Assembly (NCBI GenBank): GCA_018335855.1 | Contig: JAGXRM010000010.1 | Span: forward strand, 62,001-126,000 | Direction of reading: 5' to 3' | Length of the DNA stretch: 64,000 nt | Source of the DNA: Clostridiales bacterium | GTDB lineage: Bacteria > Bacillota > Dethiobacteria > Dethiobacterales > Dethiobacteraceae | Part shown: positions 1-64,000 of the stretch, in pieces | Layout of the letters: every line of letters begins with the position of its first letter | Position numbering within the stretch: position 1 is the first letter of the stretch | Notes under the pieces: generated by a model | The model's database searches: none | What the model was told of the DNA's origin: nothing | Seen by the model: the letters and a program-made list of their open reading frames with translations, nothing else | Translations under genes and position numbers: made by a program

Positions 1-916
1 TGAGTCGTCCCCTGAATTGAGAGGGGCATTGAATCTGCAGTCCGGTTATTTCTTCTAAGGGAGCGGTGTCGCCTATCTGGTATTGGTTATCTTGGTTAAG
101 TGCTGTGAAGGAAAAGCCTTGGGCTGTGCCGATTAGATTGTTGACAATATAGGAGCGGCCCTGGCGGAGTGCACTGTAGATTTGTGTTTTTGCTTTGACC
201 GGGTCTCTGGACAGTGGTTCGTCGAGGAGGATACAGTTATTGGCGGTGCGAAAAAGGTAGCGGTACGGGAAGATGGTGCGGCGTATCGGGCCTTTACAGA
301 CAGGCCATGCGTGGGCGTCGGAGCCGGCGATGGCGGTGATGGGGCGATGCTGAGTGACTTCGTCGAACCGGGCCATGGCCTGAGGTGTGGGACCGGTGAT
401 GGGGCCGGCGGGATTGATGTAAGAATAGTAAAGGCCTTGCAGTATATTTCTTACCCCGTCACGCCATTGGGAGCACCAGTTCCAGACTTCTATGCCACTA
501 TAGCCTTGTGCGTCCCAGTGTGTCCAGGGATAATGGGCGTTATTGAGGACCAGGGGTGAGCCGATTTCAAAGGGGTGGGCAATAAAGCCGAAACCGCCCT
601 GGGCGTTCACTTGGTTAATAACCTGTTGGGGGTCGGAGTCGTTTTGTGCGACCGGTTCGGTGATGTTTAAAGCCAGGTAATGATTTTTTGTGGTGTTAAT
701 TTCGCTGCCGATGAGGACGAGTACATCGTGGATGTATCCTTCCTCGGGTAACCCCTGGAGATTGCCGTGATCGGTAATAACAACAAAAGCTAGGCCTGCG
801 GATTTCGCGGCCAGCGCTATTTTCTCAATCGATTTGTGTCCGTCAGAATAGGTACTGTGAATGTGGATGTTTCCGACATAAGGATGCATCCGCGACCACC
901 CTGCCTTAAGATACAC
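1..916 (-). CDS. PHP-domain phosphoesterase, 3' end beyond window
   Basis: Open reading frame on the minus strand running off the left edge, so the C-terminus is missing. It carries the metal-binding signatures of the PHP (polymerase and histidinol phosphatase) family in order: NIHIHSTYSDG near the N-terminus, then VITDHGN, IAHPFE and GSDAHAW. These predict a metal-dependent phosphoesterase; the substrate is unknown. The start is ambiguous. A GTG at 916 has an AAGG about 9 nt upstream; an ATG at 889 is also in frame but lacks a clear ribosome binding site. The gene is separated from its upstream neighbour by a strong terminator. Confidence 0.8.
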   Translation of the reverse strand, partial: MYLKAGWSRMHPYVGNIHIHSTYSDGHKSIEKIALAAKSAGLAFVVITDHGNLQGLPEEGYIHDVLVLIGSEINTTKNHYLALNITEPVAQNDSDPQQVINQVNAQGGFGFIAHPFEIGSPLVLNNAHYPWTHWDAQGYSGIEVWNWCSQWRDGVRNILQGLYYSYINPAGPITGPTPQAMARFDEVTQHRPITAIAGSDAHAWPVCKGPIRRTIFPYRYLFRTANNCILLDEPLSRDPVKAKTQIYSALRQGRSYIVNNLIGTAQGFSFTALNQDNQYQIGDTAPLEEITGLQIQCPSQFRGRL

Positions 917-972
917 ACTCTAATACCTTATTCTGTTATAATTTCCCTTATTCCTGCTAAAGTATGGTCAAA

Positions 973-1012
973 AATAAAAAAAACGGGAGGAAACGGGCTT
1001 TGGCCCGTTTCC
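973..1012 (-). terminator. Intrinsic terminator of the DUF5667 gene
   Basis: Read on the minus strand, a hairpin with arms GGAAACGGGC and GCCCGTTTCC and a 4-nt loop is followed by a T-rich tract. It lies just past the stop codon at 1020. Confidence 0.85.
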
Positions 1013-1019
1013 CTGAAGG

Positions 1020-1763
1020 TTATCTGTTCTTTTTAGGTTCCGGCTTGGTCCGGTTAGGCTTGCCCGGTTTAACCGGGTCGTCTGTTTCCTGGTCTGCTTC
1101 CTCTGTTGTTATCTCTATGATGTCTACATCAAGCTTTTTGGCCAGACCGGGGGGGGGGTTCAGTTGGCCGTTGCCTGTGTTTGGTCCGGGAGCATAGACT
1201 GCCTCGCGAACAGTCTGGCTGCGGATTTTACCTGTTTGGGACATCTGCATAGCCCTTTCCAGGGCGGGTTTTGCCTGCTCAGGCGCCTTCTCCCAGGCTT
1301 TTCTCAGTGCTAACTGGGAGGGGTGAGAGTAGACGGATTCGTCTACCGTCTCCTCATTGTTATAGACGGCATTGAATACTTGCTTTAACCTGTCTTTACC
1401 CTTGTACCCTTCTGCCTTAGCTACTGCTTTGGCAAAGGCATTCACCAGCCTTTCGGCGTACCGTTCTTGCTTTTCCTCGGGGAGGGCATTGAGTTCAGCT
1501 AAACGGCGCTCGGCAAATTGGTTGAGCTTTTCCGCCTTGGCTTCCGATGAGAAGGTGAGAAGCAACTCTATTCTCTCTATGAGCAGCTTCAGGAAGTAAA
1601 AGGGCGAGTCCGGGGTCAGGCCTACTGCCTCCGGCTCTTCTGTTTCGTATACAGCTGCAGTTACAGTACCCGCAGTGTCTTGATTACTGGCCAATGCTGC
1701 TGACGGGAGAACCAGGGAAAGTGTCAGCAGTACAGCCAGCATCAGGAGAAATAGTTTTTTCAT
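1020..1763 (-). CDS. Secreted DUF5667-like protein
   Basis: 247 residues with a Sec signal peptide (residues 1-25, ending near ALASN). Residues about 50-130 hold a region beginning GLTPDSPFYFLKLLIER and rich in charged helices, resembling the DUF5667 family of exported Bacillota proteins of unknown function. The C-terminal tail is rich in Pro, Lys and Asp and looks disordered. An AAGGAG motif lies 8 nt before the ATG. The protein is probably surface-exposed or extracellular; no enzymatic motif is visible. It is monocistronic with its own terminator. Confidence 0.7.
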   Translation of the reverse strand: MKKLFLLMLAVLLTLSLVLPSAALASNQDTAGTVTAAVYETEEPEAVGLTPDSPFYFLKLLIERIELLLTFSSEAKAEKLNQFAERRLAELNALPEEKQERYAERLVNAFAKAVAKAEGYKGKDRLKQVFNAVYNNEETVDESVYSHPSQLALRKAWEKAPEQAKPALERAMQMSQTGKIRSQTVREAVYAPGPNTGNGQLNPPPGLAKKLDVDIIEITTEEADQETDDPVKPGKPNRTKPEPKKNR

Positions 1764-1953
1764 AGTGTCAGCTCCTTATTTCTCCCCCGCTACCACATAC
1801 ATTCGCAGGCAGATCAATTTTTATGGGGGTAGTGCGGGAAAAACATCTCGGGTATTAAGAATTTTACAGGATTATGCAGATTTTTAAAGAGGGAATTTGC
1901 TATTTGATGTGGAAATAAGTTTGATAACGTAAGGTAGACGGAGGCGATAACCG

Positions 1954-2229
1954 TTGGGAAAGATTCGGATCAAAAGTGATGTGGAAGTTAAGCGGCGCTT
2001 TGAGGAAATTATGGACGGCTTGTCCGACGGGCCGATATTTGTGGCCCGAAACAAGCGGGTTTCAGCGGTATTGATGGAAATGTCGGACTATTATGATTTA
2101 CTGGGTGAAATTGAGGATTTAATGCAACTGCTTCATACGATGGGCGGTTGCGGATGTGGCTGTGAAGACGCAGAGGAAAACGAGCTGGATAAGATATTGG
2201 ATAAAGCGTTTGACGAGATCGGAGATTAA
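1954..2229 (+). CDS. Phd/YefM-like small protein with a Gly-Cys tract
   Basis: 91 residues starting at TTG, with GGAGG nine bases upstream. The first ~50 residues (KIRIKSDVEVKRRFEEIMDG, then FVARNKRVSAVLMEMSDYYDL) resemble the DNA-binding fold of Phd/YefM antitoxins. No toxin gene follows: a terminator comes directly after the stop. Near residues 65-71 is an unusual GGCGCGC run that could bind metal or form disulfides, followed by an acidic tail. It could be a stand-alone repressor or an orphan antitoxin; neither can be shown from sequence alone. Confidence 0.55.
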   Translation: MGKIRIKSDVEVKRRFEEIMDGLSDGPIFVARNKRVSAVLMEMSDYYDLLGEIEDLMQLLHTMGGCGCGCEDAEENELDKILDKAFDEIGD

Positions 2230-2263
2230 AACGCCTGGGACTGTTGTCCCAGGCGTTTTTTTG
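2228..2263. terminator. Bidirectional terminator
   Basis: Hairpin with 13-bp arms (AAACGCCTGGGAC and its complement) and loop TGTT, with A and T runs on either side. It separates two convergent genes, the Phd-like gene and mbl. Confidence 0.9.
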
Positions 2264-2271
2264 TAAAATTT

Positions 2272-3300
2272 TTATATGCCTGATGCTGATCGTCGGGTTG
2301 AGATTAAGGTATGGGTGATTTTATCTAACTGTTCCAGGGCGCGGCCTGTACCTTTGGCGACACAGGCAATGGGGTCTTCCGCCAAATAGACGGGAACGCC
2401 GGTTTCTACTGTGAGTAGCTTGTCGAGGCCGTTTAGTAAAGCACCGCCACCGGTCATAATGATACCATGCTGGACGATGTCCCCGGCCAGTTCAGGAGGA
2501 GTAATCTCCAGGACATGTTTAACGCATTCAATCATTGCTTCCAGAGGTTCCTGGACAGCTTCCAGGACGTGTTCCGTACGGGCCTGGAATGAACGGGGCA
2601 GGCCGGAGACCATATCGCGGCCCCGGATTTCCATTTCTGTGGACCGGTGGTTTGGATATGCGCTGCCCACTTCAATTTTGAGTGCTTCGGATGTCCGTTC
2701 GCCGATGAGCAGGTTAAACTCTTTTTTAATAAAGCGGGCGATGGCTTCATCGAATTTGTCGCCGCCGACACGGACACTTTCCGTCACGACTGTTTCCCCC
2801 AGGGAAAGAACGGCCACGTCGGTGGTGCCACCACCGATATCAATGACCATATGGCCGCTGGGCTGGAAGATGTCAAGACCGGCACCGAGCGCGGCGGCTC
2901 GGGGCTCTTCTATTAAGAAGGCGTCACGGACACCGGAGCGGACTACCGCTTCAATGACTGCTTTTTGTTCCACAGTGGTGGTGGCGGCCGGAATGCAGAC
3001 GATGACCCGGGGACGCAGAAGCCGACGGCGGTCACATACTTTGGCAATGAAGTGGCGCAGCATAATCTCTGTGATTTCAAAATCTGCGATCACGCCTTCC
3101 CGTAAGGGGCGGATGGCAATAATGTTGCCGGGAGTCCGTCCGAGCATGCGCTGTGCCGCTTCGCCTACGGCCAGTACCTGGCGGGTGTGTTGTTCAATTG
3201 CAACGACGGAAGGTTCATGCAGGACAATTCCTTTGCCACGGAGGTGGACGAGTACCGTAGCTGTACCCAGGTCAATTCCCATGTCGGTTCCAAGATTCAT
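2272..3300 (-). CDS. mbl: MreB/Mbl family cell-shape protein
   Basis: Actin-like ATPase of the MreB family, about 342 residues from the chosen ATG at 3300 (AGAGGTG ribosome binding site). An upstream in-frame extension lacks homology. Actin-fold signatures are visible: MGIDLGTATVLV (phosphate 1), IDIGGGTTDVAVLS (phosphate 2) and IIMTGGGALLNGL (adenosine motif). These proteins form membrane-bound filaments guiding lateral wall synthesis. Position just downstream of spoIIID is the B. subtilis spoIIID-mbl arrangement, which favours Mbl over MreB. Confidence 0.93.
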   Translation of the reverse strand: MNLGTDMGIDLGTATVLVHLRGKGIVLHEPSVVAIEQHTRQVLAVGEAAQRMLGRTPGNIIAIRPLREGVIADFEITEIMLRHFIAKVCDRRRLLRPRVIVCIPAATTTVEQKAVIEAVVRSGVRDAFLIEEPRAAALGAGLDIFQPSGHMVIDIGGGTTDVAVLSLGETVVTESVRVGGDKFDEAIARFIKKEFNLLIGERTSEALKIEVGSAYPNHRSTEMEIRGRDMVSGLPRSFQARTEHVLEAVQEPLEAMIECVKHVLEITPPELAGDIVQHGIIMTGGGALLNGLDKLLTVETGVPVYLAEDPIACVAKGTGRALEQLDKITHTLISTRRSASGI

Positions 3301-3401
3301 TATTGCTTCACCTCTTTGCAGAGCTTGTACCACAGTTTGGTAATTAACCAACTTTATTCGTCAGTTGGTGGGCTTTTCCTTTTTTTCTGTTTTTATTTTC
3401 T

Positions 3402-3647
3402 CTATCCTATGTATTTCTTACGGGTTGCTTCGCCGCCGCGGAGGTGGCGCTCCGATTTATTCTTTTCAAGAATTATTTTAATCTCCCGGGCGATAAAACG
3501 GTTGATGTGGGGGAGCCTCTCAGTCACGTCTTTATGCACAGTTGATTTTGATACTCCAAATATTTTGGCCACTTGCCTGACCGTGGCGCCGGTCTCTAGA
3601 ATGTAGTTGCTGATTTCCAGGACGCGCTGCTCGATATAGTCCTGCAT
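3402..3647 (-). CDS. spoIIID: Sporulation transcription factor SpoIIID
   Basis: 81 residues with the helix-turn-helix TVRQVAKIFGVSKSTVHKDV and a basic C-terminal tail, matching SpoIIID, the mother-cell regulator that acts with sigma E to switch genes on or off. A G-rich ribosome binding site precedes the ATG. It lies directly upstream of mbl, as in B. subtilis. A weak sigma E-like element is present upstream (see the entry at 3677). Confidence 0.95.
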   Translation of the reverse strand: MQDYIEQRVLEISNYILETGATVRQVAKIFGVSKSTVHKDVTERLPHINRFIAREIKIILEKNKSERHLRGGEATRKKYIG

Positions 3648-3676
3648 TTAGCCGCCCCCTTCATACTTTTGTTAAA

Positions 3677-3707
3677 CAATATATTGCCGGGATGGGCTAA
3701 TTATGAC
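3677..3707 (-). promoter_or_regulatory. Possible sigma E promoter of spoIIID
   Basis: Minus-strand TCATAATT, a 12-nt gap, then CAATATAT resembles sigma E elements (-35 with ATA, -10 near CATACANT). Spacing and -10 are imperfect; the call leans on spoIIID being sigma E-dependent in B. subtilis. Confidence 0.3.
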
Positions 3708-3744
3708 AGAAACACATTCAGGGTATGTTTTCCAGCCTATAAAA

Positions 3745-3804
3745 TATTAAAGGGGCAGCTTAGCGCTGCCCCTTAAGGGGGAAGGGATGACAAGGTTTTT
3801 GTTA
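3745..3804. repeat. Direct repeat copy 1 (terminator and stop region)
   Basis: About 55 bp nearly identical to 5347-5405, centred on the palindrome GGGCAGCTTAGCGCTGCCC. Both copies run into a TTA that is the stop codon of the adjacent minus-strand gene. The copies bracket the AAA ATPase gene. Confidence 0.8.
3750..3774 (-). terminator. Terminator-like hairpin after the AAA ATPase gene
   Basis: AAGGGGCAGC, 5-nt loop, GCTGCCCCTT on the minus strand, followed by an AT-rich tract with an interrupted T run. Confidence 0.6.
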
Positions 3805-5148
3805 AATCTCTATTTCTAACTGCTTCAATGCCATACCGATGAGTTTATCTGCATAATCCGTCATAAACAACGGAATATTCAGCAAATCATCATCCAGGCG
3901 CAGGTTGTTCAGCGAAAACCGCACACGAAGCTTGACCTTATCTCCGTATTTCTCTTTAAATTTCTTCAGACTCTTACTTTCCACATTGGTCTCCGATTTT
4001 ACCTCAATGGGCAAAATATCATTTTCCCGCTGTATTAGAAAATCCACTTCATAACGAGGGTTATCCATCGTCCAATAACGCGGTATGGCCTCAAACTGGT
4101 TTCTCAGTGCTTGCAGTATATAATTCTCGCTAAGTGACCCTTTAAACTCCACAAACAGACGATTGCCTTCGCTGAAGGCAGATGGTGCCAAAAGAGACAA
4201 CCGGCGCAAAAGTCCCACGTCTATAAGGTAAAGCTTGAAGGCAGCCAGATCGTCGTAGGCTGACATTGGCAGTCCCGGAGCAGTGCTGCGGTAGATTTTA
4301 TAAGTCAGGTTTGCGTCACACAGCCATTGTAGTGCATCCTCATATTCTCTAGCCCTAGCACCTTCCTTGACCACTTTATAGATAAACTTCTTATTCTCTC
4401 TCGCCAATTGAGAAGGTATGGACTTCCATATGAGTGAAATCTTTGGGAAATCCTTAGGATCCGGATGCTTGGCAAAGTCCCGTTCATATGCCCCTAATAT
4501 ATTAGAAAGTACCTGCTGCATAAGCTCAACATCCCGGTCTTCCGTCCAGGATCTGACCGATTCCGGCATTCCACCGGTGACAAAATACATCTTCAATTTT
4601 TCATACAGGGGATTGAAAAAAGCCTCTGGAATGTTTTCAATGCTATCTATGCTGTTCATGTAGTTAACAAGATTATCGTCACCATTGGCCATTAAAAACT
4701 CGGTAAAGGTCATGGGCCCAATTTCTAAAAAATCGACCTTGCCGACAGGGAACGAGGCAGGCTTTGACAGGGCAATGCCTAAAAGCGAACCAGCACAGGT
4801 CACATGATACTCCGGTGTATTCTCGCAGAAATATTTGAGTGTATTAAGAGCATTAGGACATTCCTGAATCTCGTCAAAAACAATAAGTGTTTCCTCAGCC
4901 TTAACTGTTTGACCGCTTGCCATCATCAGGTTTTGCAGAATGCGATCGACATCCTTTGTCTTTTCAAAAAACTGCTTGTATTCCTCATGCTCATCAAAGT
5001 TAAAATAAGCAATATTTTTATAATAACGCCGGGCAAATTCCTTGAGCACCCACGTCTTACCCACCTGACGTACTCCTTTTAAAATGAGGGGTTTGCGGTG
5101 TTTAGATTTTTTCCATTGCAGCAAATCCTGCAAAATCAGTCTTTCCAT
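3802..5148 (-). CDS. AAA ATPase with C-terminal DUF4143
   Basis: About 448 residues. The N-terminus has a P-loop (LILKGVRQVGKTWVLKEF) and a Walker B-like IVFDEIQECP; the C-terminus has the DUF4143 nuclease-like region (YEVDFLIQRENDILPIEVKSE). Family members are common in variable genome regions, and their role is mostly unknown; some are thought to act in defence or addiction. ATG at 5148 is chosen because GGGAGGTG lies just upstream. The gene is more AT-rich than its neighbours, interrupts the conserved spoIIQ-spoIIID order, and is bracketed by direct repeats, all pointing to recent acquisition. Confidence 0.85.
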   Translation of the reverse strand: MERLILQDLLQWKKSKHRKPLILKGVRQVGKTWVLKEFARRYYKNIAYFNFDEHEEYKQFFEKTKDVDRILQNLMMASGQTVKAEETLIVFDEIQECPNALNTLKYFCENTPEYHVTCAGSLLGIALSKPASFPVGKVDFLEIGPMTFTEFLMANGDDNLVNYMNSIDSIENIPEAFFNPLYEKLKMYFVTGGMPESVRSWTEDRDVELMQQVLSNILGAYERDFAKHPDPKDFPKISLIWKSIPSQLARENKKFIYKVVKEGARAREYEDALQWLCDANLTYKIYRSTAPGLPMSAYDDLAAFKLYLIDVGLLRRLSLLAPSAFSEGNRLFVEFKGSLSENYILQALRNQFEAIPRYWTMDNPRYEVDFLIQRENDILPIEVKSETNVESKSLKKFKEKYGDKVKLRVRFSLNNLRLDDDLLNIPLFMTDYADKLIGMALKQLEIEI

Positions 5149-5346
5149 GGCGACACCTCCCATGTTATCACATAATTATACATATTTCGCGTTAATAAAT
5201 CACACTTTTATATATAGTATACCCAGTTGACTATCAAAAAGTCAATATATCACATAAGTATAATAAAATATTGTTCTAAAATCACATTTTTATTGATAAA
5301 CGCATAATAAACTAACAACGCATCCTATGATATTACCAATAAAATA
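5149..5346. other. AT-rich gap upstream of the AAA ATPase
   Basis: Roughly 200 bases, strongly AT-rich compared with the flanks. No ORF with a ribosome binding site was seen. It probably came in with the ATPase gene and holds its promoter, though no convincing -35/-10 pair was found. Confidence 0.5.
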
Positions 5347-5405
5347 AAATAGGGCAGCTTAGCGCTGCCCCTTATGGGGGAAGGAGATGGCAAAGGCTTT
5401 TGTTA
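5347..5405. repeat. Direct repeat copy 2 (terminator and stop region)
   Basis: Partner of the repeat at 3745-3804. It contains the stop codon of the spoIIQ-like gene and its terminator hairpin (5351-5372 on the minus strand, GGGCAGC/GCTGCCC followed by TATTTTATTTTATT). Confidence 0.8.
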
Positions 5406-6092
5406 TCTGGGGGAGATTTCCTGGACAGGATCCAGGGCTTCGCCGTCTTTGAAGAGGGCAAAGTGGAGAAAATAGCCCAATTGGGCGTCAAGGAGTGCGC
5501 TGTTGCCGACACGGGCAATTTGTTCTCCGGCTTGTACCTCATCGCCTACGGCAAAGAAGGCGTCGGCGAGGTTGGCATATTCTGTGGTGTACCCGCCGCC
5601 GTGGTCAATTTCCATCATCAGGCCGAAACGCATATCTTCCCGGACGTCCCGGACAATCCCCGGCCAGGCGGCAACAATCGTGGCGTCAGGTTCGACAGCG
5701 ATGTCAACACCGACATGAAAACGAAGTTGGTTGCCAATACGGTAAATATCGTGGTGACCGGTTAGAAGTTCGCCTTCTGCGGGCCAGCGGAGGGGCTCCG
5801 ATGGTGCAGTCAGGACAGGTGTATCTTCCTCTGGGATTATACCTTCCCGGACTTCTTCTTCGTCCAGGGCATTGAATGGGGGATCGGGCCTGTTGACGAC
5901 AGACTCACTCAGCTCTGCCTCGGTAATTTCTGGCGCAGGCGTCACATCCAGGGGTTGGGCGGACGGCCCGCGTAATGCGACCACGGTGATTACAACGACA
6001 ATGGTCAGAAGATAGGCCGCCAGGAAAATCGTTTTTTTCCCGGGACGGCGGACTCTTCGCAGCGGGGCTAACGCGCTAAAATATTTCTTCAT
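5403..6092 (-). CDS. spoIIQ: SpoIIQ-like M23 family protein, probably catalytically dead
   Basis: 229 residues: one membrane segment (about 21-41), an acidic linker, and a LytM/M23 domain (about 102-224). In B. subtilis, SpoIIQ is a forespore membrane protein that joins SpoIIIAH across the intermembrane space during engulfment. Here H126 and D130 of HxxxD are present, but the usual YAH motif reads YAN (N174) and the HxH motif reads FLH (F208), so two expected histidines are missing. A peptidase role is unlikely. Position next to spoIID and a forespore-type promoter support the name. Confidence 0.75.
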   Translation of the reverse strand: MKKYFSALAPLRRVRRPGKKTIFLAAYLLTIVVVITVVALRGPSAQPLDVTPAPEITEAELSESVVNRPDPPFNALDEEEVREGIIPEEDTPVLTAPSEPLRWPAEGELLTGHHDIYRIGNQLRFHVGVDIAVEPDATIVAAWPGIVRDVREDMRFGLMMEIDHGGGYTTEYANLADAFFAVGDEVQAGEQIARVGNSALLDAQLGYFLHFALFKDGEALDPVQEISPR

Positions 6093-6114
6093 CTGGACAT
6101 CACCTCTCGTGAGG

Positions 6115-6143
6115 TATTATGCCCATTATTTTCCTGTTTATGC
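6115..6143 (-). promoter_or_regulatory. Candidate sigma F/sigma G promoter of the spoIIQ-like gene
   Basis: On the minus strand GCATA (6139-6143) is followed, 14 nt later, by GGGCATAATA (6115-6124). It can also be read as GCATA, 17 nt, CATAATA, close to the sigma G pattern. One -10 position deviates from the sigma F consensus. Confidence 0.5.
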
Positions 6144-6174
6144 AGAAAAGTTAACGTTTTACTAATGCCGGAGG

Positions 6175-7179
6175 CTACCTGATAGGACTTATATCAACAC
6201 CGGCGTAGTAATAGCGGACGATTTCATCATATGTTTTGCCGGCTTTTGCCTGACCGTCGGCGCCGTACTGGCAAAGGCCGACGCCGTGACCGTAACCGCG
6301 GGCGGTAAAGATGATATTATCCCCGTCGTGACGCCAGGTCAGGTTGGTGGACGGGAGTTTGAGCGCGGTGCGCAGGTCACGGCCTCTGACTGTTTCGCCG
6401 GCGATATTAAGCTCTTTAATCCGGCCGGTAGAAGTTCTGATAGCTGTGCCCAGTAGCGAACTGCCGGTTGTGGAAACGGGGGTTGCCGTCACAAAGGGCA
6501 GTAAGCTTTTTGTGAACTGAGCAGTGCTGAATGTATGTTCCGTCTCCGACCACCGGCTGTCAGAACAGTAGGGGCAGGGTGTGGCACGGAGATAGGACAT
6601 AGCAGTACTCCAAACATCTTCACTGTTTTCTGTGTGGCCGCCACAGGCAGCATGGAATACTGCATCTATGGGCTGTCCGTTTTGAACAGCAATTTTACCG
6701 GCGGTTTCCCGGACAGCCTGGCGGATTTTATTGAGGTTGGCCGCCGCTTCACCGGCAGGCCATTTTTTGAGGGAATCTGCTTCCGTCTCCCAGGCCTGGC
6801 AATGGGTGTGGTCAGTGCAAATGTCTGCTTCAGGGTGGTTGCTGCAGCCCCGGCCCCCCTGAGAAAGCATCTGGCTGACTGTATAGGTACGGGCGACTAC
6901 CGCTTGGGCTTTGAGGGCTTCCAATTGAAAGGATGCAGGCATTTCAGCGGCGACCACACCGACTAAATATTCTTCCAGAGACATGGTTTCTATTTGCTGT
7001 TTGTGGTGATTAAAAACGTTAATCATGATTTCACCAGCCGGCGATTCGATGGGTGTACGGTCCACGGTCGGAGGAGGTTGTTGCGGTATGGTAGGGCGAC
7101 AACCTCGTACTAACGCTACTGGCAGGATAATGACTACGCTGAATAAAAACAGGACGATGGCAGGTAGTAGTTTGCTCAT
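6175..7179 (-). CDS. spoIID: Stage II sporulation protein D
   Basis: About 334 residues: an N-terminal membrane anchor (LLPAIVLFLFSVVIILPVALV) followed by the SpoIID lytic transglycosylase domain, with the signature MSLEEYLVGVVAAEMPAS and ending GYGHGVGLCQYGA. SpoIID degrades septal peptidoglycan during engulfment with SpoIIM and SpoIIP. ATG at 7179 is used because GGAGG sits 6 nt upstream; the longer frame adds about 70 residues with no signal sequence. A CATATATA about 30 nt upstream weakly resembles a sigma E -10. Confidence 0.95.
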   Translation of the reverse strand: MSKLLPAIVLFLFSVVIILPVALVRGCRPTIPQQPPPTVDRTPIESPAGEIMINVFNHHKQQIETMSLEEYLVGVVAAEMPASFQLEALKAQAVVARTYTVSQMLSQGGRGCSNHPEADICTDHTHCQAWETEADSLKKWPAGEAAANLNKIRQAVRETAGKIAVQNGQPIDAVFHAACGGHTENSEDVWSTAMSYLRATPCPYCSDSRWSETEHTFSTAQFTKSLLPFVTATPVSTTGSSLLGTAIRTSTGRIKELNIAGETVRGRDLRTALKLPSTNLTWRHDGDNIIFTARGYGHGVGLCQYGADGQAKAGKTYDEIVRYYYAGVDISPIR

Positions 7180-7235
7180 CGGGAACCTCCGTAGGGCAGG
7201 ATAAATATATATATGCCTGCGGAGGAAAGAAAAGA

Positions 7236-7262
7236 ATAAAAAAAACCGGGATCGCCGGTTTA
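7236..7262 (-). terminator. Terminator of the nucleotidyltransferase gene
   Basis: Minus-strand AAACCGG...CCGGTTT hairpin followed by eight T, directly after the stop codon at 7265. Confidence 0.8.
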
Positions 7263-7264
7263 AG

Positions 7265-7720
7265 TTAGTTAGAAGAATTAAAGTGGTTTCTGTAGAACTC
7301 AATTGTGGGAAGCATATCAAAGTAGTCCCGTCTGGATGCAACGGCAAACTTATTGTAATCGGTGCGATCCCCATAGAGCTGGATGCCACTGCGCAAAACC
7401 TGGTATCGCAGTAGTATCCCGGCCTGATTTAGAATTGTTACGTCAATATCTTCCCGGTGAAATATGGCAGATAAGGCTTCATATAGTTTTAAGAGTAATT
7501 CGGCCTTTTGAGAAAGTGGAATTCCATCCTCAAGTTGTAGTGCAATATCAATATCACTGAACGTACTTGTTTGAGTATCTTGTTTGGCTTGAGATCCAAA
7601 AAGGATGACAAGCTTAACAAACAGGTCGGGCATTGATTCTGCTAAAGCTGCACGAACCTCGTTTAAATTCTCCGCAGAGTATTTTTTGTTGTTTTCCTTC
7701 ATAACTCTAATTTTTCTCAT
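7265..7720 (-). CDS. MNT-type nucleotidyltransferase, orphan
   Basis: 151 residues from ATG 7720 (AAGGTG ribosome binding site). Holds the minimal nucleotidyltransferase signature LVILFGSQAKQ then FSDIDIALQL (GSx plus DxD). Such proteins normally pair with a HEPN toxin as AMPylating antitoxins (MntA/HepT). No HEPN gene lies beside it; both sides are core genes (murA, spoIID). The region is AT-rich relative to its neighbours. It is most likely a remnant or a solo nucleotidyltransferase acquired by transfer. Confidence 0.7.
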   Translation of the reverse strand: MRKIRVMKENNKKYSAENLNEVRAALAESMPDLFVKLVILFGSQAKQDTQTSTFSDIDIALQLEDGIPLSQKAELLLKLYEALSAIFHREDIDVTILNQAGILLRYQVLRSGIQLYGDRTDYNKFAVASRRDYFDMLPTIEFYRNHFNSSN

Positions 7721-7788
7721 ACATATCACCTTAGAACATTGTATCAAATCATATAGTTCAATGTCAATCAATGGAAAAAACCGCCGGG

Positions 7789-9048
7789 CTATTCGCAGCG
7801 GCTAATCTGCGCGCCCAGGGCGGCTATTTTTTCTGTGAAGTGCCAGTAGCCCCGGTCAATGTGGTGGACGGCACCTATTTCTGTACATCCTTGGGCAGCC
7901 AGTCCGGCTAAGGTCAGTGCGGCGCCGGCCCGGAGGTCGGTGGCTTTGACTGGTGCTCCGAATATTTTGTCCCGTCCTGCTACGACGGCACAGTGGCCTT
8001 CGATTTTAATCTGGGCTCCCATGCGCCTTAATTCGTCCACATGCATGAAGCGGTTTTCAAAGACAGACTCTGTGATGACGGATGTTCCTTTGGCCAATGT
8101 GAGGAGGGCCATCATTTGTGACTGCAGGTCTGTGGGAAATCCGGGGTAGGGGAGTGTTTTGATATCGACAGCGCGGACAGGGCCGTTTCTGCGGATATGA
8201 ATCAGTGCTTCTTCTTCGATGACGTCACAGCCCGCTTCCTTTAATTTGGCGATAAGCGGTACCATGTGTGCGGGAATCACGTTTTCCACGGTGATTTCTC
8301 CGCCGGTAATGGCAGCGGCAACCATAAAGGTGCCGGCCTCGATTCGGTCGGGGATAACGGTGTGTTCGGCACTGTGCAGGCTGGTAACGCCGTGGATACG
8401 GATGGTGTCTGTACCTGCGCCGACCACTCTGCCGCCCATGGCATTAATGAAGCGGGCCAGGTCTACCACTTCCGGCTCTTCGGCGGCATTCTCAATTGTT
8501 GTGATGCCTTCAGCAAGGACGGCGGCCATCATAATGTTTTCTGTGGCACCTACGCTGGGGAAGTCCAGATAAATGCGTTCACCGTGGAGCTTGTCTGCCA
8601 CAGTCTCGATAAAGCCGTGGCCGATGATGACTTCCGCTCCCATGGCCTTTAAGCCTTTTAAGTGCAGATCGATGGGCCGGATACCGATGGCGCAACCGCC
8701 AGGGAGAGAAACCCTGGCCCGGCCAAACCGGGCCAGCAGTGGCCCGATAACTAAAAACGATGCCCGCATTTTACGGACCAGGGCGTATGGCGCCTCGACA
8801 GAAGACATTGAGCCGGCAAAGACCGTTAATTTTTTTTCTTCTGGGGTGTATTCTGTTTCTACTCCGAGAAAATTTAAGACCTGACACATTGTTAAAACAT
8901 CTTCGAGGGCCGGAATATCATGAAGGACTACCTGCTCTTCACAGAGAAGCGTAGCCGCAATAATTGGCAAGCAGGAATTCTTCGCCCCTTCCGTACGAAC
9001 ACGGCCCTGCAGCGGTGTTCCGCCTGTAATTGAAATAAGTGCACTCAC
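7789..9048 (-). CDS. murA: UDP-N-acetylglucosamine 1-carboxyvinyltransferase MurA
   Basis: About 419 residues; EPSP synthase fold. Catalyses the first committed step of peptidoglycan synthesis, transferring enolpyruvate from PEP to UDP-GlcNAc. The catalytic Cys is in [11 protein letters not shown] (C119), so fosfomycin sensitivity would be expected from this residue. GTG at 9048 is preferred (GGGAGGGCGGAG just upstream); a TTG seven codons earlier would place the ribosome binding site inside the gene. Located downstream of ywmB, as B. subtilis murAA. Confidence 0.96.
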
Positions 9049-9145
9049 ATATCTCCGCCCTCCCTTCAATGAAAATCATTTCCTTTTATCTTTTGATTCC
9101 CGGTAACTCTTTATGTTAATTTTTTTATAGATAATATTGTTATTT

Positions 9146-9895
9146 TTAATAGCTGGAGTGGATAATCGGATAGCCTGCCCACAATATTGTTTTGTCGTGG
9201 TAGCTGTCATAGCGAATGGCCAGGTTTAAATTAAAGCGGTCGCCGTCTGCGGCCAGGTACTGTTCCAGGAGGGGAGTATAGGCGGTGAGGCTGACAAGGT
9301 CATCCTGCCATAATCCTTCTATAACTTGTCCGCGTACGGAAGTCAGAGCTTTATCGGCCATGTCGGACATCTCCTGGGAAGAAAGCCGGCCGGGAAGTTC
9401 TCCGCTCAGGTAGTAGCTGAGCCGGCCGCCCGGCGCCAGCGGCTGGATAACCACATTGAGCCTGTCTGCCAGAGTGTTGATGTTTGCCAGGGATGTGTCC
9501 CGACAGGTAATCAGTAAGTATGTCTGGGGAGGAAAGCTATTTTCCTCGCCGGGGTTGCTTTGGACAACAATATGGGTATCCGTTCCCTGGGTTGTCTTTC
9601 CGGATACATCAAGAACGCGGTAGGTTTCCCCTTCGCTGTACTGAACCAGGCCGCCTTGCAGACCGAGCAGGTCAGATACTTGCAGAAGAATTTCCTCAAG
9701 TTCGGACATTTCCAGGTAGCTGTCTTCCAGGGTGGCGTAATACTGAATTTCACCTTCCATGACTGCGGCTCCGGTCGATAACAGCAACGTTTCCAGCGCA
9801 CCGGTACCCGACAGTTCCCGCTGGGGCAGGCGAAGTACCAACACAGCCAGGAGACTCAGGCCAATTAAAATTGCAAACTTTTTCTTTTGTCCCAT
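9146..9895 (-). CDS. ywmB: YwmB-family protein
   Basis: About 249 residues with a signal or anchor sequence (FAILIGLSLLAVLVLRL). It resembles YwmB, annotated as a TATA-box-binding-protein-like fold (DUF1779) and conserved immediately upstream of murAA in spore formers. Function is unknown. ATG at 9895 is chosen for its GGGAGGTG; an upstream in-frame start adds 11 residues without a ribosome binding site. The 97-nt gap to murA contains no clear terminator, so the two may be co-transcribed. Confidence 0.75.
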   Translation of the reverse strand: MGQKKKFAILIGLSLLAVLVLRLPQRELSGTGALETLLLSTGAAVMEGEIQYYATLEDSYLEMSELEEILLQVSDLLGLQGGLVQYSEGETYRVLDVSGKTTQGTDTHIVVQSNPGEENSFPPQTYLLITCRDTSLANINTLADRLNVVIQPLAPGGRLSYYLSGELPGRLSSQEMSDMADKALTSVRGQVIEGLWQDDLVSLTAYTPLLEQYLAADGDRFNLNLAIRYDSYHDKTILWAGYPIIHSSY

Positions 9896-10022
9896 GCAGC
9901 GCACCTCCCTGGTCATTAGTATTGGCAAAATTTTCCGAGGTTAAACCTGTAGTATTAAATATTGAAGGCTTGTCTCATTATATGAAGGGGACAAAAAAAA
10001 AGAACGTAAGGATTTTTTGTTA

Positions 10023-10052
10023 TTGGTTTGAAATAGAAAATTGTGGTATAAT
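10023..10052 (+). promoter_or_regulatory. Sigma A promoter of the PhoU-like gene
   Basis: TTGGTT (10023-10028), 18-nt spacer, TATAAT (10047-10052). The start codon is 57 nt downstream of the -10. Confidence 0.5.
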
Positions 10053-10108
10053 ACTTTTATATATTGCCGAAGAACGGCGCGTATCCGACATTTTTGAGGA
10101 GGAAGGAT

Positions 10109-10720
10109 ATGAAAAAGAAGATTGTTAACAGTAGTGCCACAAGAGAGATTGACAGTATCGTTAAAATGCTGGGCGAGGTATTCACGGAAATCCAGGGGGC
10201 GTTTACGAAGAACCGCCTGAGTCTGAAATACCAGCAAACCACTTCGGAAGCATCGAAAACACTCCGGAAAAGCTTAGTTACCTTTTATGAAGCGGCGGAA
10301 GAAGTAGGGGGCGACGAAGCCTTGGCTGTCCAGGCTACTGCCATTAACCTGAGTAAAGTGTTCTATGATATTATGAAACTCTCTAATCAGGTGGAAACAA
10401 AAGTGAAGGGAAAAGTGATGTTCAGTGACGAAGCAGTGGCAGAAGTGAACGATATTTTCCGGCGCACTGCGGAGTTGCTGCCCCATGTGGCTGATGCCAT
10501 GCGTACCTGCAACCCTTTGATTATTGCCCATGTGGACAAGGAAGTGGATGAACTGCGTGCCAATGCCGCCAACAGTGCGGTGCTCCATGAGGACAGGTTG
10601 TGTAAAGGGGCGTGCCATCCTAAAGCATCCATCATCTTTATGCAGATGTTGCAGCATTTACAGGATATCCTTTGGCACTTTAAGGCGCTTGTTAGTGAGA
10701 ACGGAATGCCCGGACTTTAA
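10109..10720 (+). CDS. PhoU-like helical protein
   Basis: 203 residues, predicted all-helical. ATG at 10109 follows GGAGGAAGG; an earlier in-frame ATG would place this site inside the gene. The pattern of helices, and a final LQDILWHFKAL where PhoU domains have LERIGDHA, suggest a divergent PhoU-like four-helix protein, possibly phosphate-linked. The assignment is weak. Two Cys near the end (CKGAC) are notable. It stands alone between its own promoter and terminator. Confidence 0.5.
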   Translation: MKKKIVNSSATREIDSIVKMLGEVFTEIQGAFTKNRLSLKYQQTTSEASKTLRKSLVTFYEAAEEVGGDEALAVQATAINLSKVFYDIMKLSNQVETKVKGKVMFSDEAVAEVNDIFRRTAELLPHVADAMRTCNPLIIAHVDKEVDELRANAANSAVLHEDRLCKGACHPKASIIFMQMLQHLQDILWHFKALVSENGMPGL

Positions 10721-10731
10721 AACATGTAATA

Positions 10732-10766
10732 GAAAACCCGATCGGATGACCCGATCGGGTTTTTTG
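10732..10766. terminator. Bidirectional terminator
   Basis: AAACCCGATCGG, ATGA loop, CCCGATCGGGTTT hairpin flanked by A and T runs, between the convergent PhoU-like and cytochrome genes. Confidence 0.9.
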
Positions 10767-10772
10767 TATTAA

Positions 10773-12095
10773 TTATTCAAAATCCCATGTCCAGTTATCG
10801 AATTCCCAGGGCCAACGGTTTTCCTCAGGCCATTCATCCTCAGGCAAACCAATTACGCGTTCTTGTTCGTCATAACGGAAGGTATGCTGAATGCGCCAGC
10901 CCGAGAACTCCGGTTCATCTTCCCAGCCCCGCTGACCATTCATCGCTGACCGTACGTCTTCCGGGGTGGGCCAGCGGTCACCGTGGCACTGGGCACAGAG
11001 GCTGACGATATCCGTCTTTAATAATATTCCTTCTTCATTTCTCTGGTGAACACTGTGGCATTGAGTGCAGGTCATATCCGCCTTGGTGCCGATATAGAGA
11101 TCCATAAACTGCTGGCGGCTTGCTTTGGCTTTACCGTCAGCGGCAACCCTGTCCGTCCCTTCTCCCCACTGAACATCAACGGGTGCAAAGTTGGCAAGTA
11201 CATTGTCACCGGGACGAAAGTCGATATTGTCCTGGCGTTCCGGGCGGTTTGTGCTTTTGCCGCGGATGTGGCACTGGGAGCAATTATGTACCTGCTGATC
11301 TTTTGTCAGTTTTTCCGGATTGACAATGGAGTTCTCCCTTGCGGGATTGGCTACATGCAGTGAACCCGGCCCGTGGCAGGACTCACAGCCCACACCCAGA
11401 TTGGCAGTAAACTCTTCCAGGGGAAGATTCTTGTTGGCTTCCCACTTGGCCAGGTTCAGGCCGGATACATGGCAGCCAATGCAGTTCACTTCGTAAATCC
11501 TTGCCTGGTTGCGGTCTTTGAATGCCAGTGTGGTGCCATCGTAGTCGGCAATGGCAAATTGGTATTTCAGCAGACGGTGCCCCTCCCCTTCCCCGAGGTT
11601 AACAGCGAATGCCTGCCTGTATTTGTCACCGATGTGGTAGGGAAAAACTGCGATGCTGTGGACTACTTCATCGTCGATGTTGTGGAAATTGGCGACAAAG
11701 TCAAAATCACTTTCATGTCTGACGAAAACACCGATGATATCGTTTAAGGTAATGTCTCCGGCCAGTTCAAGGTTTCGTGGTTCCGCCATCCCTGTGGGCT
11801 CGTCTTCGTTAAAAACGACGGGATTTCCCCGGTCTTCGGCCAATTCATTCCATGTTTCCAGCGCTTCCGGGCGGATTTGGTTAGCCGGACCGACTTTACG
11901 GGGATGGAGGGTTGCCAAAAACGGTTCATAAATCTCCCCATGACACGTTCGACAGGCATCCTGTCCCACAAATTCAGCTTGTGCCACCTGGCCGTTTCCA
12001 TTAGGAGGAGTGGGATCAGGACGAAAAGCAATTCGGTAAACAAAGCCGGCCAGTAAAGCAATAAATAAACCGGCAACCACCCAAGTTCGGGTCAT
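10773..12095 (-). CDS. Membrane-anchored hexaheme c-type cytochrome
   Basis: 440 residues with an N-terminal membrane anchor (residues 5-20) and six CxxCH heme motifs: CRTCH (48-52), CIGCH, CESCH, CSQCH, CTQCH and CAQCH. The CESCHGPGSLH and CTQCHSVH contexts recall the cytochrome c554/NapC-associated multiheme families. It should be located outside the membrane and pass electrons to or from an unknown partner; none is encoded beside it. RBS AAGGGGTG precedes the ATG. The neighbourhood is a variable patch between ywmB and the ATPase operon. Confidence 0.85.
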   Translation of the reverse strand: MTRTWVVAGLFIALLAGFVYRIAFRPDPTPPNGNGQVAQAEFVGQDACRTCHGEIYEPFLATLHPRKVGPANQIRPEALETWNELAEDRGNPVVFNEDEPTGMAEPRNLELAGDITLNDIIGVFVRHESDFDFVANFHNIDDEVVHSIAVFPYHIGDKYRQAFAVNLGEGEGHRLLKYQFAIADYDGTTLAFKDRNQARIYEVNCIGCHVSGLNLAKWEANKNLPLEEFTANLGVGCESCHGPGSLHVANPARENSIVNPEKLTKDQQVHNCSQCHIRGKSTNRPERQDNIDFRPGDNVLANFAPVDVQWGEGTDRVAADGKAKASRQQFMDLYIGTKADMTCTQCHSVHQRNEEGILLKTDIVSLCAQCHGDRWPTPEDVRSAMNGQRGWEDEPEFSGWRIQHTFRYDEQERVIGLPEDEWPEENRWPWEFDNWTWDFE

Positions 12096-12155
12096 TACGC
12101 AAACACCCCTTTGGTATCTATTTTAAAATAGTATTACCAAAAGCAGGAATATTAT

Positions 12156-12220
12156 TTGCAACCCGGGGACGGTTCCTAATTTGCAAAACTGCAACACCAG
12201 GGACGGTTCTCAAGTTGCAT
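12156..12220 (+). repeat. Two REP units beside the RAYT gene
   Basis: Two direct units about 33 bp apart, each of the form TTGCAACnCCnGGGACGGTTC...TTGCA. They lie immediately past the 3' end of the transposase gene, inverted relative to the array at 13185. Confidence 0.85.
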
Positions 12221-12221
12221 A

Positions 12222-13007
12222 CTACGAACGATAAACCATAGACTTGCTTATCCCAAGCAAATCAGACAGTTCTTGCACAGTTACCTGGGAACTCTGTCTG
12301 ATTTCACGTATTACTCTGGTGCGAATACCGGCATATCCCCTTTCTTTTAGCATTTCAGGCTTAACATTATATTTTGTCAGCACATGGCTGATTGTCGTTT
12401 TTGCTTCGACAAGCCGCTCTTCTTTGTCATCTTTTCCGTCAATATCCAGGAATATATCTTCATTTCCTGTACTTGAAAATCTGATAAACTCTTTTTTGGC
12501 AATTGCCTTATCCTCACTAAACAGGCCTAGAATAAATTCTTTATCTAACAGTCCCGGAGCATTGCTATCCTGCAAATAGGCAGAGTAGCTGCACCAGGGG
12601 TATTGTATCGGATGTGTAACCATTCCCGCCTTTTTTGCATTGTCATGAATATACCTTATGCATGCCAGCAAATACTCCAATGTTAAAATTTCCTCACTTT
12701 TGAAACGATCCTGAAACAGATGCCCTACTCTTTCGTATTTCCAGTTAATAAAATTTACAAAACGGATACCGATACGTTTCATAGAGTTGGATAATACATC
12801 ATTCTTTTCTTTAATCAAAAGATGAACATGATTGGGCATCAAGCAGTATGCATAAAGTTCAAACATATCGTCCTGTTTAATATTCAGTAATATTTCAAGG
12901 TATTTCCTTTTATCCTGTTTGTCAAAAAAGAGCTCTGATTTGTTAATGCCCCTTACCATGACGTGGTAAACACCGGTTTGGCTTCTCTGCCTTGGCCCTC
13001 TTGGCAT
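12222..13007 (-). CDS. REP-associated tyrosine transposase (Y1/RAYT) with C-terminal HTH
   Basis: 261 residues. The Y1_Tnp (HUH-type) domain spans about 1-150: GVYHVMVRGINKSELFF start, the metal-binding HUH motif NHVHLLI, and Tyr residues around YIHDNAKKAG. The C-terminus adds a helix-turn-helix (VTVQELSDLLGISKSMVY). RAYTs cut and move REP hairpins as single strands. The gene is bracketed by REP units in inverted orientation, as expected for an active or recently active pair. GGAAAGGAAG precedes the ATG. Confidence 0.9.
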   Translation of the reverse strand: MPRGPRQRSQTGVYHVMVRGINKSELFFDKQDKRKYLEILLNIKQDDMFELYAYCLMPNHVHLLIKEKNDVLSNSMKRIGIRFVNFINWKYERVGHLFQDRFKSEEILTLEYLLACIRYIHDNAKKAGMVTHPIQYPWCSYSAYLQDSNAPGLLDKEFILGLFSEDKAIAKKEFIRFSSTGNEDIFLDIDGKDDKEERLVEAKTTISHVLTKYNVKPEMLKERGYAGIRTRVIREIRQSSQVTVQELSDLLGISKSMVYRS

Positions 13008-13184
13008 AAAAACACTTCCTTTCCATAGCAGAATGTATATGACTATATAATTTCAATAAATTGTAATAAATTCCTGCAAGAACAGGAACATTTGTTCGTA
13101 TTTTTTCAGCCCGGAATTGCCTGGGATGCAGTTGTTTGTTTTTTCCAGCCCGAGAACCCGTCTAGGGCTGCACAGTTTACCATC

Positions 13185-13287
13185 TTTGCAAATCGGAAAC
13201 CGTCCCCGAGGTTGCAGTTTTGCAAATCGGGAACCGTCCCCGGGGTTGCAGTTTTGCAAATCAGGAACCGTCCCCGGGGTTGCAAAG
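13185..13287 (-). repeat. Three tandem REP units
   Basis: Three units of 33-34 bp, each reading on the plus strand TTTGCAAATC..GAACCGTCCCCGGGGTTGCA with small differences. They are the reverse complement of the units at 12156, so the arrays face each other across the RAYT gene. The stretch 13008-13184 between gene and repeats shows nothing else recognisable. Confidence 0.9.
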
Positions 13288-13316
13288 CAAAAAAAGACTG
13301 CCCTGATGGGCAGTCT
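13288..13316 (-). terminator. Terminator of the V-ATPase operon
   Basis: Minus-strand AGACTGCCC hairpin with GGGCAGTCT, followed by seven T, 15 nt after the ntpD stop codon. Confidence 0.9.
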
Positions 13317-13330
13317 GGTGAATGTTGGGG

Positions 13331-13972
13331 TTAGGCGGAGTCTTCGCCGCGGACGATGTCTTTGATTTTCATGAGGCGGACTAGTGCGCCCCGTTCGTTC
13401 TCGTCTAGCTTCATGCTGATATATTTGATGGTGTCTTTTAGCTGGGGGACGAGGACGTGTTCTAGCGCGTTTACGCGGCGGCGGGTTTTGTCGATTTCGT
13501 CTGCCAGGAGGTAAACGGCTTTTTCCAGCTCTGCCAGGCGGACTAAGGATGGTAGTACTTCCGCCAGGGTGGCGATGGAGGAATCCAGTTCGCCGGAGGT
13601 GTTGGCAAAGCCGTAGGGGTAGGCGTCACTGGACTGCTCTTCCCCCTGAAGGAAGGTGATTTTAGGAACATTGACGCTCATGACGTTCTTTTTTTCCATG
13701 TTCAGCGTCACGGCGGCTTTGGGGTACATGATTGCTTCTTCCAGGGTTTCACCGCTCATCACAGCACTGGCCAGCAGAAAGTTGGCAAAGGAACGGGAAA
13801 GTTCCGCTTCCACCCGGGTGCGCAGATTCTTGTTTTCGCGAACGAGTTCCAAAAATACACGCATCAGCTCATCGCGTTTGTCTTTGAGCAGTTTATGACC
13901 GCGCTGGGCCATTTTCAGGCGGCCCTTGAGGCGGTTAAACTCCATACGGGTTGGATTCACACGAATTTCCAT
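13331..13972 (-). CDS. ntpD: V-type ATPase subunit D (central stalk)
   Basis: 213 residues, mostly two long helices as expected for the D rotor shaft (VNPTRMEFNRLKGRLKMAQRGHKLLKDKRDEL at the start, RRRVNALEHVLVPQL in the second helix). Turns inside the A3B3 head and connects to F and C. It is the last gene of the operon; its ATG lies 3 nt after the ntpB stop, with a G-run ribosome binding site inside ntpB's end. Confidence 0.96.
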   Translation of the reverse strand: MEIRVNPTRMEFNRLKGRLKMAQRGHKLLKDKRDELMRVFLELVRENKNLRTRVEAELSRSFANFLLASAVMSGETLEEAIMYPKAAVTLNMEKKNVMSVNVPKITFLQGEEQSSDAYPYGFANTSGELDSSIATLAEVLPSLVRLAELEKAVYLLADEIDKTRRRVNALEHVLVPQLKDTIKYISMKLDENERGALVRLMKIKDIVRGEDSA

Positions 13973-13975
13973 TGT

Positions 13976-15361
13976 TTATTCCCCCCCGGACGCGGCGGGC
14001 AGGTACTTCTCCAGATATTCATCGCGGACCCGCTTCAGCTCAGTGCGGGGCAGGAGCGAGAGCAGTTCCCAACCGATTGTCAGGGTGTCGATAATAGTGC
14101 GGTCTTCGTTTTCACCCTGTTTAACGTAACGGTTTTCAAATTCGTCGGCAAACTTAGCAAACAGTTTGTCGGCGTCGCTCAGGGCGGCTTCACCAAGGAT
14201 GGCGGCCAGTTCCTTCGCTTCTTTGCCGCGGGCATAGGCAGCGTATAGCTGGTTTAGTACGTCAGCGTGGTCCTCACGGGTTTTGTCTTTACCAATCCCT
14301 TTATCTTTCAGACGGGATAGGGAAGGCAGCACGTCAACCGGAGGATAAATACCCTTACGGTGCAAGGAGCGGTTGAGCATAATCTGACCCTCGGTGATAT
14401 AGCCGGTCAAGTCGGGAATGGGGTGAGTCTTGTCATCTTCCGGCATGGTCAGGATGGGTATCTGTGTGATGGAGCCTTCACGGCCCCGAATCCGGCCGGC
14501 CCGCTCATAGAGCGTCGCCAAGTCCGTGTACAGATAACCGGGATAACCACGACGGCCGGGAACTTCTTTCCGGGCGGCGGAGATTTCACGCAATGCCTCG
14601 GCGTAGTTCGTTAAGTCTGTCAGGATAACGAGAACGTGCATCCCTTTTTCATATGCCAGGTATTCGGCCGCAGTCAGAGCCATCCGTGGCGTGGCAATCC
14701 GTTCAATGGCGGGGTCATCCGCTAAGTTAATGAAGAGCACGGAACGGTCAATAGCACCGGTCTTGCGGAAGTCGGAGATAAAGAAGTCGGCTTCCTCGAA
14801 TGTGATACCCATGGCGGCAAAGACCAGCGCGAACTTAGCGTCGGTGCCGAGCACCTTGGCCTGACGTGCAATCTGTGCGGCCAGACGGTTGTGGGGCAGG
14901 CCGGAGCCGGAGAAAATAGGCAACTTCTGGCCACGAACCAGTGTGTTCAAGCCGTCGATGGTGGAAACACCGGTCTGAATAAACTCAGACGGATAGTTCC
15001 GTGCGTACGGGTTAAGCGGCAAGCCGTTAATGTCCAGTCTTTTATCAGGGATAATTTTCGGCCCGTTGTCACGGGGTGCGCCAAGACCGTTAAAAACACG
15101 GCCCAGGATATCCATGGATACAGGGAGTTCTAAGCCTTTCCCCAGAAAGCGGACTTTACTGTCCTTCACGTTCATGCCGGATGTTCCTTCAAAGATCTGC
15201 ACAAGCGCCTTGTCGCGATTTACCTCAAGTACGCGGCCGCGGCGGATTGAGCCGTCCTGCATTTCAATTTCGGCCAGTTCGCCGTATTTAATCCCTTCCA
15301 CATGCTCAACGAGCATCAGGGGGCCGACGATTTCCGAAACACTACGGTATTCTTTTAGCAA
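13976..15361 (-). CDS. ntpB: V-type ATPase subunit B (non-catalytic)
   Basis: 461 residues, the regulatory nucleotide subunit of the hexameric head. The classic P-loop is replaced by [13 protein letters not shown], as is normal for V-type B subunits. Starts at TTG (15361) behind GGAGGGACC. Immediately downstream of ntpA, 17 nt gap. Confidence 0.97.
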
Positions 15362-15378
15362 TGCGGTCCCTCCTTCCT

Positions 15379-17175
15379 CTACGCGTATTGCTGCTCGAAG
15401 TCGTCGTCGCCGGCGGTGATTACATTGGCGACCTGTTCCTTCAGTGCAGCATTAATATTATCAAATTCGGCCATGTTGGTCTCAGCAAGATAGCGGGCAC
15501 GGGCAATCTGGTCGCGAACCGGCAGGTTGAGCAGGTCCATCAGGTTGGCTCCGCGTTCGGTGGCACGCTGACACTCATGGTGGAAAAACATAATGAGTTT
15601 CATCATCTTAAACTGCTTCTCCAGAGAAGCATAGGTGTCGATTTCGTGGAACGAGTTCTGGTGTAGGAAGTCTTCCCGCAGAGATTTGGCTGTTTCTAAG
15701 ATCAAACGTTCCTTTTCAGAAAGGGCATCGACGCCGACCAAACGAACGATTTCTTCCAAATCTGCTTCTTCCTGGAGGATACGCATGGCCTCGCCGCGCA
15801 TTTTCACCCATTCATTACCCATGTTGTTGCGGTAGTAATCATCGAAGGTGTCCGTGTACAAGGAGTAACTGAGCAGCCAGTTGATGGCGGGGAAGTGACG
15901 GCGGTACGCAAGAGCTGCGTCCAGGCCCCAGAACACTTTAACAATTCGTAGTGTGTTCTGAGAAACAGGTTCAGACAAGTCACCACCGGGAGGTGAAACG
16001 GCGCCTACGGCGGTTAGTGCACCAATTCGGCCTTCTTGGCCGCTGCAGAGCACTTTGCCGGCACGCTCGTAAAACTCAGCGACGCGGGAACCCAGGTAAG
16101 CAGGGTAGCCTTCTTCACCGGGCATCTCTTCCAAACGGCCGGAGATTTCCCGGAGCGCTTCTGCCCAACGGGAGGTGGAGTCTGCCATGAGGGCCACACT
16201 ATAGCCCATATCACGGAAGTACTCGGCGATAGTGATTCCGGTATAAATGGAGGCTTCCCGGGCGGCCACAGGCATGTCAGATGTGTTGGCAATCAGCACG
16301 GTCCGCTTCATCAGCGGTTCGCCGGTTTTCGGGTCTTTTAGTTCGGGGAATTCGTTTAGAACGTCAGTCATTTCGTTGCCGCGTTCGCCGCAGCCAACGT
16401 AGACAATAATCTCTGCATCAGCCCATTTAGCCAACTGGTGCTGCGTTACCGTCTTGCCGCTGCCGAAGGGGCCGGGGATACAAGCGGTGCCACCTTTGGC
16501 TACGGGGAAGAACATATCGACAACACGCTGTCCGGTGATCAGCGGCTCGTCGGGGGAAAGCTTTTCTTTGTAGGGGCGCCCCTGACGGACAGGCCACTTC
16601 TGCAGCATCTGCACGTCTGTGACTGTGCCGTCTTTTTTCACTTTGGCGATCACATCTTCTACAGTGGCTTCGCCGCTTTTAATTTCAGTAATCTTTCCAC
16701 TCACGCCGGGAGGAACCATGACTTTGTGAACAACCAGGGTGGTCTCCTGGACGGTGCCCAGGATATCGCCGGTCTCCACAGTGTCGCCCACCTTGGCTAC
16801 GGGAACGAAATCCCATTTACGTTCGCGGTCCAGGGAAGTAACTTCGACACCGCGGGTGATCCGATCGCCTACCTTTTTCCAGATCACGTCCAAGGGACGC
16901 TGGATGCCGTCATAAATGGACTCAATGAGTCCCGGTCCCAGTTCCACGCTCAGCGCCACGCCTGTGGAGTATACCGGTTCGCCCGGTCCCAGGCCGCTGG
17001 TCTCTTCGTATACCTGAATGGAGGCACGGTCACCTCTCACTTCAATAACTTCACCGATCAGGCGCTTGTCGCTGACGCGGACCACATCATACATTTTGGC
17101 GCCCTGCATGTTTTCAGCCACGACAAGCGGGCCGGAAACTTTAATAATAGTACCCACATTATCTGTGATGATCAA
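15379..17175 (-). CDS. ntpA: V-type ATPase subunit A (catalytic)
   Basis: 598 residues, the usual length, with no intein. Walker [12 protein letters not shown] at about residue 235, the GER-containing [10 protein letters not shown], and the A-subunit-specific non-homologous insert (about 110-200). Hydrolyses ATP at the A/B interface. The start is TTG at 17175, two bases past the ntpG stop, with GAGGG upstream. Confidence 0.97.
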
Positions 17176-17177
17176 AG

Positions 17178-17510
17178 CTAACTACCCTCTTTCCCAAATA
17201 AGATATCAGCACCAATGGCTTTTTCTGCATTCTTTTTAATCTGCTTCATCCCTAGACCTAACGTTCCCTGGTTGTTGGGAATGAGCACGACGGCCGGCAA
17301 CAGCTTCTTATTAAGTTCTCCAATCTGGGGCATAATCTGCTGCGCCACGGCCTCGGTAATGCAGACAACAGCTACCTTTTCACGCACAATCGTATTGAGG
17401 GCGCGGGCTGCTTCATCGCCGTCGGTTACTGGGTAAGTGGTTACACCAAGCGCCTTGAAACCCAGAATGGAGTTTTTATCGCCGACTACCGCGACCTTAT
17501 ACATAGACAT
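17178..17510 (-). CDS. ntpG: V-type ATPase subunit F (NtpG)
   Basis: About 110 residues with the Rossmann-like fold start [20 protein letters not shown] and the conserved [10 protein letters not shown] tail. Binds subunit D in the rotor. ATG 17510 is chosen (AAAGG seven bases upstream); GTG 17513 and ATG 17504 are alternatives. Its 5' end overlaps the last codons of ntpC, suggesting translational coupling. Confidence 0.95.
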
Positions 17511-18501
17511 CACGTAACCTTTCCTTAATCTCTTCCGTTGGCAGCTTGTTAATCTTGCCGACCATAATAATCCGGATGAGCTTCAGTTCGTTTTCCTTGG
17601 CCAGGATGTAACCGATAATGGGCTCGGGGCCAAAGACGAGATACTTGGCCTGCTTCGCATATTTAATCAGAAAGTCGTCAGCCAGTTTCTCATAACGGGT
17701 GAGCGTATCAGTTTTCTGATAAGCCTGTACACCTTCTTCAATCACTGTGGCATAACGGCTGAACATCAGGCGGTCAACGAGAACTTCTAGCGGTTCGGCC
17801 AGTTGTACCAACTTCATCATATTTACTTCACCAAAGGGCAGTAGCGCCTGCTCCAAAAACTCCTTGGGGCGATTAATACGCTTTACCCTGAGGTAGGTCT
17901 TAATATTGAGCAAGTCAACGAGATAGATGAAATAGTCTTTGAGAAATGATGAATCCAGTTCAACAATCATTTCCGTAATTTCGGCATACATGGCACGGTC
18001 CAGTAGTAAATCCACAAGTTGCGGATCGGCTTCCATGCGAAAATGCTCCGAGAGCTTTTCCGCGGCCTGACGCATTTGCGGCGGCAGGTTGCGAAAGTCT
18101 TCGTCGCTGACGGCTCGGGCCAGTTCAGTCAGGGGGATATTCCCTACTTCCTGAACTAAGAGCTCGTCTCTTTTCTCACCCAACTTATGGGCTTTAAATA
18201 TGACTTTTAAGTTATGATAATCGAACTTACGTGTGAAAAGGCTTATCAGTTCCGGCTCCGGAGAGATCTTACGCAGTTCCAGATATACGCGGCGTAGTTC
18301 ATAGTCCAGCATTTTTTCAAATTCATGGACACTGCCCAGCTCCGCAAGATACTCTGCGTATTCACTTTCGCCGAGAACCTTTAGCGCTTCTTCGGCGCTT
18401 TTGGCCTCAACCATGCGATCGATTTTACTACGGTCTAACAGCCGTGTTTCCATGGCGCGAACGCGGCCTACGGCGTAAGCATACTGGTCGTTACTTGGCA
18501 C
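17497..18501 (-). CDS. ntpC: V-type ATPase subunit C (NtpC, rotor-ring adaptor)
   Basis: 334 residues, helical, V-type C/d family: YAYAVGRVRAMETRLLD at the start and the typical LLNIKTYLRVKRI mid-segment. It links the central stalk to the proteolipid ring. GTG start behind AAAGGAGG. Preceded by a 107-nt gap holding a hairpin, the longest internal gap of the operon. Confidence 0.94.
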   Translation of the reverse strand: MPSNDQYAYAVGRVRAMETRLLDRSKIDRMVEAKSAEEALKVLGESEYAEYLAELGSVHEFEKMLDYELRRVYLELRKISPEPELISLFTRKFDYHNLKVIFKAHKLGEKRDELLVQEVGNIPLTELARAVSDEDFRNLPPQMRQAAEKLSEHFRMEADPQLVDLLLDRAMYAEITEMIVELDSSFLKDYFIYLVDLLNIKTYLRVKRINRPKEFLEQALLPFGEVNMMKLVQLAEPLEVLVDRLMFSRYATVIEEGVQAYQKTDTLTRYEKLADDFLIKYAKQAKYLVFGPEPIIGYILAKENELKLIRIIMVGKINKLPTEEIKERLRDVYV

Positions 18502-18537
18502 GCTCCAAGCCTCCTTTCAACTGGAGGTCAGACGTTG

Positions 18538-18571
18538 GAAGTCGGTGTGCCGAATACGGCTTGCCGACTTC
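18538..18571 (-). other. Hairpin in the ntpE-ntpC gap
   Basis: GAAGTCGG/CCGACTTC (8 bp) encloses a nested GCCG/CGGC. No T-run follows, so it is not an intrinsic terminator. It may set mRNA processing or stability between early (membrane) and late (head) genes. Confidence 0.5.
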
Positions 18572-18608
18572 TTGCGTTCAAACCAACCACGATGAACTTT
18601 CTTTAAGT

Positions 18609-19208
18609 TTAAGCGAAGAGGATTGCTGCAACATCCGGCTCAAGCCGGTCGCGCTGCATGCGCAGAATGGCGTCGAATGAGCTGTTGATTTCCATATCAC
18701 CGGAGCGCAGGATAAACCCGCCCTTTACTTCCCTGGTTTCCGCGGACAGGGTGAGTTTGCCCTGTTTCCCCTGTGCTATCAGAGCTTTGTTTGCTTTTTC
18801 CAATAATTCCGGAGTGTAGCGCTCCTGGTCATCGGCAGCAACGATGATTTCTTCGGTGCCTGTTTCCACAGCAACTAGCAACATGGGATAAATCATGTCC
18901 TCGTACGCTTTTTTATCCACTTTTTGCAGACGTCCAATGGCCTGCGCAAACGTATCCTCAATCATTTGTTCCTTCGCCGCAAGAATCGCTTTACGGGCAT
19001 CCAGTTCAGCGATGGTATGAGCGCGGCGTTTTCTTTCCTCACCCTGAACTTTAGCATTGTCAAGCAGGCTTTTCTTTTTGGCTTCCGCTTCTTTTACGCC
19101 TTTGGCGGAAATTTCCGCGGCGCGCTGCTCTGCTTCAGCCAAAACTGTTTCAGCCTGACTGTTGGCTTCCGCTAAGATTTTTTCAATGAGCTTATTGGCT
19201 CCTGACAT
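18609..19208 (-). CDS. ntpE: V-type ATPase subunit E (peripheral stalk)
   Basis: 199 residues: N-terminal Ala/Glu/Lys-rich coiled coil (about 1-90) and a globular C-terminal domain ending DAILRMQRDRLEPDVAAILFA. Forms the peripheral stator with the small NtpF subunit. G-rich ribosome binding site. The gene sits 13 nt after ntpK. Confidence 0.95.
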   Translation of the reverse strand: MSGANKLIEKILAEANSQAETVLAEAEQRAAEISAKGVKEAEAKKKSLLDNAKVQGEERKRRAHTIAELDARKAILAAKEQMIEDTFAQAIGRLQKVDKKAYEDMIYPMLLVAVETGTEEIIVAADDQERYTPELLEKANKALIAQGKQGKLTLSAETREVKGGFILRSGDMEINSSFDAILRMQRDRLEPDVAAILFA

Positions 19209-19221
19209 CAGGCAGCCCCCC

Positions 19222-19749
<528 letters not shown>

Positions 19750-19774
19750 TTATCAACAACCAGCGTCTGTGTAA

Positions 19775-21766
19775 TTAAAATCTTTGCATTAATGGTAAAC
19801 CTGCGAAGTTAACTAGTTTTGGACATTCCGGACTGACTTCAAGATGACGGGTTTTAATTTGGAAGGGGACAAAACTGCGGCCGCCGCCTTCATAAAAGCG
19901 GTTGTAGAACTCGATATACTGGAGGCGGCTGGAGTGAATGTAGGAGCCCAGTGTGTTGATAACCACGTTGAAAGTGTGGCCAACGACTAAGAGGATAACC
20001 ATCGGCACAAAGAGGATGGGACCTTGAAGCAAGCCGGCCATGGTGTTAACCGCGATGGCGATTACGCCGGTAGCTAGACCTAGAGCTAAAAGGCGGGAGT
20101 ATGACAACACGTCGCTGAAATAGCCGGTGATGTTGTAAAGCGACAACACTCCGGAAAGCAACTTTTTAATGATTGTCGGTTGTGTGCGGCCCTGTGTCAG
20201 CACCAGTCCCGCGGCGCCGATAAGCGACATAGTTTTAGCAACGCCGGCCATGCCTGGAGCTATATACAGCAGCAAGCCCACAATCAGCACAACCCAGAGA
20301 CCCACATCGGCCAAAGCGTCGAACACTTTACCCTGCTTGAGCAGCCGCACAAACTGGATAGCCATGCCGAAGAAGATTTGGAACAAGCCTAAAATCAGCG
20401 CATACGTCAGCATCGGCATCGGATCTAATAGCGGGTTAAACACCAGCGGAGCGCCAAAAATCTCTAGCCCGAACCAACCACCCAGCATCCAGCCAAAGAC
20501 AATTGTTGAAAGGCCGCCGGCAAACAACACCCATAAAAGCTTACGCACTGAATCGCCTTTAATCTTTAACAGACCAATGCTTGCCAACAGGGCAATAGCT
20601 ACGCCATAACCGGCGTCTGTCATACACAGGCCAAAGAAGACAACCCAAAACGGAGCCAAAAACGGGGTTGGATCAAGACCTGTGGAACTGGGTATCCCGT
20701 AAAGCTTCGTCACAAACTCAAACGGGGCAAATCCCTTTTTATTGTCCAGAGCTACAGGGTGCACTTCCCCACTCTCCGGCTCACGGGCGATCAACGACAC
20801 TGTTTCGCAAGTGCTCTCTAATTTTTGTTGCAGATTGGGTACATCACCGGCCCGTATCCAGCCTTCTAAAATAAAGGACTTGCCGGTTCGGGCAAAATTA
20901 GCCACCACTTGTTTCTTGTCGCGCTCCATAGTCAGGTAATCATTGTAGAAATTAAGCGTATCCCGGTGCTTAGCCTGTTCTTTCACTTTGGTCAGAGCAA
21001 CTTTACGCTCTGCTTCCAGATTGACCAAGTCAGTTTTAATACGCTCCAGAACTTCCGCCGGCGTGCCCGTTAACTGTGGAAATTGATGTTTGCTATAACT
21101 GTGAGTCTTAAGAGCAGTCTGTATGTTTTCCACAGTATCATTGTGGTTCACAATCAAGACATACGCATCGTGGCGGTCTCTGCCAATTTCTTCAAAGTAG
21201 CAGGTGGGAACGACTTCCGCTAAAGCCTGCCGGGCGGGGTCTACTTCCGTGACTGGCAGTGTGCCAAGTTCAACTCGCACCGCAGTCGTTACTTTCACTT
21301 CCTCAAGGGGAAGAGCAAGCTTCTGCCAGGGAGCAAGCTGTAACTTAAGGTTCTGTAAACGAGTTTCTTCATTTCTTAGAGACATCAGTTTTTCATCGAT
21401 ACGCCTCAGGGCTTTGTAGGTATCTTCACTGACATGTTTCCATTCAACTGCATTGGCCGACAAATCACCCGCAATGATTGACGTCTTAGATGCGCTGAGG
21501 GCGTCAAGCATGCTTTTTTTAGCGGGTACATGGCGATTTAGAAAATCAAGAGCAAACCGCACGTCTGTCAGGTAGCCTTCCAAAGCCTGCAAGGCTTCTT
21601 GTTCCTGGTCGCTTTCCACCAGTTCGGCCCAAGCTGTGTTTCCAGCATCCTTGTCCTGCAGGTCACCAATCTCCAGAACGCCGACCTGCTGCAGTATGGC
21701 GAGGACATCGTTTTTTTCTGCCTGATGAGCGATGAGATAAACCTTTTTCATTTTAGCTATCGCCAT
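19775..21766 (-). CDS. ntpI: V-type ATPase subunit I (a-type stator)
   Basis: 663 residues: a large cytoplasmic N-terminal half with coiled coil (LVNLEAERKVALTKVKEQ), then seven or so membrane helices beginning FWVVFFGLCMTDAGYG. It provides the half-channels for ions at the ring. The start ATG overlaps the ntpF end by 14 nt, so translation is probably coupled. Confidence 0.96.
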   Translation of the reverse strand: MAIAKMKKVYLIAHQAEKNDVLAILQQVGVLEIGDLQDKDAGNTAWAELVESDQEQEALQALEGYLTDVRFALDFLNRHVPAKKSMLDALSASKTSIIAGDLSANAVEWKHVSEDTYKALRRIDEKLMSLRNEETRLQNLKLQLAPWQKLALPLEEVKVTTAVRVELGTLPVTEVDPARQALAEVVPTCYFEEIGRDRHDAYVLIVNHNDTVENIQTALKTHSYSKHQFPQLTGTPAEVLERIKTDLVNLEAERKVALTKVKEQAKHRDTLNFYNDYLTMERDKKQVVANFARTGKSFILEGWIRAGDVPNLQQKLESTCETVSLIAREPESGEVHPVALDNKKGFAPFEFVTKLYGIPSSTGLDPTPFLAPFWVVFFGLCMTDAGYGVAIALLASIGLLKIKGDSVRKLLWVLFAGGLSTIVFGWMLGGWFGLEIFGAPLVFNPLLDPMPMLTYALILGLFQIFFGMAIQFVRLLKQGKVFDALADVGLWVVLIVGLLLYIAPGMAGVAKTMSLIGAAGLVLTQGRTQPTIIKKLLSGVLSLYNITGYFSDVLSYSRLLALGLATGVIAIAVNTMAGLLQGPILFVPMVILLVVGHTFNVVINTLGSYIHSSRLQYIEFYNRFYEGGGRSFVPFQIKTRHLEVSPECPKLVNFAGLPLMQRF

Positions 21767-22079
21767 CGGTTTTCACAATCCTCTCCATAACCAGCAGTAT
21801 CGCCGATTCCTGTTTCTCGCGTGCAGCACTTGTAACTCGTTGGATTTCTTCAGCCGTACGCTGCTGGACAGGAACAACCTGGCTTTGACCTTCATTTTCG
21901 GCCGCGATAATAATCTCGCGACTCTCTGTCTCTGCCGCAGCTACGCTCTGCTGAAAGACCTCGGCCGCTTTGAGTTCTGCATCCTGGACGATTTTCCGCG
22001 CATCGGCCTGAGCACGCCGCTTGATTTCGTCCGCTTTTTCTTCCGCGGTCCGGATATCTTTAATAATCTCCACCAACAA
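21753..22079 (-). CDS. ntpF: V-type ATPase subunit H/G (NtpF, stator coiled coil)
   Basis: About 108 residues of nearly pure coiled coil (TAEEKADEIKRRAQADARKI...), the second half of the peripheral stalk. The longer frame upstream has unrelated sequence. TTG at 22079 is preferred, 8 nt after GGAGG; TTG 22076 and GTG 22073 are alternatives. First structural gene of the ntp operon. Confidence 0.85.
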   Translation of the reverse strand: MLVEIIKDIRTAEEKADEIKRRAQADARKIVQDAELKAAEVFQQSVAAAETESREIIIAAENEGQSQVVPVQQRTAEEIQRVTSAAREKQESAILLVMERIVKTDGDS

Positions 22080-22173
22080 AATGCTTCCCTCCTCCAAGTT
22101 CTCTAAAATATCTTGCCTGATGCCGGCGGCAGCTCCGGCAGGACATAGTGAATAGGGGTTAGGTCGACAGAAG

Positions 22174-22377
22174 CTACTTTTTAAGCAACATCCTGATGGC
22201 CTGCCTAAACCCCACAAGAAGCCCCAAAATTACACAAACAAGAATAAAGAGGGGCTCGTTGCCAAACCGGCGTCCGAGGTACTGACCCAGTAAAACACCA
22301 CCGATCAGCGGCAGGGAAATTGTCAGGGCGAGATTAATCGCCACTCCCATACCGGACATATCCTCGGAGTTAAACAT
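22174..22377 (-). CDS. AtpZ/AtpI-like two-helix membrane protein
   Basis: 67 residues with two membrane helices and the sequence LTISLPLIGGVLLGQYLGRRFGNEPLFILV, the pattern of AtpZ, a small protein usually encoded ahead of F-type ATP synthase operons and implicated in Mg2+/Ca2+ handling or assembly. Here it heads a V-type operon, 94 nt before ntpF. ATG at 22377 follows AGGTGG at a slightly long spacing. Confidence 0.75.
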   Translation of the reverse strand: MFNSEDMSGMGVAINLALTISLPLIGGVLLGQYLGRRFGNEPLFILVCVILGLLVGFRQAIRMLLKK

Positions 22378-22659
22378 TAGCACACAACCACCTACTTTTC
22401 TAGATAAGAACGTTAATTCCCAGCAATTACATAGAACAGTAGTAGTATGGGTTGAGTGTATAACTGTATACCACCTGATTGACCTTAATCCATATTCGAC
22501 AGGGTTATAGGAATCCCTGCTCAAAATTATAATCTTATTAAAAAAAAATTTATACGCTTTTGCGAATTTTCTTACTATTATTGCAGATTTATGTTGATAA
22601 TCGCAAAAACCCTTGCAATACGGTGCTTTTTGCGATTATCAACTGTTTACATATGCAAG
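22378..22659. other. 282-nt leader region upstream of the ATPase operon
   Basis: AT-rich, no ORF. Contains the 17-bp inverted repeat (22593-22643) and a shorter palindrome, GTATA-ACTG-TATAC (22458-22471), about 80 nt before the AtpZ start. No confident sigma A promoter was identified, though one must lie here or beyond. Confidence 0.5.
22593..22643. repeat. Perfect 17-bp inverted repeat
   Basis: GTTGATAATCGCAAAAA (22593-22609) and its exact complement (22627-22643) around a 17-nt loop. It follows the thiolase stop by 17 nt on the minus strand and precedes the ATPase leader. No T-run follows the second arm, so it is not a standard terminator. Confidence 0.85.
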
Positions 22660-23838
22660 TTATCTTGTGACGATTGTGGCCACCCCTTGTCCGCCGCCGA
22701 TGCAGAGCGTAGCTAAACCAGCTTTAGCATCCCGCTTCTGCATTTCATGAATCAGGGTGACAAAAACCCGGGCGCCGCTGGCACCGATGGGGTGACCGAT
22801 GGCAATGGCTCCGCCGTTTACGTTGACCATGTCCATATTAAATTCCAGTGTTTTGGCTACGGAGAGCGCCTGGGCGGCAAATGCTTCATTCGCTTCAATC
22901 AGGTCTAAGTCGGCTAACGTTAAACCCGCTTTGGACAACGCTTTCCTTGAGGCTTCAATGGGTCCGGTACCCATAATACGGGGTTCCACTCCGGCTGAGG
23001 CGTAGGAGGCAATAATGGCTAGGGGCTTGATGCCTAACGATTTGGCTTTCTCCAGTTCCATCAGAACGACCGCGGCGGCACCGTCGTTAATCCCGGAAGC
23101 GTTGCCGGCGGTGACCGATCCGTCTTTTTTGAAAGCGGGACGCAGTTTAGTCAGCACATCAAAGGTTGTTGCTTTTCTGACGAATTCGTCGGTAGCGAAG
23201 ATAAGGGGGTCCCCTTTACGCTGCGGCACTTCCACCGGTACAATTTCATCGCGGAAACGGCCTGACTCTATGGCTGCCGCGGCACGGCGCTGGCTTTCTG
23301 CCGCCAGTCGGTCCTGTTCATCCCGGGAGATGCAAAAGTCCATGGCAATGTTTTCAGCGGTAATGCCCATGTGTATGTCGTTAAATGCACACCATAAACC
23401 GTCTTTAACCATGGTATCCACCAGGCTGCCGTCCCCCATACGTAATCCCCAGCGGGCAGCGGGAGCGGCGTACGGTGCCAGACTCATATTTTCCATGCCA
23501 CCGGCTACGATGACATCTGCGTCACCGAGCATAATGGCCGCAGCGCCCAGGTTGACCGCTTTTAAGCCGGAGCCGCAGACTTTATTGATTGTCAGTGCCG
23601 GCACGGCCACAGGTAGCCCGGCATGGATTGCCGCCTGACGGGCAGGATTTTGCCCGAGAGCAGTCTGGAGTACATTCCCCATAATTACCTCGTCTACCTG
23701 ATCCGGTGATACACCGGCGCGGCGCAGCGACTCCCTGATAACCAGGGCGCCCAGATCTACGGCACTCACATCTTTTAAACTTCCACCAAAACTTCCTACT
23801 GCTGTCCGAACCGCTGCTATTACAGCTACTTGCTTCAT
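22660..23838 (-). CDS. thlA: Acetyl-CoA acetyltransferase (thiolase)
   Basis: About 392 residues. Condenses two acetyl-CoA to acetoacetyl-CoA or the reverse. Signatures: [12 protein letters not shown] (active Cys), [19 protein letters not shown] (His) and CIGGGQG (second Cys). ATG at 23838 has GGGAGGAT seven bases upstream; the longer frame includes that site. It stands alone in the ATPase/wecB region, so no pathway partner is visible. Confidence 0.95.
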
Positions 23839-23916
23839 TAAAAACATCCTCCCTTTCACTCATTCAAAAATAGTATGTTAAATTTAGCAGCAGGCTCCCG
23901 TTTACGGGATTTCCGC

Positions 23917-24936
23917 TTATTTCCGCACACCAAAAGCAATTAAACCGCCGAAAATCATGGTCAGGTAATAGGTAAAGAAACGCCAGGCAATAATAAAAAC
24001 ACCGAGAATATGGGAGGGCACAAAAGCAGCAAAGAGCGTAGCCAACCCAAATTCAGCGGCACCGCTGCCACCGGGAACAGGGATATAGGGAATCATTAAC
24101 ATAATCATGACCTGCCAGGTAACCGCAGCACGGATATCAACCTGGACGCCAAGGCCTAATAGCAGCACAGGGCCTATGGCATAAAAAATGCACCAGAACA
24201 CAAATGTATAAAGTAATGGAAGGAAAAAGTACAGAATATTTTTACGGTTGAATTGGTGGACTGTCTCTTCAAACTGGACGGCTTCGGCCAGTAACTTACT
24301 GATAAATCTGCGGACGCGGGGCCTCCGTTCGTAAAGTGCCTGAAAGCGGCGGTAACGTTTTAGCTTTTCTAGTATGGACTGGGCCAGGCCTGACTTCCAA
24401 AGCATCAGGAGATAAACTCCTGTGGTGGCGGTAATAATCCAGAATGTATAACGAAACAACTGGAAGATCATACCGCTGCCGGACGAAGCGCGGCCGTCAA
24501 TAAATAATAAAAAGGCAGCCAGCGTCACAAATATTAATTTAGTGAAAAAGCCCCGAACCAGTGCTACCGCCGTCGCCTCGCCCGCGGAGAGGCCACTGCG
24601 GCACAAGGCATAAACCTGCGCTGGCCATTCGCCCAGCGCTAATGGTGTAATCCCGGCGAAAAAAAAAGTGACGAGAAAAACGCGGACGGCATCCCGTAAG
24701 CGGAGTACACCCTGGTACCCCATAGCCTTGGCGATGCTGCGAATACGGAGACCTTCTACGAGCCATGTAATAACGACCATTACGCCGGCCAAAGCCAGAA
24801 ATGCGGGTTTTAGCCGCAGGACACTTTCTAATGTGTTTTCATCGACCGTAAAGACTAGAATCACTGCCACCGAAGCTATACTGAACGCCAAGGAGAGGTA
24901 AAGGCCCCCTTTGCCTCCGGGAAGATTAGTAGACAT
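23917..24936 (-). CDS. Flippase-like integral membrane protein (UPF0104/LPG synthase TM family)
   Basis: 339 residues, about eight membrane helices, with the family's motifs GITPLALGEWPAQVYAL and PVPGGSGAAEFGL. Relatives include the membrane part of lysylphosphatidylglycerol synthase and glycosyltransferase-associated flippases. No C-terminal synthetase domain is present. Placement next to wecB suggests a role in polysaccharide or teichoic-acid precursor transport, by inference only. Confidence 0.8.
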   Translation of the reverse strand: MSTNLPGGKGGLYLSLAFSIASVAVILVFTVDENTLESVLRLKPAFLALAGVMVVITWLVEGLRIRSIAKAMGYQGVLRLRDAVRVFLVTFFFAGITPLALGEWPAQVYALCRSGLSAGEATAVALVRGFFTKLIFVTLAAFLLFIDGRASSGSGMIFQLFRYTFWIITATTGVYLLMLWKSGLAQSILEKLKRYRRFQALYERRPRVRRFISKLLAEAVQFEETVHQFNRKNILYFFLPLLYTFVFWCIFYAIGPVLLLGLGVQVDIRAAVTWQVMIMLMIPYIPVPGGSGAAEFGLATLFAAFVPSHILGVFIIAWRFFTYYLTMIFGGLIAFGVRK

Positions 24937-24952
24937 GTCTCACCTCAAGGGA

Positions 24953-26107
24953 TTATTGCGGCTGATAATCCGCAGGCCGCACGTCGGTCAGGCCGTAGCG
25001 CCAGCAGACTGCGGCGGCAATTCTTGCTGATGCGTTGCCGTCCCCGTAGGGGTTTACAGCTGTGGCCATTTTTAGATACGCAGTTTGATCGTTGAGTAGC
25101 CGTGAGGCACTGCCGACAATTTGCTGTTCATTTACGCCGACCAGGGCTACCGTGCCCGCAGCTACCGCTTCCGGCCGCTCGGTAACTTCCCGTAAAACCA
25201 GCACGGGCCGGCCCAAGGCCGGTGCTTCTTCCTGAACGCCGCCGGAATCGGTAAGGAGCAGCGTACATTTTTGCATGAGATTATGGAAATCGGCAACATC
25301 CAGAGGCTCGATTAGGTGAACCCGTTCCATGCCTGATAAATGACGATATACCGGTTCCCGCACAGCCGGGTTTTTGTGTACGGGAAAAACAATCTCAATA
25401 TCGGGATGGTCTGTGACGATGCGCCGCAATCCGCGGCAGATGGCTTCCATAGGCTCGCCGAGGTTTTCGCGGCGGTGGGCTTCCACCAGCAACAGGCGTC
25501 TATCCTTGCGCAGATTGTTTAATTCCTGCCGGGTAAAACAGTAATCTGGGCGAACCGTTACTTTGAGAGCGTCAATGACAGTATTACCGGTAACAAAAAT
25601 ATCGTCTGCAGGTATATTCTCCCGGAGCAGATTTTCCCGGGCTGTATCCGTCGGCGCAAAGTGCAGATCTGTGATCGCGCCGGTAAGCTTACGGTTCAGT
25701 TCTTCAGGAAAGGGCGCATATTTCCGGCCGGTACGCAGGCCAGCTTCCACATGACCCACAGGAATCTGGCTGTAATAGGCGGCTAACGCCCCGGCAAAGG
25801 TGGTGGTTGTGTCTCCGTGAACAAAGACCAGGTCGGGCTTAGCCTCACGAAAGACATGTTCCAGGCCGGTAAGTGCGCGGGTGGTGATTTCAGCCAGGGT
25901 CTGTCCTGATTGCATAATGTTTAAATCAAAGTCCGGTTTAATAGAGAAAAGAGTCAAGACCTGGTCGAGCATTTCCCGGTGCTGCGCGGTAACACAAACG
26001 GATGTTTTAAACGCGGCAGAACGCTGAAGCTCGAGAACCAGGGGCGCCATTTTTATCGCTTCCGGGCGTGTGCCGAAAACGACCATGGCATGCAGAGGGT
26101 TACCCAT
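24953..26107 (-). CDS. wecB: UDP-N-acetylglucosamine 2-epimerase (non-hydrolysing)
   Basis: About 384 residues. Interconverts UDP-GlcNAc and UDP-ManNAc for surface polymer synthesis. Signatures: [14 protein letters not shown] at the N-terminus, [25 protein letters not shown], and [21 protein letters not shown] 26107 follows GAGGTGGCTC and overlaps the comEB stop by 8 nt. Confidence 0.95.
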
Positions 26108-26567
26108 GAGCCACCTCACGGCCTTCGTCGTCTAAGTAGCGGACGGTAACGCCGGCCTCCTTGAGGAGAGCTACCGCCATTTCATCCGGGTAGGAAGCGA
26201 TGACAGCTACTTCTTTCATGCCGGTGTTAATAATCATCTTGGCGCACATGACACAGGGATGGGTGGTACAATAAATGGTTGCTCCCTGAATCGAGACGCC
26301 GTAAAGGGCTGCCTGTAAGATAGCATTCTGCTCAGCATGGAGTGCGCGGCAGAGCTCATGGCGTTCGCCGGAGGGAATATTCTGCGCTTCACGGATGCAG
26401 CCCACCTCCTGACAGTGAGCTAGGCCGCTGGGTGCTCCGTTATAACCGGTGGCCAGAATCCGTCTTTCCTTAATAATCACGGCGCCTACCTGGCGTCGCA
26501 GACAAGTGGAGCGGGTGGCTACCACCTTTGTAATTTCCATAAAATAAGCATCCCAAGATGGTCGCAT
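26100..26567 (-). CDS. comEB: dCMP deaminase ComEB
   Basis: 155 residues, cytidine/deoxycytidylate deaminase zinc site: ALHAEQNAI (HAE) and [10 protein letters not shown] (PCxxC). Deaminates dCMP to dUMP. The comEB name comes from its position in Bacillus competence operons; here it lies between upp and wecB, as in many Clostridia. AAAGGGTG ribosome binding site. Confidence 0.95.
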
Positions 26568-26581
26568 TAATTTTCACCCTT

Positions 26582-27211
26582 TCACTCGGTCCCGAAAAGC
26601 CGGTCGCCGGCGTCACCGAGCCCGGGGAGAATATAACCTTTATCATTTAACCGTTCATCCAGAGCGGCGATAAAAATGCGGATACCGGGATGGTCCCGCT
26701 CGAGCCTGGCTACTCCTTCAGGAGCAGCAATCAGAGAAATTAAGGTGATGTCGTTGGCGCCCTGCTCCTTAATCAGTGACAAGGCGGCACTTACAGAGCC
26801 GCCGGTGGCCAGCATCGGGTCGAGAACCCAGACCGGGCGGTCACTGAGCACGGGCGGCAGCTTAACTAGATAGCGCACCGGCTGCAGTGTGTCGTGGTCA
26901 CGGACCAGACCCACATGACCCACCGGTGAGTTGGGAAACATGCGTAACAGTGGATCCACCATGGCCAACCCCGCGCGGAGAATGGGGATTAGTACGGGCG
27001 GAGCTCCTGCCAGCACCGGACAAGTTGTGGTGACCAGGGGCGTTTCCACTGTACGTAGTTCTACAGGAAGATTGCGGGACGCTTCAAATAGCATCAAGGC
27101 AGTAATCTGCTCAACCAACTGACGGAATTCGGTGGTTTCGGTGGTGCGGTCCCGCAGTCTGGTAATTTTGTCGGTAATGAGGGGGTGGTCGAAGATATAA
27201 GGCTTTATCAT
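26582..27211 (-). CDS. upp: Uracil phosphoribosyltransferase
   Basis: 209 residues with PRPP motif VLDPMLATGGSVSAAL and the uracil-binding C-terminus YILPGLGDAGDRLFGT. Salvages uracil to UMP. The ATG touches the glyA stop with no gap, so coupled translation is likely. The glyA-upp pair is the same as in B. subtilis. Confidence 0.97.
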   Translation of the reverse strand: MIKPYIFDHPLITDKITRLRDRTTETTEFRQLVEQITALMLFEASRNLPVELRTVETPLVTTTCPVLAGAPPVLIPILRAGLAMVDPLLRMFPNSPVGHVGLVRDHDTLQPVRYLVKLPPVLSDRPVWVLDPMLATGGSVSAALSLIKEQGANDITLISLIAAPEGVARLERDHPGIRIFIAALDERLNDKGYILPGLGDAGDRLFGTE

Positions 27212-28444
27212 CTATCTATACACCGAGAAGGATGAGCATAACTCCGCCACGCTGTGTTTAGTCTGCTCTTTAATCTTCTCGTCTCCCGGGTTATCGAGAA
27301 CATTGTTGATTAAGTCAGCAATGATATCCATCTGCGCCTCCCGCATGCCCCGGGAGGTAACGGCCGGGGTACCGATGCGCAGACCGCTGGTGACAAAGGG
27401 GCTTGCCGGATCAAAGGGAATGGTGTTCTTGTTGGCCGTGATGCCCACTTCGTCCAAGGCTTCTTCAGCCTGTTTCCCGGTGAGTTTTTTATTGCGAAGA
27501 TCAAGCAGCATCAAATGGTTGTCCGTACCGCCGGACACCAGGGTAAATCCGTGCCTCTTCAAATGGGCTGCCAGTGTCTTGGCATTGGCGATGACCTGCT
27601 GCTGGTAGGTGATAAACTCCGGCTGTTGTGCTTCTTTAAAGCCGACGGCCTTGGCGGCGACCACATGCATAAGCGGACCGCCCTGCAGCCCGGGGAAAAT
27701 TGCTTTATCAACGGCTGCAGCATATTCCTTGCGGCAAAGAATCAGGCCGCCTCGGGGGCCGCGCAGCGTCTTGTGGGTGGTGCTGGTGACAAATTCGGCG
27801 TGGGGAACGGGTGAGGGGTGGAGACCTGCCGCAATAAGGCCGGCGATATGGGCCATGTCCACCATTAAATAGGCGTTTACCATATCGGCAATCTGGCGGA
27901 AGGCAGCGAAATCGATAATACGTGGGTACGAACTGGCACCGGCCACAATCATGCGCGGTTTATGTTTTTTGGCCAGCACTTCCACCTGGTCATAATCGAT
28001 GTAGCCTGTGTCCTTATGTACGCCGTAGGGGATGATGTTGTAGTATTTACCCGAGATATTTACCGGACTGCCGTGGGTCAGGTGACCTCCATGGGCCAGA
28101 TTCATTCCCAGTAAGGTATCGCCCACTTTTAATGCGGCAAGGTAGACAGCCAGATTGGCGCTGGCTCCGGAGTGGGGCTGCACATTGGCGTGGTCGGCAC
28201 CGAATATATCCTCCGCCCGCTTTTTGGCCAGCAATTCAACTTCATCTACAAACTCACAGCCGCCGTAATAACGTTTGCCCGGATATCCTTCGGCGTATTT
28301 ATTCGTTAGCACAGACCCTTGTGCCTCCAACACCGCTTTACTAACCAGGTTTTCCGAAGCAATCAGTTCTATATGGCTCTGTTGCCTGTGGTGTTCCCGT
28401 TCAATGGCCCGGGCAATAATCGGGTCAAATAAATTCAGTGACAT
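27212..28444 (-). CDS. glyA: Serine hydroxymethyltransferase
   Basis: 410 residues. Converts serine and tetrahydrofolate to glycine and methylene-THF. PLP Lys in [16 protein letters not shown]-terminal [12 protein letters not shown] typical. AAGGAGG 5 nt before ATG. It is in a co-directional run rpiB-glyA-upp-comEB-wecB. Confidence 0.98.
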
Positions 28445-28455
28445 TATGCTCCTCC

Positions 28456-28920
28456 TTAGCGACCTTCAACCTGGCGCAAATACTTGGCTTCAATTTCTGC
28501 TATTTTATCGATACGGCAGGCGTGCCGCCCACCGGCATATTTCCCTTTTAGGAATGCGTCGACTACTTCAACCGCCAGACCACGGCCAATCACCCTCTCA
28601 CCCAGGGTCAAAATATTTGCATCGTTGTGTTCCCGGCCCATGCGGGCTGAAAAGGTGTCGTGGCAGTGAGCTGCCCGAACACCCGGCACTTTATTGGCCA
28701 CAATACTGACGCCAATCCCTGTGCCGCAGCAGATAATGCCCAGTGTGTATTCACCGCTGGACACCGCTTCCGCGACCCGCAGAGCAAAATCCGGATAGTC
28801 AACGGACTCGTCGGAAAAAACGCCGAAGTCGTGAAACGTATACCCCTGTTCCTTCAGGTGGTCAGCAAGATAGTTTTTTAGCGTATAGCCTCCGTGGTCA
28901 CTGGCAATGGCAATTTTCAT
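28456..28920 (-). CDS. rpiB: Ribose 5-phosphate isomerase B
   Basis: 154 residues, RpiB/LacAB family: [14 protein letters not shown] start, active Cys in [10 protein letters not shown] (C65), and HNDANIL. Interconverts ribose 5-phosphate and ribulose 5-phosphate. Same place as ywlF in the B. subtilis ywlC-ywlE-ywlF-glyA cluster. GGAGG ribosome binding site. Confidence 0.95.
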
Positions 28921-28976
28921 CAGAATATACCTCCTGCGCAGATATGTTTTCTCTGTAGCTGTAGCAAACTCCTGCG

Positions 28977-29438
28977 CTAGTCCGCCTCTTTTTCTATTTT
29001 TTCCACGACCAGCCGTGTCAGTTCCAGCAGTTCGCCGGCAGTCTGCCGGTATCTCTCCAGGCTACCGCCGAAGGGATCGGAGATATCGCCCGGCCGGCCG
29101 GCAAATTCTCCCAGGGTATAAATTTTTTCCAGCATTCTGGGCAATTTTTGCATAAGAAGACTTTTTTGATGGGTAGTCATGACTAAAACAAGATCAGCAC
29201 AATCCAGCATATCGGCAGTCAGTTGCCGGGACCGATGAAGAGACAGATCCGAGCCGTACTCCCAGGCCACCGTCACGGCATGGCTGCTGGCCGGTGAAGG
29301 TGCCATCACTGCCAAGCCTGCTGAATCCACGCCCCAGTCTTCAATTCCCGATTGGGCGAGTCGGGTCTGGGTAAATACTTTGGCCAGCGGACTGCGGCAG
29401 GTATTCCCGGTACAAACGAAGAGCAGTTGTTTTTTCAT
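28977..29438 (-). CDS. ywlE: Protein arginine phosphatase (YwlE type)
   Basis: 153 residues, low-molecular-weight phosphatase fold. The P-loop reads CTGNTCRS (C9 to R15). The Thr at position 13, where tyrosine phosphatases usually have Ile, is the residue known to give B. subtilis YwlE its phosphoarginine specificity. It should reverse McsB-type arginine phosphorylation. Overlaps the tsaC stop; ATG 29438 preferred, GTG 29450 possible. Confidence 0.9.
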   Translation of the reverse strand: MKKQLLFVCTGNTCRSPLAKVFTQTRLAQSGIEDWGVDSAGLAVMAPSPASSHAVTVAWEYGSDLSLHRSRQLTADMLDCADLVLVMTTHQKSLLMQKLPRMLEKIYTLGEFAGRPGDISDPFGGSLERYRQTAGELLELTRLVVEKIEKEAD

Positions 29439-29446
29439 AGTAGTAA

Positions 29447-30514
29447 TCACTCCACATCTATCACGCGAGATCCCGCGGCTTTTATCAGTCTGTTCATCAA
29501 CGCCAGCCCCATTCCCTCTTCCCCATACCCTTCGGCGATAATTACGTCCACATTCTGTTGGTCAAAGCGACGGAGCGCAGCATATAAATTAGCGGCCAGT
29601 TCGCCGGCGTCCTTCCGGTCGCCCAGGATTTCCACATATTCGGAAACTATATCGCCGGCCGATTCACGACTGAGGAGGAGGCCAACCTTATCACCCCGGG
29701 TTTGAAAGTAGTCCCGCAGTTCCCGCACTCTGTCCAGGACTGCCCCAGGTTGGCCGCGAACGAGATAAAGGGGCGCCTTAGGCGCGTAGTGCCCGTACTT
29801 TAATCCCGGGGATGGCGGCGGTTCGGACATATTTTCCTGCCAGTATGCCTGAGGGCATTCCCTGCCCAGAATAAAGGCAATCTCCTCGGGCGTGACTCCG
29901 CCCGGCCTTAGCAGTAGCGGTTGCCCGTTACGGATATCCAACACGGTGGATTCCACACCTACACCACTGGGTCCCCCGTCTAATACGGCATCAATCCGCC
30001 CGGCCAGATCATCAAGAACATGGCGGGCAGATGTAGGGCTTGGGGTGCCCGAAAGATTGGCGCTGGGGGCAGCAACCGGTACTGCCGCCTCCTTTAGCAG
30101 GGCTAACGCTGCAGGATGATCCGGGACACGGAGCGCCACACTGTGCAGGCCGCCAGTAGTTTCCGGCGGCACTGCCGGACGGCTCTCCAAAACCAGAGTA
30201 AGCGGACCGGGCCAGAACTTATCGGCCAACAAATACGCCTCGGGCGGAATATTCTGTGCCAAGGATTCCATCTGGCTGGCCTCGGCAATATGTACAATCA
30301 ACGGATTATCCACCGGCCGGCCTTTGGCTGCGAAAATCCCAGCCACCGCTTTGGCGTTTAGAGCATCGGCACCCAGCCCATATACTGTTTCCGTGGGAAA
30401 AGCCACCAGTCCTCCTGCTCGCAGTATGCTGGCGGCACAGCGGATAGCATCGCCGCTTTCAGTCGGATTCCGGGCGGTAAGTATTAGTGTCCCTAATTCA
30501 TTTGGCCAGTCCAA
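29447..30514 (-). CDS. tsaC: L-threonylcarbamoyladenylate synthase (Sua5 type)
   Basis: 355 residues: YrdC domain (about 20-210) with PTETVYGLG and APSANLSG, plus a C-terminal Sua5 domain. Makes threonylcarbamoyl-AMP for t6A37 of ANN-decoding tRNAs. Starts at TTG behind AGGGG. Upstream lies a 214-nt divergent intergenic region shared with larB; a CCCCTTT...AAAGGGG inverted repeat occurs there (about 30592-30617), with no firm promoter assigned. Confidence 0.95.
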   Translation of the reverse strand: MDWPNELGTLILTARNPTESGDAIRCAASILRAGGLVAFPTETVYGLGADALNAKAVAGIFAAKGRPVDNPLIVHIAEASQMESLAQNIPPEAYLLADKFWPGPLTLVLESRPAVPPETTGGLHSVALRVPDHPAALALLKEAAVPVAAPSANLSGTPSPTSARHVLDDLAGRIDAVLDGGPSGVGVESTVLDIRNGQPLLLRPGGVTPEEIAFILGRECPQAYWQENMSEPPPSPGLKYGHYAPKAPLYLVRGQPGAVLDRVRELRDYFQTRGDKVGLLLSRESAGDIVSEYVEILGDRKDAGELAANLYAALRRFDQQNVDVIIAEGYGEEGMGLALMNRLIKAAGSRVIDVE

Positions 30515-30728
30515 ATTACCCCTGCTTTCTCTAAACAGTCCATTCGCTCCACAAAAGTTATCTTTTCGACAATGGTTTCCCGGATTCCTTCCCCCTTTTT
30601 ATAATACCCAAAGGGGTGAGGTTTGAACGATTGCCCGAACTTATAAAAATCTTGAATTCAATGTAAGAGGATTCCCGGCTTTAAAGATGAATACCTATAA
30701 AAATAATATTTTGGATAACGGAGGAACT

Positions 30729-31502
30729 ATGGATAAGAAACATTTACGCTCACTGCTTGCCAATGTACAAAACGGCGATCTCACTGTGGATGAAGCGATG
30801 GTTCGCCTACGGGTTCTTGCATATGAAGACCTGGGCTTTGCCAAAGTTGACCATCACCGTTCTTTACGCCAGGGGTTTCCGGAAGTGATTTACTGCCCAG
30901 GGAAAACGACGGAGCAGATTGTCCAGATTGCGGAACGGATGTCCAAGACGACTTCATCCGTACTGGCCACCCGGGCAGAGCCCGGTGTTTACAACGCTTT
31001 AAGGGAAATTTTCCCCGATGCAGAGTATCACGAGTTGGCTAAAGCTGTGGTTGTCAACAGGGATCAGACGGAGACCGGTTTAGGCATGATTCTGATTGTG
31101 GCAGCGGGAACTGCTGATCTGCCGGTGGCAGAAGAAGCGGCCGTCACCGCCGAAGTAATGGGGAACCGGGTGGAACGCCTCTATGACGTGGGGGTGGCCG
31201 GCATCCACAGGCTGTTTGATAACCATGATAAATTAATGTCGGCCAACGTGCTTGTTGTTGTAGCCGGGATGGAAGGGGCGCTGGCCAGCGTGGTCGGCGG
31301 CCTGGTGGATAAGCCGATTGTAGCCGTGCCGACTTCTGTAGGCTACGGTGCCAACTTCGGCGGGCTCTCCGCTCTGCTGACCATGCTTAATACCTGTGCT
31401 ACCGGAGTAGCCGTCGTTAATATTGACAATGGTTTCGGAGGCGGGTATACGGCCTCGCTGATTAACCGCGTCCAGGCCGCCGGAGGAAACGGAGGAAACT
31501 AA
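30729..31502 (+). CDS. larB: Pyridinium-3,5-biscarboxylic acid mononucleotide synthase LarB
   Basis: 257 residues, related to PurE (AIR carboxylase): ATRAEPGVYNAL, VAAGTADLPVAEEA and PTSVGYGANFGG. Carboxylates nicotinic acid adenine dinucleotide in the first step of nickel-pincer nucleotide synthesis. ATG 30729 follows GGAGG; a 14-codon upstream extension is unlikely. The larC start lies one base after its stop. Confidence 0.95.
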   Translation: MDKKHLRSLLANVQNGDLTVDEAMVRLRVLAYEDLGFAKVDHHRSLRQGFPEVIYCPGKTTEQIVQIAERMSKTTSSVLATRAEPGVYNALREIFPDAEYHELAKAVVVNRDQTETGLGMILIVAAGTADLPVAEEAAVTAEVMGNRVERLYDVGVAGIHRLFDNHDKLMSANVLVVVAGMEGALASVVGGLVDKPIVAVPTSVGYGANFGGLSALLTMLNTCATGVAVVNIDNGFGGGYTASLINRVQAAGGNGGN

Positions 31503-31503
31503 G

Positions 31504-32688
31504 TTGACTTTGATATATTTTGATTGTTTTGCCGGGGCCAGCGGCGATATGCTGCTGGCGGCGCTGCTTGATGCAGGCGCTCCGCTGGATACAGTCCGGG
31601 CGGAGCTGGCTAAACTGCCTATTCGTGGCTTCACATTAGAAACAACCCGTGTAATGAAACGCGGGCTGAGTGCTTTGGATGTCACTGTGAATGTTGAGGA
31701 AAAAGATCAGCCCCACCGTCACTTTCGGGACATTGAAAATTTGCTCCTTAATAGTAATCTCTCCCCGGCCGTTGGTGAAATGAGCCTGGCGGTGTTTACG
31801 CGTCTGGCAGCTGCGGAAGGAAAAATACATAATAAACCCACGAAGGATGTTCACTTTCACGAAGTGGGCGCCGTGGACTCTATTGTGGATATTGTCGGCA
31901 TTGCAGCGGCACTCCATGCGCTTGGTGCCACGGCAATCCACGCCTCGCCGGTTCATGTGGGGACAGGCTTTGTCCAGTGTGCCCACGGCTTACTGCCGGT
32001 CCCCGCACCGGCCACCATGGAACTTTTACAGGGCGTTCCTGTTTATTCCCGAGGTATTGAGGCTGAACTGCTAACGCCTACCGGCGCTGCTGTCCTTGCC
32101 CAACTGGCTCAGTTTGGACCGCTACCGCCGATGCGGATTAAAAGCACAGGGTACGGTGCCGGCAAAAAGGATCTGGCAATCGCCAATCTGCTGCGGGTCA
32201 TCGTTGGAGAAAATGATATCAGGGAAAGCGCACTGCCACAAGAAGACGTCATCGTGCTGGAAGCCAATATTGACGATATGAACCCGGAGTTTTACGGTCA
32301 TGTTATGGAGATGTTGTTTGCCGCCGACGTCCTGGATGTTTACCTGTCTCCGCTACAGATGAAAAAAAACCGTCCCGCCGTCCTGCTCCGTGTCCTTGTC
32401 AGGCCGCAGCAGGAAAAAGAAGCGTTAACAATTCTGCTGCGTGAAACAACGACTCTCGGTGTCCGCCGTTTCCAGGGAGAAAAAATCATGCTCCCCCGTA
32501 AACACGTGACCGTCCAAACACCATACGGCTCCGCCCGCGTCAAAGTTGCCGAACTGGGCGGCACGGAAATCAATGCCGTCCCCGAATACGAAGACTGCCT
32601 CAAACTAGCCAAAGCCCATAACATCCCCCTCAAAGAAATCTACCTCACCGTATCCGAAACCTATCGCCAAACCCGGGGTCAGGTTTAA
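31504..32688 (+). CDS. larC: Nickel-pincer cofactor synthesis protein LarC
   Basis: 394 residues as one continuous frame; in Lactobacillus plantarum the gene needs a programmed frameshift, not needed here. N-terminal LIYFDCFAGASGDMLLAAL, a His-rich VHFHEVGAVDSI, and a C-terminal ferredoxin-like half. LarC inserts nickel into the pincer ligand using CTP. TTG start. The final residues RGQV are encoded inside a dispersed repeat (32673-32693) that also ends thiI. Confidence 0.95.
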   Translation: MTLIYFDCFAGASGDMLLAALLDAGAPLDTVRAELAKLPIRGFTLETTRVMKRGLSALDVTVNVEEKDQPHRHFRDIENLLLNSNLSPAVGEMSLAVFTRLAAAEGKIHNKPTKDVHFHEVGAVDSIVDIVGIAAALHALGATAIHASPVHVGTGFVQCAHGLLPVPAPATMELLQGVPVYSRGIEAELLTPTGAAVLAQLAQFGPLPPMRIKSTGYGAGKKDLAIANLLRVIVGENDIRESALPQEDVIVLEANIDDMNPEFYGHVMEMLFAADVLDVYLSPLQMKKNRPAVLLRVLVRPQQEKEALTILLRETTTLGVRRFQGEKIMLPRKHVTVQTPYGSARVKVAELGGTEINAVPEYEDCLKLAKAHNIPLKEIYLTVSETYRQTRGQV

Positions 32689-32723
32689 CAATTGACCGAC
32701 ATAATTCTTTCATAATCATGAAA
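32673..32723 (+). repeat. 3'-end repeat, copy in larC
   Basis: GGGGTCAGGTTTAACAATT plus the following TAATTCTTTCA..AAT..TGAAA closely match 62191-62238. It supplies the last four codons and the stop of larC. Confidence 0.8.
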
Positions 32724-32765
32724 CAAAACGATCAACCAATCCCTGGTTGATCGTTTTGTTTCATG
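32718..32765. terminator. Bidirectional terminator between larC and larE
   Basis: Perfect 21-bp arms (32718-32737/8 and 32745-32765, ATGAAACAAAACGATCAACC and complement) with a 7-nt loop. Each arm ends in an A/T-rich stretch, suiting termination in both directions. Confidence 0.8.
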
Positions 32766-32773
32766 CCAAGAAA

Positions 32774-32796
32774 ATATTAAAGGTGCTGACCCCGGG
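32774..32796 (-). repeat. 3'-end repeat, variant copy in larE
   Basis: Minus-strand CCGGGGTCAGCACCTTTAAT matches the larC/thiI element at its first ten bases and more loosely after. It encodes the RGQ of LarE's C-terminus and faces the larC copy as an inverted pair. Confidence 0.65.
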
Positions 32797-33604
32797 GGAG
32801 GACTTCGTTCATGGAACCAGTGCGGTAGCCGGCGAGGTCAAGGGTGATATAGGTGAAGCCGATTTGTCTGAAGTGGGGGACGATTTGGGTGGTGAGGGTA
32901 ACGGCGTCTTGCAGGCGGTCGGACGGGAGTTCGATGCGGGCGGTGTCGCCATGATGACGGACGCGTAATTGAGCAAAGCCCAGTGAGCGCAGGAAGCGTT
33001 CGGCGGCGGCTACCTGTGCCACTTTTTCTTTGGTAATCGGCTGGCCGTAGGGGAAACGGGATGAAAGGCAGGCCATCGCCGGTTTATTCCAGTTTTCCAG
33101 GCCAAGGTAGAGGGCCAACGCTCTTACGTCTTTTTTGGTAAAGCCGGCTTCGCGGAGCGGGCTGCGTACTCCAAGTTCCGCCGCCGCTTTCATGCCGGGA
33201 CGCCAGTCGCCTGTGTCATCCACGTTGGAGCCGTCGGCAACAAACTGAAAGCCTTGGGATGTGGCTAAAGCTGACAGTTTGCCGAAAAGTTCTTTTTTAC
33301 AGTGGTAACATCGTTCCGGTGGATTTTCAGAGAAACCGGGAATCGCCAGTTCTTCTGTCTCCAGTACTGTAAACAGAACGTCCAGTTTAGCCGCCAGGTT
33401 TTTTGCCACTGCCAGTTCCTCGGACAGATATGTTTCCGATACGGCGGTTACAGCTAACACCCTGTCCTTCGCCAGAACACCGGCTGCTGCGGCCAGTAAT
33501 ACGGATGAGTCCACTCCTCCGGAGAAGGCGACAACCACACTTTTCATTTCCAGTAAAATTTTTTCGAGCTTTTCCTTCTTCTCCATAATTGGATGTGTCA
33601 ACAT
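32777..33604 (-). CDS. larE: ATP-dependent sacrificial sulfur transferase LarE
   Basis: 275 residues. PP-loop FSGGVDSS (28-34); the sulfur-donating Cys is C179 in MACLSSRFPYG, equivalent to C176 of L. plantarum LarE, so it is the single-use cysteine type. Converts the two carboxylates to thiocarboxylates. Also present is a CYHCKK motif (99-104), usual in the family. Convergent with larBC instead of co-directional. GAGGTGATCC precedes the ATG. Confidence 0.95.
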   Translation of the reverse strand: MLTHPIMEKKEKLEKILLEMKSVVVAFSGGVDSSVLLAAAAGVLAKDRVLAVTAVSETYLSEELAVAKNLAAKLDVLFTVLETEELAIPGFSENPPERCYHCKKELFGKLSALATSQGFQFVADGSNVDDTGDWRPGMKAAAELGVRSPLREAGFTKKDVRALALYLGLENWNKPAMACLSSRFPYGQPITKEKVAQVAAAERFLRSLGFAQLRVRHHGDTARIELPSDRLQDAVTLTTQIVPHFRQIGFTYITLDLAGYRTGSMNEVLPRGQHL

Positions 33605-33622
33605 AGGATCACCTCATTTGGG

Positions 33623-34792
33623 CTAAGCGCTCTGTGACGGGGGAGGGACTTTCTTTTCCTGGGGGTTGCTGCGAACAAGCAGTAATCCCATAGCCAGGGA
33701 AGTCAGTGGAATAGAGGCCACCAGTCCGATGCTGCCGGTAAGGGCACGCACTACTTCGGTAGCGACAAGGTCTAAGTTGATAATGGTTCCCCAGGGCATC
33801 TGGTAACCCATGAACAAGAGCAAAAGTGGCATTGTAGTGCCGACATACGCCAGAATCAGCGTATTTGCCATGGTCCCCATAATATCGCGGCCGATATTCA
33901 TTGCGGAATTGAACAACTCTTTAAAGCAGAGCGAAGGATTAACACAGTATACTTCTGTCATTGCGGTGGATATAGACATGGAAACATCCATGACGGCACC
34001 CAGGGCACCGATAATAATCCCCGCAAACAGCAAGCCGCGCACATTAATGGTCCCTTCCATGTAGAGAAGCATCTGGGCTTCTTCGCTGGAAAATCCGGTG
34101 AGGTTGGCGGCACGGCCAACTATAAGTGCTAACAGCCCGGCAACTAATACTCCGCCTACTGTCCCAATGGCAGCGGCAACAGTTTTCCTCTGTAACCCAC
34201 TGATAAAAACAAGGGTAATTAAGGTAATAAATGCTGCAACCACAACAGTGACCGGGATCGGCGGGTAGCCGGCTAACAGCAATGGCAGAAGGATGCGGAA
34301 GACGGCAAAAATCGTGATGGAGAGGGTAATTACCGTATATAGCCCTTTAAGACGTCCAACCAAAAGCAGCACGAGAATAAACAATCCAACTAAGAGGTAC
34401 AGGTAGGTATCCCTTGCGTAGTCCTGCAGGTATATTTGCAGCAGGGTACCGGCTTCATCGACCTCACCCCAGAGAATGACGCGTCGGCCCTCGGTCAGAT
34501 GGAGATCAAACACCGGGTGGCCCATTAATGAATTAAGCAATGTGTGACGCTCGCCTTTATACTGACCACGGGTTATCTCAATCGTGGCTAACTGTTCCAA
34601 CTGTACAAAATCCCGGACTGATTCATCCGGCTCGATGTCTTCCACGGAAATAACGCGGCCCCGCAGAGCTACGGTATCGCTGTCGTCACCAAATGACGGT
34701 TCAACGGCGAACGCAGTCATGGATGAAATAACTATCAGTAAAAATAAAAATAGGCATGCGGGACGCATAGCCTTAGTTTTTTTTAAAATCAT
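33623..34792 (-). CDS. YibE/F family membrane protein
   Basis: 389 residues: signal/anchor (10-28), an extracytoplasmic beta-rich region (40-125) and about eight membrane helices with GALGAVMDVSMSISTAM, the YibE/F signature. Function is unknown; a transport role is often suggested. It lies between larE and a Fur-family gene; spacing of 17 nt from fur implies a shared transcript. GGAGGGG ribosome binding site. Confidence 0.85.
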   Translation of the reverse strand: MILKKTKAMRPACLFLFLLIVISSMTAFAVEPSFGDDSDTVALRGRVISVEDIEPDESVRDFVQLEQLATIEITRGQYKGERHTLLNSLMGHPVFDLHLTEGRRVILWGEVDEAGTLLQIYLQDYARDTYLYLLVGLFILVLLLVGRLKGLYTVITLSITIFAVFRILLPLLLAGYPPIPVTVVVAAFITLITLVFISGLQRKTVAAAIGTVGGVLVAGLLALIVGRAANLTGFSSEEAQMLLYMEGTINVRGLLFAGIIIGALGAVMDVSMSISTAMTEVYCVNPSLCFKELFNSAMNIGRDIMGTMANTLILAYVGTTMPLLLLFMGYQMPWGTIINLDLVATEVVRALTGSIGLVASIPLTSLAMGLLLVRSNPQEKKVPPPSQSA

Positions 34793-34809
34793 AATTGCCC
34801 CTCCAGAGT

Positions 34810-35265
34810 TTAAACTTTTTCTTTATTTTGGTCACACGTATTGCAATAGCCGTAAAACTGCACCCGATGGTCAACAATGCGGAAACCGTTTTCTTTCTCT
34901 ATTAGGGATTCAAGTTGTTGAAGCAAGTCTTCTTCTACTTCAAGGATTTGATTGCATGTTAAACATACTAAATGATGGTGATGGTGCTCTGATTGCAGAT
35001 GGGAAAGTTCATAACGGCTCCGCCCGTCACCAAAGTTGTGACGGTGCAGAATTTTTAACTCTTCCAGGAGATCTAACGTCCTGTATATTGTGGCCAGGCC
35101 AATTTCCGGGTCTTTTTCCTTGGCAATCACATAGAGCTCTTCAGCGCTCAGATGAAGATCGGGATTTTCCAGCAAGGACTGTAGCACAACACGACGTTGC
35201 GGCGTCATTTTATGCGCTTTAAATTGCTCACGAAAAGATTCCAGCTTCTTTTTCAGTGCACCCAC
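34810..35265 (-). CDS. Fur-family metalloregulator
   Basis: 151 residues: winged helix (about 15-85, EIGLATIYRTLDLLEEL) and a metal-binding dimerisation domain with SEHHHHHLVCLTC and CNTCDQ. The two CxxC pairs form a structural zinc site. Whether it is Fur, Zur or PerR cannot be fixed from sequence. The start is a GTG at 35265 with only a weak ribosome binding site, 6 nt after the upstream gene's stop, suggesting coupling. Confidence 0.9.
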   Translation of the reverse strand: MGALKKKLESFREQFKAHKMTPQRRVVLQSLLENPDLHLSAEELYVIAKEKDPEIGLATIYRTLDLLEELKILHRHNFGDGRSRYELSHLQSEHHHHHLVCLTCNQILEVEEDLLQQLESLIEKENGFRIVDHRVQFYGYCNTCDQNKEKV

Positions 35266-35271
35266 CCCACT

Positions 35272-36876
35272 TTAGAATTCTCCCAAAACCACCTGAGCAA
35301 AGTTGGTTGCATGGTCAGCAATCCGCTCAAGATTGCTTAGCACATCCAGATAGATAACTCCACTGGCAGGGAAACAAACTTTTTCGCTGATTCTGGCAAT
35401 ATGGGACTTCCGTAAAACCCGTTCCATGCGGTCAACGATATCATCCTGTGCAATAACTTCTTTAGCCAGGGACAGATCCTCTTTGGCGAAGGCCTCAATC
35501 GCCTTGGCCAGCATATCATCCACCCTGTCAAACATTTCGGTAAGTTCCTCCGCCGCTTTTTCCGAAAACGGCAGACGATCTTCTATTTTTATCTCTGCCA
35601 TCCGGACGATATTAGTAGCATGATCACCAATGCGCTCCAGGTCATTTGCGGCATGCATCAGGCCGGACACGCTTTGTGATTGTTCAATGGTGAGTGAATG
35701 CTGTGCCAATTCTGCAAGATAGATGGTAATCTCTTTCTCCAGACTATCCAGAAGTTCCTCTTTTTGCTCAACATATTGCATGAGCTTACGATCTTCTTTA
35801 ATAAATACCTGCAATGAGTCCTGTACCATTTCCCGGGCCAGTCCGGCCATGCGTAAACACTCCTGCCGTACGCCACCAATGGCCACGGCCGGTGTTTTTA
35901 AAATACGCTTGTCCAAAAACTTGGGGCCCATTTCCAGTGTAACGTCTTCCCCGGGGACGAGACGGGTAACCAGTGCAACAAAATATTTAAAAAAGGGCAG
36001 AACTACCAGTGTGCTGGTTATGTTGAAAATTGTATGGGCGTTAGCCGCCTGCCGGGTGACAGTGGCCGCCGTGTCTGCAACAAAATTAACAAATGGTCGA
36101 AACAGGATCATTGCGACGATGACTCCGCACACATTAAAGGCAATGTGGGCAATAGCCGCCCGCTTAGCCGCAAGTGAAGTGCCTACGCTGGCAATGAGTG
36201 CTGTGATACATGTACCCACATTGGTGCCCAGAATCAACGCAATGGCTGCCGGCAGTATGAGAATATCCTGCAGAGTCATGGCAATAATTAAACCCGTGGA
36301 TGCGCTGCTCGATTGTACCAGGGCTGTAAACACAGCGCCTATGAGCACACCCATCAGGGGGTTATGGCCAAAGGAAGCCATTAAGTTCATAAAGTAAGGT
36401 AATTCACGGAGCGGCTTCATGCCGTCGGACATTGTCGTCATACCCAGAAATAATATGCCAAATCCGAGAATAGCTTGTCCCACATATTTATACGTACGCC
36501 GCTTACCGAAGAAGTTAAGCACCGCACCCAGCCCGATGGCCGGGAAAACAAGGGCTGAAACTTTAAAGGAAACAATCTGAGCTGTGACTGTTGTGCCGAT
36601 ATTTGCGCCAAGGATGGTTCCCACCGCTTGCGGGAGCGTCATCAGCCCGGCATTAGCGAAGCCCACCACCATTACAGTAGTGGTACTGCTGCTCTGTACC
36701 AGAACGGTAACCACAATACCTGTGAGCACGGCAATCACCGGTTTGTTTGTAAGAATTTCCAGTATCCTGCGTAACCTGTCACCTGCTGCCTTCTGCAATC
36801 CTGAGGCCATCAGTTGCATGCCGAAGAGAAAAAGACCAAGCCCTCCGATAAGCTGGGTCACTAAAGTCCAGACCAT
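35272..36876 (-). CDS. Na/Pi cotransporter family protein with PhoU domain
   Basis: 534 residues. N-terminal two NptA repeats with the QSSSTTTVM and QSSSASTGL motifs (residues about 60 and 190), helices to about 320, then a PhoU-like cytoplasmic domain (360-530) with two LERI(G/A)DHATN motifs. Predicted Na+-dependent phosphate uptake, consistent with a Na+ economy. GGGGGAGGAAGC precedes the ATG. Confidence 0.92.
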   Translation of the reverse strand: MVWTLVTQLIGGLGLFLFGMQLMASGLQKAAGDRLRRILEILTNKPVIAVLTGIVVTVLVQSSSTTTVMVVGFANAGLMTLPQAVGTILGANIGTTVTAQIVSFKVSALVFPAIGLGAVLNFFGKRRTYKYVGQAILGFGILFLGMTTMSDGMKPLRELPYFMNLMASFGHNPLMGVLIGAVFTALVQSSSASTGLIIAMTLQDILILPAAIALILGTNVGTCITALIASVGTSLAAKRAAIAHIAFNVCGVIVAMILFRPFVNFVADTAATVTRQAANAHTIFNITSTLVVLPFFKYFVALVTRLVPGEDVTLEMGPKFLDKRILKTPAVAIGGVRQECLRMAGLAREMVQDSLQVFIKEDRKLMQYVEQKEELLDSLEKEITIYLAELAQHSLTIEQSQSVSGLMHAANDLERIGDHATNIVRMAEIKIEDRLPFSEKAAEELTEMFDRVDDMLAKAIEAFAKEDLSLAKEVIAQDDIVDRMERVLRKSHIARISEKVCFPASGVIYLDVLSNLERIADHATNFAQVVLGEF

Positions 36877-37003
36877 GCTTCCTCCCCCAAAAACGATGTC
36901 TTCCGATTATGTCGGAATACTCGAATTCTCTATTATTTATTTTTCTAAGTTGTACATACCGTGTTTATTATAATGGATGGGGAAAGTATTTTCAACAGTG
37001 AAT

Positions 37004-37579
37004 CTATGATTGTCTGCCAAAGCGGCGCTGCCACCACTCTAAGAGCCGGGATCTGGGACGGATACTCTCGCTTTCCCCGGATACGGAAACAGCCGTATCC
37101 CGGGAAACTTCGATAAAACAAAGGGGCGGAAAAAGAACACACCACCAATTTTCTCCGCGTCCTTCACCCAGGTAAATCTGCAGTGCCCTGTATCTGCCTG
37201 CCCGGTACACCTGCTCTCCGTATAACCGGGTGGGAAATTCTGCTTCGCCCAGTTGCGCGCTCACGCCATAATTATACCCCGCCTCCCTGACTGTCGTTTC
37301 TGCCAGTGCCAACAATTCTGGAAGTGCCTGGATAATTTCCTGTTCCGCCTCGGCATTGCTTTGCACGGTTGCCAGCCGTAGGTCCAGTGAGTGAAGAATT
37401 GTATCTCTTACTTGATATTTTAAAGCCTGATCTGCCGCTGAATCACTGTTGGCACGTACATGCAAACGCAGGAGAGAGGCAGATTCGTCTTCTTTTTGTC
37501 CAGGTGTGCCCCCGGTCAAGAATAACACAACCGTTATCAATAATACGAAACATATTATTTTCTTAACCGCAGACATCAT
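37004..37579 (-). CDS. spoIIR: Stage II sporulation protein R
   Basis: 191 residues with a secretion signal (about 5-22), LLRLHVRANSDSAADQALK and the family hallmark GENWWCVLFPPLCF. SpoIIR is made in the forespore, secreted, and triggers SpoIIGA to process pro-sigma E. ATG 37579 (or 37576) is used, behind GGAAGGGTGG; it overlaps sigG by 17 nt. The overlap with sigG means the two genes share a transcript. Confidence 0.95.
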   Translation of the reverse strand: MMSAVKKIICFVLLITVVLFLTGGTPGQKEDESASLLRLHVRANSDSAADQALKYQVRDTILHSLDLRLATVQSNAEAEQEIIQALPELLALAETTVREAGYNYGVSAQLGEAEFPTRLYGEQVYRAGRYRALQIYLGEGRGENWWCVLFPPLCFIEVSRDTAVSVSGESESIRPRSRLLEWWQRRFGRQS

Positions 37580-38369
37580 CAATTCCACCCTTCCCGGCCA
37601 GGTGGTGGCGAACCTGACGCAGTGCAGATTTCTCAATCCGTGAAACCTGCGCCTGAGAAATACCAATATCGGCGGCGATTTCCGTTTGTGTGCGCCCTTC
37701 AAAAAACCTTGACTCCAGAATTCTCCGCTCCCGCTCTGTCAGGATTTCCAGCGCCTGCCTCAGCGTAATATCCTCTACCCAGATTTCGGCGCAGCTTTTC
37801 GTATCACTTACTAAATCCATCACATACACCGGATCGGTCGTGTCATTAAAAACCGGGTCGTGGAGGGAAACAGGCTCATTACTCGCCTGGTAGGCGACAA
37901 CGACTTCTTCCGGAGTAATCCCCAACTCTTCGGCAATTTCACTGATGGTAGGTTCCCGTAGCAGTTTCCGGGTCAAAAAATCTCTGGCATGCTGCGCTTT
38001 ATGTGCCAGTACTTTTAACGAGCGGCTGACACGGACGGCATTATTATCCCGCAGATGGCGCTTAATTTCACCGATAATCATCGGCACTGCATAGGTGGAA
38101 AAGTGAACATTGTGTCCCAGTTCAAAATTGTCCACCGCTTTCATCAAACCGATACAGCCTACCTGAAACAGATCGTCAATATTTTCTCCACGGTTTTTGA
38201 ACCGCTGCAGGACGCTGAGCACCAACCGTAAATTGCCGCTGATAATTTCCTGCCGCGCACTCATGTCTCCATCCAGTTTTCGGTGAAACAACTCTTTCAT
38301 CTTTGCATTCGTCAGCACAGGCAACTTATATGTGTTTACACCGCAAATATTTACTTTATTCATCTGCAT
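37563..38369 (-). CDS. sigG: Late forespore sigma factor SigG
   Basis: 268 residues. Begins MNKVNICGVNTYKLPVLTN after two residues, diagnostic of sigma G, followed by region 2 (NLRLVLSVLQRFKNRGENIDDLFQ), region 3 and the region 4 HTH (TQTEIAADIGISQAQVSRIEK). Controls late forespore genes. ATG 38369 lies 6 nt after a G-run. A strong sigma F-type promoter lies 29 nt upstream (38398-38427). Confidence 0.96.
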   Translation of the reverse strand: MQMNKVNICGVNTYKLPVLTNAKMKELFHRKLDGDMSARQEIISGNLRLVLSVLQRFKNRGENIDDLFQVGCIGLMKAVDNFELGHNVHFSTYAVPMIIGEIKRHLRDNNAVRVSRSLKVLAHKAQHARDFLTRKLLREPTISEIAEELGITPEEVVVAYQASNEPVSLHDPVFNDTTDPVYVMDLVSDTKSCAEIWVEDITLRQALEILTERERRILESRFFEGRTQTEIAADIGISQAQVSRIEKSALRQVRHHLAGKGGIDDVCG

Positions 38370-38397
38370 GCATATCCCCCCTAATCTTCCTACCGAT

Positions 38398-38427
38398 TAG
38401 TATTGCCAAAATTTTCATGGTATAAAC
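38398..38427 (-). promoter_or_regulatory. Sigma F-type promoter of sigG-spoIIR
   Basis: Minus strand GTTTA (38423-38427), 15-nt spacer, GGCAATACTA (38398-38407). It fits GYWTA and GGHNANAHTR at every position. In B. subtilis, both sigG and spoIIR are sigma F-dependent. Confidence 0.7.
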
Positions 38428-38456
38428 ATTCATTTTTCGAATTGCCAGGGGGCCTT

Positions 38457-38518
38457 TGCAACCCGGGGACGGTTCTCAAGTTGCAAGTCTGCAACTTGAG
38501 AACCGTCCCCGGGTTGCA
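38457..38518. repeat. Perfect 29-bp REP palindrome
   Basis: Arms 38457-38485 and 38490-38518 are exact reverse complements around loop AGTC. Each arm is a REP unit (core GGGGACGGTTC) of the family that surrounds the RAYT gene at 12.2-13.3 kb. It sits between the divergent sigG and nikR promoters. Confidence 0.95.
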
Positions 38519-38524
38519 GAACTC

Positions 38525-38552
38525 TTGAGTGGAGGCAGGAGTTCTGTATTAT
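38525..38552 (+). promoter_or_regulatory. Sigma A promoter of nikR
   Basis: TTGAGT (38525-38530), 16-nt spacer, TATTAT (38547-38552), seven bases after the REP palindrome. The nikR TTG start follows 38 nt after the -10. Confidence 0.65.
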
Positions 38553-38590
38553 GGGGAGAAACTAAGTTATATCAGATTGGAGGGATACGT

Positions 38591-39010
38591 TTGACTGAAT
38601 TGGTCCGCTTTGGTATTTCTATGAATGAACAATTGTTGGAAGCTTTTGATAAAAAAATTGTTGCCCAGGGCTATGTGAACCGCTCCGAAGCCGTGCGTGA
38701 CTTGATTCGCAACCGTCTGGTGGAAATGGAGTGGGAAGATGAAAGTCAGGAAGTGGCGGGGACGATAACTCTGGTTTACGACCACCACGTTCGGGGCCTG
38801 AGTAATCTGCTGACGGAAATGCAGCATGACTGGCATAATATGATTCTTTCATCCACCCATGTCCATCTGGATCACCACAATTGCCTGGAAGTGCTGGTAA
38901 TTAAAGGGCCAGCCGGACAAGCCCGCCTGGTGGCAGACCGCCTGATTGGAGTCAAAGGGGTAAAGCACGGGCAGTTATCCATTACTTCAACAGGGACACA
39001 ATTAAAATAA
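38591..39010 (+). CDS. nikR: Nickel-responsive repressor NikR
   Basis: 139 residues: ribbon-helix-helix ([31 protein letters not shown]) and an ACT-like Ni2+ domain with the ligands in [17 protein letters not shown] (His, His, Cys) plus a His in MQHDWHN. TTG start with GGAGGGATACG upstream; the longer frame reads through the REP palindrome and is rejected. It plausibly controls nickel uptake feeding the lar cofactor, but no operator was recognised here. Confidence 0.93.
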
Positions 39011-39047
39011 GCTACTAAAAAAGCGGTTCGCTTTTTTAGTAGCTTTC
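39009..39047. terminator. Hairpin terminator between nikR and prmC
   Basis: GCTACTAAAAAAGCG, loop, CGCTTTTTTAGTAGC. T-run lies inside the stem's descending arm in both directions, serving the convergent genes. Confidence 0.75.
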
Positions 39048-39106
39048 GTTGCTTACTATTCTTTGAATCACTAGCCCAAATTATTTCCTGTAAGTGGGTC
39101 CTTTTG

Positions 39107-39964
39107 TCACAATCGGGTGGCGGTGATGACGCGCTCTATGCCTGCCAGGTCTTTGACTTGGCGGGTTTTTTTGTATCCTGCTGTGTGGCAGAGTTGTATG
39201 ACGGAGTGAGCTTGACCCGCTCCTACTTCAAAGGCGAGGATGTCTGGCAGGTGGGAAAGAAGAACCAATTCCCGGGTAAGGCGCCTGTAGAAGGTGAGTC
39301 CGTCTGGTCCACCGTCTAAAGCCTGTAGCGGTTCATGTTCTTTTACACCGGGAGCCAGTCCGTCGATTTCAGCGGTGGGTATATAGGGGGGATTGCTGAC
39401 CACCGCAGTAAAGTGAATCTCCTCTGCAGCTGCAGGAGCGTAAATATCTCCGGTAAGGAGCCTTACCCTGTCTGCCACGCCGTGACGGGCTGCATTGTCG
39501 GCGGCCACAGTGATGGCAGGTAGCGATGTATCGACAGAGGTGACCTGGGCCCCGGGAAGAAGCACGGCAAGCATCACCGCGACGGCACCGCTGCCTGTGC
39601 CCACTTCCAGAATATGCGGCTGACTGTATGGGGCCAGTGCCGCTACGGTTGCCTCCACCAGAAACTCCGTTTCGGGGCGGGGGATGAGCACATCCGGCGT
39701 GACCCGGAAGGGCAGGCCCATAAATTCCCGCTCCCCGCAAATATAGGCGAAGGGTTCTTCCCCGGCACGCCGTGTAATCCAGTCTAAGTACCGGGTATGT
39801 AGTTCTTCGGTCAGCGTCTCCTCGCCATGGGCGTAAATATGGGCCAGAGGAAAGCCGGTGCCGGCACAAAGCAATGCTTCCGCTTCCCGGCGCGGGTTTT
39901 CCACCCCTGCCTCCCTAAGCAGAAAAGAAGCCCTCAGCAGGGCTTCTTTGATTGTTACGCTCAT
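39107..39964 (-). CDS. prmC: Release factor glutamine methyltransferase
   Basis: 285 residues: helical N-terminal domain and a SAM-binding methyltransferase with [12 protein letters not shown] and the catalytic VVSNPPYIP. Methylates the GGQ glutamine of RF1 and RF2. Its ATG overlaps the prfA stop (ATGA), so it is translated with its substrate. Confidence 0.95.
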
Positions 39965-41034
39965 CCGTTGTCCACCTGCCTGAGCAGTTCGGCCTGTTCG
40001 TTGGTATTTAGCGCATCCAACATCTCATCCATGTCACCGTCAACAAATTGTTCCAGCTTATACAAGGTCATGCCGATGCGGTGATCGGAAACGCGCCCCT
40101 GAGGGAAGTTATAGGTGCGGATCCGTTCACTGCGGTCTCCACTACCTACCTGTGACTTACGGTTCTGGGCCATTTCCGCAGCCTGCTCTTCCTGAGCTTT
40201 TTCAAAGATACGGGCACGCAGTACCCGCATCGCTTTATCTTTGTTCTTAAGCTGGGACTTTTCGTCCTGGCAGGAAACAACGATGCCGGTGGGCATATGG
40301 GTAATCCTGACTGCTGACTGAGTGGTATTTACACTTTGACCGCCAGGGCCGGTGGAACAAAATACGTCAATCCGCAAATCGTTAGTATTAATATCGACTT
40401 CCACGTCTTCTGCTTCAGGCAGAACAGCCACAGTAGCTGCAGATGTGTGGATACGACCGCTGGATTCTGTTTCCGGAACCCGCTGCACACGGTGAACACC
40501 GCTTTCAAACTTTAAACGGCTGTAAGCGCCCTGGCCTTCAATGACAAAAACAACCTCTTTAAAGCCCCCGATATCGGTGGCGTGGGAGTCGAGAATCTCA
40601 ACGCGCCAGCGCCGGCGCTCGGCGTAGCGGGTATACATACGTAACAGGGTGGCAGCAAACAAGGCTGCTTCCTCGCCGCCGGTTCCCGCCCGGACTTCTA
40701 CGATGACATTTTTATCATCATTGGGATCCTGGGGCAGTAGCAGCATTTTCAGCCTCTGAGCCAGTTCCTCTTTTTTGTCTGTGTTGACAGTCACTTCTTC
40801 TTTGAGGAAGCGGGACATTTCGTCGTCGCCGCTTTCCTGCAGCATTTCTTTCGCTTCCCGCAGATCCTGGACGACCTGTTTATACTCCCGGTAGGCGGTG
40901 ACTATTTCGGAGAGGCGGGCGTGCTCTTTTGTAAGCTTACGCCATTCATCCTGCCGGGAAATCATCTGAGGATCGCTGATTTGCTGCTCCACCAGTTGAT
41001 ACCGTTCTTCTGTTGCCTCTAATTTATCAAACAT
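39961..41034 (-). CDS. prfA: Peptide chain release factor 1
   Basis: 357 residues. [24 protein letters not shown] carries the GGQ motif; [15 protein letters not shown] holds the PxT stop-codon recognition motif (here PET), identifying RF1. Terminates at UAA and UAG. GAGGTG ribosome binding site. Confidence 0.98.
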
Positions 41035-41037
41035 AAA

Positions 41038-41913
41038 TTACACCTCAGTCGTTGGATTGGCGGGCAGAACTGACTGGAGCGCACGAATTGCGACTTCCAA
41101 CTGCCTGTCATCGGGTTCACGGGTCGTCAACCGCTGCAACCACAAACCCGGCGCGGTTAAGTAGCAGAAAAACCGATAGCGGCCTGCCAGTTGAATGACT
41201 TCATAAGAAATCCCGGCTACCACGGGAAGCAGGGAAAGACGCAATACCAGTCTTTGTATCAGCCCCGGCCAACCGAAAAAGGAGAAAAGCAGAATACTTG
41301 TAGCCATAACAAGTAGCAGGAAGCTGGTCCCGCAACGGGGATGCAGCGTTGTGTACTTACGGGCATTGCCCACAGTCAGGTCACCGCCAGCTTCAAAACA
41401 GGCGATGGCTTTATGCTCAGCGCCATGGTACTGAAATACCCGCTGAACATCTTTCATTCTTGAGATGACAAGAATGTAGCACACAAAAATTGTGATACGG
41501 ATTGCGCCTTCCAGCAAATTCAAAAGGACCGGCCGGGCTGTTGACCCGTCGGCAAGAAAACGCACAATCAGGGTCGGCAGGAAAAAGAACAGAGAGACAC
41601 CAAGCACCATGGCAATAATGATAGTAAACGTAAGCTGCCAGCCGGTAAGCTCTTCCTCTTCCTCTTCAAAGGCCTGATTGGCCGAAATGGTTAATGCCCT
41701 GGTTCCTAACACGAGTGCATCAACAAAGGCTACCATGCCACGGAAGACAGGGAGACGCCACAAAAGCTGTCTTTTCCCCGGTGAATTCAGTGTTTCCTGA
41801 TGCAAAAAAATCTCTTTATCCGGTTTCCGGACCGCGATGGCCAACTGATCCTGGTGGCGCATCATGACTCCTTCAATAACTGCCTGGCCACCGACTTTAG
41901 AGGTAGCTGACAT
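41038..41913 (-). CDS. DUF1385 (YqhQ-like) membrane protein
   Basis: About 291 residues with VGGQAVIEGVMMRHQDQLAIAVRKP at the start (family signature), four to five membrane helices, and HGAEHKAIACFEAG in the middle. Function unknown. ATG 41913 has GGAGGG upstream. Located between rpmE and prfA, an order frequent in Clostridia. Confidence 0.9.
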   Translation of the reverse strand: MSATSKVGGQAVIEGVMMRHQDQLAIAVRKPDKEIFLHQETLNSPGKRQLLWRLPVFRGMVAFVDALVLGTRALTISANQAFEEEEEELTGWQLTFTIIIAMVLGVSLFFFLPTLIVRFLADGSTARPVLLNLLEGAIRITIFVCYILVISRMKDVQRVFQYHGAEHKAIACFEAGGDLTVGNARKYTTLHPRCGTSFLLLVMATSILLFSFFGWPGLIQRLVLRLSLLPVVAGISYEVIQLAGRYRFFCYLTAPGLWLQRLTTREPDDRQLEVAIRALQSVLPANPTTEV

Positions 41914-42008
41914 TTTTTCCCTCCGTCCCAAATCTACCCTTTAGGGCTGTCCGCCTACGGCGGCAGTACTCTTTCATTTCTCTATTGCAGCTCTTCATTA
42001 CTTACAGT

Positions 42009-42040
42009 AAAAAAAGAGCAGCGTCAGACGCTGCTTCTCT
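42009..42040 (-). terminator. Terminator of rpmE
   Basis: Minus strand AGCAGCG..CGCTGCT hairpin followed by CTTTTTTTAC, directly after the rpmE stop. Confidence 0.85.
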
Positions 42041-42044
42041 CTAA

Positions 42045-42242
42045 TTACATGCCGTACTTACGTTTAAACCGCTCCACGCGTCCACCGGTATCGATAAACT
42101 TTTGTTTCCCCGTAAAGAACGGATGACAACTGGAACAGATATCCACCTTTAAGTCTTTTTTGGTTGAGCCTGTCTCAAAGGAACTTCCACAAGCACAGGA
42201 TACAGTGGTCTTTTCGTATTTAGGATGTATTTTTTCTTTCAC
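42045..42242 (-). CDS. rpmE: 50S ribosomal protein L31
   Basis: 65 residues. Zinc-type L31 with CACG and CSSCH pairs. Start GTG 42242 behind GAGAGGTG gives the family length; the ATG eight codons upstream would overlap the ribosome binding site. Confidence 0.95.
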
Positions 42243-42312
42243 TTGACTCACCTCTCTCGCCATCAAAATCCACGTATTCTATAATAACACAAGGTTTGCC
42301 AGTGCGCAATAG

Positions 42313-43290
42313 TTAGGGGAGGTGTTTTAACGGATTTTGATGCTTACCCTCAAAAATCAATTCCAAATGGAGATGGGGCCCGGTGGAGTTTCCCGTCTGT
42401 CCTACTGCAGCTATTTTTTCGCCCTTCTGCACTGCCTGACCGCTCTTTACGTAAAGCTTTGAGGCATGGGCATACAGTGATTCCCATCCGTCATGATGAT
42501 TTAGGTGGATCATGTAGCCATAACCCGTGCGCCAGCCCGATTCCACTACGGTTCCGGCAGCCACTGCGACGATTGGAGTTCCCGTTTTCGTGGCAATATC
42601 AATACCATAATGAAATCTGCCCCAACGGGGACCGTAGCCCGAGGAGATATTCCCCTGAGTCGGCCAGATAAAGCCAGTCGTTCGGGAGGCTGTTCGTGAA
42701 GCAACCACCACATCCCTTTTCGGTTCAGCAATGGTAGTTGTTACAGTACTGGCGGCAACGGTTGCACCGGGAATGACGATTTGCTGTCCAAGCTGCAACC
42801 GGTGGGGGTCACTGATACTATTGGCCACCAGAATATCGTTCATGCTAACGCGATAACGTATAGCCAGGTCCCAGATTGTTTCCCCGCGGGTTAGTTTATG
42901 GACAGCTCCGGAAACATCTGCTATTTGTGATGGAGCTTCTTTCACGGCAGGCTCTTCTTTAACCACATAAAGGATTTGCCCCTCACGGATAAAATGAGGA
43001 TTGACCAAGCCGTTATCAGCCATAATGCGGTGTACGGCAGTATTATACCTGACTGCAATCCGTCCCAGTGTTTCACCCCGGGCTACCCGGTGCTCAACTA
43101 CCGCGTTCCGCGCTTCTTGCTGCCTTTCTGCAAATACAGTTAATTGCCGCAGGTATAAGGGTGTCACCGTGTCAGCCGGAATATGGCCGGCAGATGTATC
43201 GCCGACGAACGCCCAGGCGCTGCCGGGAATAATCAGGAGCAAGCCAAAAGCCAGTACCGTTAGAAAGCTATTTCTATATATCATTTTCAT
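42313..43290 (-). CDS. Secreted peptidoglycan hydrolase, two LysM plus M23
   Basis: 325 residues: signal peptide (1-27), LysM 1 (about 66-111, EHRVARGETLGRIAVRYNT), LysM 2 (about 130-175), and an M23 zinc endopeptidase (about 208-322). All metal-ligand motifs are present: HYGIDIA, LYAHAS and HLHLE, unlike the spoIIQ-like gene. Probably cuts peptide crosslinks in the wall. A palindrome lies 26 nt upstream of the ATG. Confidence 0.93.
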   Translation of the reverse strand: MKMIYRNSFLTVLAFGLLLIIPGSAWAFVGDTSAGHIPADTVTPLYLRQLTVFAERQQEARNAVVEHRVARGETLGRIAVRYNTAVHRIMADNGLVNPHFIREGQILYVVKEEPAVKEAPSQIADVSGAVHKLTRGETIWDLAIRYRVSMNDILVANSISDPHRLQLGQQIVIPGATVAASTVTTTIAEPKRDVVVASRTASRTTGFIWPTQGNISSGYGPRWGRFHYGIDIATKTGTPIVAVAAGTVVESGWRTGYGYMIHLNHHDGWESLYAHASKLYVKSGQAVQKGEKIAAVGQTGNSTGPHLHLELIFEGKHQNPLKHLP

Positions 43291-43315
43291 GTAAATTCCA
43301 CCTCACTAAACAAAA

Positions 43316-43336
43316 ACGTTGTGAGCGTCACAACGT
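43316..43336. promoter_or_regulatory. 21-bp palindrome upstream of the LysM-M23 gene
   Basis: ACGTTGTGA GCG TCACAACGT: perfect 9-bp arms with a 3-nt centre, 26-46 nt before the start codon. Likely an operator; no cognate regulator was identified. Confidence 0.55.
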
Positions 43337-43431
43337 CCGAATCAAAGATATCGTTAAGTTTTCCCATAATTAAAAAAAATATTCAGCCCTGGGGCCAAAT
43401 ACTGTTTACAAGGAGCGTATTCCAAGTCTTT

Positions 43432-44415
43432 TTAAACCAGGAACAACAGTGTCATAGCTAAAACATATCCTACAATGATGGCAATGGAATCGTAACCCAA
43501 ACGGATAAAACTGCGCTGTGACCGGTAAATAAGGCCGATAACAGCGATGGACGTCAGAATGACGGACATTAAGGCAGTGACCAGGTGACCGGAACTGACG
43601 GCATGAAGGATAGGGCCCCCTGTGTAAAAGATGTCGGCAAAGAAGATAATCACCAGATTAAACAGATTTGCCCCGAAGATGTTGCCGATGGCCATATCAA
43701 ATATCCCCAGGCGGGCGGCGGTAAAGGTGGTGACAACTTCCGGCAAAGACGTGGTAACCGCAATAAAGAAGGAACCGACCAGGGTCTGGCCCAGACCTGT
43801 CCGGATTGCAATGGCATCCCCGGTATCGGCCAACGATATCCCGGCGAACACAATGACTACGGCTGCCGCAAGAAACCAGAGAACAGCTTGTACCAGAGAC
43901 TGATTTCTTTCGGCCAGATCGATGGTTGCGTCCTCAACGGCATGACGTCTTTCAAAACGGGCCAGAAGCCAGTTACCGAAGACATAAAAAAATGGAAGGG
44001 CCAGAATGTCCAGGCCAAGCCGTCCGATACGGATTGGGAAAGGGATGACCATAATAATGGCAACGTAGCAGGTGATGATGATCCCCATAGTCGCTGTAAA
44101 AATATGTCTCTGGCTGACACGGTTGAGAATCGGGGTGGGGCCGTGGGTTAAATCAATCATGGCAATAATGGTGACGTTAAACATGTTGCTGCCAAAAACA
44201 TTCCCTAAAGAAAGATCCGGGGCAAGAATAACGGCAGCTCGCCAACTGGTCACTAATTCGGGGAGAGATGTGGCCAGAGGCAACAGGAAAACACCGGCCC
44301 AAAGCGCTCCCAGGCCGGTGTATTCCGCAATGGTTTCGGCGCTGCGTGTTAGTCTTGTTCCGGCCAGTACTATTAACAACGCGCTCACCAAAAATTGTAT
44401 CCACAGCATTGTCAT
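43432..44415 (-). CDS. Sodium/calcium antiporter family protein
   Basis: 327 residues, ten or so membrane helices in two inverted repeats, each with a CaCA alpha motif: LPLATSLPELVTSW with GNVFGSNMFN, and AVTTSLPEVVTTF with GNIFGANLFN. Predicted cation/Ca2+ exchange. ATG 44415 follows GAAGAGGCG. Confidence 0.92.
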   Translation of the reverse strand: MTMLWIQFLVSALLIVLAGTRLTRSAETIAEYTGLGALWAGVFLLPLATSLPELVTSWRAAVILAPDLSLGNVFGSNMFNVTIIAMIDLTHGPTPILNRVSQRHIFTATMGIIITCYVAIIMVIPFPIRIGRLGLDILALPFFYVFGNWLLARFERRHAVEDATIDLAERNQSLVQAVLWFLAAAVVIVFAGISLADTGDAIAIRTGLGQTLVGSFFIAVTTSLPEVVTTFTAARLGIFDMAIGNIFGANLFNLVIIFFADIFYTGGPILHAVSSGHLVTALMSVILTSIAVIGLIYRSQRSFIRLGYDSIAIIVGYVLAMTLLFLV

Positions 44416-44495
44416 GCTATCGCCTCTTCCGGAATTTCTGAACAACACGCAGCGTCCGTAACATAATAAGTCTATCGTACACGCGCGTTACTTGA

Positions 44496-45482
44496 TTATT
44501 CCTGCGAGCAGCCGGCGGAACGGGCCACATAGTAAGGTTTTTTCTCTAAGGAGTGGGTCGCCGAAATATTACGGATTGTGCCTGTCTTGCCCCGCATAAC
44601 CAGGGAGTGGGTCCTGGCAGTCTGCCCGCTGTATCGTACACCGCGGAGCATATCTCCATCCGTGATGCCTGTGGCAGCAAAGAATATATCGTCCCCGATG
44701 ACCAGGTCATCCAGCAGCAGAAGCTTGTTTGCATCTTCCAGGCCCATTTTATGCACCCGGCGTAATTCTTCTTCTCCGTCAGGTTTTAGCCGGCCCTGCA
44801 TTTCTCCGCCCAAACATTTCAGGGCGGCGGCAGCGATCACTCCTTCAGGTGCACCCCCGGTGCCAAAAAGGATATCCACACCGGTATCTTCAATAGCAGT
44901 GGCAATGGCTGCAGATACATCGCCGTCAGTAATTAACTTAACGCGGGCACCTGCAGCCCGGATTTCTGCAATGATCTTCGCGTGACGCGGCCTGTCAAGG
45001 ATAATGGCCGTAAGGTCACGAACATCTCTTTCCAGTGCCCGGGCCACCGCTCTTAAATTATCGGCCACAGGTGCATCCAGATTAATGCAGCCTTTGGCAC
45101 GGGGCCCCACAGCGATTTTGTCCATATAAATATCAGGCGCATGGAGCAGGCATCCCTCGGGAGCTACTGCAACGACGGAAAGTGCGTTGGGCAAACCTTT
45201 TGAGACCAGATTCGTTCCTTCCAGCGGATCCACGGCAATATCCACGCGGGGATCAACCCCGGTGCCAACTTTTTCACCAATATAAAGCATGGGCGCTTCG
45301 TCCATTTCCCCTTCACCGATAACAACTGTCCCTGTAACATGCACCGTATCAAATACTCTGCGCATAGCATCCACCGCAGCCTGGTCGGCAGCTTCTTTAT
45401 CCCCCCGGCCCATTAACCGCCCGGAAGCTAATGCTGCAGCCTCCGTAACCCGGACAAACTCCAGAGCCAACTCTCTTTCCAT
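44496..45482 (-). CDS. glpX: Fructose-1,6-bisphosphatase class II
   Basis: 328 residues with [23 protein letters not shown] and [10 protein letters not shown]. Dephosphorylates FBP in gluconeogenesis. ATG 45482 behind GGGGGGAG. Forms a carbon cluster with tal and fba upstream. The rpmE-glpX-tal-fba-spo0F order parallels B. subtilis. Confidence 0.96.
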
Positions 45483-45529
45483 ATTAATTTCTCCCCCCGA
45501 ATGTAGCTGATTTAACGTTTCTATTTCCC

Positions 45530-46168
45530 CTACGCACTGTGCCAATCTGCCAAAAACCGCTCTACGCCTAAATCTGTCAGTGGATGTTTGAACATTTGTT
45601 TTAGTACGGAAAAAGGTATTGTGGCAATATCCGCACCGGCGCCGGCCACATCCGCTACATGCAGCGGATGCCGGATACTGGCGGCAATAATTTCGCTCTT
45701 CAGAGAGTATATGCGAAAAATGCGGGTAATATCTGCAACCAAGCCTACACCGTCGTGACCCAAATCATCCAGCCTGCCCAGAAACGGACTGATGTAAGCT
45801 GCACCGGCTTTTGCTGCCAGTAACGCCTGGTTGAATGAAAAAACCAGGGTCACATTTGTAGGAATCCCCAGCTTTTTTAGTTCCACAACCGCTTTTAGTC
45901 CTTCTGCGGTCATTGGCACTTTAATAACAATCTGCGGCGCGATTCCCGCCAGTTCCCGCCCTTCTTTCACCATCCCGGCGGTATCCGTCGCAATCACTTC
46001 GGCTGAAACAGGGCCGGGTATCATGCGGCAGATGTCTGCTAACAATTTTTTAAAATCGCCACCAACTTTTGCAACAAGGGAGGGATTCGTCGTAATGCCG
46101 TCGATTACACCCCAAGCAGACGCTTCTTCAATTTCATGAAGATTGGCGGTATCCAGAAACAGTTTCAT
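45530..46168 (-). CDS. tal: Transaldolase-like / fructose-6-phosphate aldolase
   Basis: 212 residues, short transaldolase type. [28 protein letters not shown] and QIVIKVPMT (Schiff-base Lys). Whether it acts as a transaldolase or an FSA is not decidable here. GGGGTGAG ribosome binding site. Confidence 0.93.
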
Positions 46169-46180
46169 GTAAACTCACCC

Positions 46181-47035
46181 CTATGCTTTTCCACTGCAGC
46201 CAAAGAGGCGCATTTTTCCTTTGATGATCGCTTTCATCTCTTCTTTGGCCGGTCCAATAATCTTACGCGGGTCGTATTCTCCCGGATTATTCTGTACAAC
46301 CTGCTGCACACCACGGGTAAATGCCAGCCGCAGTTCAGTGTCAATGTTTATTTTACGTACACCAAGTTCTATGGCCCGCCGGACACTGTCCGCGGGGACT
46401 CCGGATGCGCCGTGCAAAACAATGGGAATATCTACAATCTTATTAATTGTGTCCAGCCGGTTAAAGTCAAGCTTAGGCTCTCCTTTATATGTACCATGGG
46501 CCGTACCAATGGCGACAGCAAGCGCGTCCACTCCCGATTCCCTGACAAACCGTTCCGCTTCACCGGGATCGGTAAAAAGAGCATCCCGTTCGTCCACAGA
46601 TATGTCATCTTCCGTACCGCCGATTTTACCCAGCTCTCCTTCCACAGAGAACCCCATCGCATGAGCCACATCGACAACTTTTCGCGTGGCGGCGATATTT
46701 TCGTCCAGAGAGTATTTGGATCCGTCAAACATTACAGATGTGAAGCCGTGCTTTAAGCAAAGCATTGTTTGTTCAAAGCTGGTGCCGTGGTCCAAATGCA
46801 GGACGACAGGGATGGACGAAGACTCCACCGCGGCAGCGACTATGGCAGTAATATAGCGAATACCGGCATATTTTAATGCACCCTGGCTGGCCTGTAAAAT
46901 TACCGGCGCTCTTTCTTCTTCTGCGGCTTCCACAATAGCCTGAACAATTTCCATATTATTGGTGTTAAACGCTCCAACAGCATAACTGCCGCGTTCCGCG
47001 TCGGCCAATACTTCACGGAGTGTTACAAAAGGCAT
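46181..47035 (-). CDS. fba: Class II fructose-bisphosphate aldolase
   Basis: 284 residues, zinc-dependent aldolase: LHLDHGTSFE, VEGELGKIGG, GTAHGTYKGEP and VLHGASGVP give the metal and substrate ligands. Cleaves FBP to DHAP and G3P. CAGGAGGAG ribosome binding site; 12 nt before tal. Confidence 0.96.
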   Translation of the reverse strand: MPFVTLREVLADAERGSYAVGAFNTNNMEIVQAIVEAAEEERAPVILQASQGALKYAGIRYITAIVAAAVESSSIPVVLHLDHGTSFEQTMLCLKHGFTSVMFDGSKYSLDENIAATRKVVDVAHAMGFSVEGELGKIGGTEDDISVDERDALFTDPGEAERFVRESGVDALAVAIGTAHGTYKGEPKLDFNRLDTINKIVDIPIVLHGASGVPADSVRRAIELGVRKINIDTELRLAFTRGVQQVVQNNPGEYDPRKIIGPAKEEMKAIIKGKMRLFGCSGKA

Positions 47036-47055
47036 TTTTACTCCTCCTGATACAA

Positions 47056-47427
47056 TTAAGCACTTTCGGCCCGTAACTTAGAAGCAACTACGTCTTTTAG
47101 TTCTTCAATATCAAACGGCTTAGAGATGTATCCAGCCGCCCCGCGGCGTGCTGCTTCCTTGAGGACTTCCAGTTCCTCGTAGGCTGTCATAATCATGATG
47201 ATCACCTGGGGGCAAACTTTTTTTAATTGTGTTAGTGTTTCCAGGCCATCCATTCCTGACATTTTCATATCGAGAAGGACGAGGTCAACCGTCTCCTGCC
47301 CGATCATCTTAATTGCCTCATTTCCGCCGGCGGCGGTGATAACTTTGTATCCGGCGCCCTGCAACACCTCATGCAATAATTTACGAATTCCGACGCGATC
47401 GTCAACAACCATGACTGTCCTTACCAT
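47056..47427 (-). CDS. spo0F: Sporulation response regulator Spo0F
   Basis: 123 residues, a single receiver domain. Acidic pair DD at 9-10, phospho-acceptor Asp in LVLLDMKMSGMDG, then MTAYEE and SKPFDIEEL. No output domain, as for Spo0F, the phosphorelay intermediate. Position beside fba matches B. subtilis. A sigma H-type promoter lies upstream. Confidence 0.92.
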   Translation of the reverse strand: MVRTVMVVDDRVGIRKLLHEVLQGAGYKVITAAGGNEAIKMIGQETVDLVLLDMKMSGMDGLETLTQLKKVCPQVIIMIMTAYEELEVLKEAARRGAAGYISKPFDIEELKDVVASKLRAESA

Positions 47428-47476
47428 ACAATACGCCTCCCGGAGAGTATTTCAGCAGATAATTACGTCCCTAAAT

Positions 47477-47503
47477 TTATTCGCGTTCGGAAGGCATTTT
47501 CCT
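47477..47503 (-). promoter_or_regulatory. Sigma H-type promoter of spo0F
   Basis: Minus strand AGGAAAA (47497-47503), 14 nt, GAATAA (47477-47482). Fits RnAGGAWWW and RnnGAATWW except for one R. B. subtilis spo0F also has a sigma H promoter. Confidence 0.55.
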
Positions 47504-47537
47504 TTTTTCCTGACATCTTTTTGCAAAAACGGAAAAG

Positions 47538-47633
47538 TTAGCGTATACGCTTAAGCAAGTTGCGCATTCCCCTAAACATCCTGGAAAACCAGCCCATGAC
47601 TTTCTCCGTGCGTGATTTACGAAAGAACAACAT
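47538..47633 (-). CDS. Small cationic protein, 31 residues
   Basis: Short frame between Yip1 and spo0F, with an ideal AAAGGAGG 8 nt before the ATG. It begins MLFFRKSRTEK and ends RNLLKRIR: eleven Arg/Lys, one Glu and no Asp, with hydrophobic residues spaced as in an amphipathic helix. No family is recognised. The gap it occupies (47428-47765) is otherwise devoid of genes. It could be a membrane-active or regulatory peptide; coding status rests on the strong ribosome binding site. Confidence 0.6.
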   Translation of the reverse strand: MLFFRKSRTEKVMGWFSRMFRGMRNLLKRIR

Positions 47634-47765
47634 TATTCTTTCCTCCTTTACCGTATTTGCTAGTAATTTCTCCTTAGAAATACAGCATTATACGGAAGAA
47701 GGTTTGTTGGATGATGTTACCGACTCTGCGTAATAATCAAATGAATTCCATTACAGCAGTGCCTG

Positions 47766-48416
47766 CTACATTGGATAAAGTTCCGACAACAGAGGCATGA
47801 GGAAAGAACCTAACAGCAGGAAAAAGATAACGACAGCGGCAATCAGTACAAGCAGTGGCAAAAAATAAGCGATCGCAGCCCGCCGTCTCGAGAAATTATG
47901 GGCGGCACGAATTCCCTCAATTTTAAGCAACAGCGACCATAGAAAGACCATAAACCCGGCCAACCCCATAATATCCAGTGGAAGGTAACGGGATATGAGA
48001 CCTACGGGTGCCAGTAATATATAGGGCATTTGCGCATAACCCACCACAGCCGCCAAAGAAAGGCCGCGACCCTGCCCGCCCAGAAGTTCGCTGGAAAACT
48101 GCAGTACCGATGACCAGACAAATAGAATGATGGGTGAAAAAACCAGAATCATAATAATATTAAGCACAGGCCACGATTGCAGAAGCAAGGCGACTGTCTG
48201 TTGCGGGATGAATGCTGTTAACTCTTCGGAAATCGTCTGTGAATCGACGGCGCTAAATGCAGTCATAGCTGAAATGAGGGAAACAGCCAGGTATACCAGC
48301 AAGCCGTGCCAGACTGAACGGTGGATGGCCACGCGGGACATCCCTTTCGCCGGCTTAAATAAAACATCATAAAAATCATCAATAAACTGATTCACACTCT
48401 CAGTCCCCTCTCTCAT
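47766..48416 (-). CDS. Yip1-domain membrane protein
   Basis: 216 residues with five membrane helices typical of Yip1 (PF04893). Function unknown. The ATG at 48416 overlaps the sppA stop (TAATG); GTG at 48395 has a better ribosome binding site (GAGAGGGG) and may be the true start. Probably co-transcribed with sppA. Confidence 0.8.
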   Translation of the reverse strand: MREGTESVNQFIDDFYDVLFKPAKGMSRVAIHRSVWHGLLVYLAVSLISAMTAFSAVDSQTISEELTAFIPQQTVALLLQSWPVLNIIMILVFSPIILFVWSSVLQFSSELLGGQGRGLSLAAVVGYAQMPYILLAPVGLISRYLPLDIMGLAGFMVFLWSLLLKIEGIRAAHNFSRRRAAIAYFLPLLVLIAAVVIFFLLLGSFLMPLLSELYPM

Positions 48417-49342
48417 TACCGGGGCATTAATTCTCTGCTGTTAAAGGATTTCAGGGGCCAGGAAGACGGCAGGGGCAGGTTCAGGGATGTGCCCCCAAAA
48501 AAGATGTCAAAAACAGATCTTCTGCCGCCCATCTCCTTAATACGCGGCTTACCGGGAATCTCAGCCAGCTCGCCAGCCAAATCCACAGCAACAGTAAGAT
48601 CTCCCAGCCGGTCAACCAACCCCAGCCCTTCTGCCTGTCGGCCTGTAAAGATGCGTCCGTCAGCAAGTTCCCTGACTTGCGCCCTGCCCAGGCCGCGCCC
48701 TTCGGCAACCACATCAATAAACTGTTCAAAAATATCATCGACCATAGACTGGAGGATATCCCGTTCATTTTCAGTCAGGGACCGGGCAGGATTACCCATA
48801 TCTTTATGTTCCCCGCTCTTAATCACTTCGCTCCCGATTCCCAGTTTTTCATAAAGCTCCACCAGATTGTTTACTTCCATAATAACACCGATGCTGCCGG
48901 TAATTGTAGCGGGATTTGCGACTATGGCATCAGCACCACTGGCTATCCAATATCCGCCGGAGGCAGCAACATCGGCAAAAGACGCTACCAGAGGCTTGCC
49001 TGCCTCCCTGACACGCAATACTTCATTATGAACTTCCTGTGATGCGGCGGCAGTGCCCCCGGGGCTGTTGATACGTAAAACAACGGCGGCTATATCAGGA
49101 TCCAGTCGTGCTTCCTGCAACTGCCGGATGACCGTGTCCGTACCTCCCACGGCGTTTAATAAAGAGTTCTGCCCGCGGCCGCCCACAATCATGCCTTCAA
49201 GATAAATCAGCGCAACTGCATTGCCCCTGCCGCCAATCGGGGCGGGTGAAGCAAACGGACGGATGATCCGGCCGCCGGCCATTATTACAGTGATTACGAC
49301 CAGTGCCAAGATTATAACACTGACCAGTCTTTTTCTTATCAA
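48416..49342 (-). CDS. sppA: Signal peptide peptidase SppA
   Basis: 308 residues: membrane anchor (8-25) and S49 protease domain with RINSPGGTAAAS, the catalytic Ser in VAASGGYWIASGAD and Lys in KSGEHKDMGNP. Degrades cleaved signal peptides in the membrane. TTG start behind GGAGGTG. Confidence 0.94.
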   Translation of the reverse strand: MIRKRLVSVIILALVVITVIMAGGRIIRPFASPAPIGGRGNAVALIYLEGMIVGGRGQNSLLNAVGGTDTVIRQLQEARLDPDIAAVVLRINSPGGTAAASQEVHNEVLRVREAGKPLVASFADVAASGGYWIASGADAIVANPATITGSIGVIMEVNNLVELYEKLGIGSEVIKSGEHKDMGNPARSLTENERDILQSMVDDIFEQFIDVVAEGRGLGRAQVRELADGRIFTGRQAEGLGLVDRLGDLTVAVDLAGELAEIPGKPRIKEMGGRRSVFDIFFGGTSLNLPLPSSWPLKSFNSRELMPR

Positions 49343-49467
49343 ATAAAAACACCTCCGTATGCGGGATCCCGCTTATGTATCTTATTTCCCAATGGAAGTC
49401 GTTATACCTTCTTGCAACCGGCAATGATATTTAGGGGAATCAATCTCGTATTATTACTCTTTATCAA

Positions 49468-49529
49468 TAAAAAGAGGGCACGTGAACTGTTCGCGCTATT
49501 TGGAATCCAGTTCATTACGCCCTCTTTTA
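49468..49529 (-). terminator. Terminator after the ferredoxin gene
   Basis: AAAAGAGGGC with GTGAACTG-type extension pairs with its complement across about 20 nt; minus-strand TTTTTATTG follows. Confidence 0.75.
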
Positions 49530-49545
49530 TCAGTTTAAACGTATG

Positions 49546-49722
<177 letters not shown>

Positions 49723-49812
49723 TTACACCTTCCTTTCATGAAAACAGTATACTACCTTTTTTTTAAGAAAACAAGTCAGAACCCTGCCTGAAATGAAGCA
49801 CGTATTACCCCA

Positions 49813-51432
49813 TTATACAGGCTGCTTGCCTTCACAAAACACCAGGGATGAACGGATAAATTCCCTGAATAAAGAGTGGGAACGATTTGGCCTGGATTTG
49901 AACTCAGGATGAAACTGAGTCGCCACAAACCAGGGGTGATCCGTAATCTCCACAATTTCCACCAGACGACCGTCCGGCGAGGTTCCTGACATAACCAAGC
50001 CTTTTTCCGCCATCTGTTCCCGGAATACATTATTTAACTCGTAACGGTGGCGATGGCGTTCATAAATAATTTCCTCGCCGTATGCCTGGTCTGTCAGTGT
50101 ACCCGCTACCACTTTACAGGGATAGAGGCCCAGACGCATAGTCCCGCCCAGCTCTTCAATATCCTTTTGCTCTGGCAGAAGGTCAATGACCGGGTAATTG
50201 GTTTTTGCCTTAAATTCAGTGGAGTGGGCATCCCTCCAGCCACATACATTACGGGCGAATTCGATGGTGGCACAGTGCATACCGAGGCAGATGCCAAAGA
50301 ATGGAATACGGTTTTCCCGGGCATATTTAACAGCCGCTACTTTACCTTCAATACCGCGGTCACCGAAACCGCCTGGCACCAAAATGCCGTCCACATCACT
50401 CAGGAAGACTTCTGCCCCCTGTTTCTCCACATTTTCGGCATGAATCCAGCGAATATCCACTTCACAGTCATTTTCAAAACCAGCATGGAAAAGTGCCTCA
50501 GCCACACTAAGATAAGCGTCTCTCAGTGAAACATATTTTCCAACCAGACCGATGGTCACTTTCTTCTCTAAGGTTTTAATCCGGGTTACCAAGGACTGCC
50601 AATCTGAAAGGTCATATTCAATCTGTTGTAAACCCAGCTTGCGGGCGACAATTTGATCAAGTCCCTCTGCATGCATTTTCAGCGGAACTTCATAGATTGT
50701 TTCCAAATCTACGTTTTCAATCACACCATTGGGATCTATATCACAGAACAAGGCAATCTTGTCCTTAATGTTCTTTGATAGTGGTTTTTCTGTGCGGCAA
50801 ACAATGATATCAGGCTGGATACCGATAGAGCGTAATTCTTTTACTGAGTGCTGAGTCGGTTTGGTTTTCAGCTCGCCGGATTTTGCTAAATATGGAATCA
50901 AAGTTACGTGGATGTACATAACATTGTCACGGCCCACATCACTTTTCATCTGGCGAATGGCTTCCAGGAAAGGCAAGCTCTCAATGTCTCCCACAGTACC
51001 GCCGATCTCAGTGATAACGACATCAACCTGGGTCTGTTGGGCAACACGCATGACCCGGGATTTAATTTCATTGGTGATATGAGGAATGACCTGAATCGTC
51101 CCTCCAAGGAAATCTCCTTTTCGTTCTTTGCTGATTACGGACCAGTAAATTTTCCCCGTAGTCACGTTAGAGCTTTTCGTCAGGTTTATATCAATAAAAC
51201 GTTCATAATGTCCAAGATCAAGGTCGGTCTCGGCGCCGTCATCTGTTACAAACACTTCCCCGTGCTGATAAGGGCTCATTGTACCGGGATCAAAGTTGAT
51301 GTAAGGGTCGAACTTTTGAATTGTCACTTTTAAACCGCGGCATTTTAACAGGCATCCCAGTGACGCAGCGGTGATCCCCTTCCCCAAAGACGATACAACG
51401 CCGCCGGTAACAAAAATATACTTTGTACCCAC
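49813..51432 (-). CDS. pyrG: CTP synthase
   Basis: 539 residues: synthetase domain ([27 protein letters not shown]) and C-terminal glutamine amidotransferase (GICLGMHCA nucleophile, HPEF). Makes CTP from UTP. GTG start behind AAGGGGGAAGG. Confidence 0.98.
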
Positions 51433-51453
51433 AACCCTTCCCCCTTTTCTCGT

Positions 51454-52320
51454 TTATTTGGCAAACGCCAGGATCATTTCACGGATAACTTTGGCCGCCA
51501 ACATTGCGGTGATTCCGGCGGGGTCATACACAGGTGATACTTCCACTAAGTCCATGGCAACCACATCCAATTGAGCAAGGAGTGCCAGTGAAGCCAGTAA
51601 TTCCGCCGATGTGATACCGCCTGGTTCCGGCGTACCTGTTCCCGGAGCATATGCCGGGTCAACCACGTCTATATCAATGGAGACATATACAGGACGGCCC
51701 TTTAACAAGGGTAATGTTTCCCGCAACGGCTCCAGTACATGGAATGGATAAAAATGGGTATGCTGTTTAGCAAAGGCTACCTCCTCTGCCGTGGCCGAAC
51801 GAATACCATATTGAAAGAGTTCGACGCCTAAATCCTGATAGGCCCGGTACATTACAGCTGCGTGAGAGTGTATCTCTCCAAGATAATCGGTACGCAGGTC
51901 AGCGTGGGCGTCAAAATGGATAACCGCCAGGCCGGGAAAGCTTTGTGCCGCTGCCCGCAGACCGCCCAGGCTTACCAGGTGTTCTCCACCCAGCAGCAAC
52001 GGAAACTTTTTATCTTCCAGGATAGCAGATGCAGCCTCTTCCACTAACTCCAGGGAGCGGCTGGTATTCCCTATAGGCAGGATGAGATCTCCGGCATCGT
52101 AAAAAGACGCGTGCCGCAAATCTTTCCCCGAATAAAGACTGTGCTCTTCCAGCCCCGGGGAAGCCAGGCGAATGGCCTGGGGGCCGCTGCGGGACCCGGG
52201 ACGAAACGAAACGGTAAAATCCATTGGAGCGCCAAATATCACTAAACTGCTTGTCCCGTAATCGGGGCAGGCAGCCATAAACCCGCTATTGCACTCACAA
52301 ATTTCCGTTAAGCGGTTCAT
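51454..52320 (-). CDS. speB: Agmatinase
   Basis: 288 residues, ureohydrolase fold. Mn ligands: GGEHLVS, HFDAHADLR and DIDVVDPAYAPGTGTPEPGG. Hydrolyses agmatine to putrescine and urea. ATG 52320 overlaps the speE stop (TAATG) with GGAGG 8 nt upstream. Confidence 0.95.
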   Translation of the reverse strand: MNRLTEICECNSGFMAACPDYGTSSLVIFGAPMDFTVSFRPGSRSGPQAIRLASPGLEEHSLYSGKDLRHASFYDAGDLILPIGNTSRSLELVEEAASAILEDKKFPLLLGGEHLVSLGGLRAAAQSFPGLAVIHFDAHADLRTDYLGEIHSHAAVMYRAYQDLGVELFQYGIRSATAEEVAFAKQHTHFYPFHVLEPLRETLPLLKGRPVYVSIDIDVVDPAYAPGTGTPEPGGITSAELLASLALLAQLDVVAMDLVEVSPVYDPAGITAMLAAKVIREMILAFAK

Positions 52321-53147
52321 TATTTTTCTTCCTCCAGAAGTTCCCCGACAAAATTGGGCAGACAAAACGCGCCGCGGTGAATCTGGTGGTTATAATATTT
52401 CGTTTGCACCTTTTTTTCTTTGCATTCTTCCGGATCATAACATTTGGAGCCTACAGTAAAGCTCCATAAACCGCTTGGATATGTAGGAATGCTGGCTAAA
52501 TATAGTTTGGCCAGAGGGAAAACACGTCCCACACGGGCGTAGGCATTGCGAATCAGGTCACTGTTAAAAAACGGAGATTCTGTCTGCGCCACAAAAATAC
52601 CATCTTTTTTTAACGCGCGGTATATATTTGTATAGAATTCTTCGGCAAACAGGCCAATGGCAGGTCCAACCGGCTCGGTGGAATCTACCAGAATCACATC
52701 ATATTTACCGACGGACTGCCTGACATGTTCAATGCCGTCTTCCACAAGGACTGTTACCCTGGGATCAGCCAAACCGGCAGAGATGGTGGGCAGATATTTT
52801 TTGGACATTTCCACCACAGCCTCGTCAATTTCAACGAGTGTAGCCGTCTCTACCGTATCATATTTTAGCATTTCACGGATAGCTCCGCCGTCGCCACCGC
52901 CAATCACCAAAACGTGCTGCGGGTTAGGGTGGGACTGCATGGCAATATGAGAAATCATCTCATGGTAGACAAACTCGTCCTTTTCCGTAGTCTGCACCAT
53001 ACCGTCCAGAACCAGCATTCGCCCAAACTGCACAGTATCAATAACCGCCAAATCCTGAAAAGGCGTCTTAAAATGACAAAGCGTCTCCGTAATCAAGCAA
53101 GTAATTCCCAAATCCGGAGTCTGTTTCTCCGTGTACCAAAGTTCCAT
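52320..53147 (-). CDS. speE: Spermidine (polyamine aminopropyl) synthase
   Basis: 275 residues with [16 protein letters not shown] and [10 protein letters not shown]. Transfers the aminopropyl group of decarboxylated SAM to putrescine. No speD is present in the window. A 251-nt gap with a large hairpin element separates it from the decarboxylase upstream. Confidence 0.96.
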
Positions 53148-53263
53148 CTACTGATCCCTACCCTATCTCAAATTAAGTGTTCTTTTATACCTGCCAATAG
53201 CGAGCAAAGCGATGCGTAAGCCTAAGTGTGTAATCTTCTTTTTTTGGTTTTGCTAACCTGCGC

Positions 53264-53393
53264 GCGTCGGGGGGTCAGAAGCAAGCAGGACGAGGCGCAA
53301 GCCTTTCCGGCACCGCAGGCGTATTTAATATACGTCGAGGATGCGGGAAATGCGCGGCAACGAAGTAATGCGCCGCTTATGGCCCCCCGACGC
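53264..53393. repeat. 130-bp palindromic element in the polyamine operon
   Basis: Outer stem GCGTCGGGGGG (53264-53274) and CCCCCCGACGC (53383-53393), with internal complementary patches CCGCA/TGCGG, TTTC/GAAA and CGTAT/ATACG. Would fold as one long imperfect hairpin. GC-richer than its flanks. No ORF. Confidence 0.75.
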
Positions 53394-53398
53394 CGGCT

Positions 53399-53857
53399 CT
53401 AATACCAGAGGGCGACAGCTGCGAATGCACACCCCGTGCTCTCCACCGTGTGCTCCACAGCACGAATCTCCGTCTTAACCAGTGGCATATTCCGGTTCTC
53501 AAAGGCATCTTTCAACATGGACGCAATTTTCTCTTCTGCTTCCTCTTTTGAACATACACCGGAAAACTCCATAATAACGCCAAACGTATCCTTGGAAAAA
53601 CCGATTCCGACGGCTGCAGCAATCCGTGTGCCCGGCTCATCGCAGACGATAGAACCGTATGCAGTGGGAACCAGAGAACCGGGAGGCAGGAATAAGTCCT
53701 GGTCTTGTTCCGCTGTGGGAGGAAGTATACTACTGATTCTAACCAGATTAACGTTGCCGATTCCGGCGTCTAACAATGCGTTGTCAAAAGCGGTTAACTT
53801 ATGCGATCCTTCCGCCGCTGCGGCAACAATTTTAAACTTTTTTGGGGTTGGTAACAT
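53399..53857 (-). CDS. pdaD: Pyruvoyl-dependent arginine decarboxylase
   Basis: 152 residues. NLVRISSILPP holds the self-cleavage site between S42 and S43; the new N-terminal Ser becomes the pyruvoyl group. Decarboxylates arginine to agmatine, feeding SpeB. AAAGGAGG before the ATG. Order pdaD-speE-speB forms a full arginine-to-putrescine path. Confidence 0.93.
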   Translation of the reverse strand: MLPTPKKFKIVAAAAEGSHKLTAFDNALLDAGIGNVNLVRISSILPPTAEQDQDLFLPPGSLVPTAYGSIVCDEPGTRIAAAVGIGFSKDTFGVIMEFSGVCSKEEAEEKIASMLKDAFENRNMPLVKTEIRAVEHTVESTGCAFAAVALWY

Positions 53858-54035
53858 GATGTGCCTCCTTTAATGTTATCGACAAACTTCCGTATTAGTT
53901 TACACGCAAGGAAGGGACTCCATGTAACTTCCCTGCATATCCTTAGCATTATATCAAAAAGAGCACGAAAAATAAACAATAAATTGAAAAAGAAATGGTG
54001 TTTTGATACCAATTAGCGCAAATAATTCCTGATTA

Positions 54036-54061
54036 ATATCACCTTTGTGAGTGGTATAATC
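54036..54061 (+). promoter_or_regulatory. Possible sigma A promoter of the PBP1A gene
   Basis: TTAATA, about 16 nt, TATAAT ahead of the start at 54101. The -35 is weak. Confidence 0.4.
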
Positions 54062-54100
54062 GTGTTGTAGTACAAATTCTTCGACAAGAAGGTGACGTAC

Positions 54101-56146
54101 ATGCGTCGCATTACCCGGTTAACGATAATTACAGTGTTGGTTCTGGCAGTTTTTGCTGTTGGTTCACTGGGGTTTTTAGCTTATACCGTAGCCGGTATGG
54201 ATGAAATTCCCGATGTGGAGATTCCTTTAACGACCACATTTTATGACCGTAACAATGAAGTTATTACAACCCGTTTTGAGCAAAACCGTTTTGAGGTATC
54301 TCTAAATGAGGTCCCCGACTTTTTAGCCGAAGCGTTTCTTGCCGTGGAGGACCACCGCTTCTATAGTCATTTTGGTATAGATTTACAGGGCTTATTCCGA
54401 GCAGCGTACCGTAATGTGAGAGAAAGACGCTTTGCCGAGGGCGGGAGTACTATTACGCAACAACTGGCGAAGAACCTTTTCCTCACCCATGAAAAAACTT
54501 TAACACGGAAATCGCAGGAATTATTGCTTACCGTACAGTTGGAACGAAAATTTTCAAAAGATGAAATCCTGGAAAGCTATCTGAACACAATTTACTTCGG
54601 ACACTCTGCCTACGGCGTAGAAGCGGCAGCCAGAACTTATTTCGGAAAATCAGTCGGTGATTTAACATTGGCGGAATCCGCCATGCTGGCAGGAATTCCG
54701 CGAGGTCCGGCATTCTATTCTCCCTGGATTAACTTTGAATCTGCAAAGCGCAGACAGAATACGGTGCTTAGCCGTATGGTTGAGCAAGGATTTATTACCC
54801 CCGGAGAGAAAGAAGATGCTCTGACCCAGGAGATTGTTTTACAGGACAGGACGGCCGTCCGGGCTGAACGGCAGACAGGGGCATATTTTATTGACTACCT
54901 GATTCAACGCGAACTGGCTATACTGTTTCCTAATGAGCCGGAAATTGTCAACCGGGGCGGGCTGCATGTTTATACAACACTGGACAAGGGGATGCAGCTT
55001 GCTGCGGAAAATTCTGCGGCCAGTCTTCTTCCTGCACAAACCACAGAGAACGGCCAGCCCCAAGTGGCCATTGTTGCCATGGATCCTGAAAACGGCGCAG
55101 TCCGGGCGCTGGTAGGCGGCCGTGATTTCCGCACCAGTCAGTTCAACAGAGCTATTCCACCACAACAAAAAGGACAAGCACGGGGACGCTCAGCAGGATC
55201 AGCATTTAAGCCGTTTACATTTGCCGCAGCTCTGGAAAACGGGTATACACCAGCTACCGTCCATCTCAGTGAACCTGTAAGTTACCAAATTCCCGGTTTG
55301 ACCGACCCCTACGAACCCAGTGAGTATGGCGGCAGATTCTACGGACCGTTAACAATTCGTCAGGCATTGGCTCGTTCCAGCAATATTGTGGCCATTAAAA
55401 CCCATATGGATATCGGACCGCAAAAAACGGCGGAAATGGCCAACAGGCTGGGGATAGAAAGCAACCTCTCGGCTGTGGCATCGCTACCGCTGGGCACATC
55501 AAACGTCATACCCCTGGAAATGGCTGCGGCTTACGCGCCCTTTGCCAACCAGGGTGTCAGAGTCACTCCCCAGTTTATCACCCGTGTTACCGATTCCGGC
55601 GGGCGGACACTGTATGAATTTCAACCTGAGCGCAGACTGGTCCTTGATCCGAGAGTGGCATATCTGATGACTGATATGATGCGCGATGTGCTTCGTCCTG
55701 GCGGGACAGGCTCCTCACTCGGTCCTCTGCTGAACAGGCCTGCAGCCGCGAAAACCGGCACCTCGGAAGATCACCGGGACGCCTATATTGTCGGCTACAC
55801 ACCGACCCTGGTTACCGCCGTTTGGATTGGTAATGACGATAACTCGACTCTCGGTTGGGGGCAAACAGGCTCCCGAATTGCCGGTCCCATCTGGGTCAGC
55901 TTTATGCGCGAAGCCCTTAAAAACACAGCGCCTCAGGATTTTGTGCGGCCCGAGGGCATTGTCTCAGCACTCATCTGTCCTGAAACAGGGCTTTTGCATA
56001 ACCCTCAGTGCAGTTTGACCCCAATTAATGAATTATTTATTGCCGGCACTGAACCGACAGAAATGTGCCGCTGGCCGCTTTGCCCCCACTGTCCTCCGGA
56101 ACAGCAATGGCACTGGAACGGCGGATGGTTCCGACGCTCCCGCTAA
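54101..56146 (+). CDS. Class A penicillin-binding protein (PBP1A type)
   Basis: 681 residues: membrane anchor (8-30), GT51 transglycosylase (catalytic E83 in AVEDHRFYSHFGID; GGSTITQQLAKN), and a transpeptidase with GSAFKPF (SxxK), RSSN (SxN) and KTGTSE. Polymerises and crosslinks peptidoglycan. The C-terminal tail has four Cys (CPETG, NPQC, CRWPLCPHCP). ATG 54101 behind AAGGTG. In B. subtilis a class A PBP (pbpG) also neighbours speE-speB. Confidence 0.95.
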   Translation: MRRITRLTIITVLVLAVFAVGSLGFLAYTVAGMDEIPDVEIPLTTTFYDRNNEVITTRFEQNRFEVSLNEVPDFLAEAFLAVEDHRFYSHFGIDLQGLFRAAYRNVRERRFAEGGSTITQQLAKNLFLTHEKTLTRKSQELLLTVQLERKFSKDEILESYLNTIYFGHSAYGVEAAARTYFGKSVGDLTLAESAMLAGIPRGPAFYSPWINFESAKRRQNTVLSRMVEQGFITPGEKEDALTQEIVLQDRTAVRAERQTGAYFIDYLIQRELAILFPNEPEIVNRGGLHVYTTLDKGMQLAAENSAASLLPAQTTENGQPQVAIVAMDPENGAVRALVGGRDFRTSQFNRAIPPQQKGQARGRSAGSAFKPFTFAAALENGYTPATVHLSEPVSYQIPGLTDPYEPSEYGGRFYGPLTIRQALARSSNIVAIKTHMDIGPQKTAEMANRLGIESNLSAVASLPLGTSNVIPLEMAAAYAPFANQGVRVTPQFITRVTDSGGRTLYEFQPERRLVLDPRVAYLMTDMMRDVLRPGGTGSSLGPLLNRPAAAKTGTSEDHRDAYIVGYTPTLVTAVWIGNDDNSTLGWGQTGSRIAGPIWVSFMREALKNTAPQDFVRPEGIVSALICPETGLLHNPQCSLTPINELFIAGTEPTEMCRWPLCPHCPPEQQWHWNGGWFRRSR

Positions 56147-56163
56147 AATGTATAAATATGGTG

Positions 56164-56195
56164 ATGCCGGCCCTGAAACAGGGCCGGCATTTTTT
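56164..56195 (+). terminator. Terminator of the PBP1A gene
   Basis: ATGCCGGCCCTG, loop AAA, CAGGGCCGGCAT, then TTTTT. It reaches the last codon of the convergent MBL gene. Confidence 0.9.
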
Positions 56196-56811
56196 AGCGT
56201 AAAAACGGATTATATTTTTTTTCATCCCCGATGGTGCTTTCCGGGCCGTGACCAGGATAAACCACCGTTTCATCCGGGAAGACAAGGAGTTTTTCTTTAA
56301 TAGAGCGGATAATTTCGTCAAAAGAGCCGCCGGGCAAATCAGTGCGTCCGATGGAGCCGGCAAAGAGAGTGTCTCCGGTGAAGAGGACACCGCCCACCAG
56401 CAGGGAGACCGACCCCTTAGTATGGCCAGGCGTTTCAATGACTTTAAACTCCAGTGTGCCGGCCTTAATCATGTCCCCGTCTTTTAGCAAGCGATCGGGC
56501 TCTGCCAATTTCACCTTGCCGACAAAAGCAGCCAGACTGGCATGGGGTTTTTTACACATCTCCCCATCCGCTTCATGAATGAGGATAGGTGCACCCAGTC
56601 CGGCGCGAACTTCCTCATTGGCGCCTACGTGGTCAACATGCCCGTGTGTATTAATGATATGCTTCACAGAAATCTTTTCTTTCTCCACCAGGCTGAGAAT
56701 ATGTTTCGCTTCGGCGCCGGGGTCGATTATGACGCCCTCACGGGTTTCATCACAGGCAACCAGATAACAATTGGCGGCAAATGAGCCAACTTCCATTCTG
56801 CGTAAAAACAA
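56194..56811 (-). CDS. MBL-fold metallohydrolase (glyoxalase II-like)
   Basis: 205 residues with the metal motif NTHGHVDHVGA, ETPGHTKGS, FTGDTLF and YPGHGP. Similar to small glyoxalase II-type hydrolases; substrate unknown. TTG start behind AGGGAGGCGG. Confidence 0.9.
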   Translation of the reverse strand: MFLRRMEVGSFAANCYLVACDETREGVIIDPGAEAKHILSLVEKEKISVKHIINTHGHVDHVGANEEVRAGLGAPILIHEADGEMCKKPHASLAAFVGKVKLAEPDRLLKDGDMIKAGTLEFKVIETPGHTKGSVSLLVGGVLFTGDTLFAGSIGRTDLPGGSFDEIIRSIKEKLLVFPDETVVYPGHGPESTIGDEKKYNPFLR

Positions 56812-56877
56812 ATTTCCGCCTCCCTTTTTGAGGTTCTATCGAATAAGTATTTCCACAGATGGCCATAAAATCCTTTT

Positions 56878-58023
56878 TTAGGCGCGTTTTTTCAAAAATT
56901 CGTCAATATGGGTGGCTAACTGGTCATATTCAATCAGGAATGCGTCATGACCAAACGTTGACTGCAGTTCCCGATAGTCTGTCTCAACGCCGCAACGGCG
57001 CAGTTCCACTGCCAGACCCCGGATTTCACCAGGTGGGTAGAGCAGGTCGCTACTGATACCGACAAGAAGCACAGGGCCCACAATACGGCGCAGCACTTCT
57101 GCCGGTGACGGATATCCGCGGGAAAGATCATGCAGATCCATCGCTTTTGTCAGGTACAAATATGAGTTGGCGTCAAATCGTTTTACCAGTTTACTTCCCT
57201 GATAATTAAGGTACCTTTCCACCTCAAAGTCCTGAAAAAAATTGTAAACATCGTGTTCTTTGCCGGCGAGTTTACGTCCGAAGCGTTCTTCAAATGTTTC
57301 TTTACTTTTATACGTAATGGTGCCAATCATCCGCGCCAGAGCCAGACCGCCTACCGGGTATGTTCTGCCGTAATAATTGCCGCGGCACCACTCTGCATCG
57401 TTCATGATTGCTTTTCGGCCGGCCTGATTGTATGCGATGGCTAAAGGGGTTAACCGCTCTGACGCTGCTATGGCGATTACGGAGTCCACCATTTCGGGGA
57501 ATGTTACCGCCCACTCCAGCGCCTGCATGCCTCCCATCGATCCGCCTGCCACCGTAACCAGCCGTTTGACTCCTAAGTGTTCAAGAAGATACTTCTGCCC
57601 CCGAACCATGTCACGGATGGTGATTACGGGAAAATCCATGGCAAAGGGTACACCGGTATCGGGATTCAGTGAAGCGGGACCGGTGGTGCCGTAGCAACCG
57701 CCCAACACATTGGAACACACGATAAAATACCGCTCCGTGTCAAAAACTTTACCGGGTCCAATCAGGCCGTGCCACCACCCCTGTTCCTGTTCCGGCCGAT
57801 CGGTAAACGTGCCGGCATGGGCAGTGCCGGTTAGGGCATGGGGAATATAAATAGCGTTTTTCCCGTCAGGCGCCAGTGTCCCATATGTCTCATAAGCAAC
57901 AGTAACAGGCCCCAGGCTTTTTCCGCTTTCCAGCCGAAACAAAGCGGGAGGATAGGCAAACGTATACGTTTTCTGCGCAGGCCAATCTCCGCGAAAATAT
58001 TCAATATCCGGCTGGCCATTCAT
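56878..58023 (-). CDS. metX: Homoserine O-acetyltransferase
   Basis: 381 residues, alpha/beta hydrolase: nucleophile elbow AGGSMGGMQALEW, GCYGTTGP, and C-terminal FGHDAFL (catalytic His). Acetylates homoserine for methionine synthesis. Five nt after metY, under the same SAM-I riboswitch. Could alternatively be a succinyltransferase. Confidence 0.93.
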   Translation of the reverse strand: MNGQPDIEYFRGDWPAQKTYTFAYPPALFRLESGKSLGPVTVAYETYGTLAPDGKNAIYIPHALTGTAHAGTFTDRPEQEQGWWHGLIGPGKVFDTERYFIVCSNVLGGCYGTTGPASLNPDTGVPFAMDFPVITIRDMVRGQKYLLEHLGVKRLVTVAGGSMGGMQALEWAVTFPEMVDSVIAIAASERLTPLAIAYNQAGRKAIMNDAEWCRGNYYGRTYPVGGLALARMIGTITYKSKETFEERFGRKLAGKEHDVYNFFQDFEVERYLNYQGSKLVKRFDANSYLYLTKAMDLHDLSRGYPSPAEVLRRIVGPVLLVGISSDLLYPPGEIRGLAVELRRCGVETDYRELQSTFGHDAFLIEYDQLATHIDEFLKKRA

Positions 58024-58028
58024 AAGAA

Positions 58029-59309
58029 TTACCTCCCTAATGCTTGCTCCAAATCTGCCGTCAAATCTGCCACATCCTCCAAACCTACGGAGAGGCGGAC
58101 AAAGTCCTCTGAAACTCCGGCGCTTTGCTGCTCATCCGCCGTCAACTGGGAATGGGTCGTCGATGCGGGATGGATTGCCAGCGATTTGGCATCCCCAATA
58201 TTTGCTAAGTGAGAAAAAAGTTCCAGTGAGTCAATAAAGCGTTTTCCTGCGTCACGGCCGCCTTTGATGCCAAAGCCGACCAGCGCACCGCAACCTTTGG
58301 TCAGATACTTATTTGCCAGATCGTGTGTGGGGTGTCCGGGAAGGCCAGGATAATTCACCCAACTGACCTGGGGATGGTTACTTAAAAACTCAGCCACAGC
58401 CAAGGCGTTGGCTGTATGGCGCTCCATCCGCAGATGCAGTGTTTCCAACCCCTGCAAGAAAAGGAACGCATTAAACGGTGACAACGATGTGCCTAAATCC
58501 CGCAGTAGCTGCACCCTTGCCTTAAGAATGTAAGCTATGGCGCCGAATGTTTCCACATAGCGGAGGCCGTGGTAGCTGGGATCCGGCTCGGTCAGATCGG
58601 GAAAACGGCCGCCGGTCCAGTCAAATTTTCCCGAATCAATGATGATTCCACCGATAGATGTGCCGTGGCCGCCGATAAACTTAGTCAGAGAGTGGACAAC
58701 AATATCCGCGCCATGCTCAAGCGGATTAAACAGATACGGAGACATCACCGTATTGTCTACAATCAGCGGAATACCAGCCTCGTGGGCAATTTGGGAAACG
58801 GCAGCAAAATCAAGCACATCGAGCTTGGGATTGCCCAGGGACTCAGCGAAAACAGCCTTCGTCTTTTCGTTAATCGCACGACGGAAGTTTTCCGGGTCTT
58901 TGGGATCAACCAAACGGACGGTGACACCGAACTTGGCAAATGTGGATGTGAACAGCGTGTATGTACCACCGTAAAGACTGCTGGCAGAAACGATCTCGTC
59001 TCCGGGACGAGTCAGGTTCAGTAAAGCCAGTGTGATTGCAGACTGACCACTGGAGACAGCCAAAGCGGCAATTCCCCCCTCTAGCAGGGCCAGCCGTTTT
59101 TCCAACACATCGGTGGTGGGATTCATAATCCTCGTATAGATATTACCAAACTCCTGCAACCCGAACAAACGGGCGGCATGGTCCGAATCCTTAAACACAT
59201 ACGATGTGGTCTGATAGATGGGTACGGCCCGGGATCCTGTGGTCGGGTCCGGCTCCTGCCCTCCGTGTACAGCAAGCGTGTTAAAACGATAATCCTTACT
59301 CATATACAT
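58029..59309 (-). CDS. metY: O-acetylhomoserine sulfhydrylase
   Basis: 426 residues, Cys/Met-metabolism PLP family: [14 protein letters not shown] Lys in [12 protein letters not shown]. Forms homocysteine from O-acetylhomoserine and sulfide. ATG 59309 (ATG 59303 possible), AAGGAGG upstream. Its leader is a SAM-I riboswitch. Confidence 0.95.
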
Positions 59310-59350
59310 TCCTCCTTTATTATATCATGACCTTTTTTCTCCAAGTACAA

Positions 59351-59495
59351 GAAAAAAACCACTTCTGAGAAAAGAAGAGGTTCATGTGCCGCTCTTCTTA
59401 TCTCCCAGGATTGCTCCTGCGGGAATTGGCACCTTCCAGTCTGCGCTGGGGTTGCCGGGCTTCATCGGGCCAGTCCCTCTGCCTCTCTTGATAAG
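59351..59495 (-). promoter_or_regulatory. SAM-I (S-box) riboswitch
   Basis: Minus strand from CTTATCAAGAGAGGCAGAGG, through GACTGGCCCGATGAAGCCCG and AAGGTGCCAATTCC, to GATAAGAAGAG. A terminator hairpin ACCTCTTCT...AGAAGTGGT followed by TTTTTT competes with pairing of AAGAAGAG to CTCTTCTT, giving SAM-dependent termination ahead of metY-metX. Confidence 0.96.
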
Positions 59496-59621
59496 ATTCT
59501 ATAAGTTTTTTCATTACCACTTAATCTATATGTTAACTATGATAACAGGGATGACGTTCATTGTCAACGAATAAAAAGAGAATTTCTTCCCAACAATTAC
59601 CACAAAGATTGTGAAGGAATC

Positions 59622-59739
59622 TTAACATTTTTATCGCCATAAGGATAATTTGCAACAGGCCGACCATCAGAGAAATGTGCGTATTGCAGCAGGAGAATAA
59701 TTAGCTATTGCACGAGACCCGCCCGATGGGCGGGTTTTT
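59622..59739 (+). ncRNA. Candidate small RNA or attenuated leader
   Basis: Sigma A-like promoter TTAACA (59622-59627), 16 nt, GATAAT (59644-59649), then about 80 nt to a strong intrinsic terminator ACCCGCCC-GAT-GGGCGGGT-TTTT (59717-59739). No ORF beyond nine codons and no recognised RNA family. The serC promoter lies just after, so it is a separate unit. Confidence 0.5.
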
Positions 59740-59757
59740 ACATGAGAAAATAAAAAC

Positions 59758-59787
59758 TTGAGATAAATACTGTTTATAGATTATAAT
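59758..59787 (+). promoter_or_regulatory. Sigma A promoter of serC
   Basis: TTGAGA (59758-59763), 18-nt spacer, TATAAT (59782-59787), 33 nt before the serC start. Confidence 0.75.
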
Positions 59788-59819
59788 AAAAGGAAACTCT
59801 CCTATTGGAGGTACCGTCA

Positions 59820-60908
59820 ATGCATGACAGAGTTTACAATTTTAATCCCGGCCCATCTACTCTACCATTATCCGTACTGGAACAGGCACAACGTGAGCTT
59901 TTCAATTATAAAGGGACAGGCATGTCTGTCATGGAAATCTCCCATCGCTCCAAAGAGTTTGAAGCAATTATCCAACGTGCGGAAACTCTCATTAAGGAGT
60001 TGTCGGGCGTGGGAGACAACTACCGTGTACTCTTTATTCAAGGCGGTGCCAGTTTGCAGTTTGACATGATTCCCATGAACTTCCTGCCGGAGGGAAAGAC
60101 CGCAGATTACATAATTACCGGTGCCTTTGCAGAAAAAGCATATAAAGAAGCGAAAAAGATGGGCGCTGCGAACGTGGCTGCAACAACAGAAGCAGAGAAT
60201 TTCCGGCGTGTACCCCGGCCCGATGAAATCAAGCTAACCGATGATGCTGCGTATGCTCATATTACCACAAACAACACAATCTTCGGGACGCAGTGGCACT
60301 ACACACCGGATACGGACAATATCCCCCTAATCGCTGATATGTCCAGCGACATCTTATCCCGTCCGATGGATATGAATAAATTCAGTCTGGTGTATGCCGG
60401 TGCCCAAAAGAATCTGGGGCCATCCGGCGTCGGTGTCATTCTAATCCGCCAGGATCTGTTGGAGAGAGTTGCTCCAAATGTGCCAACCATGTTGCGCTAT
60501 GATACTTATGCAAAAAATGATTCCCTTTATAATACACCTCCTACCTTCGGTATCTATATGATAGGATTAGTACTGGAATGGATCAAGGAAAAGGGTGGTC
60601 TCCCTGCTATGGAGAGGCATAACATGGAAAAAGCCGGTTATATCTATGAAGCAATCGATAAAAGTAGCGGGTTTTACACCGGACATGCGGAAAAAGAGAG
60701 CCGCTCGCTGATGAATATCACGTTCCGTCTGCCCAGTGAGGAACTGGATAAGAAGTTTCTCAATGAGGCGGCAGCACGGAACCTGGTCGGCCTGAAAGGT
60801 CACCGTTCCGTAGGCGGGATGCGCGCTTCCGTCTACAACGCCATGAGTAAGCCCGGGTGTCTCGCTCTGGCAGAATTTATGGACAGTTTCCGAAAAAACT
60901 ACGCATAA
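59820..60908 (+). CDS. serC: Phosphoserine aminotransferase
   Basis: 362 residues: NFNPGPSTLPLSVLEQ, IQGGASLQFDMIPMN, PLP Lys in VYAGAQKNLGPSGV. Makes phosphoserine. ATG 59820 behind GGAGG. Followed after 35 nt by an aminotransferase gene. Confidence 0.96.
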   Translation: MHDRVYNFNPGPSTLPLSVLEQAQRELFNYKGTGMSVMEISHRSKEFEAIIQRAETLIKELSGVGDNYRVLFIQGGASLQFDMIPMNFLPEGKTADYIITGAFAEKAYKEAKKMGAANVAATTEAENFRRVPRPDEIKLTDDAAYAHITTNNTIFGTQWHYTPDTDNIPLIADMSSDILSRPMDMNKFSLVYAGAQKNLGPSGVGVILIRQDLLERVAPNVPTMLRYDTYAKNDSLYNTPPTFGIYMIGLVLEWIKEKGGLPAMERHNMEKAGYIYEAIDKSSGFYTGHAEKESRSLMNITFRLPSEELDKKFLNEAAARNLVGLKGHRSVGGMRASVYNAMSKPGCLALAEFMDSFRKNYA

Positions 60909-60943
60909 CGCTGGACACGGCTTATTAAGGAGAGTGGAGATAC

Positions 60944-62134
60944 ATGCTGTCAACCAAAGCTCAGTCAATCAGTCCTTCCCCCACCATGGCCATAGATGCC
61001 CAGGCAAAACTCATGAAAAGTCAGGGGATTGATGTTATCGGATTCGGGGCCGGGGAACCCGATTTTGATACACCGGAACATATTAAAGAAGCGGCTATGG
61101 ATGCTGTCCGGCAAGGCTTTACCAAATACACGCCGGTCGCCGGTGCCCTTGATTTGCAAAAAGCCATCTGTGAAAAGCTGAAAAACGATAACGGCCTTAC
61201 GTATGAGCCCACACAAATCGTCGTCAGCAACGGCGCTAAGCATTCTCTTACCAACGTTTTTGCCGCTCTGCTTGATCCCGGTGATGAAGTCATTATTCCC
61301 GCTCCATTCTGGGTGAGCTATTCGGAGATTGTCAAACTCAACGACGGGATCCCGGTCATTGTACCTACCCGGGAGAAGAATAATTTTAAGGTGACGGTGG
61401 CAGAACTTGGGGCAGCCTTAACGCCAAAAACTAAAGCTTTGCTCATTAACAGCCCCAATAATCCCACAGGCCAGGTTTACACCCGGGAAGAGCTGCAAGC
61501 GATTGCAGATTTTGCTGTGGCCAATCAACTGTTTGTCATTTCCGACGAGATTTATGAAAAGTTAATTTACGGGGACTACGAACATGTCAGCATCGCTTCC
61601 CTGGGGGATGACATAAAAGATCTGACGATTGTAGTCAACGGCGTCTCAAAAACGTATTCCATGACCGGCTGGCGGATTGGCTATACCGCCTCACGGCTGG
61701 ATATTGCTAAGATTATGGGAAGCGTGCAAAGCCACGCCACATCCAATGCTAACTCTATTGCGCAAAAGGCGGCTATTGCCGCCATGCAGGGACCGCAGGA
61801 TTGTGTAGACACAATGAAAGCCGCCTTTGCCGAACGGCGGGATTATATGGTTAAAAAAATTGCATCAATCCCGGGCCTGTCATGTATAGAACCTGTGGGC
61901 GCCTTCTATGTCTTTATGAAAGCAGACAGCATCTTCGGTCGCTCCTACGGCAACCATGTTATAGACTCCAGCGACTCCTTTGCCACCCTGCTCCTGGAGC
62001 ACGCCAAGGTAGCCGTTGTCCCCGGAACCGGTTTTGGGGCTCCTGAATACGTCCGTCTCTCCTATGCCCTTGCCCTGGATGAAATTAAAACAGGCTTGGA
62101 GCGGATTGAGGCATTTATGAACGAATTGAAATAG
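60944..62134 (+). CDS. aspC: Class I aminotransferase (aspartate type)
   Basis: 396 residues. FGAGEPDFDTP, SPNNPTGQVY, PLP Lys in VSKTYSMTGWRIGY, and LSYALALDEI. AspAT-Ib-like. AAGGAGAG ribosome binding site. Likely co-transcribed with serC. Confidence 0.93.
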   Translation: MLSTKAQSISPSPTMAIDAQAKLMKSQGIDVIGFGAGEPDFDTPEHIKEAAMDAVRQGFTKYTPVAGALDLQKAICEKLKNDNGLTYEPTQIVVSNGAKHSLTNVFAALLDPGDEVIIPAPFWVSYSEIVKLNDGIPVIVPTREKNNFKVTVAELGAALTPKTKALLINSPNNPTGQVYTREELQAIADFAVANQLFVISDEIYEKLIYGDYEHVSIASLGDDIKDLTIVVNGVSKTYSMTGWRIGYTASRLDIAKIMGSVQSHATSNANSIAQKAAIAAMQGPQDCVDTMKAAFAERRDYMVKKIASIPGLSCIEPVGAFYVFMKADSIFGRSYGNHVIDSSDSFATLLLEHAKVAVVPGTGFGAPEYVRLSYALALDEIKTGLERIEAFMNELK

Positions 62135-62153
62135 CTTATTAAGCCAGTATTTA

Positions 62154-62188
62154 AAGAACCCCGAGCCAAAACTCGGGGTTCTTTTTTT
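62154..62188 (+). terminator. Terminator of serC-aspC
   Basis: AAGAACCCCGAG, loop CCAAAA, CTCGGGGTTCTT then TTTTT. Confidence 0.9.
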
Positions 62189-62190
62189 GC

Positions 62191-62238
62191 GTTTTCACAT
62201 TGTGAAAGAATTAGGTTAATTGTTAAACCTGACCCCGG
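62191..62238 (-). repeat. 3'-end repeat, copy in thiI
   Basis: Same element as 32673-32723: identical over 21 bases at the stop codon (core GGGGTCAGGTTTAACAATT), then TAATTCTTTCACAATGTGAAA. Codes for thiI's final RGQV. Confidence 0.8.
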
Positions 62239-63398
62239 ATTTCGATGGTTTCGGTTTTTTCCAGGCTTTCTGTGACAAGGGCTTCGATGTCCAGGGCTTT
62301 TTCGGCTTCTTCGACATCAGCGAGGCGGGGTCGGGTAACTGGGAATTCGGGGAGAAAGACGGTACAGCAGTCCTCATAGGGGCGGATGGAGATATCGTAA
62401 GTGTCGATGCGGCGGGAAATATTGACGATTTCTTCTTTGTCCATGCCGATGAGGGGCCGAAAGACCGGGATTGTCGTGACATGTTCAATCACGTGGATGC
62501 TTTCCATGGTCTGGCTGGCTACCTGACCCAGGCTTTCCCCGGTAATCAGGGCCAGGGCACCCCGTTGTTCCGCCAGTCGCTCTGCGATACGGAACATCAT
62601 GCGGCGCATCAGTGTTACTGTCAGCTTTTCCGGGCACTTTAACCGCAACTCCTTTTGAATTTCAGTGAAGTGAGCCACATGGAGAAGGATTTTACCGCCG
62701 TAACCCGTAAGAACCCGGGTAAGGTCGACCACTTTCTCTTTAGCACGCTCGCTGGTAAAGGGAAAACTGTGGAAATGGAGTGCCTCCAGCGTTACTCCAC
62801 GCTTCATTGTCATCCAGCCGGCAACAGGACTGTCGATACCGCCGGAAATGAGGAGCAGCCCTTTTCCGGATGCACCAACGGGCAAGCCTCCCGGCCCCGG
62901 GATACGTTGTGTATAGATATATGTTTCATGATCCCGGATTTCCACATCAAGAACCTGGTCTGGGTGATGGACGTCCACAGTCAGGCCGGGTACATGGTCC
63001 AGCAGGTACTCACCCACATCCCTGCTGACTTCGGGAGAGCGCAGGGGAAAGCGTTTGTTGGCCCGTTTTGTCTCCACTTTAAAGGTCATGCCGGGTTTGG
63101 CCACTTTGCCCAGCTCCCGGGCTGCGACCGCTTTAATACTCTCTATGTCCAATTCCGCAATAGCCACCGGGCTGAGGGAAACGATGCCGAAGACTTGCTG
63201 TAGCCGACGAATCACAGCAGCCGTATCACCTTCCAGCACTTCCACAAAATTACGTCCGCGGTACTGCTGGATACGACATTCGGCAATGCCGAGCAAGCTT
63301 CTTTTAATATTGGCTGTCAGTTTATTCTCAAAAAACTTCCTGTTTTTTCCCTTAAGGCCAATTTCACCGTAACGGATTAAGAGTAATGCTTTCATCAT
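62223..63398 (-). CDS. thiI: tRNA 4-thiouridine synthetase ThiI
   Basis: 391 residues: ferredoxin-like and THUMP domains (1-165), then a PP-loop ATPase (LISGGIDSPVAGW) with YEDCCTVFLP. No C-terminal rhodanese domain, as in most Bacillota. Transfers sulfur to U8 of tRNA. ATG 63398 or 63395; GGAGG is part of the desulfurase stop region. Pairs with the cysteine desulfurase upstream. Confidence 0.96.
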   Translation of the reverse strand: MMKALLLIRYGEIGLKGKNRKFFENKLTANIKRSLLGIAECRIQQYRGRNFVEVLEGDTAAVIRRLQQVFGIVSLSPVAIAELDIESIKAVAARELGKVAKPGMTFKVETKRANKRFPLRSPEVSRDVGEYLLDHVPGLTVDVHHPDQVLDVEIRDHETYIYTQRIPGPGGLPVGASGKGLLLISGGIDSPVAGWMTMKRGVTLEALHFHSFPFTSERAKEKVVDLTRVLTGYGGKILLHVAHFTEIQKELRLKCPEKLTVTLMRRMMFRIAERLAEQRGALALITGESLGQVASQTMESIHVIEHVTTIPVFRPLIGMDKEEIVNISRRIDTYDISIRPYEDCCTVFLPEFPVTRPRLADVEEAEKALDIEALVTESLEKTETIEIRGQV

Positions 63399-64000
63399 TT
63401 ACCTCCGGGTAAACAGGCGGAGATTTGCAGCATTGTCCCGCAGTTTCTCCAGCGTGTAGTCTATTTCTTCTTCTGTATTGTAGGGAGAGAAGCTGAAGCG
63501 CAGTGATGCTTCGATTTCTTTCTCCGCTCTACCCATGGCCAGCAATACATGGCTGGGGTCGGCGCGGTGGGAGTGGCAGGCTGAACCTGTTGAAATGTAG
63601 ATGCCGTGCTCTTCCAGGGCATGAACAAGCACTTCCCCCTTGATGCCGGAAATTGTTACACTCAGAATATGCGGCGCAGCCCCTGCCTGTCCGTTATAAA
63701 AGACGTCGGGGATGGCTTCCATTATTCCGGCCAGCATCCGCTGGCGTAAATTGGCCATCAAACGGTTATTTTCTTCCTGCTTTTGTACAGCAATTTGGGC
63801 AGCTTCAGCGAAGCCGGCAATGCCCGCTGTATTTTCCGTACCTGGTCGAAATCCTTTTTCCTGATCGCCCCCGTGGAGCAGGGGCTCTAACAAGACGCCG
63901 CCTTTACAGTAGAAAGCGCCAACACCTTTGGGACCGTGGATTTTATGCGCGGAAAATGAAATCAGGTCGGCCTGCCAGTTGCCTGGCAACACAGGGAGTT
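63399..64000 (-). CDS. Cysteine desulfurase (NifS/IscS family), 5' end beyond window
   Basis: C-terminal ~200 residues. PLP Lys in FSAHKIHGPKG, FRPGTENTAGI, catalytic Cys in STGSACHSHR. Mobilises cysteine sulfur; adjacency to thiI (stop TAA touching its start) makes it the likely sulfur donor for ThiI. The N-terminal half lies past the right edge. Confidence 0.94.
   Translation of the reverse strand, partial: LPVLPGNWQADLISFSAHKIHGPKGVGAFYCKGGVLLEPLLHGGDQEKGFRPGTENTAGIAGFAEAAQIAVQKQEENNRLMANLRQRMLAGIMEAIPDVFYNGQAGAAPHILSVTISGIKGEVLVHALEEHGIYISTGSACHSHRADPSHVLLAMGRAEKEIEASLRFSFSPYNTEEEIDYTLEKLRDNAANLRLFTRR

Follow-up and report, generated by a model that had tools for sequence, protein, structure and literature searches.

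A dispersed repeat at the 3' ends of larC, thiI and other genes of a Dethiobacteraceae bacterium resembles the terminal repeats of TIRYT-type transposases

Results

Repeat arms at the ends of larC, larE and thiI

The window (the whole stretch of 64,000 nucleotides that was analyzed) contains the convergent genes larC and larE as well as thiI. The following features were assigned.

31504 to 32688, plus strand: larC (Ni_insertion, PF01969), protein tail ...TYRQTRGQV
32675 to 32724, plus strand: larC 3'-end repeat arm GGGGTCAGGTTTAACAATTGACCGACATAATTCTTTCATAATCATGAAAC, source of the larC stop TAA (32686 to 32688) and the tail RGQV
32717 to 32765, unstranded: perfect 22-bp hairpin between the larC and larE arms
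32766 to 32793, minus strand: larE 3'-end arm, diverged and mirrored (GGGGTCAG-CACCTTTAATATTTTC...), source of the larE stop (32777 to 32779) and the tail PRGQHL
32777 to 33604, minus strand: larE (ATP-pyrophosphatase family), protein tail ...SMNEVLPRGQHL
62153 to 62184, unstranded: terminator hairpin adjoining the thiI arm, with no sequence relationship to the hairpin between larC and larE
62189 to 62236, minus strand: thiI 3'-end repeat arm GGGGTCAGGTTTAACAATTAACCTAATTCTTTCACAATGTGAAAACGC, source of the thiI stop and the tail RGQV
62223 to 63398, minus strand: thiI (PF02568), protein tail ...TETIEIRGQV (sister species, ...TETIEIKH)

A sequence-only reading of the window had reported that LarC and ThiI end in RGQV and LarE in RGQHL, which was confirmed: larC and thiI both read CGG GGT CAG GTT TAA, and larE reads CGG GGT CAG CAC CTT TAA. 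The identity over 21 nucleotides claimed for the first two genes was also found, with CCGGGGTCAGGTTTAACAATT present at the larC end (32673 to 32693, plus strand) and at the thiI end (62218 to 62238, minus strand); a 29-nt stretch of these ends was 93% alike. When a 19-mer was searched with up to three mismatches, these were the sole matches in the window (2 found, 0.03 expected). The similar block noticed further downstream is real as well, and its sequence TAATTCTTTCAnAATnnTGAAA is common to 13 genomic copies.

The reading had placed the same element at all three stop codons. This stood for larC and thiI, and larE is the weak member of the three. Its arm matches the family over the first 8 bases only (GGGGTCAG, 32793 to 32786, minus strand) and then diverges as CACCTTTAATATT, but it is located where a mirrored arm would be expected, on the far side of the 22-bp hairpin, and we regard it as a diverged arm of the family. 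LarE orthologues in four relatives end in ...SMNEVL, so that PRGQHL is an addition. The 22-bp hairpin probably serves both convergent genes as a terminator; a strict consensus terminator scan did not flag it.

The repeat family in the genome and in relatives

The genome that contains the window (G000, 2.96 Mb) was compared with a sister species of the same genus (G001) with the relatives G002, G005, G010 and G012, and with G004 and G017. In G000 the 19-mer matched 14 sites exactly and 44 when up to three mismatches were allowed, compared with 2 sites for a reversed control pattern, which supports the proposal of a dispersed, mobile-type repeat. G001 contained zero copies, and the exact 19-mer was found in none of 84,980 other species genomes. 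Variants with a common GGGGTCAGGTTT core were detected in G005, G010 and G012 (reversed controls 0, 0 and 3, respectively).

Two classes of copies were distinguished. Class A arms (consensus GGGGTCAGGYTTAACAWTTRACCTAATYCTTTCRCATnATGAAA) usually precede a unique hairpin and are often mirrored at the convergent gene, whereas class B copies are 78-nt palindromes with similar loops, which are sometimes tandem-nested. Paired arms have private variants in common (GACG/GACG, GGCTT/GGCTT). The repeat occurs dispersed as singles, dimers and clusters, as do the terminal inverted repeat (TIR) families associated with TIRYTs. The single arm did not fold better as RNA than shuffled sequences (z = 0.01 and -1.55) and showed no conserved fold. 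When the literature was searched for the core sequence, the matches listed were all unrelated. An integron attC site was also considered, since GTTTAAC...GTTAAAC fits RYYYAAC/GTTRRRY; it was ruled out by the relatives' variants, which break the pattern, and, on sequence and general knowledge, by the host genes, which are core genes with copies in both orientations. The repeat had no match in Rfam; the one Rfam hit was a SAM riboswitch (RF00162) at 59395 to 59497 of the window, minus strand.

Comparison with repeat-free gene ends of the sister species

One search with joined C-terminal pieces of the host proteins located 19 host-gene ends in G001, to which thiI was added. All of the roughly 20 ends were repeat-free, clean native ends. 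Where the arm lies after the stop codon in G000, the protein tails match those of the sister, as in the HtrA-like protein (...PESIN), FtsY (...TQD/AQN) and the protein at locus L083 (...MRPL). Where the arm overlaps the gene, only the last few residues are replaced: KH by RGQV in ThiI (EIKH to EIRGQV), AAKE by GQV in RecN (LRAAKE to LRGQV), PSRS by RGQV in the YitT-like protein, NRN by TRGQV in IspF and H by PGGQV in the product of the RIEL gene. The suggestion that the element changes protein tails at gene 3' ends is borne out by these sister orthologues, which lack both the repeat and the RGQ tail. Eighty ThiI tails from other Bacillota had no RGQ end. RGQ ends of distant orthologues, which had been named as evidence against an inserted element, were encountered once, in ThiI of G012, and that tail stems from the same type of repeat.

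In a separate case (L084 2431, G000:C7:42431), a ThiS/MoaD-like protein, assigned to this family by eye only, ends in ...AIAGGQPGSGLTFNVILSHRETKMAD because a repeat copy lengthens it. Its ...AIAGG is the usual end of the family, and the Gly-Gly would be masked unless processed.

Position, orientation and reading frame of the copies

The sequence-only reading had proposed scoring the copies for position relative to stop codons and for reading frame, and both were biased. The analysis covered 92 outer arms from four genomes in the sequence stretches around repeat matches, with genes called by simple ORF rules. Outer arms started within -12 to +19 nt of a same-strand stop codon in 42 of the 92 cases, compared with 10% for random placements within the same loci (p~1e-18). 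The GGGG end faced the stop codon in 53 cases and the far end in 10. The 29 in-gene copies were distributed over the three frames as 20:9:0, the commonest protein end being GQV (p = 3e-5); the stop codon is provided by TTTAA or TTTGA 11 nt inside the repeat, which yields xGQV followed by stop. Given these simple gene calls and the incomplete independence of the copies, the p values are indicative. The frame bias probably reflects purifying selection. Such a gene-end habit is unusually strict for a TIR repeat.

Some copies lie beside gene starts, where they adjoin the ribosome-binding site (L177, L178, L194, L197 and L200 in relatives and L070 in G000). In these copies CCTGACCCC is placed immediately 5' of a purine-rich stretch, and the GGGG end thus points towards genes at 5' ends too.

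Recurrence at the same gene ends

Several host genes, some of them named from their sequences by eye, carry a copy in more than one genus: thiI, ispF, nadE and the RIEL gene in G000 and G012; ftsY, ispF and the L071 gene in G000 and G010; proS in G005 and G010; and ecfT in G005 and G012. Such sharing exceeded expectation: of about nine copy-bearing gene ends in G012, four were occupied in G000 as well (hypergeometric p about 1e-4 to 1e-6). The copies start at the same nucleotide in thiI and ispF (G000 and G012) and in ecfT (G005 and G012). In ispF each copy is its own genome's variant, while the thiI copy of G012 resembles the G000 variant. For ftsY, nadE and the RIEL gene, the copies of different genera are offset by several to about 18 nt. 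In G004 and G017 (L126, L127), the thiI end lies inside a GGGGACGGTTC palindrome of another repeat family and the tail reads HGDGSGG. Hot spots for several families and retention with concerted change both fit this recurrence.

A transposase flanked by related repeats

In G002, G005 and G010 a Y1 transposase of 302 to 308 residues is flanked by inverted GGGGTCAGG repeats and always lies between fdhF and fdhD. The three proteins are 43 to 47% identical and combine Y1_Tnp with a C-terminal stretch resembling Bac_DnaA_C (E = 1.3e-5, 1.5e-5 and 1.1e-7); the curated Bac_DnaA_C cut-off was passed by the G002 protein only. G012 retains a decayed, internally deleted RAYT remnant upstream of fdhD (L314, about 2995 to 3346, minus strand), in the place that the intact genes occupy in G002, G005 and G010. 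In G000, fdhD has a repeat copy alone, on its 5' side. No RAYT flanked by the larC/thiI-type repeat was found in the 60 contigs of G000, although the assembly may have a gap there; the two RAYTs of this genome, one of them at 12222 to 13007 of the window, are flanked by GGGGACGGTTC repeats. With no matching transposase in G000 and only remnants in G012, the family looks orphaned in G000.

The TIRs of TIRYTs have the motif GGGGWSAS in common and make up dispersed families of moderate abundance (Di Nocera et al. 2013, PMC3733652); GGGGTCAG fits GGGG-W-S-A-S. RAYT subclass 2.1 carries DnaA_C-like domains (PMC6006769). We therefore assign the repeat to a TIR/REP-like family of the TIRYT kind, where TIRYT corresponds to RAYT group 1 and TnpA_REP subclass 2.1. 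In one survey, no REP-like sequences were found near a RAYT group 1 (subclass 2.1) gene (PMC6006769).

Discussion

The best explanation, to which we give a probability of roughly 80%, is a non-autonomous TIR/REP-like family that was dispersed into gene-end junctions by a TIRYT-type Y1 transposase. A group 1 transposase, which three related genera retain between fdhF and fdhD, would have copied arms of 30 to 45 nt, singly or as inverted pairs. The target would be the junction of a coding sequence with the spacer or terminator that follows it, the GGGG end of the arm pointing to the gene. The IS200/IS605 relatives are known to insert as single-stranded DNA, which may apply to this family as well. 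An arm landing just past the stop codon would leave the protein unchanged. If it lands a few codons before the stop, selection would mainly keep the frame that closes quickly as xGQV, and the last 1 to 6 residues would be exchanged for (R/W/G)GQV. The native terminator would remain downstream of the inserted arm. A transposase of the fdhD-linked type probably moved the copies in G000 too, where the gene is now missing; as this genome lacks a RAYT flanked by the family, we infer mobility here. The plain insertion model leaves unexplained the consistent facing of GGGG towards the gene and the occupancy of the same nucleotide across genera.

Strongly structured or single-stranded 3' ends of transcription units could be insertion hot spots that attract several RAYT families independently, a reading with slightly less than an even chance of being right. 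It would account for the thiI end, where two genera have a copy of the GGGGTCAG type, and G004 and G017 the GGGGACGGTTC palindrome. Element-bearing ends were also more often convergent than other ends (9/20 versus 60/303, p = 0.02), but the excess was not significant for ends with a gap of >60 nt (p = 0.10), and terminators were not significantly more frequent at repeat ends. The hot-spot reading refines the transposase-driven dispersal and does not replace it.

It is unlikely that the arms are selected 3'-end signals, acting in mRNA stability, translation termination or supercoiling, which predate the split of the genera and were homogenized by gene conversion or transposase-mediated replacement. 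Such signals would fit the prevailing gene-to-spacer direction of the arms, the private variants common to paired arms, the gene ends shared by G012 and G000, and the same-nucleotide copies in thiI, ispF and ecfT, of which those in ispF nevertheless match their own genome's variant. They are harder to reconcile with G001, which has none and whose native ends are intact, with the shifted positions at ftsY, nadE and the RIEL gene, and with the lack of a conserved RNA fold in the single arm. A further, rather doubtful reading is that the ends of thiI, ispF, nadE, RIEL, ftsY, ecfT and proS are slots, persistently or repeatedly occupied across genera, which the RAYT system refills or converts time and again, sometimes with genus-specific variants, perhaps because the oriented arm aids the end of translation or mRNA protection.

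The sequence-only reading had also considered that the element adds terminators, and a mobile terminator spreading with its own hairpin would explain why most copies adjoin a terminator-like hairpin. However, these hairpins are unrelated to each other and lie outside the repeat. Where the neighborhood is conserved they have counterparts in the element-free sister: the terminators of the rodA/ftsW-like gene, recN and the RIEL gene look orthologous by eye. Nor did terminators occur significantly more often at ends with a repeat than at other spaced gene ends. The mobile-terminator reading is therefore largely refuted and very improbable. The number of copies and the comparison with the sister refute chance similarity or a conserved RGQ motif in the proteins; the excess of window matches over expectation and the ThiI tails of other Bacillota also speak against it, and its probability is negligible.

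As in the TIRtron/TIRYT systems (PMC3733652), a transposase gene lies between inverted GGGGWSAS-type repeats in the relatives, and the repeats also form singles, dimers and clusters. The published families are described as moderately abundant and dispersed, whereas the copies here keep closely to stop codons, mostly point in one direction and shape the tails of proteins; in addition, TIRtrons contain the transposase, which G000 lacks. The GTAG REPs of gammaproteobacterial RAYTs are likewise short repeats dispersed between convergent and unidirectional genes, and their termini "often provide" a TAG stop codon (PMC3733652). The arms described here have no GTAG tag, and no REP hairpin forms in the single arm. 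Stop codons from GTAG REPs have already been published; the repeated occupancy of the same sites is the unusual part. The class B 78-nt palindromic doublets with similar loops resemble REPINs, which are inverted REP doublets. Class A pairs, in contrast, enclose unrelated native-looking terminators, so that the pair with its spacer is unlike one transposed unit. Residues are likewise added to proteins by Rickettsia palindromic elements and intragenic MITEs, which are located inside ORFs and in frame (general knowledge and background in PMC3733652); the present repeats terminate the frame at the 3' end.

On these sequence comparisons, the little-studied RAYT group 1 (subclass 2.1) gains a set of scattered partner repeats together with a conserved gene address. 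The strong orientation at stop codons and the same-site occupancy across genera make target choice testable. For annotators, identical C-termini of unrelated proteins can be footprints of mobile elements.

A second REP family in the window

The window also holds a second REP family. It consists of 34-nt repeats in tandem, built of the core GGGGACGGTTC and stems of TTTGCAA, at 12155 to 13286, which flank the following gene.

12222 to 13007, minus strand: RAYT gene (Y1_Tnp), flanked by GGGGACGGTTC repeats

A further perfect 29-bp palindrome of this family is located at 38457 to 38518, upstream of a NikR-like gene.
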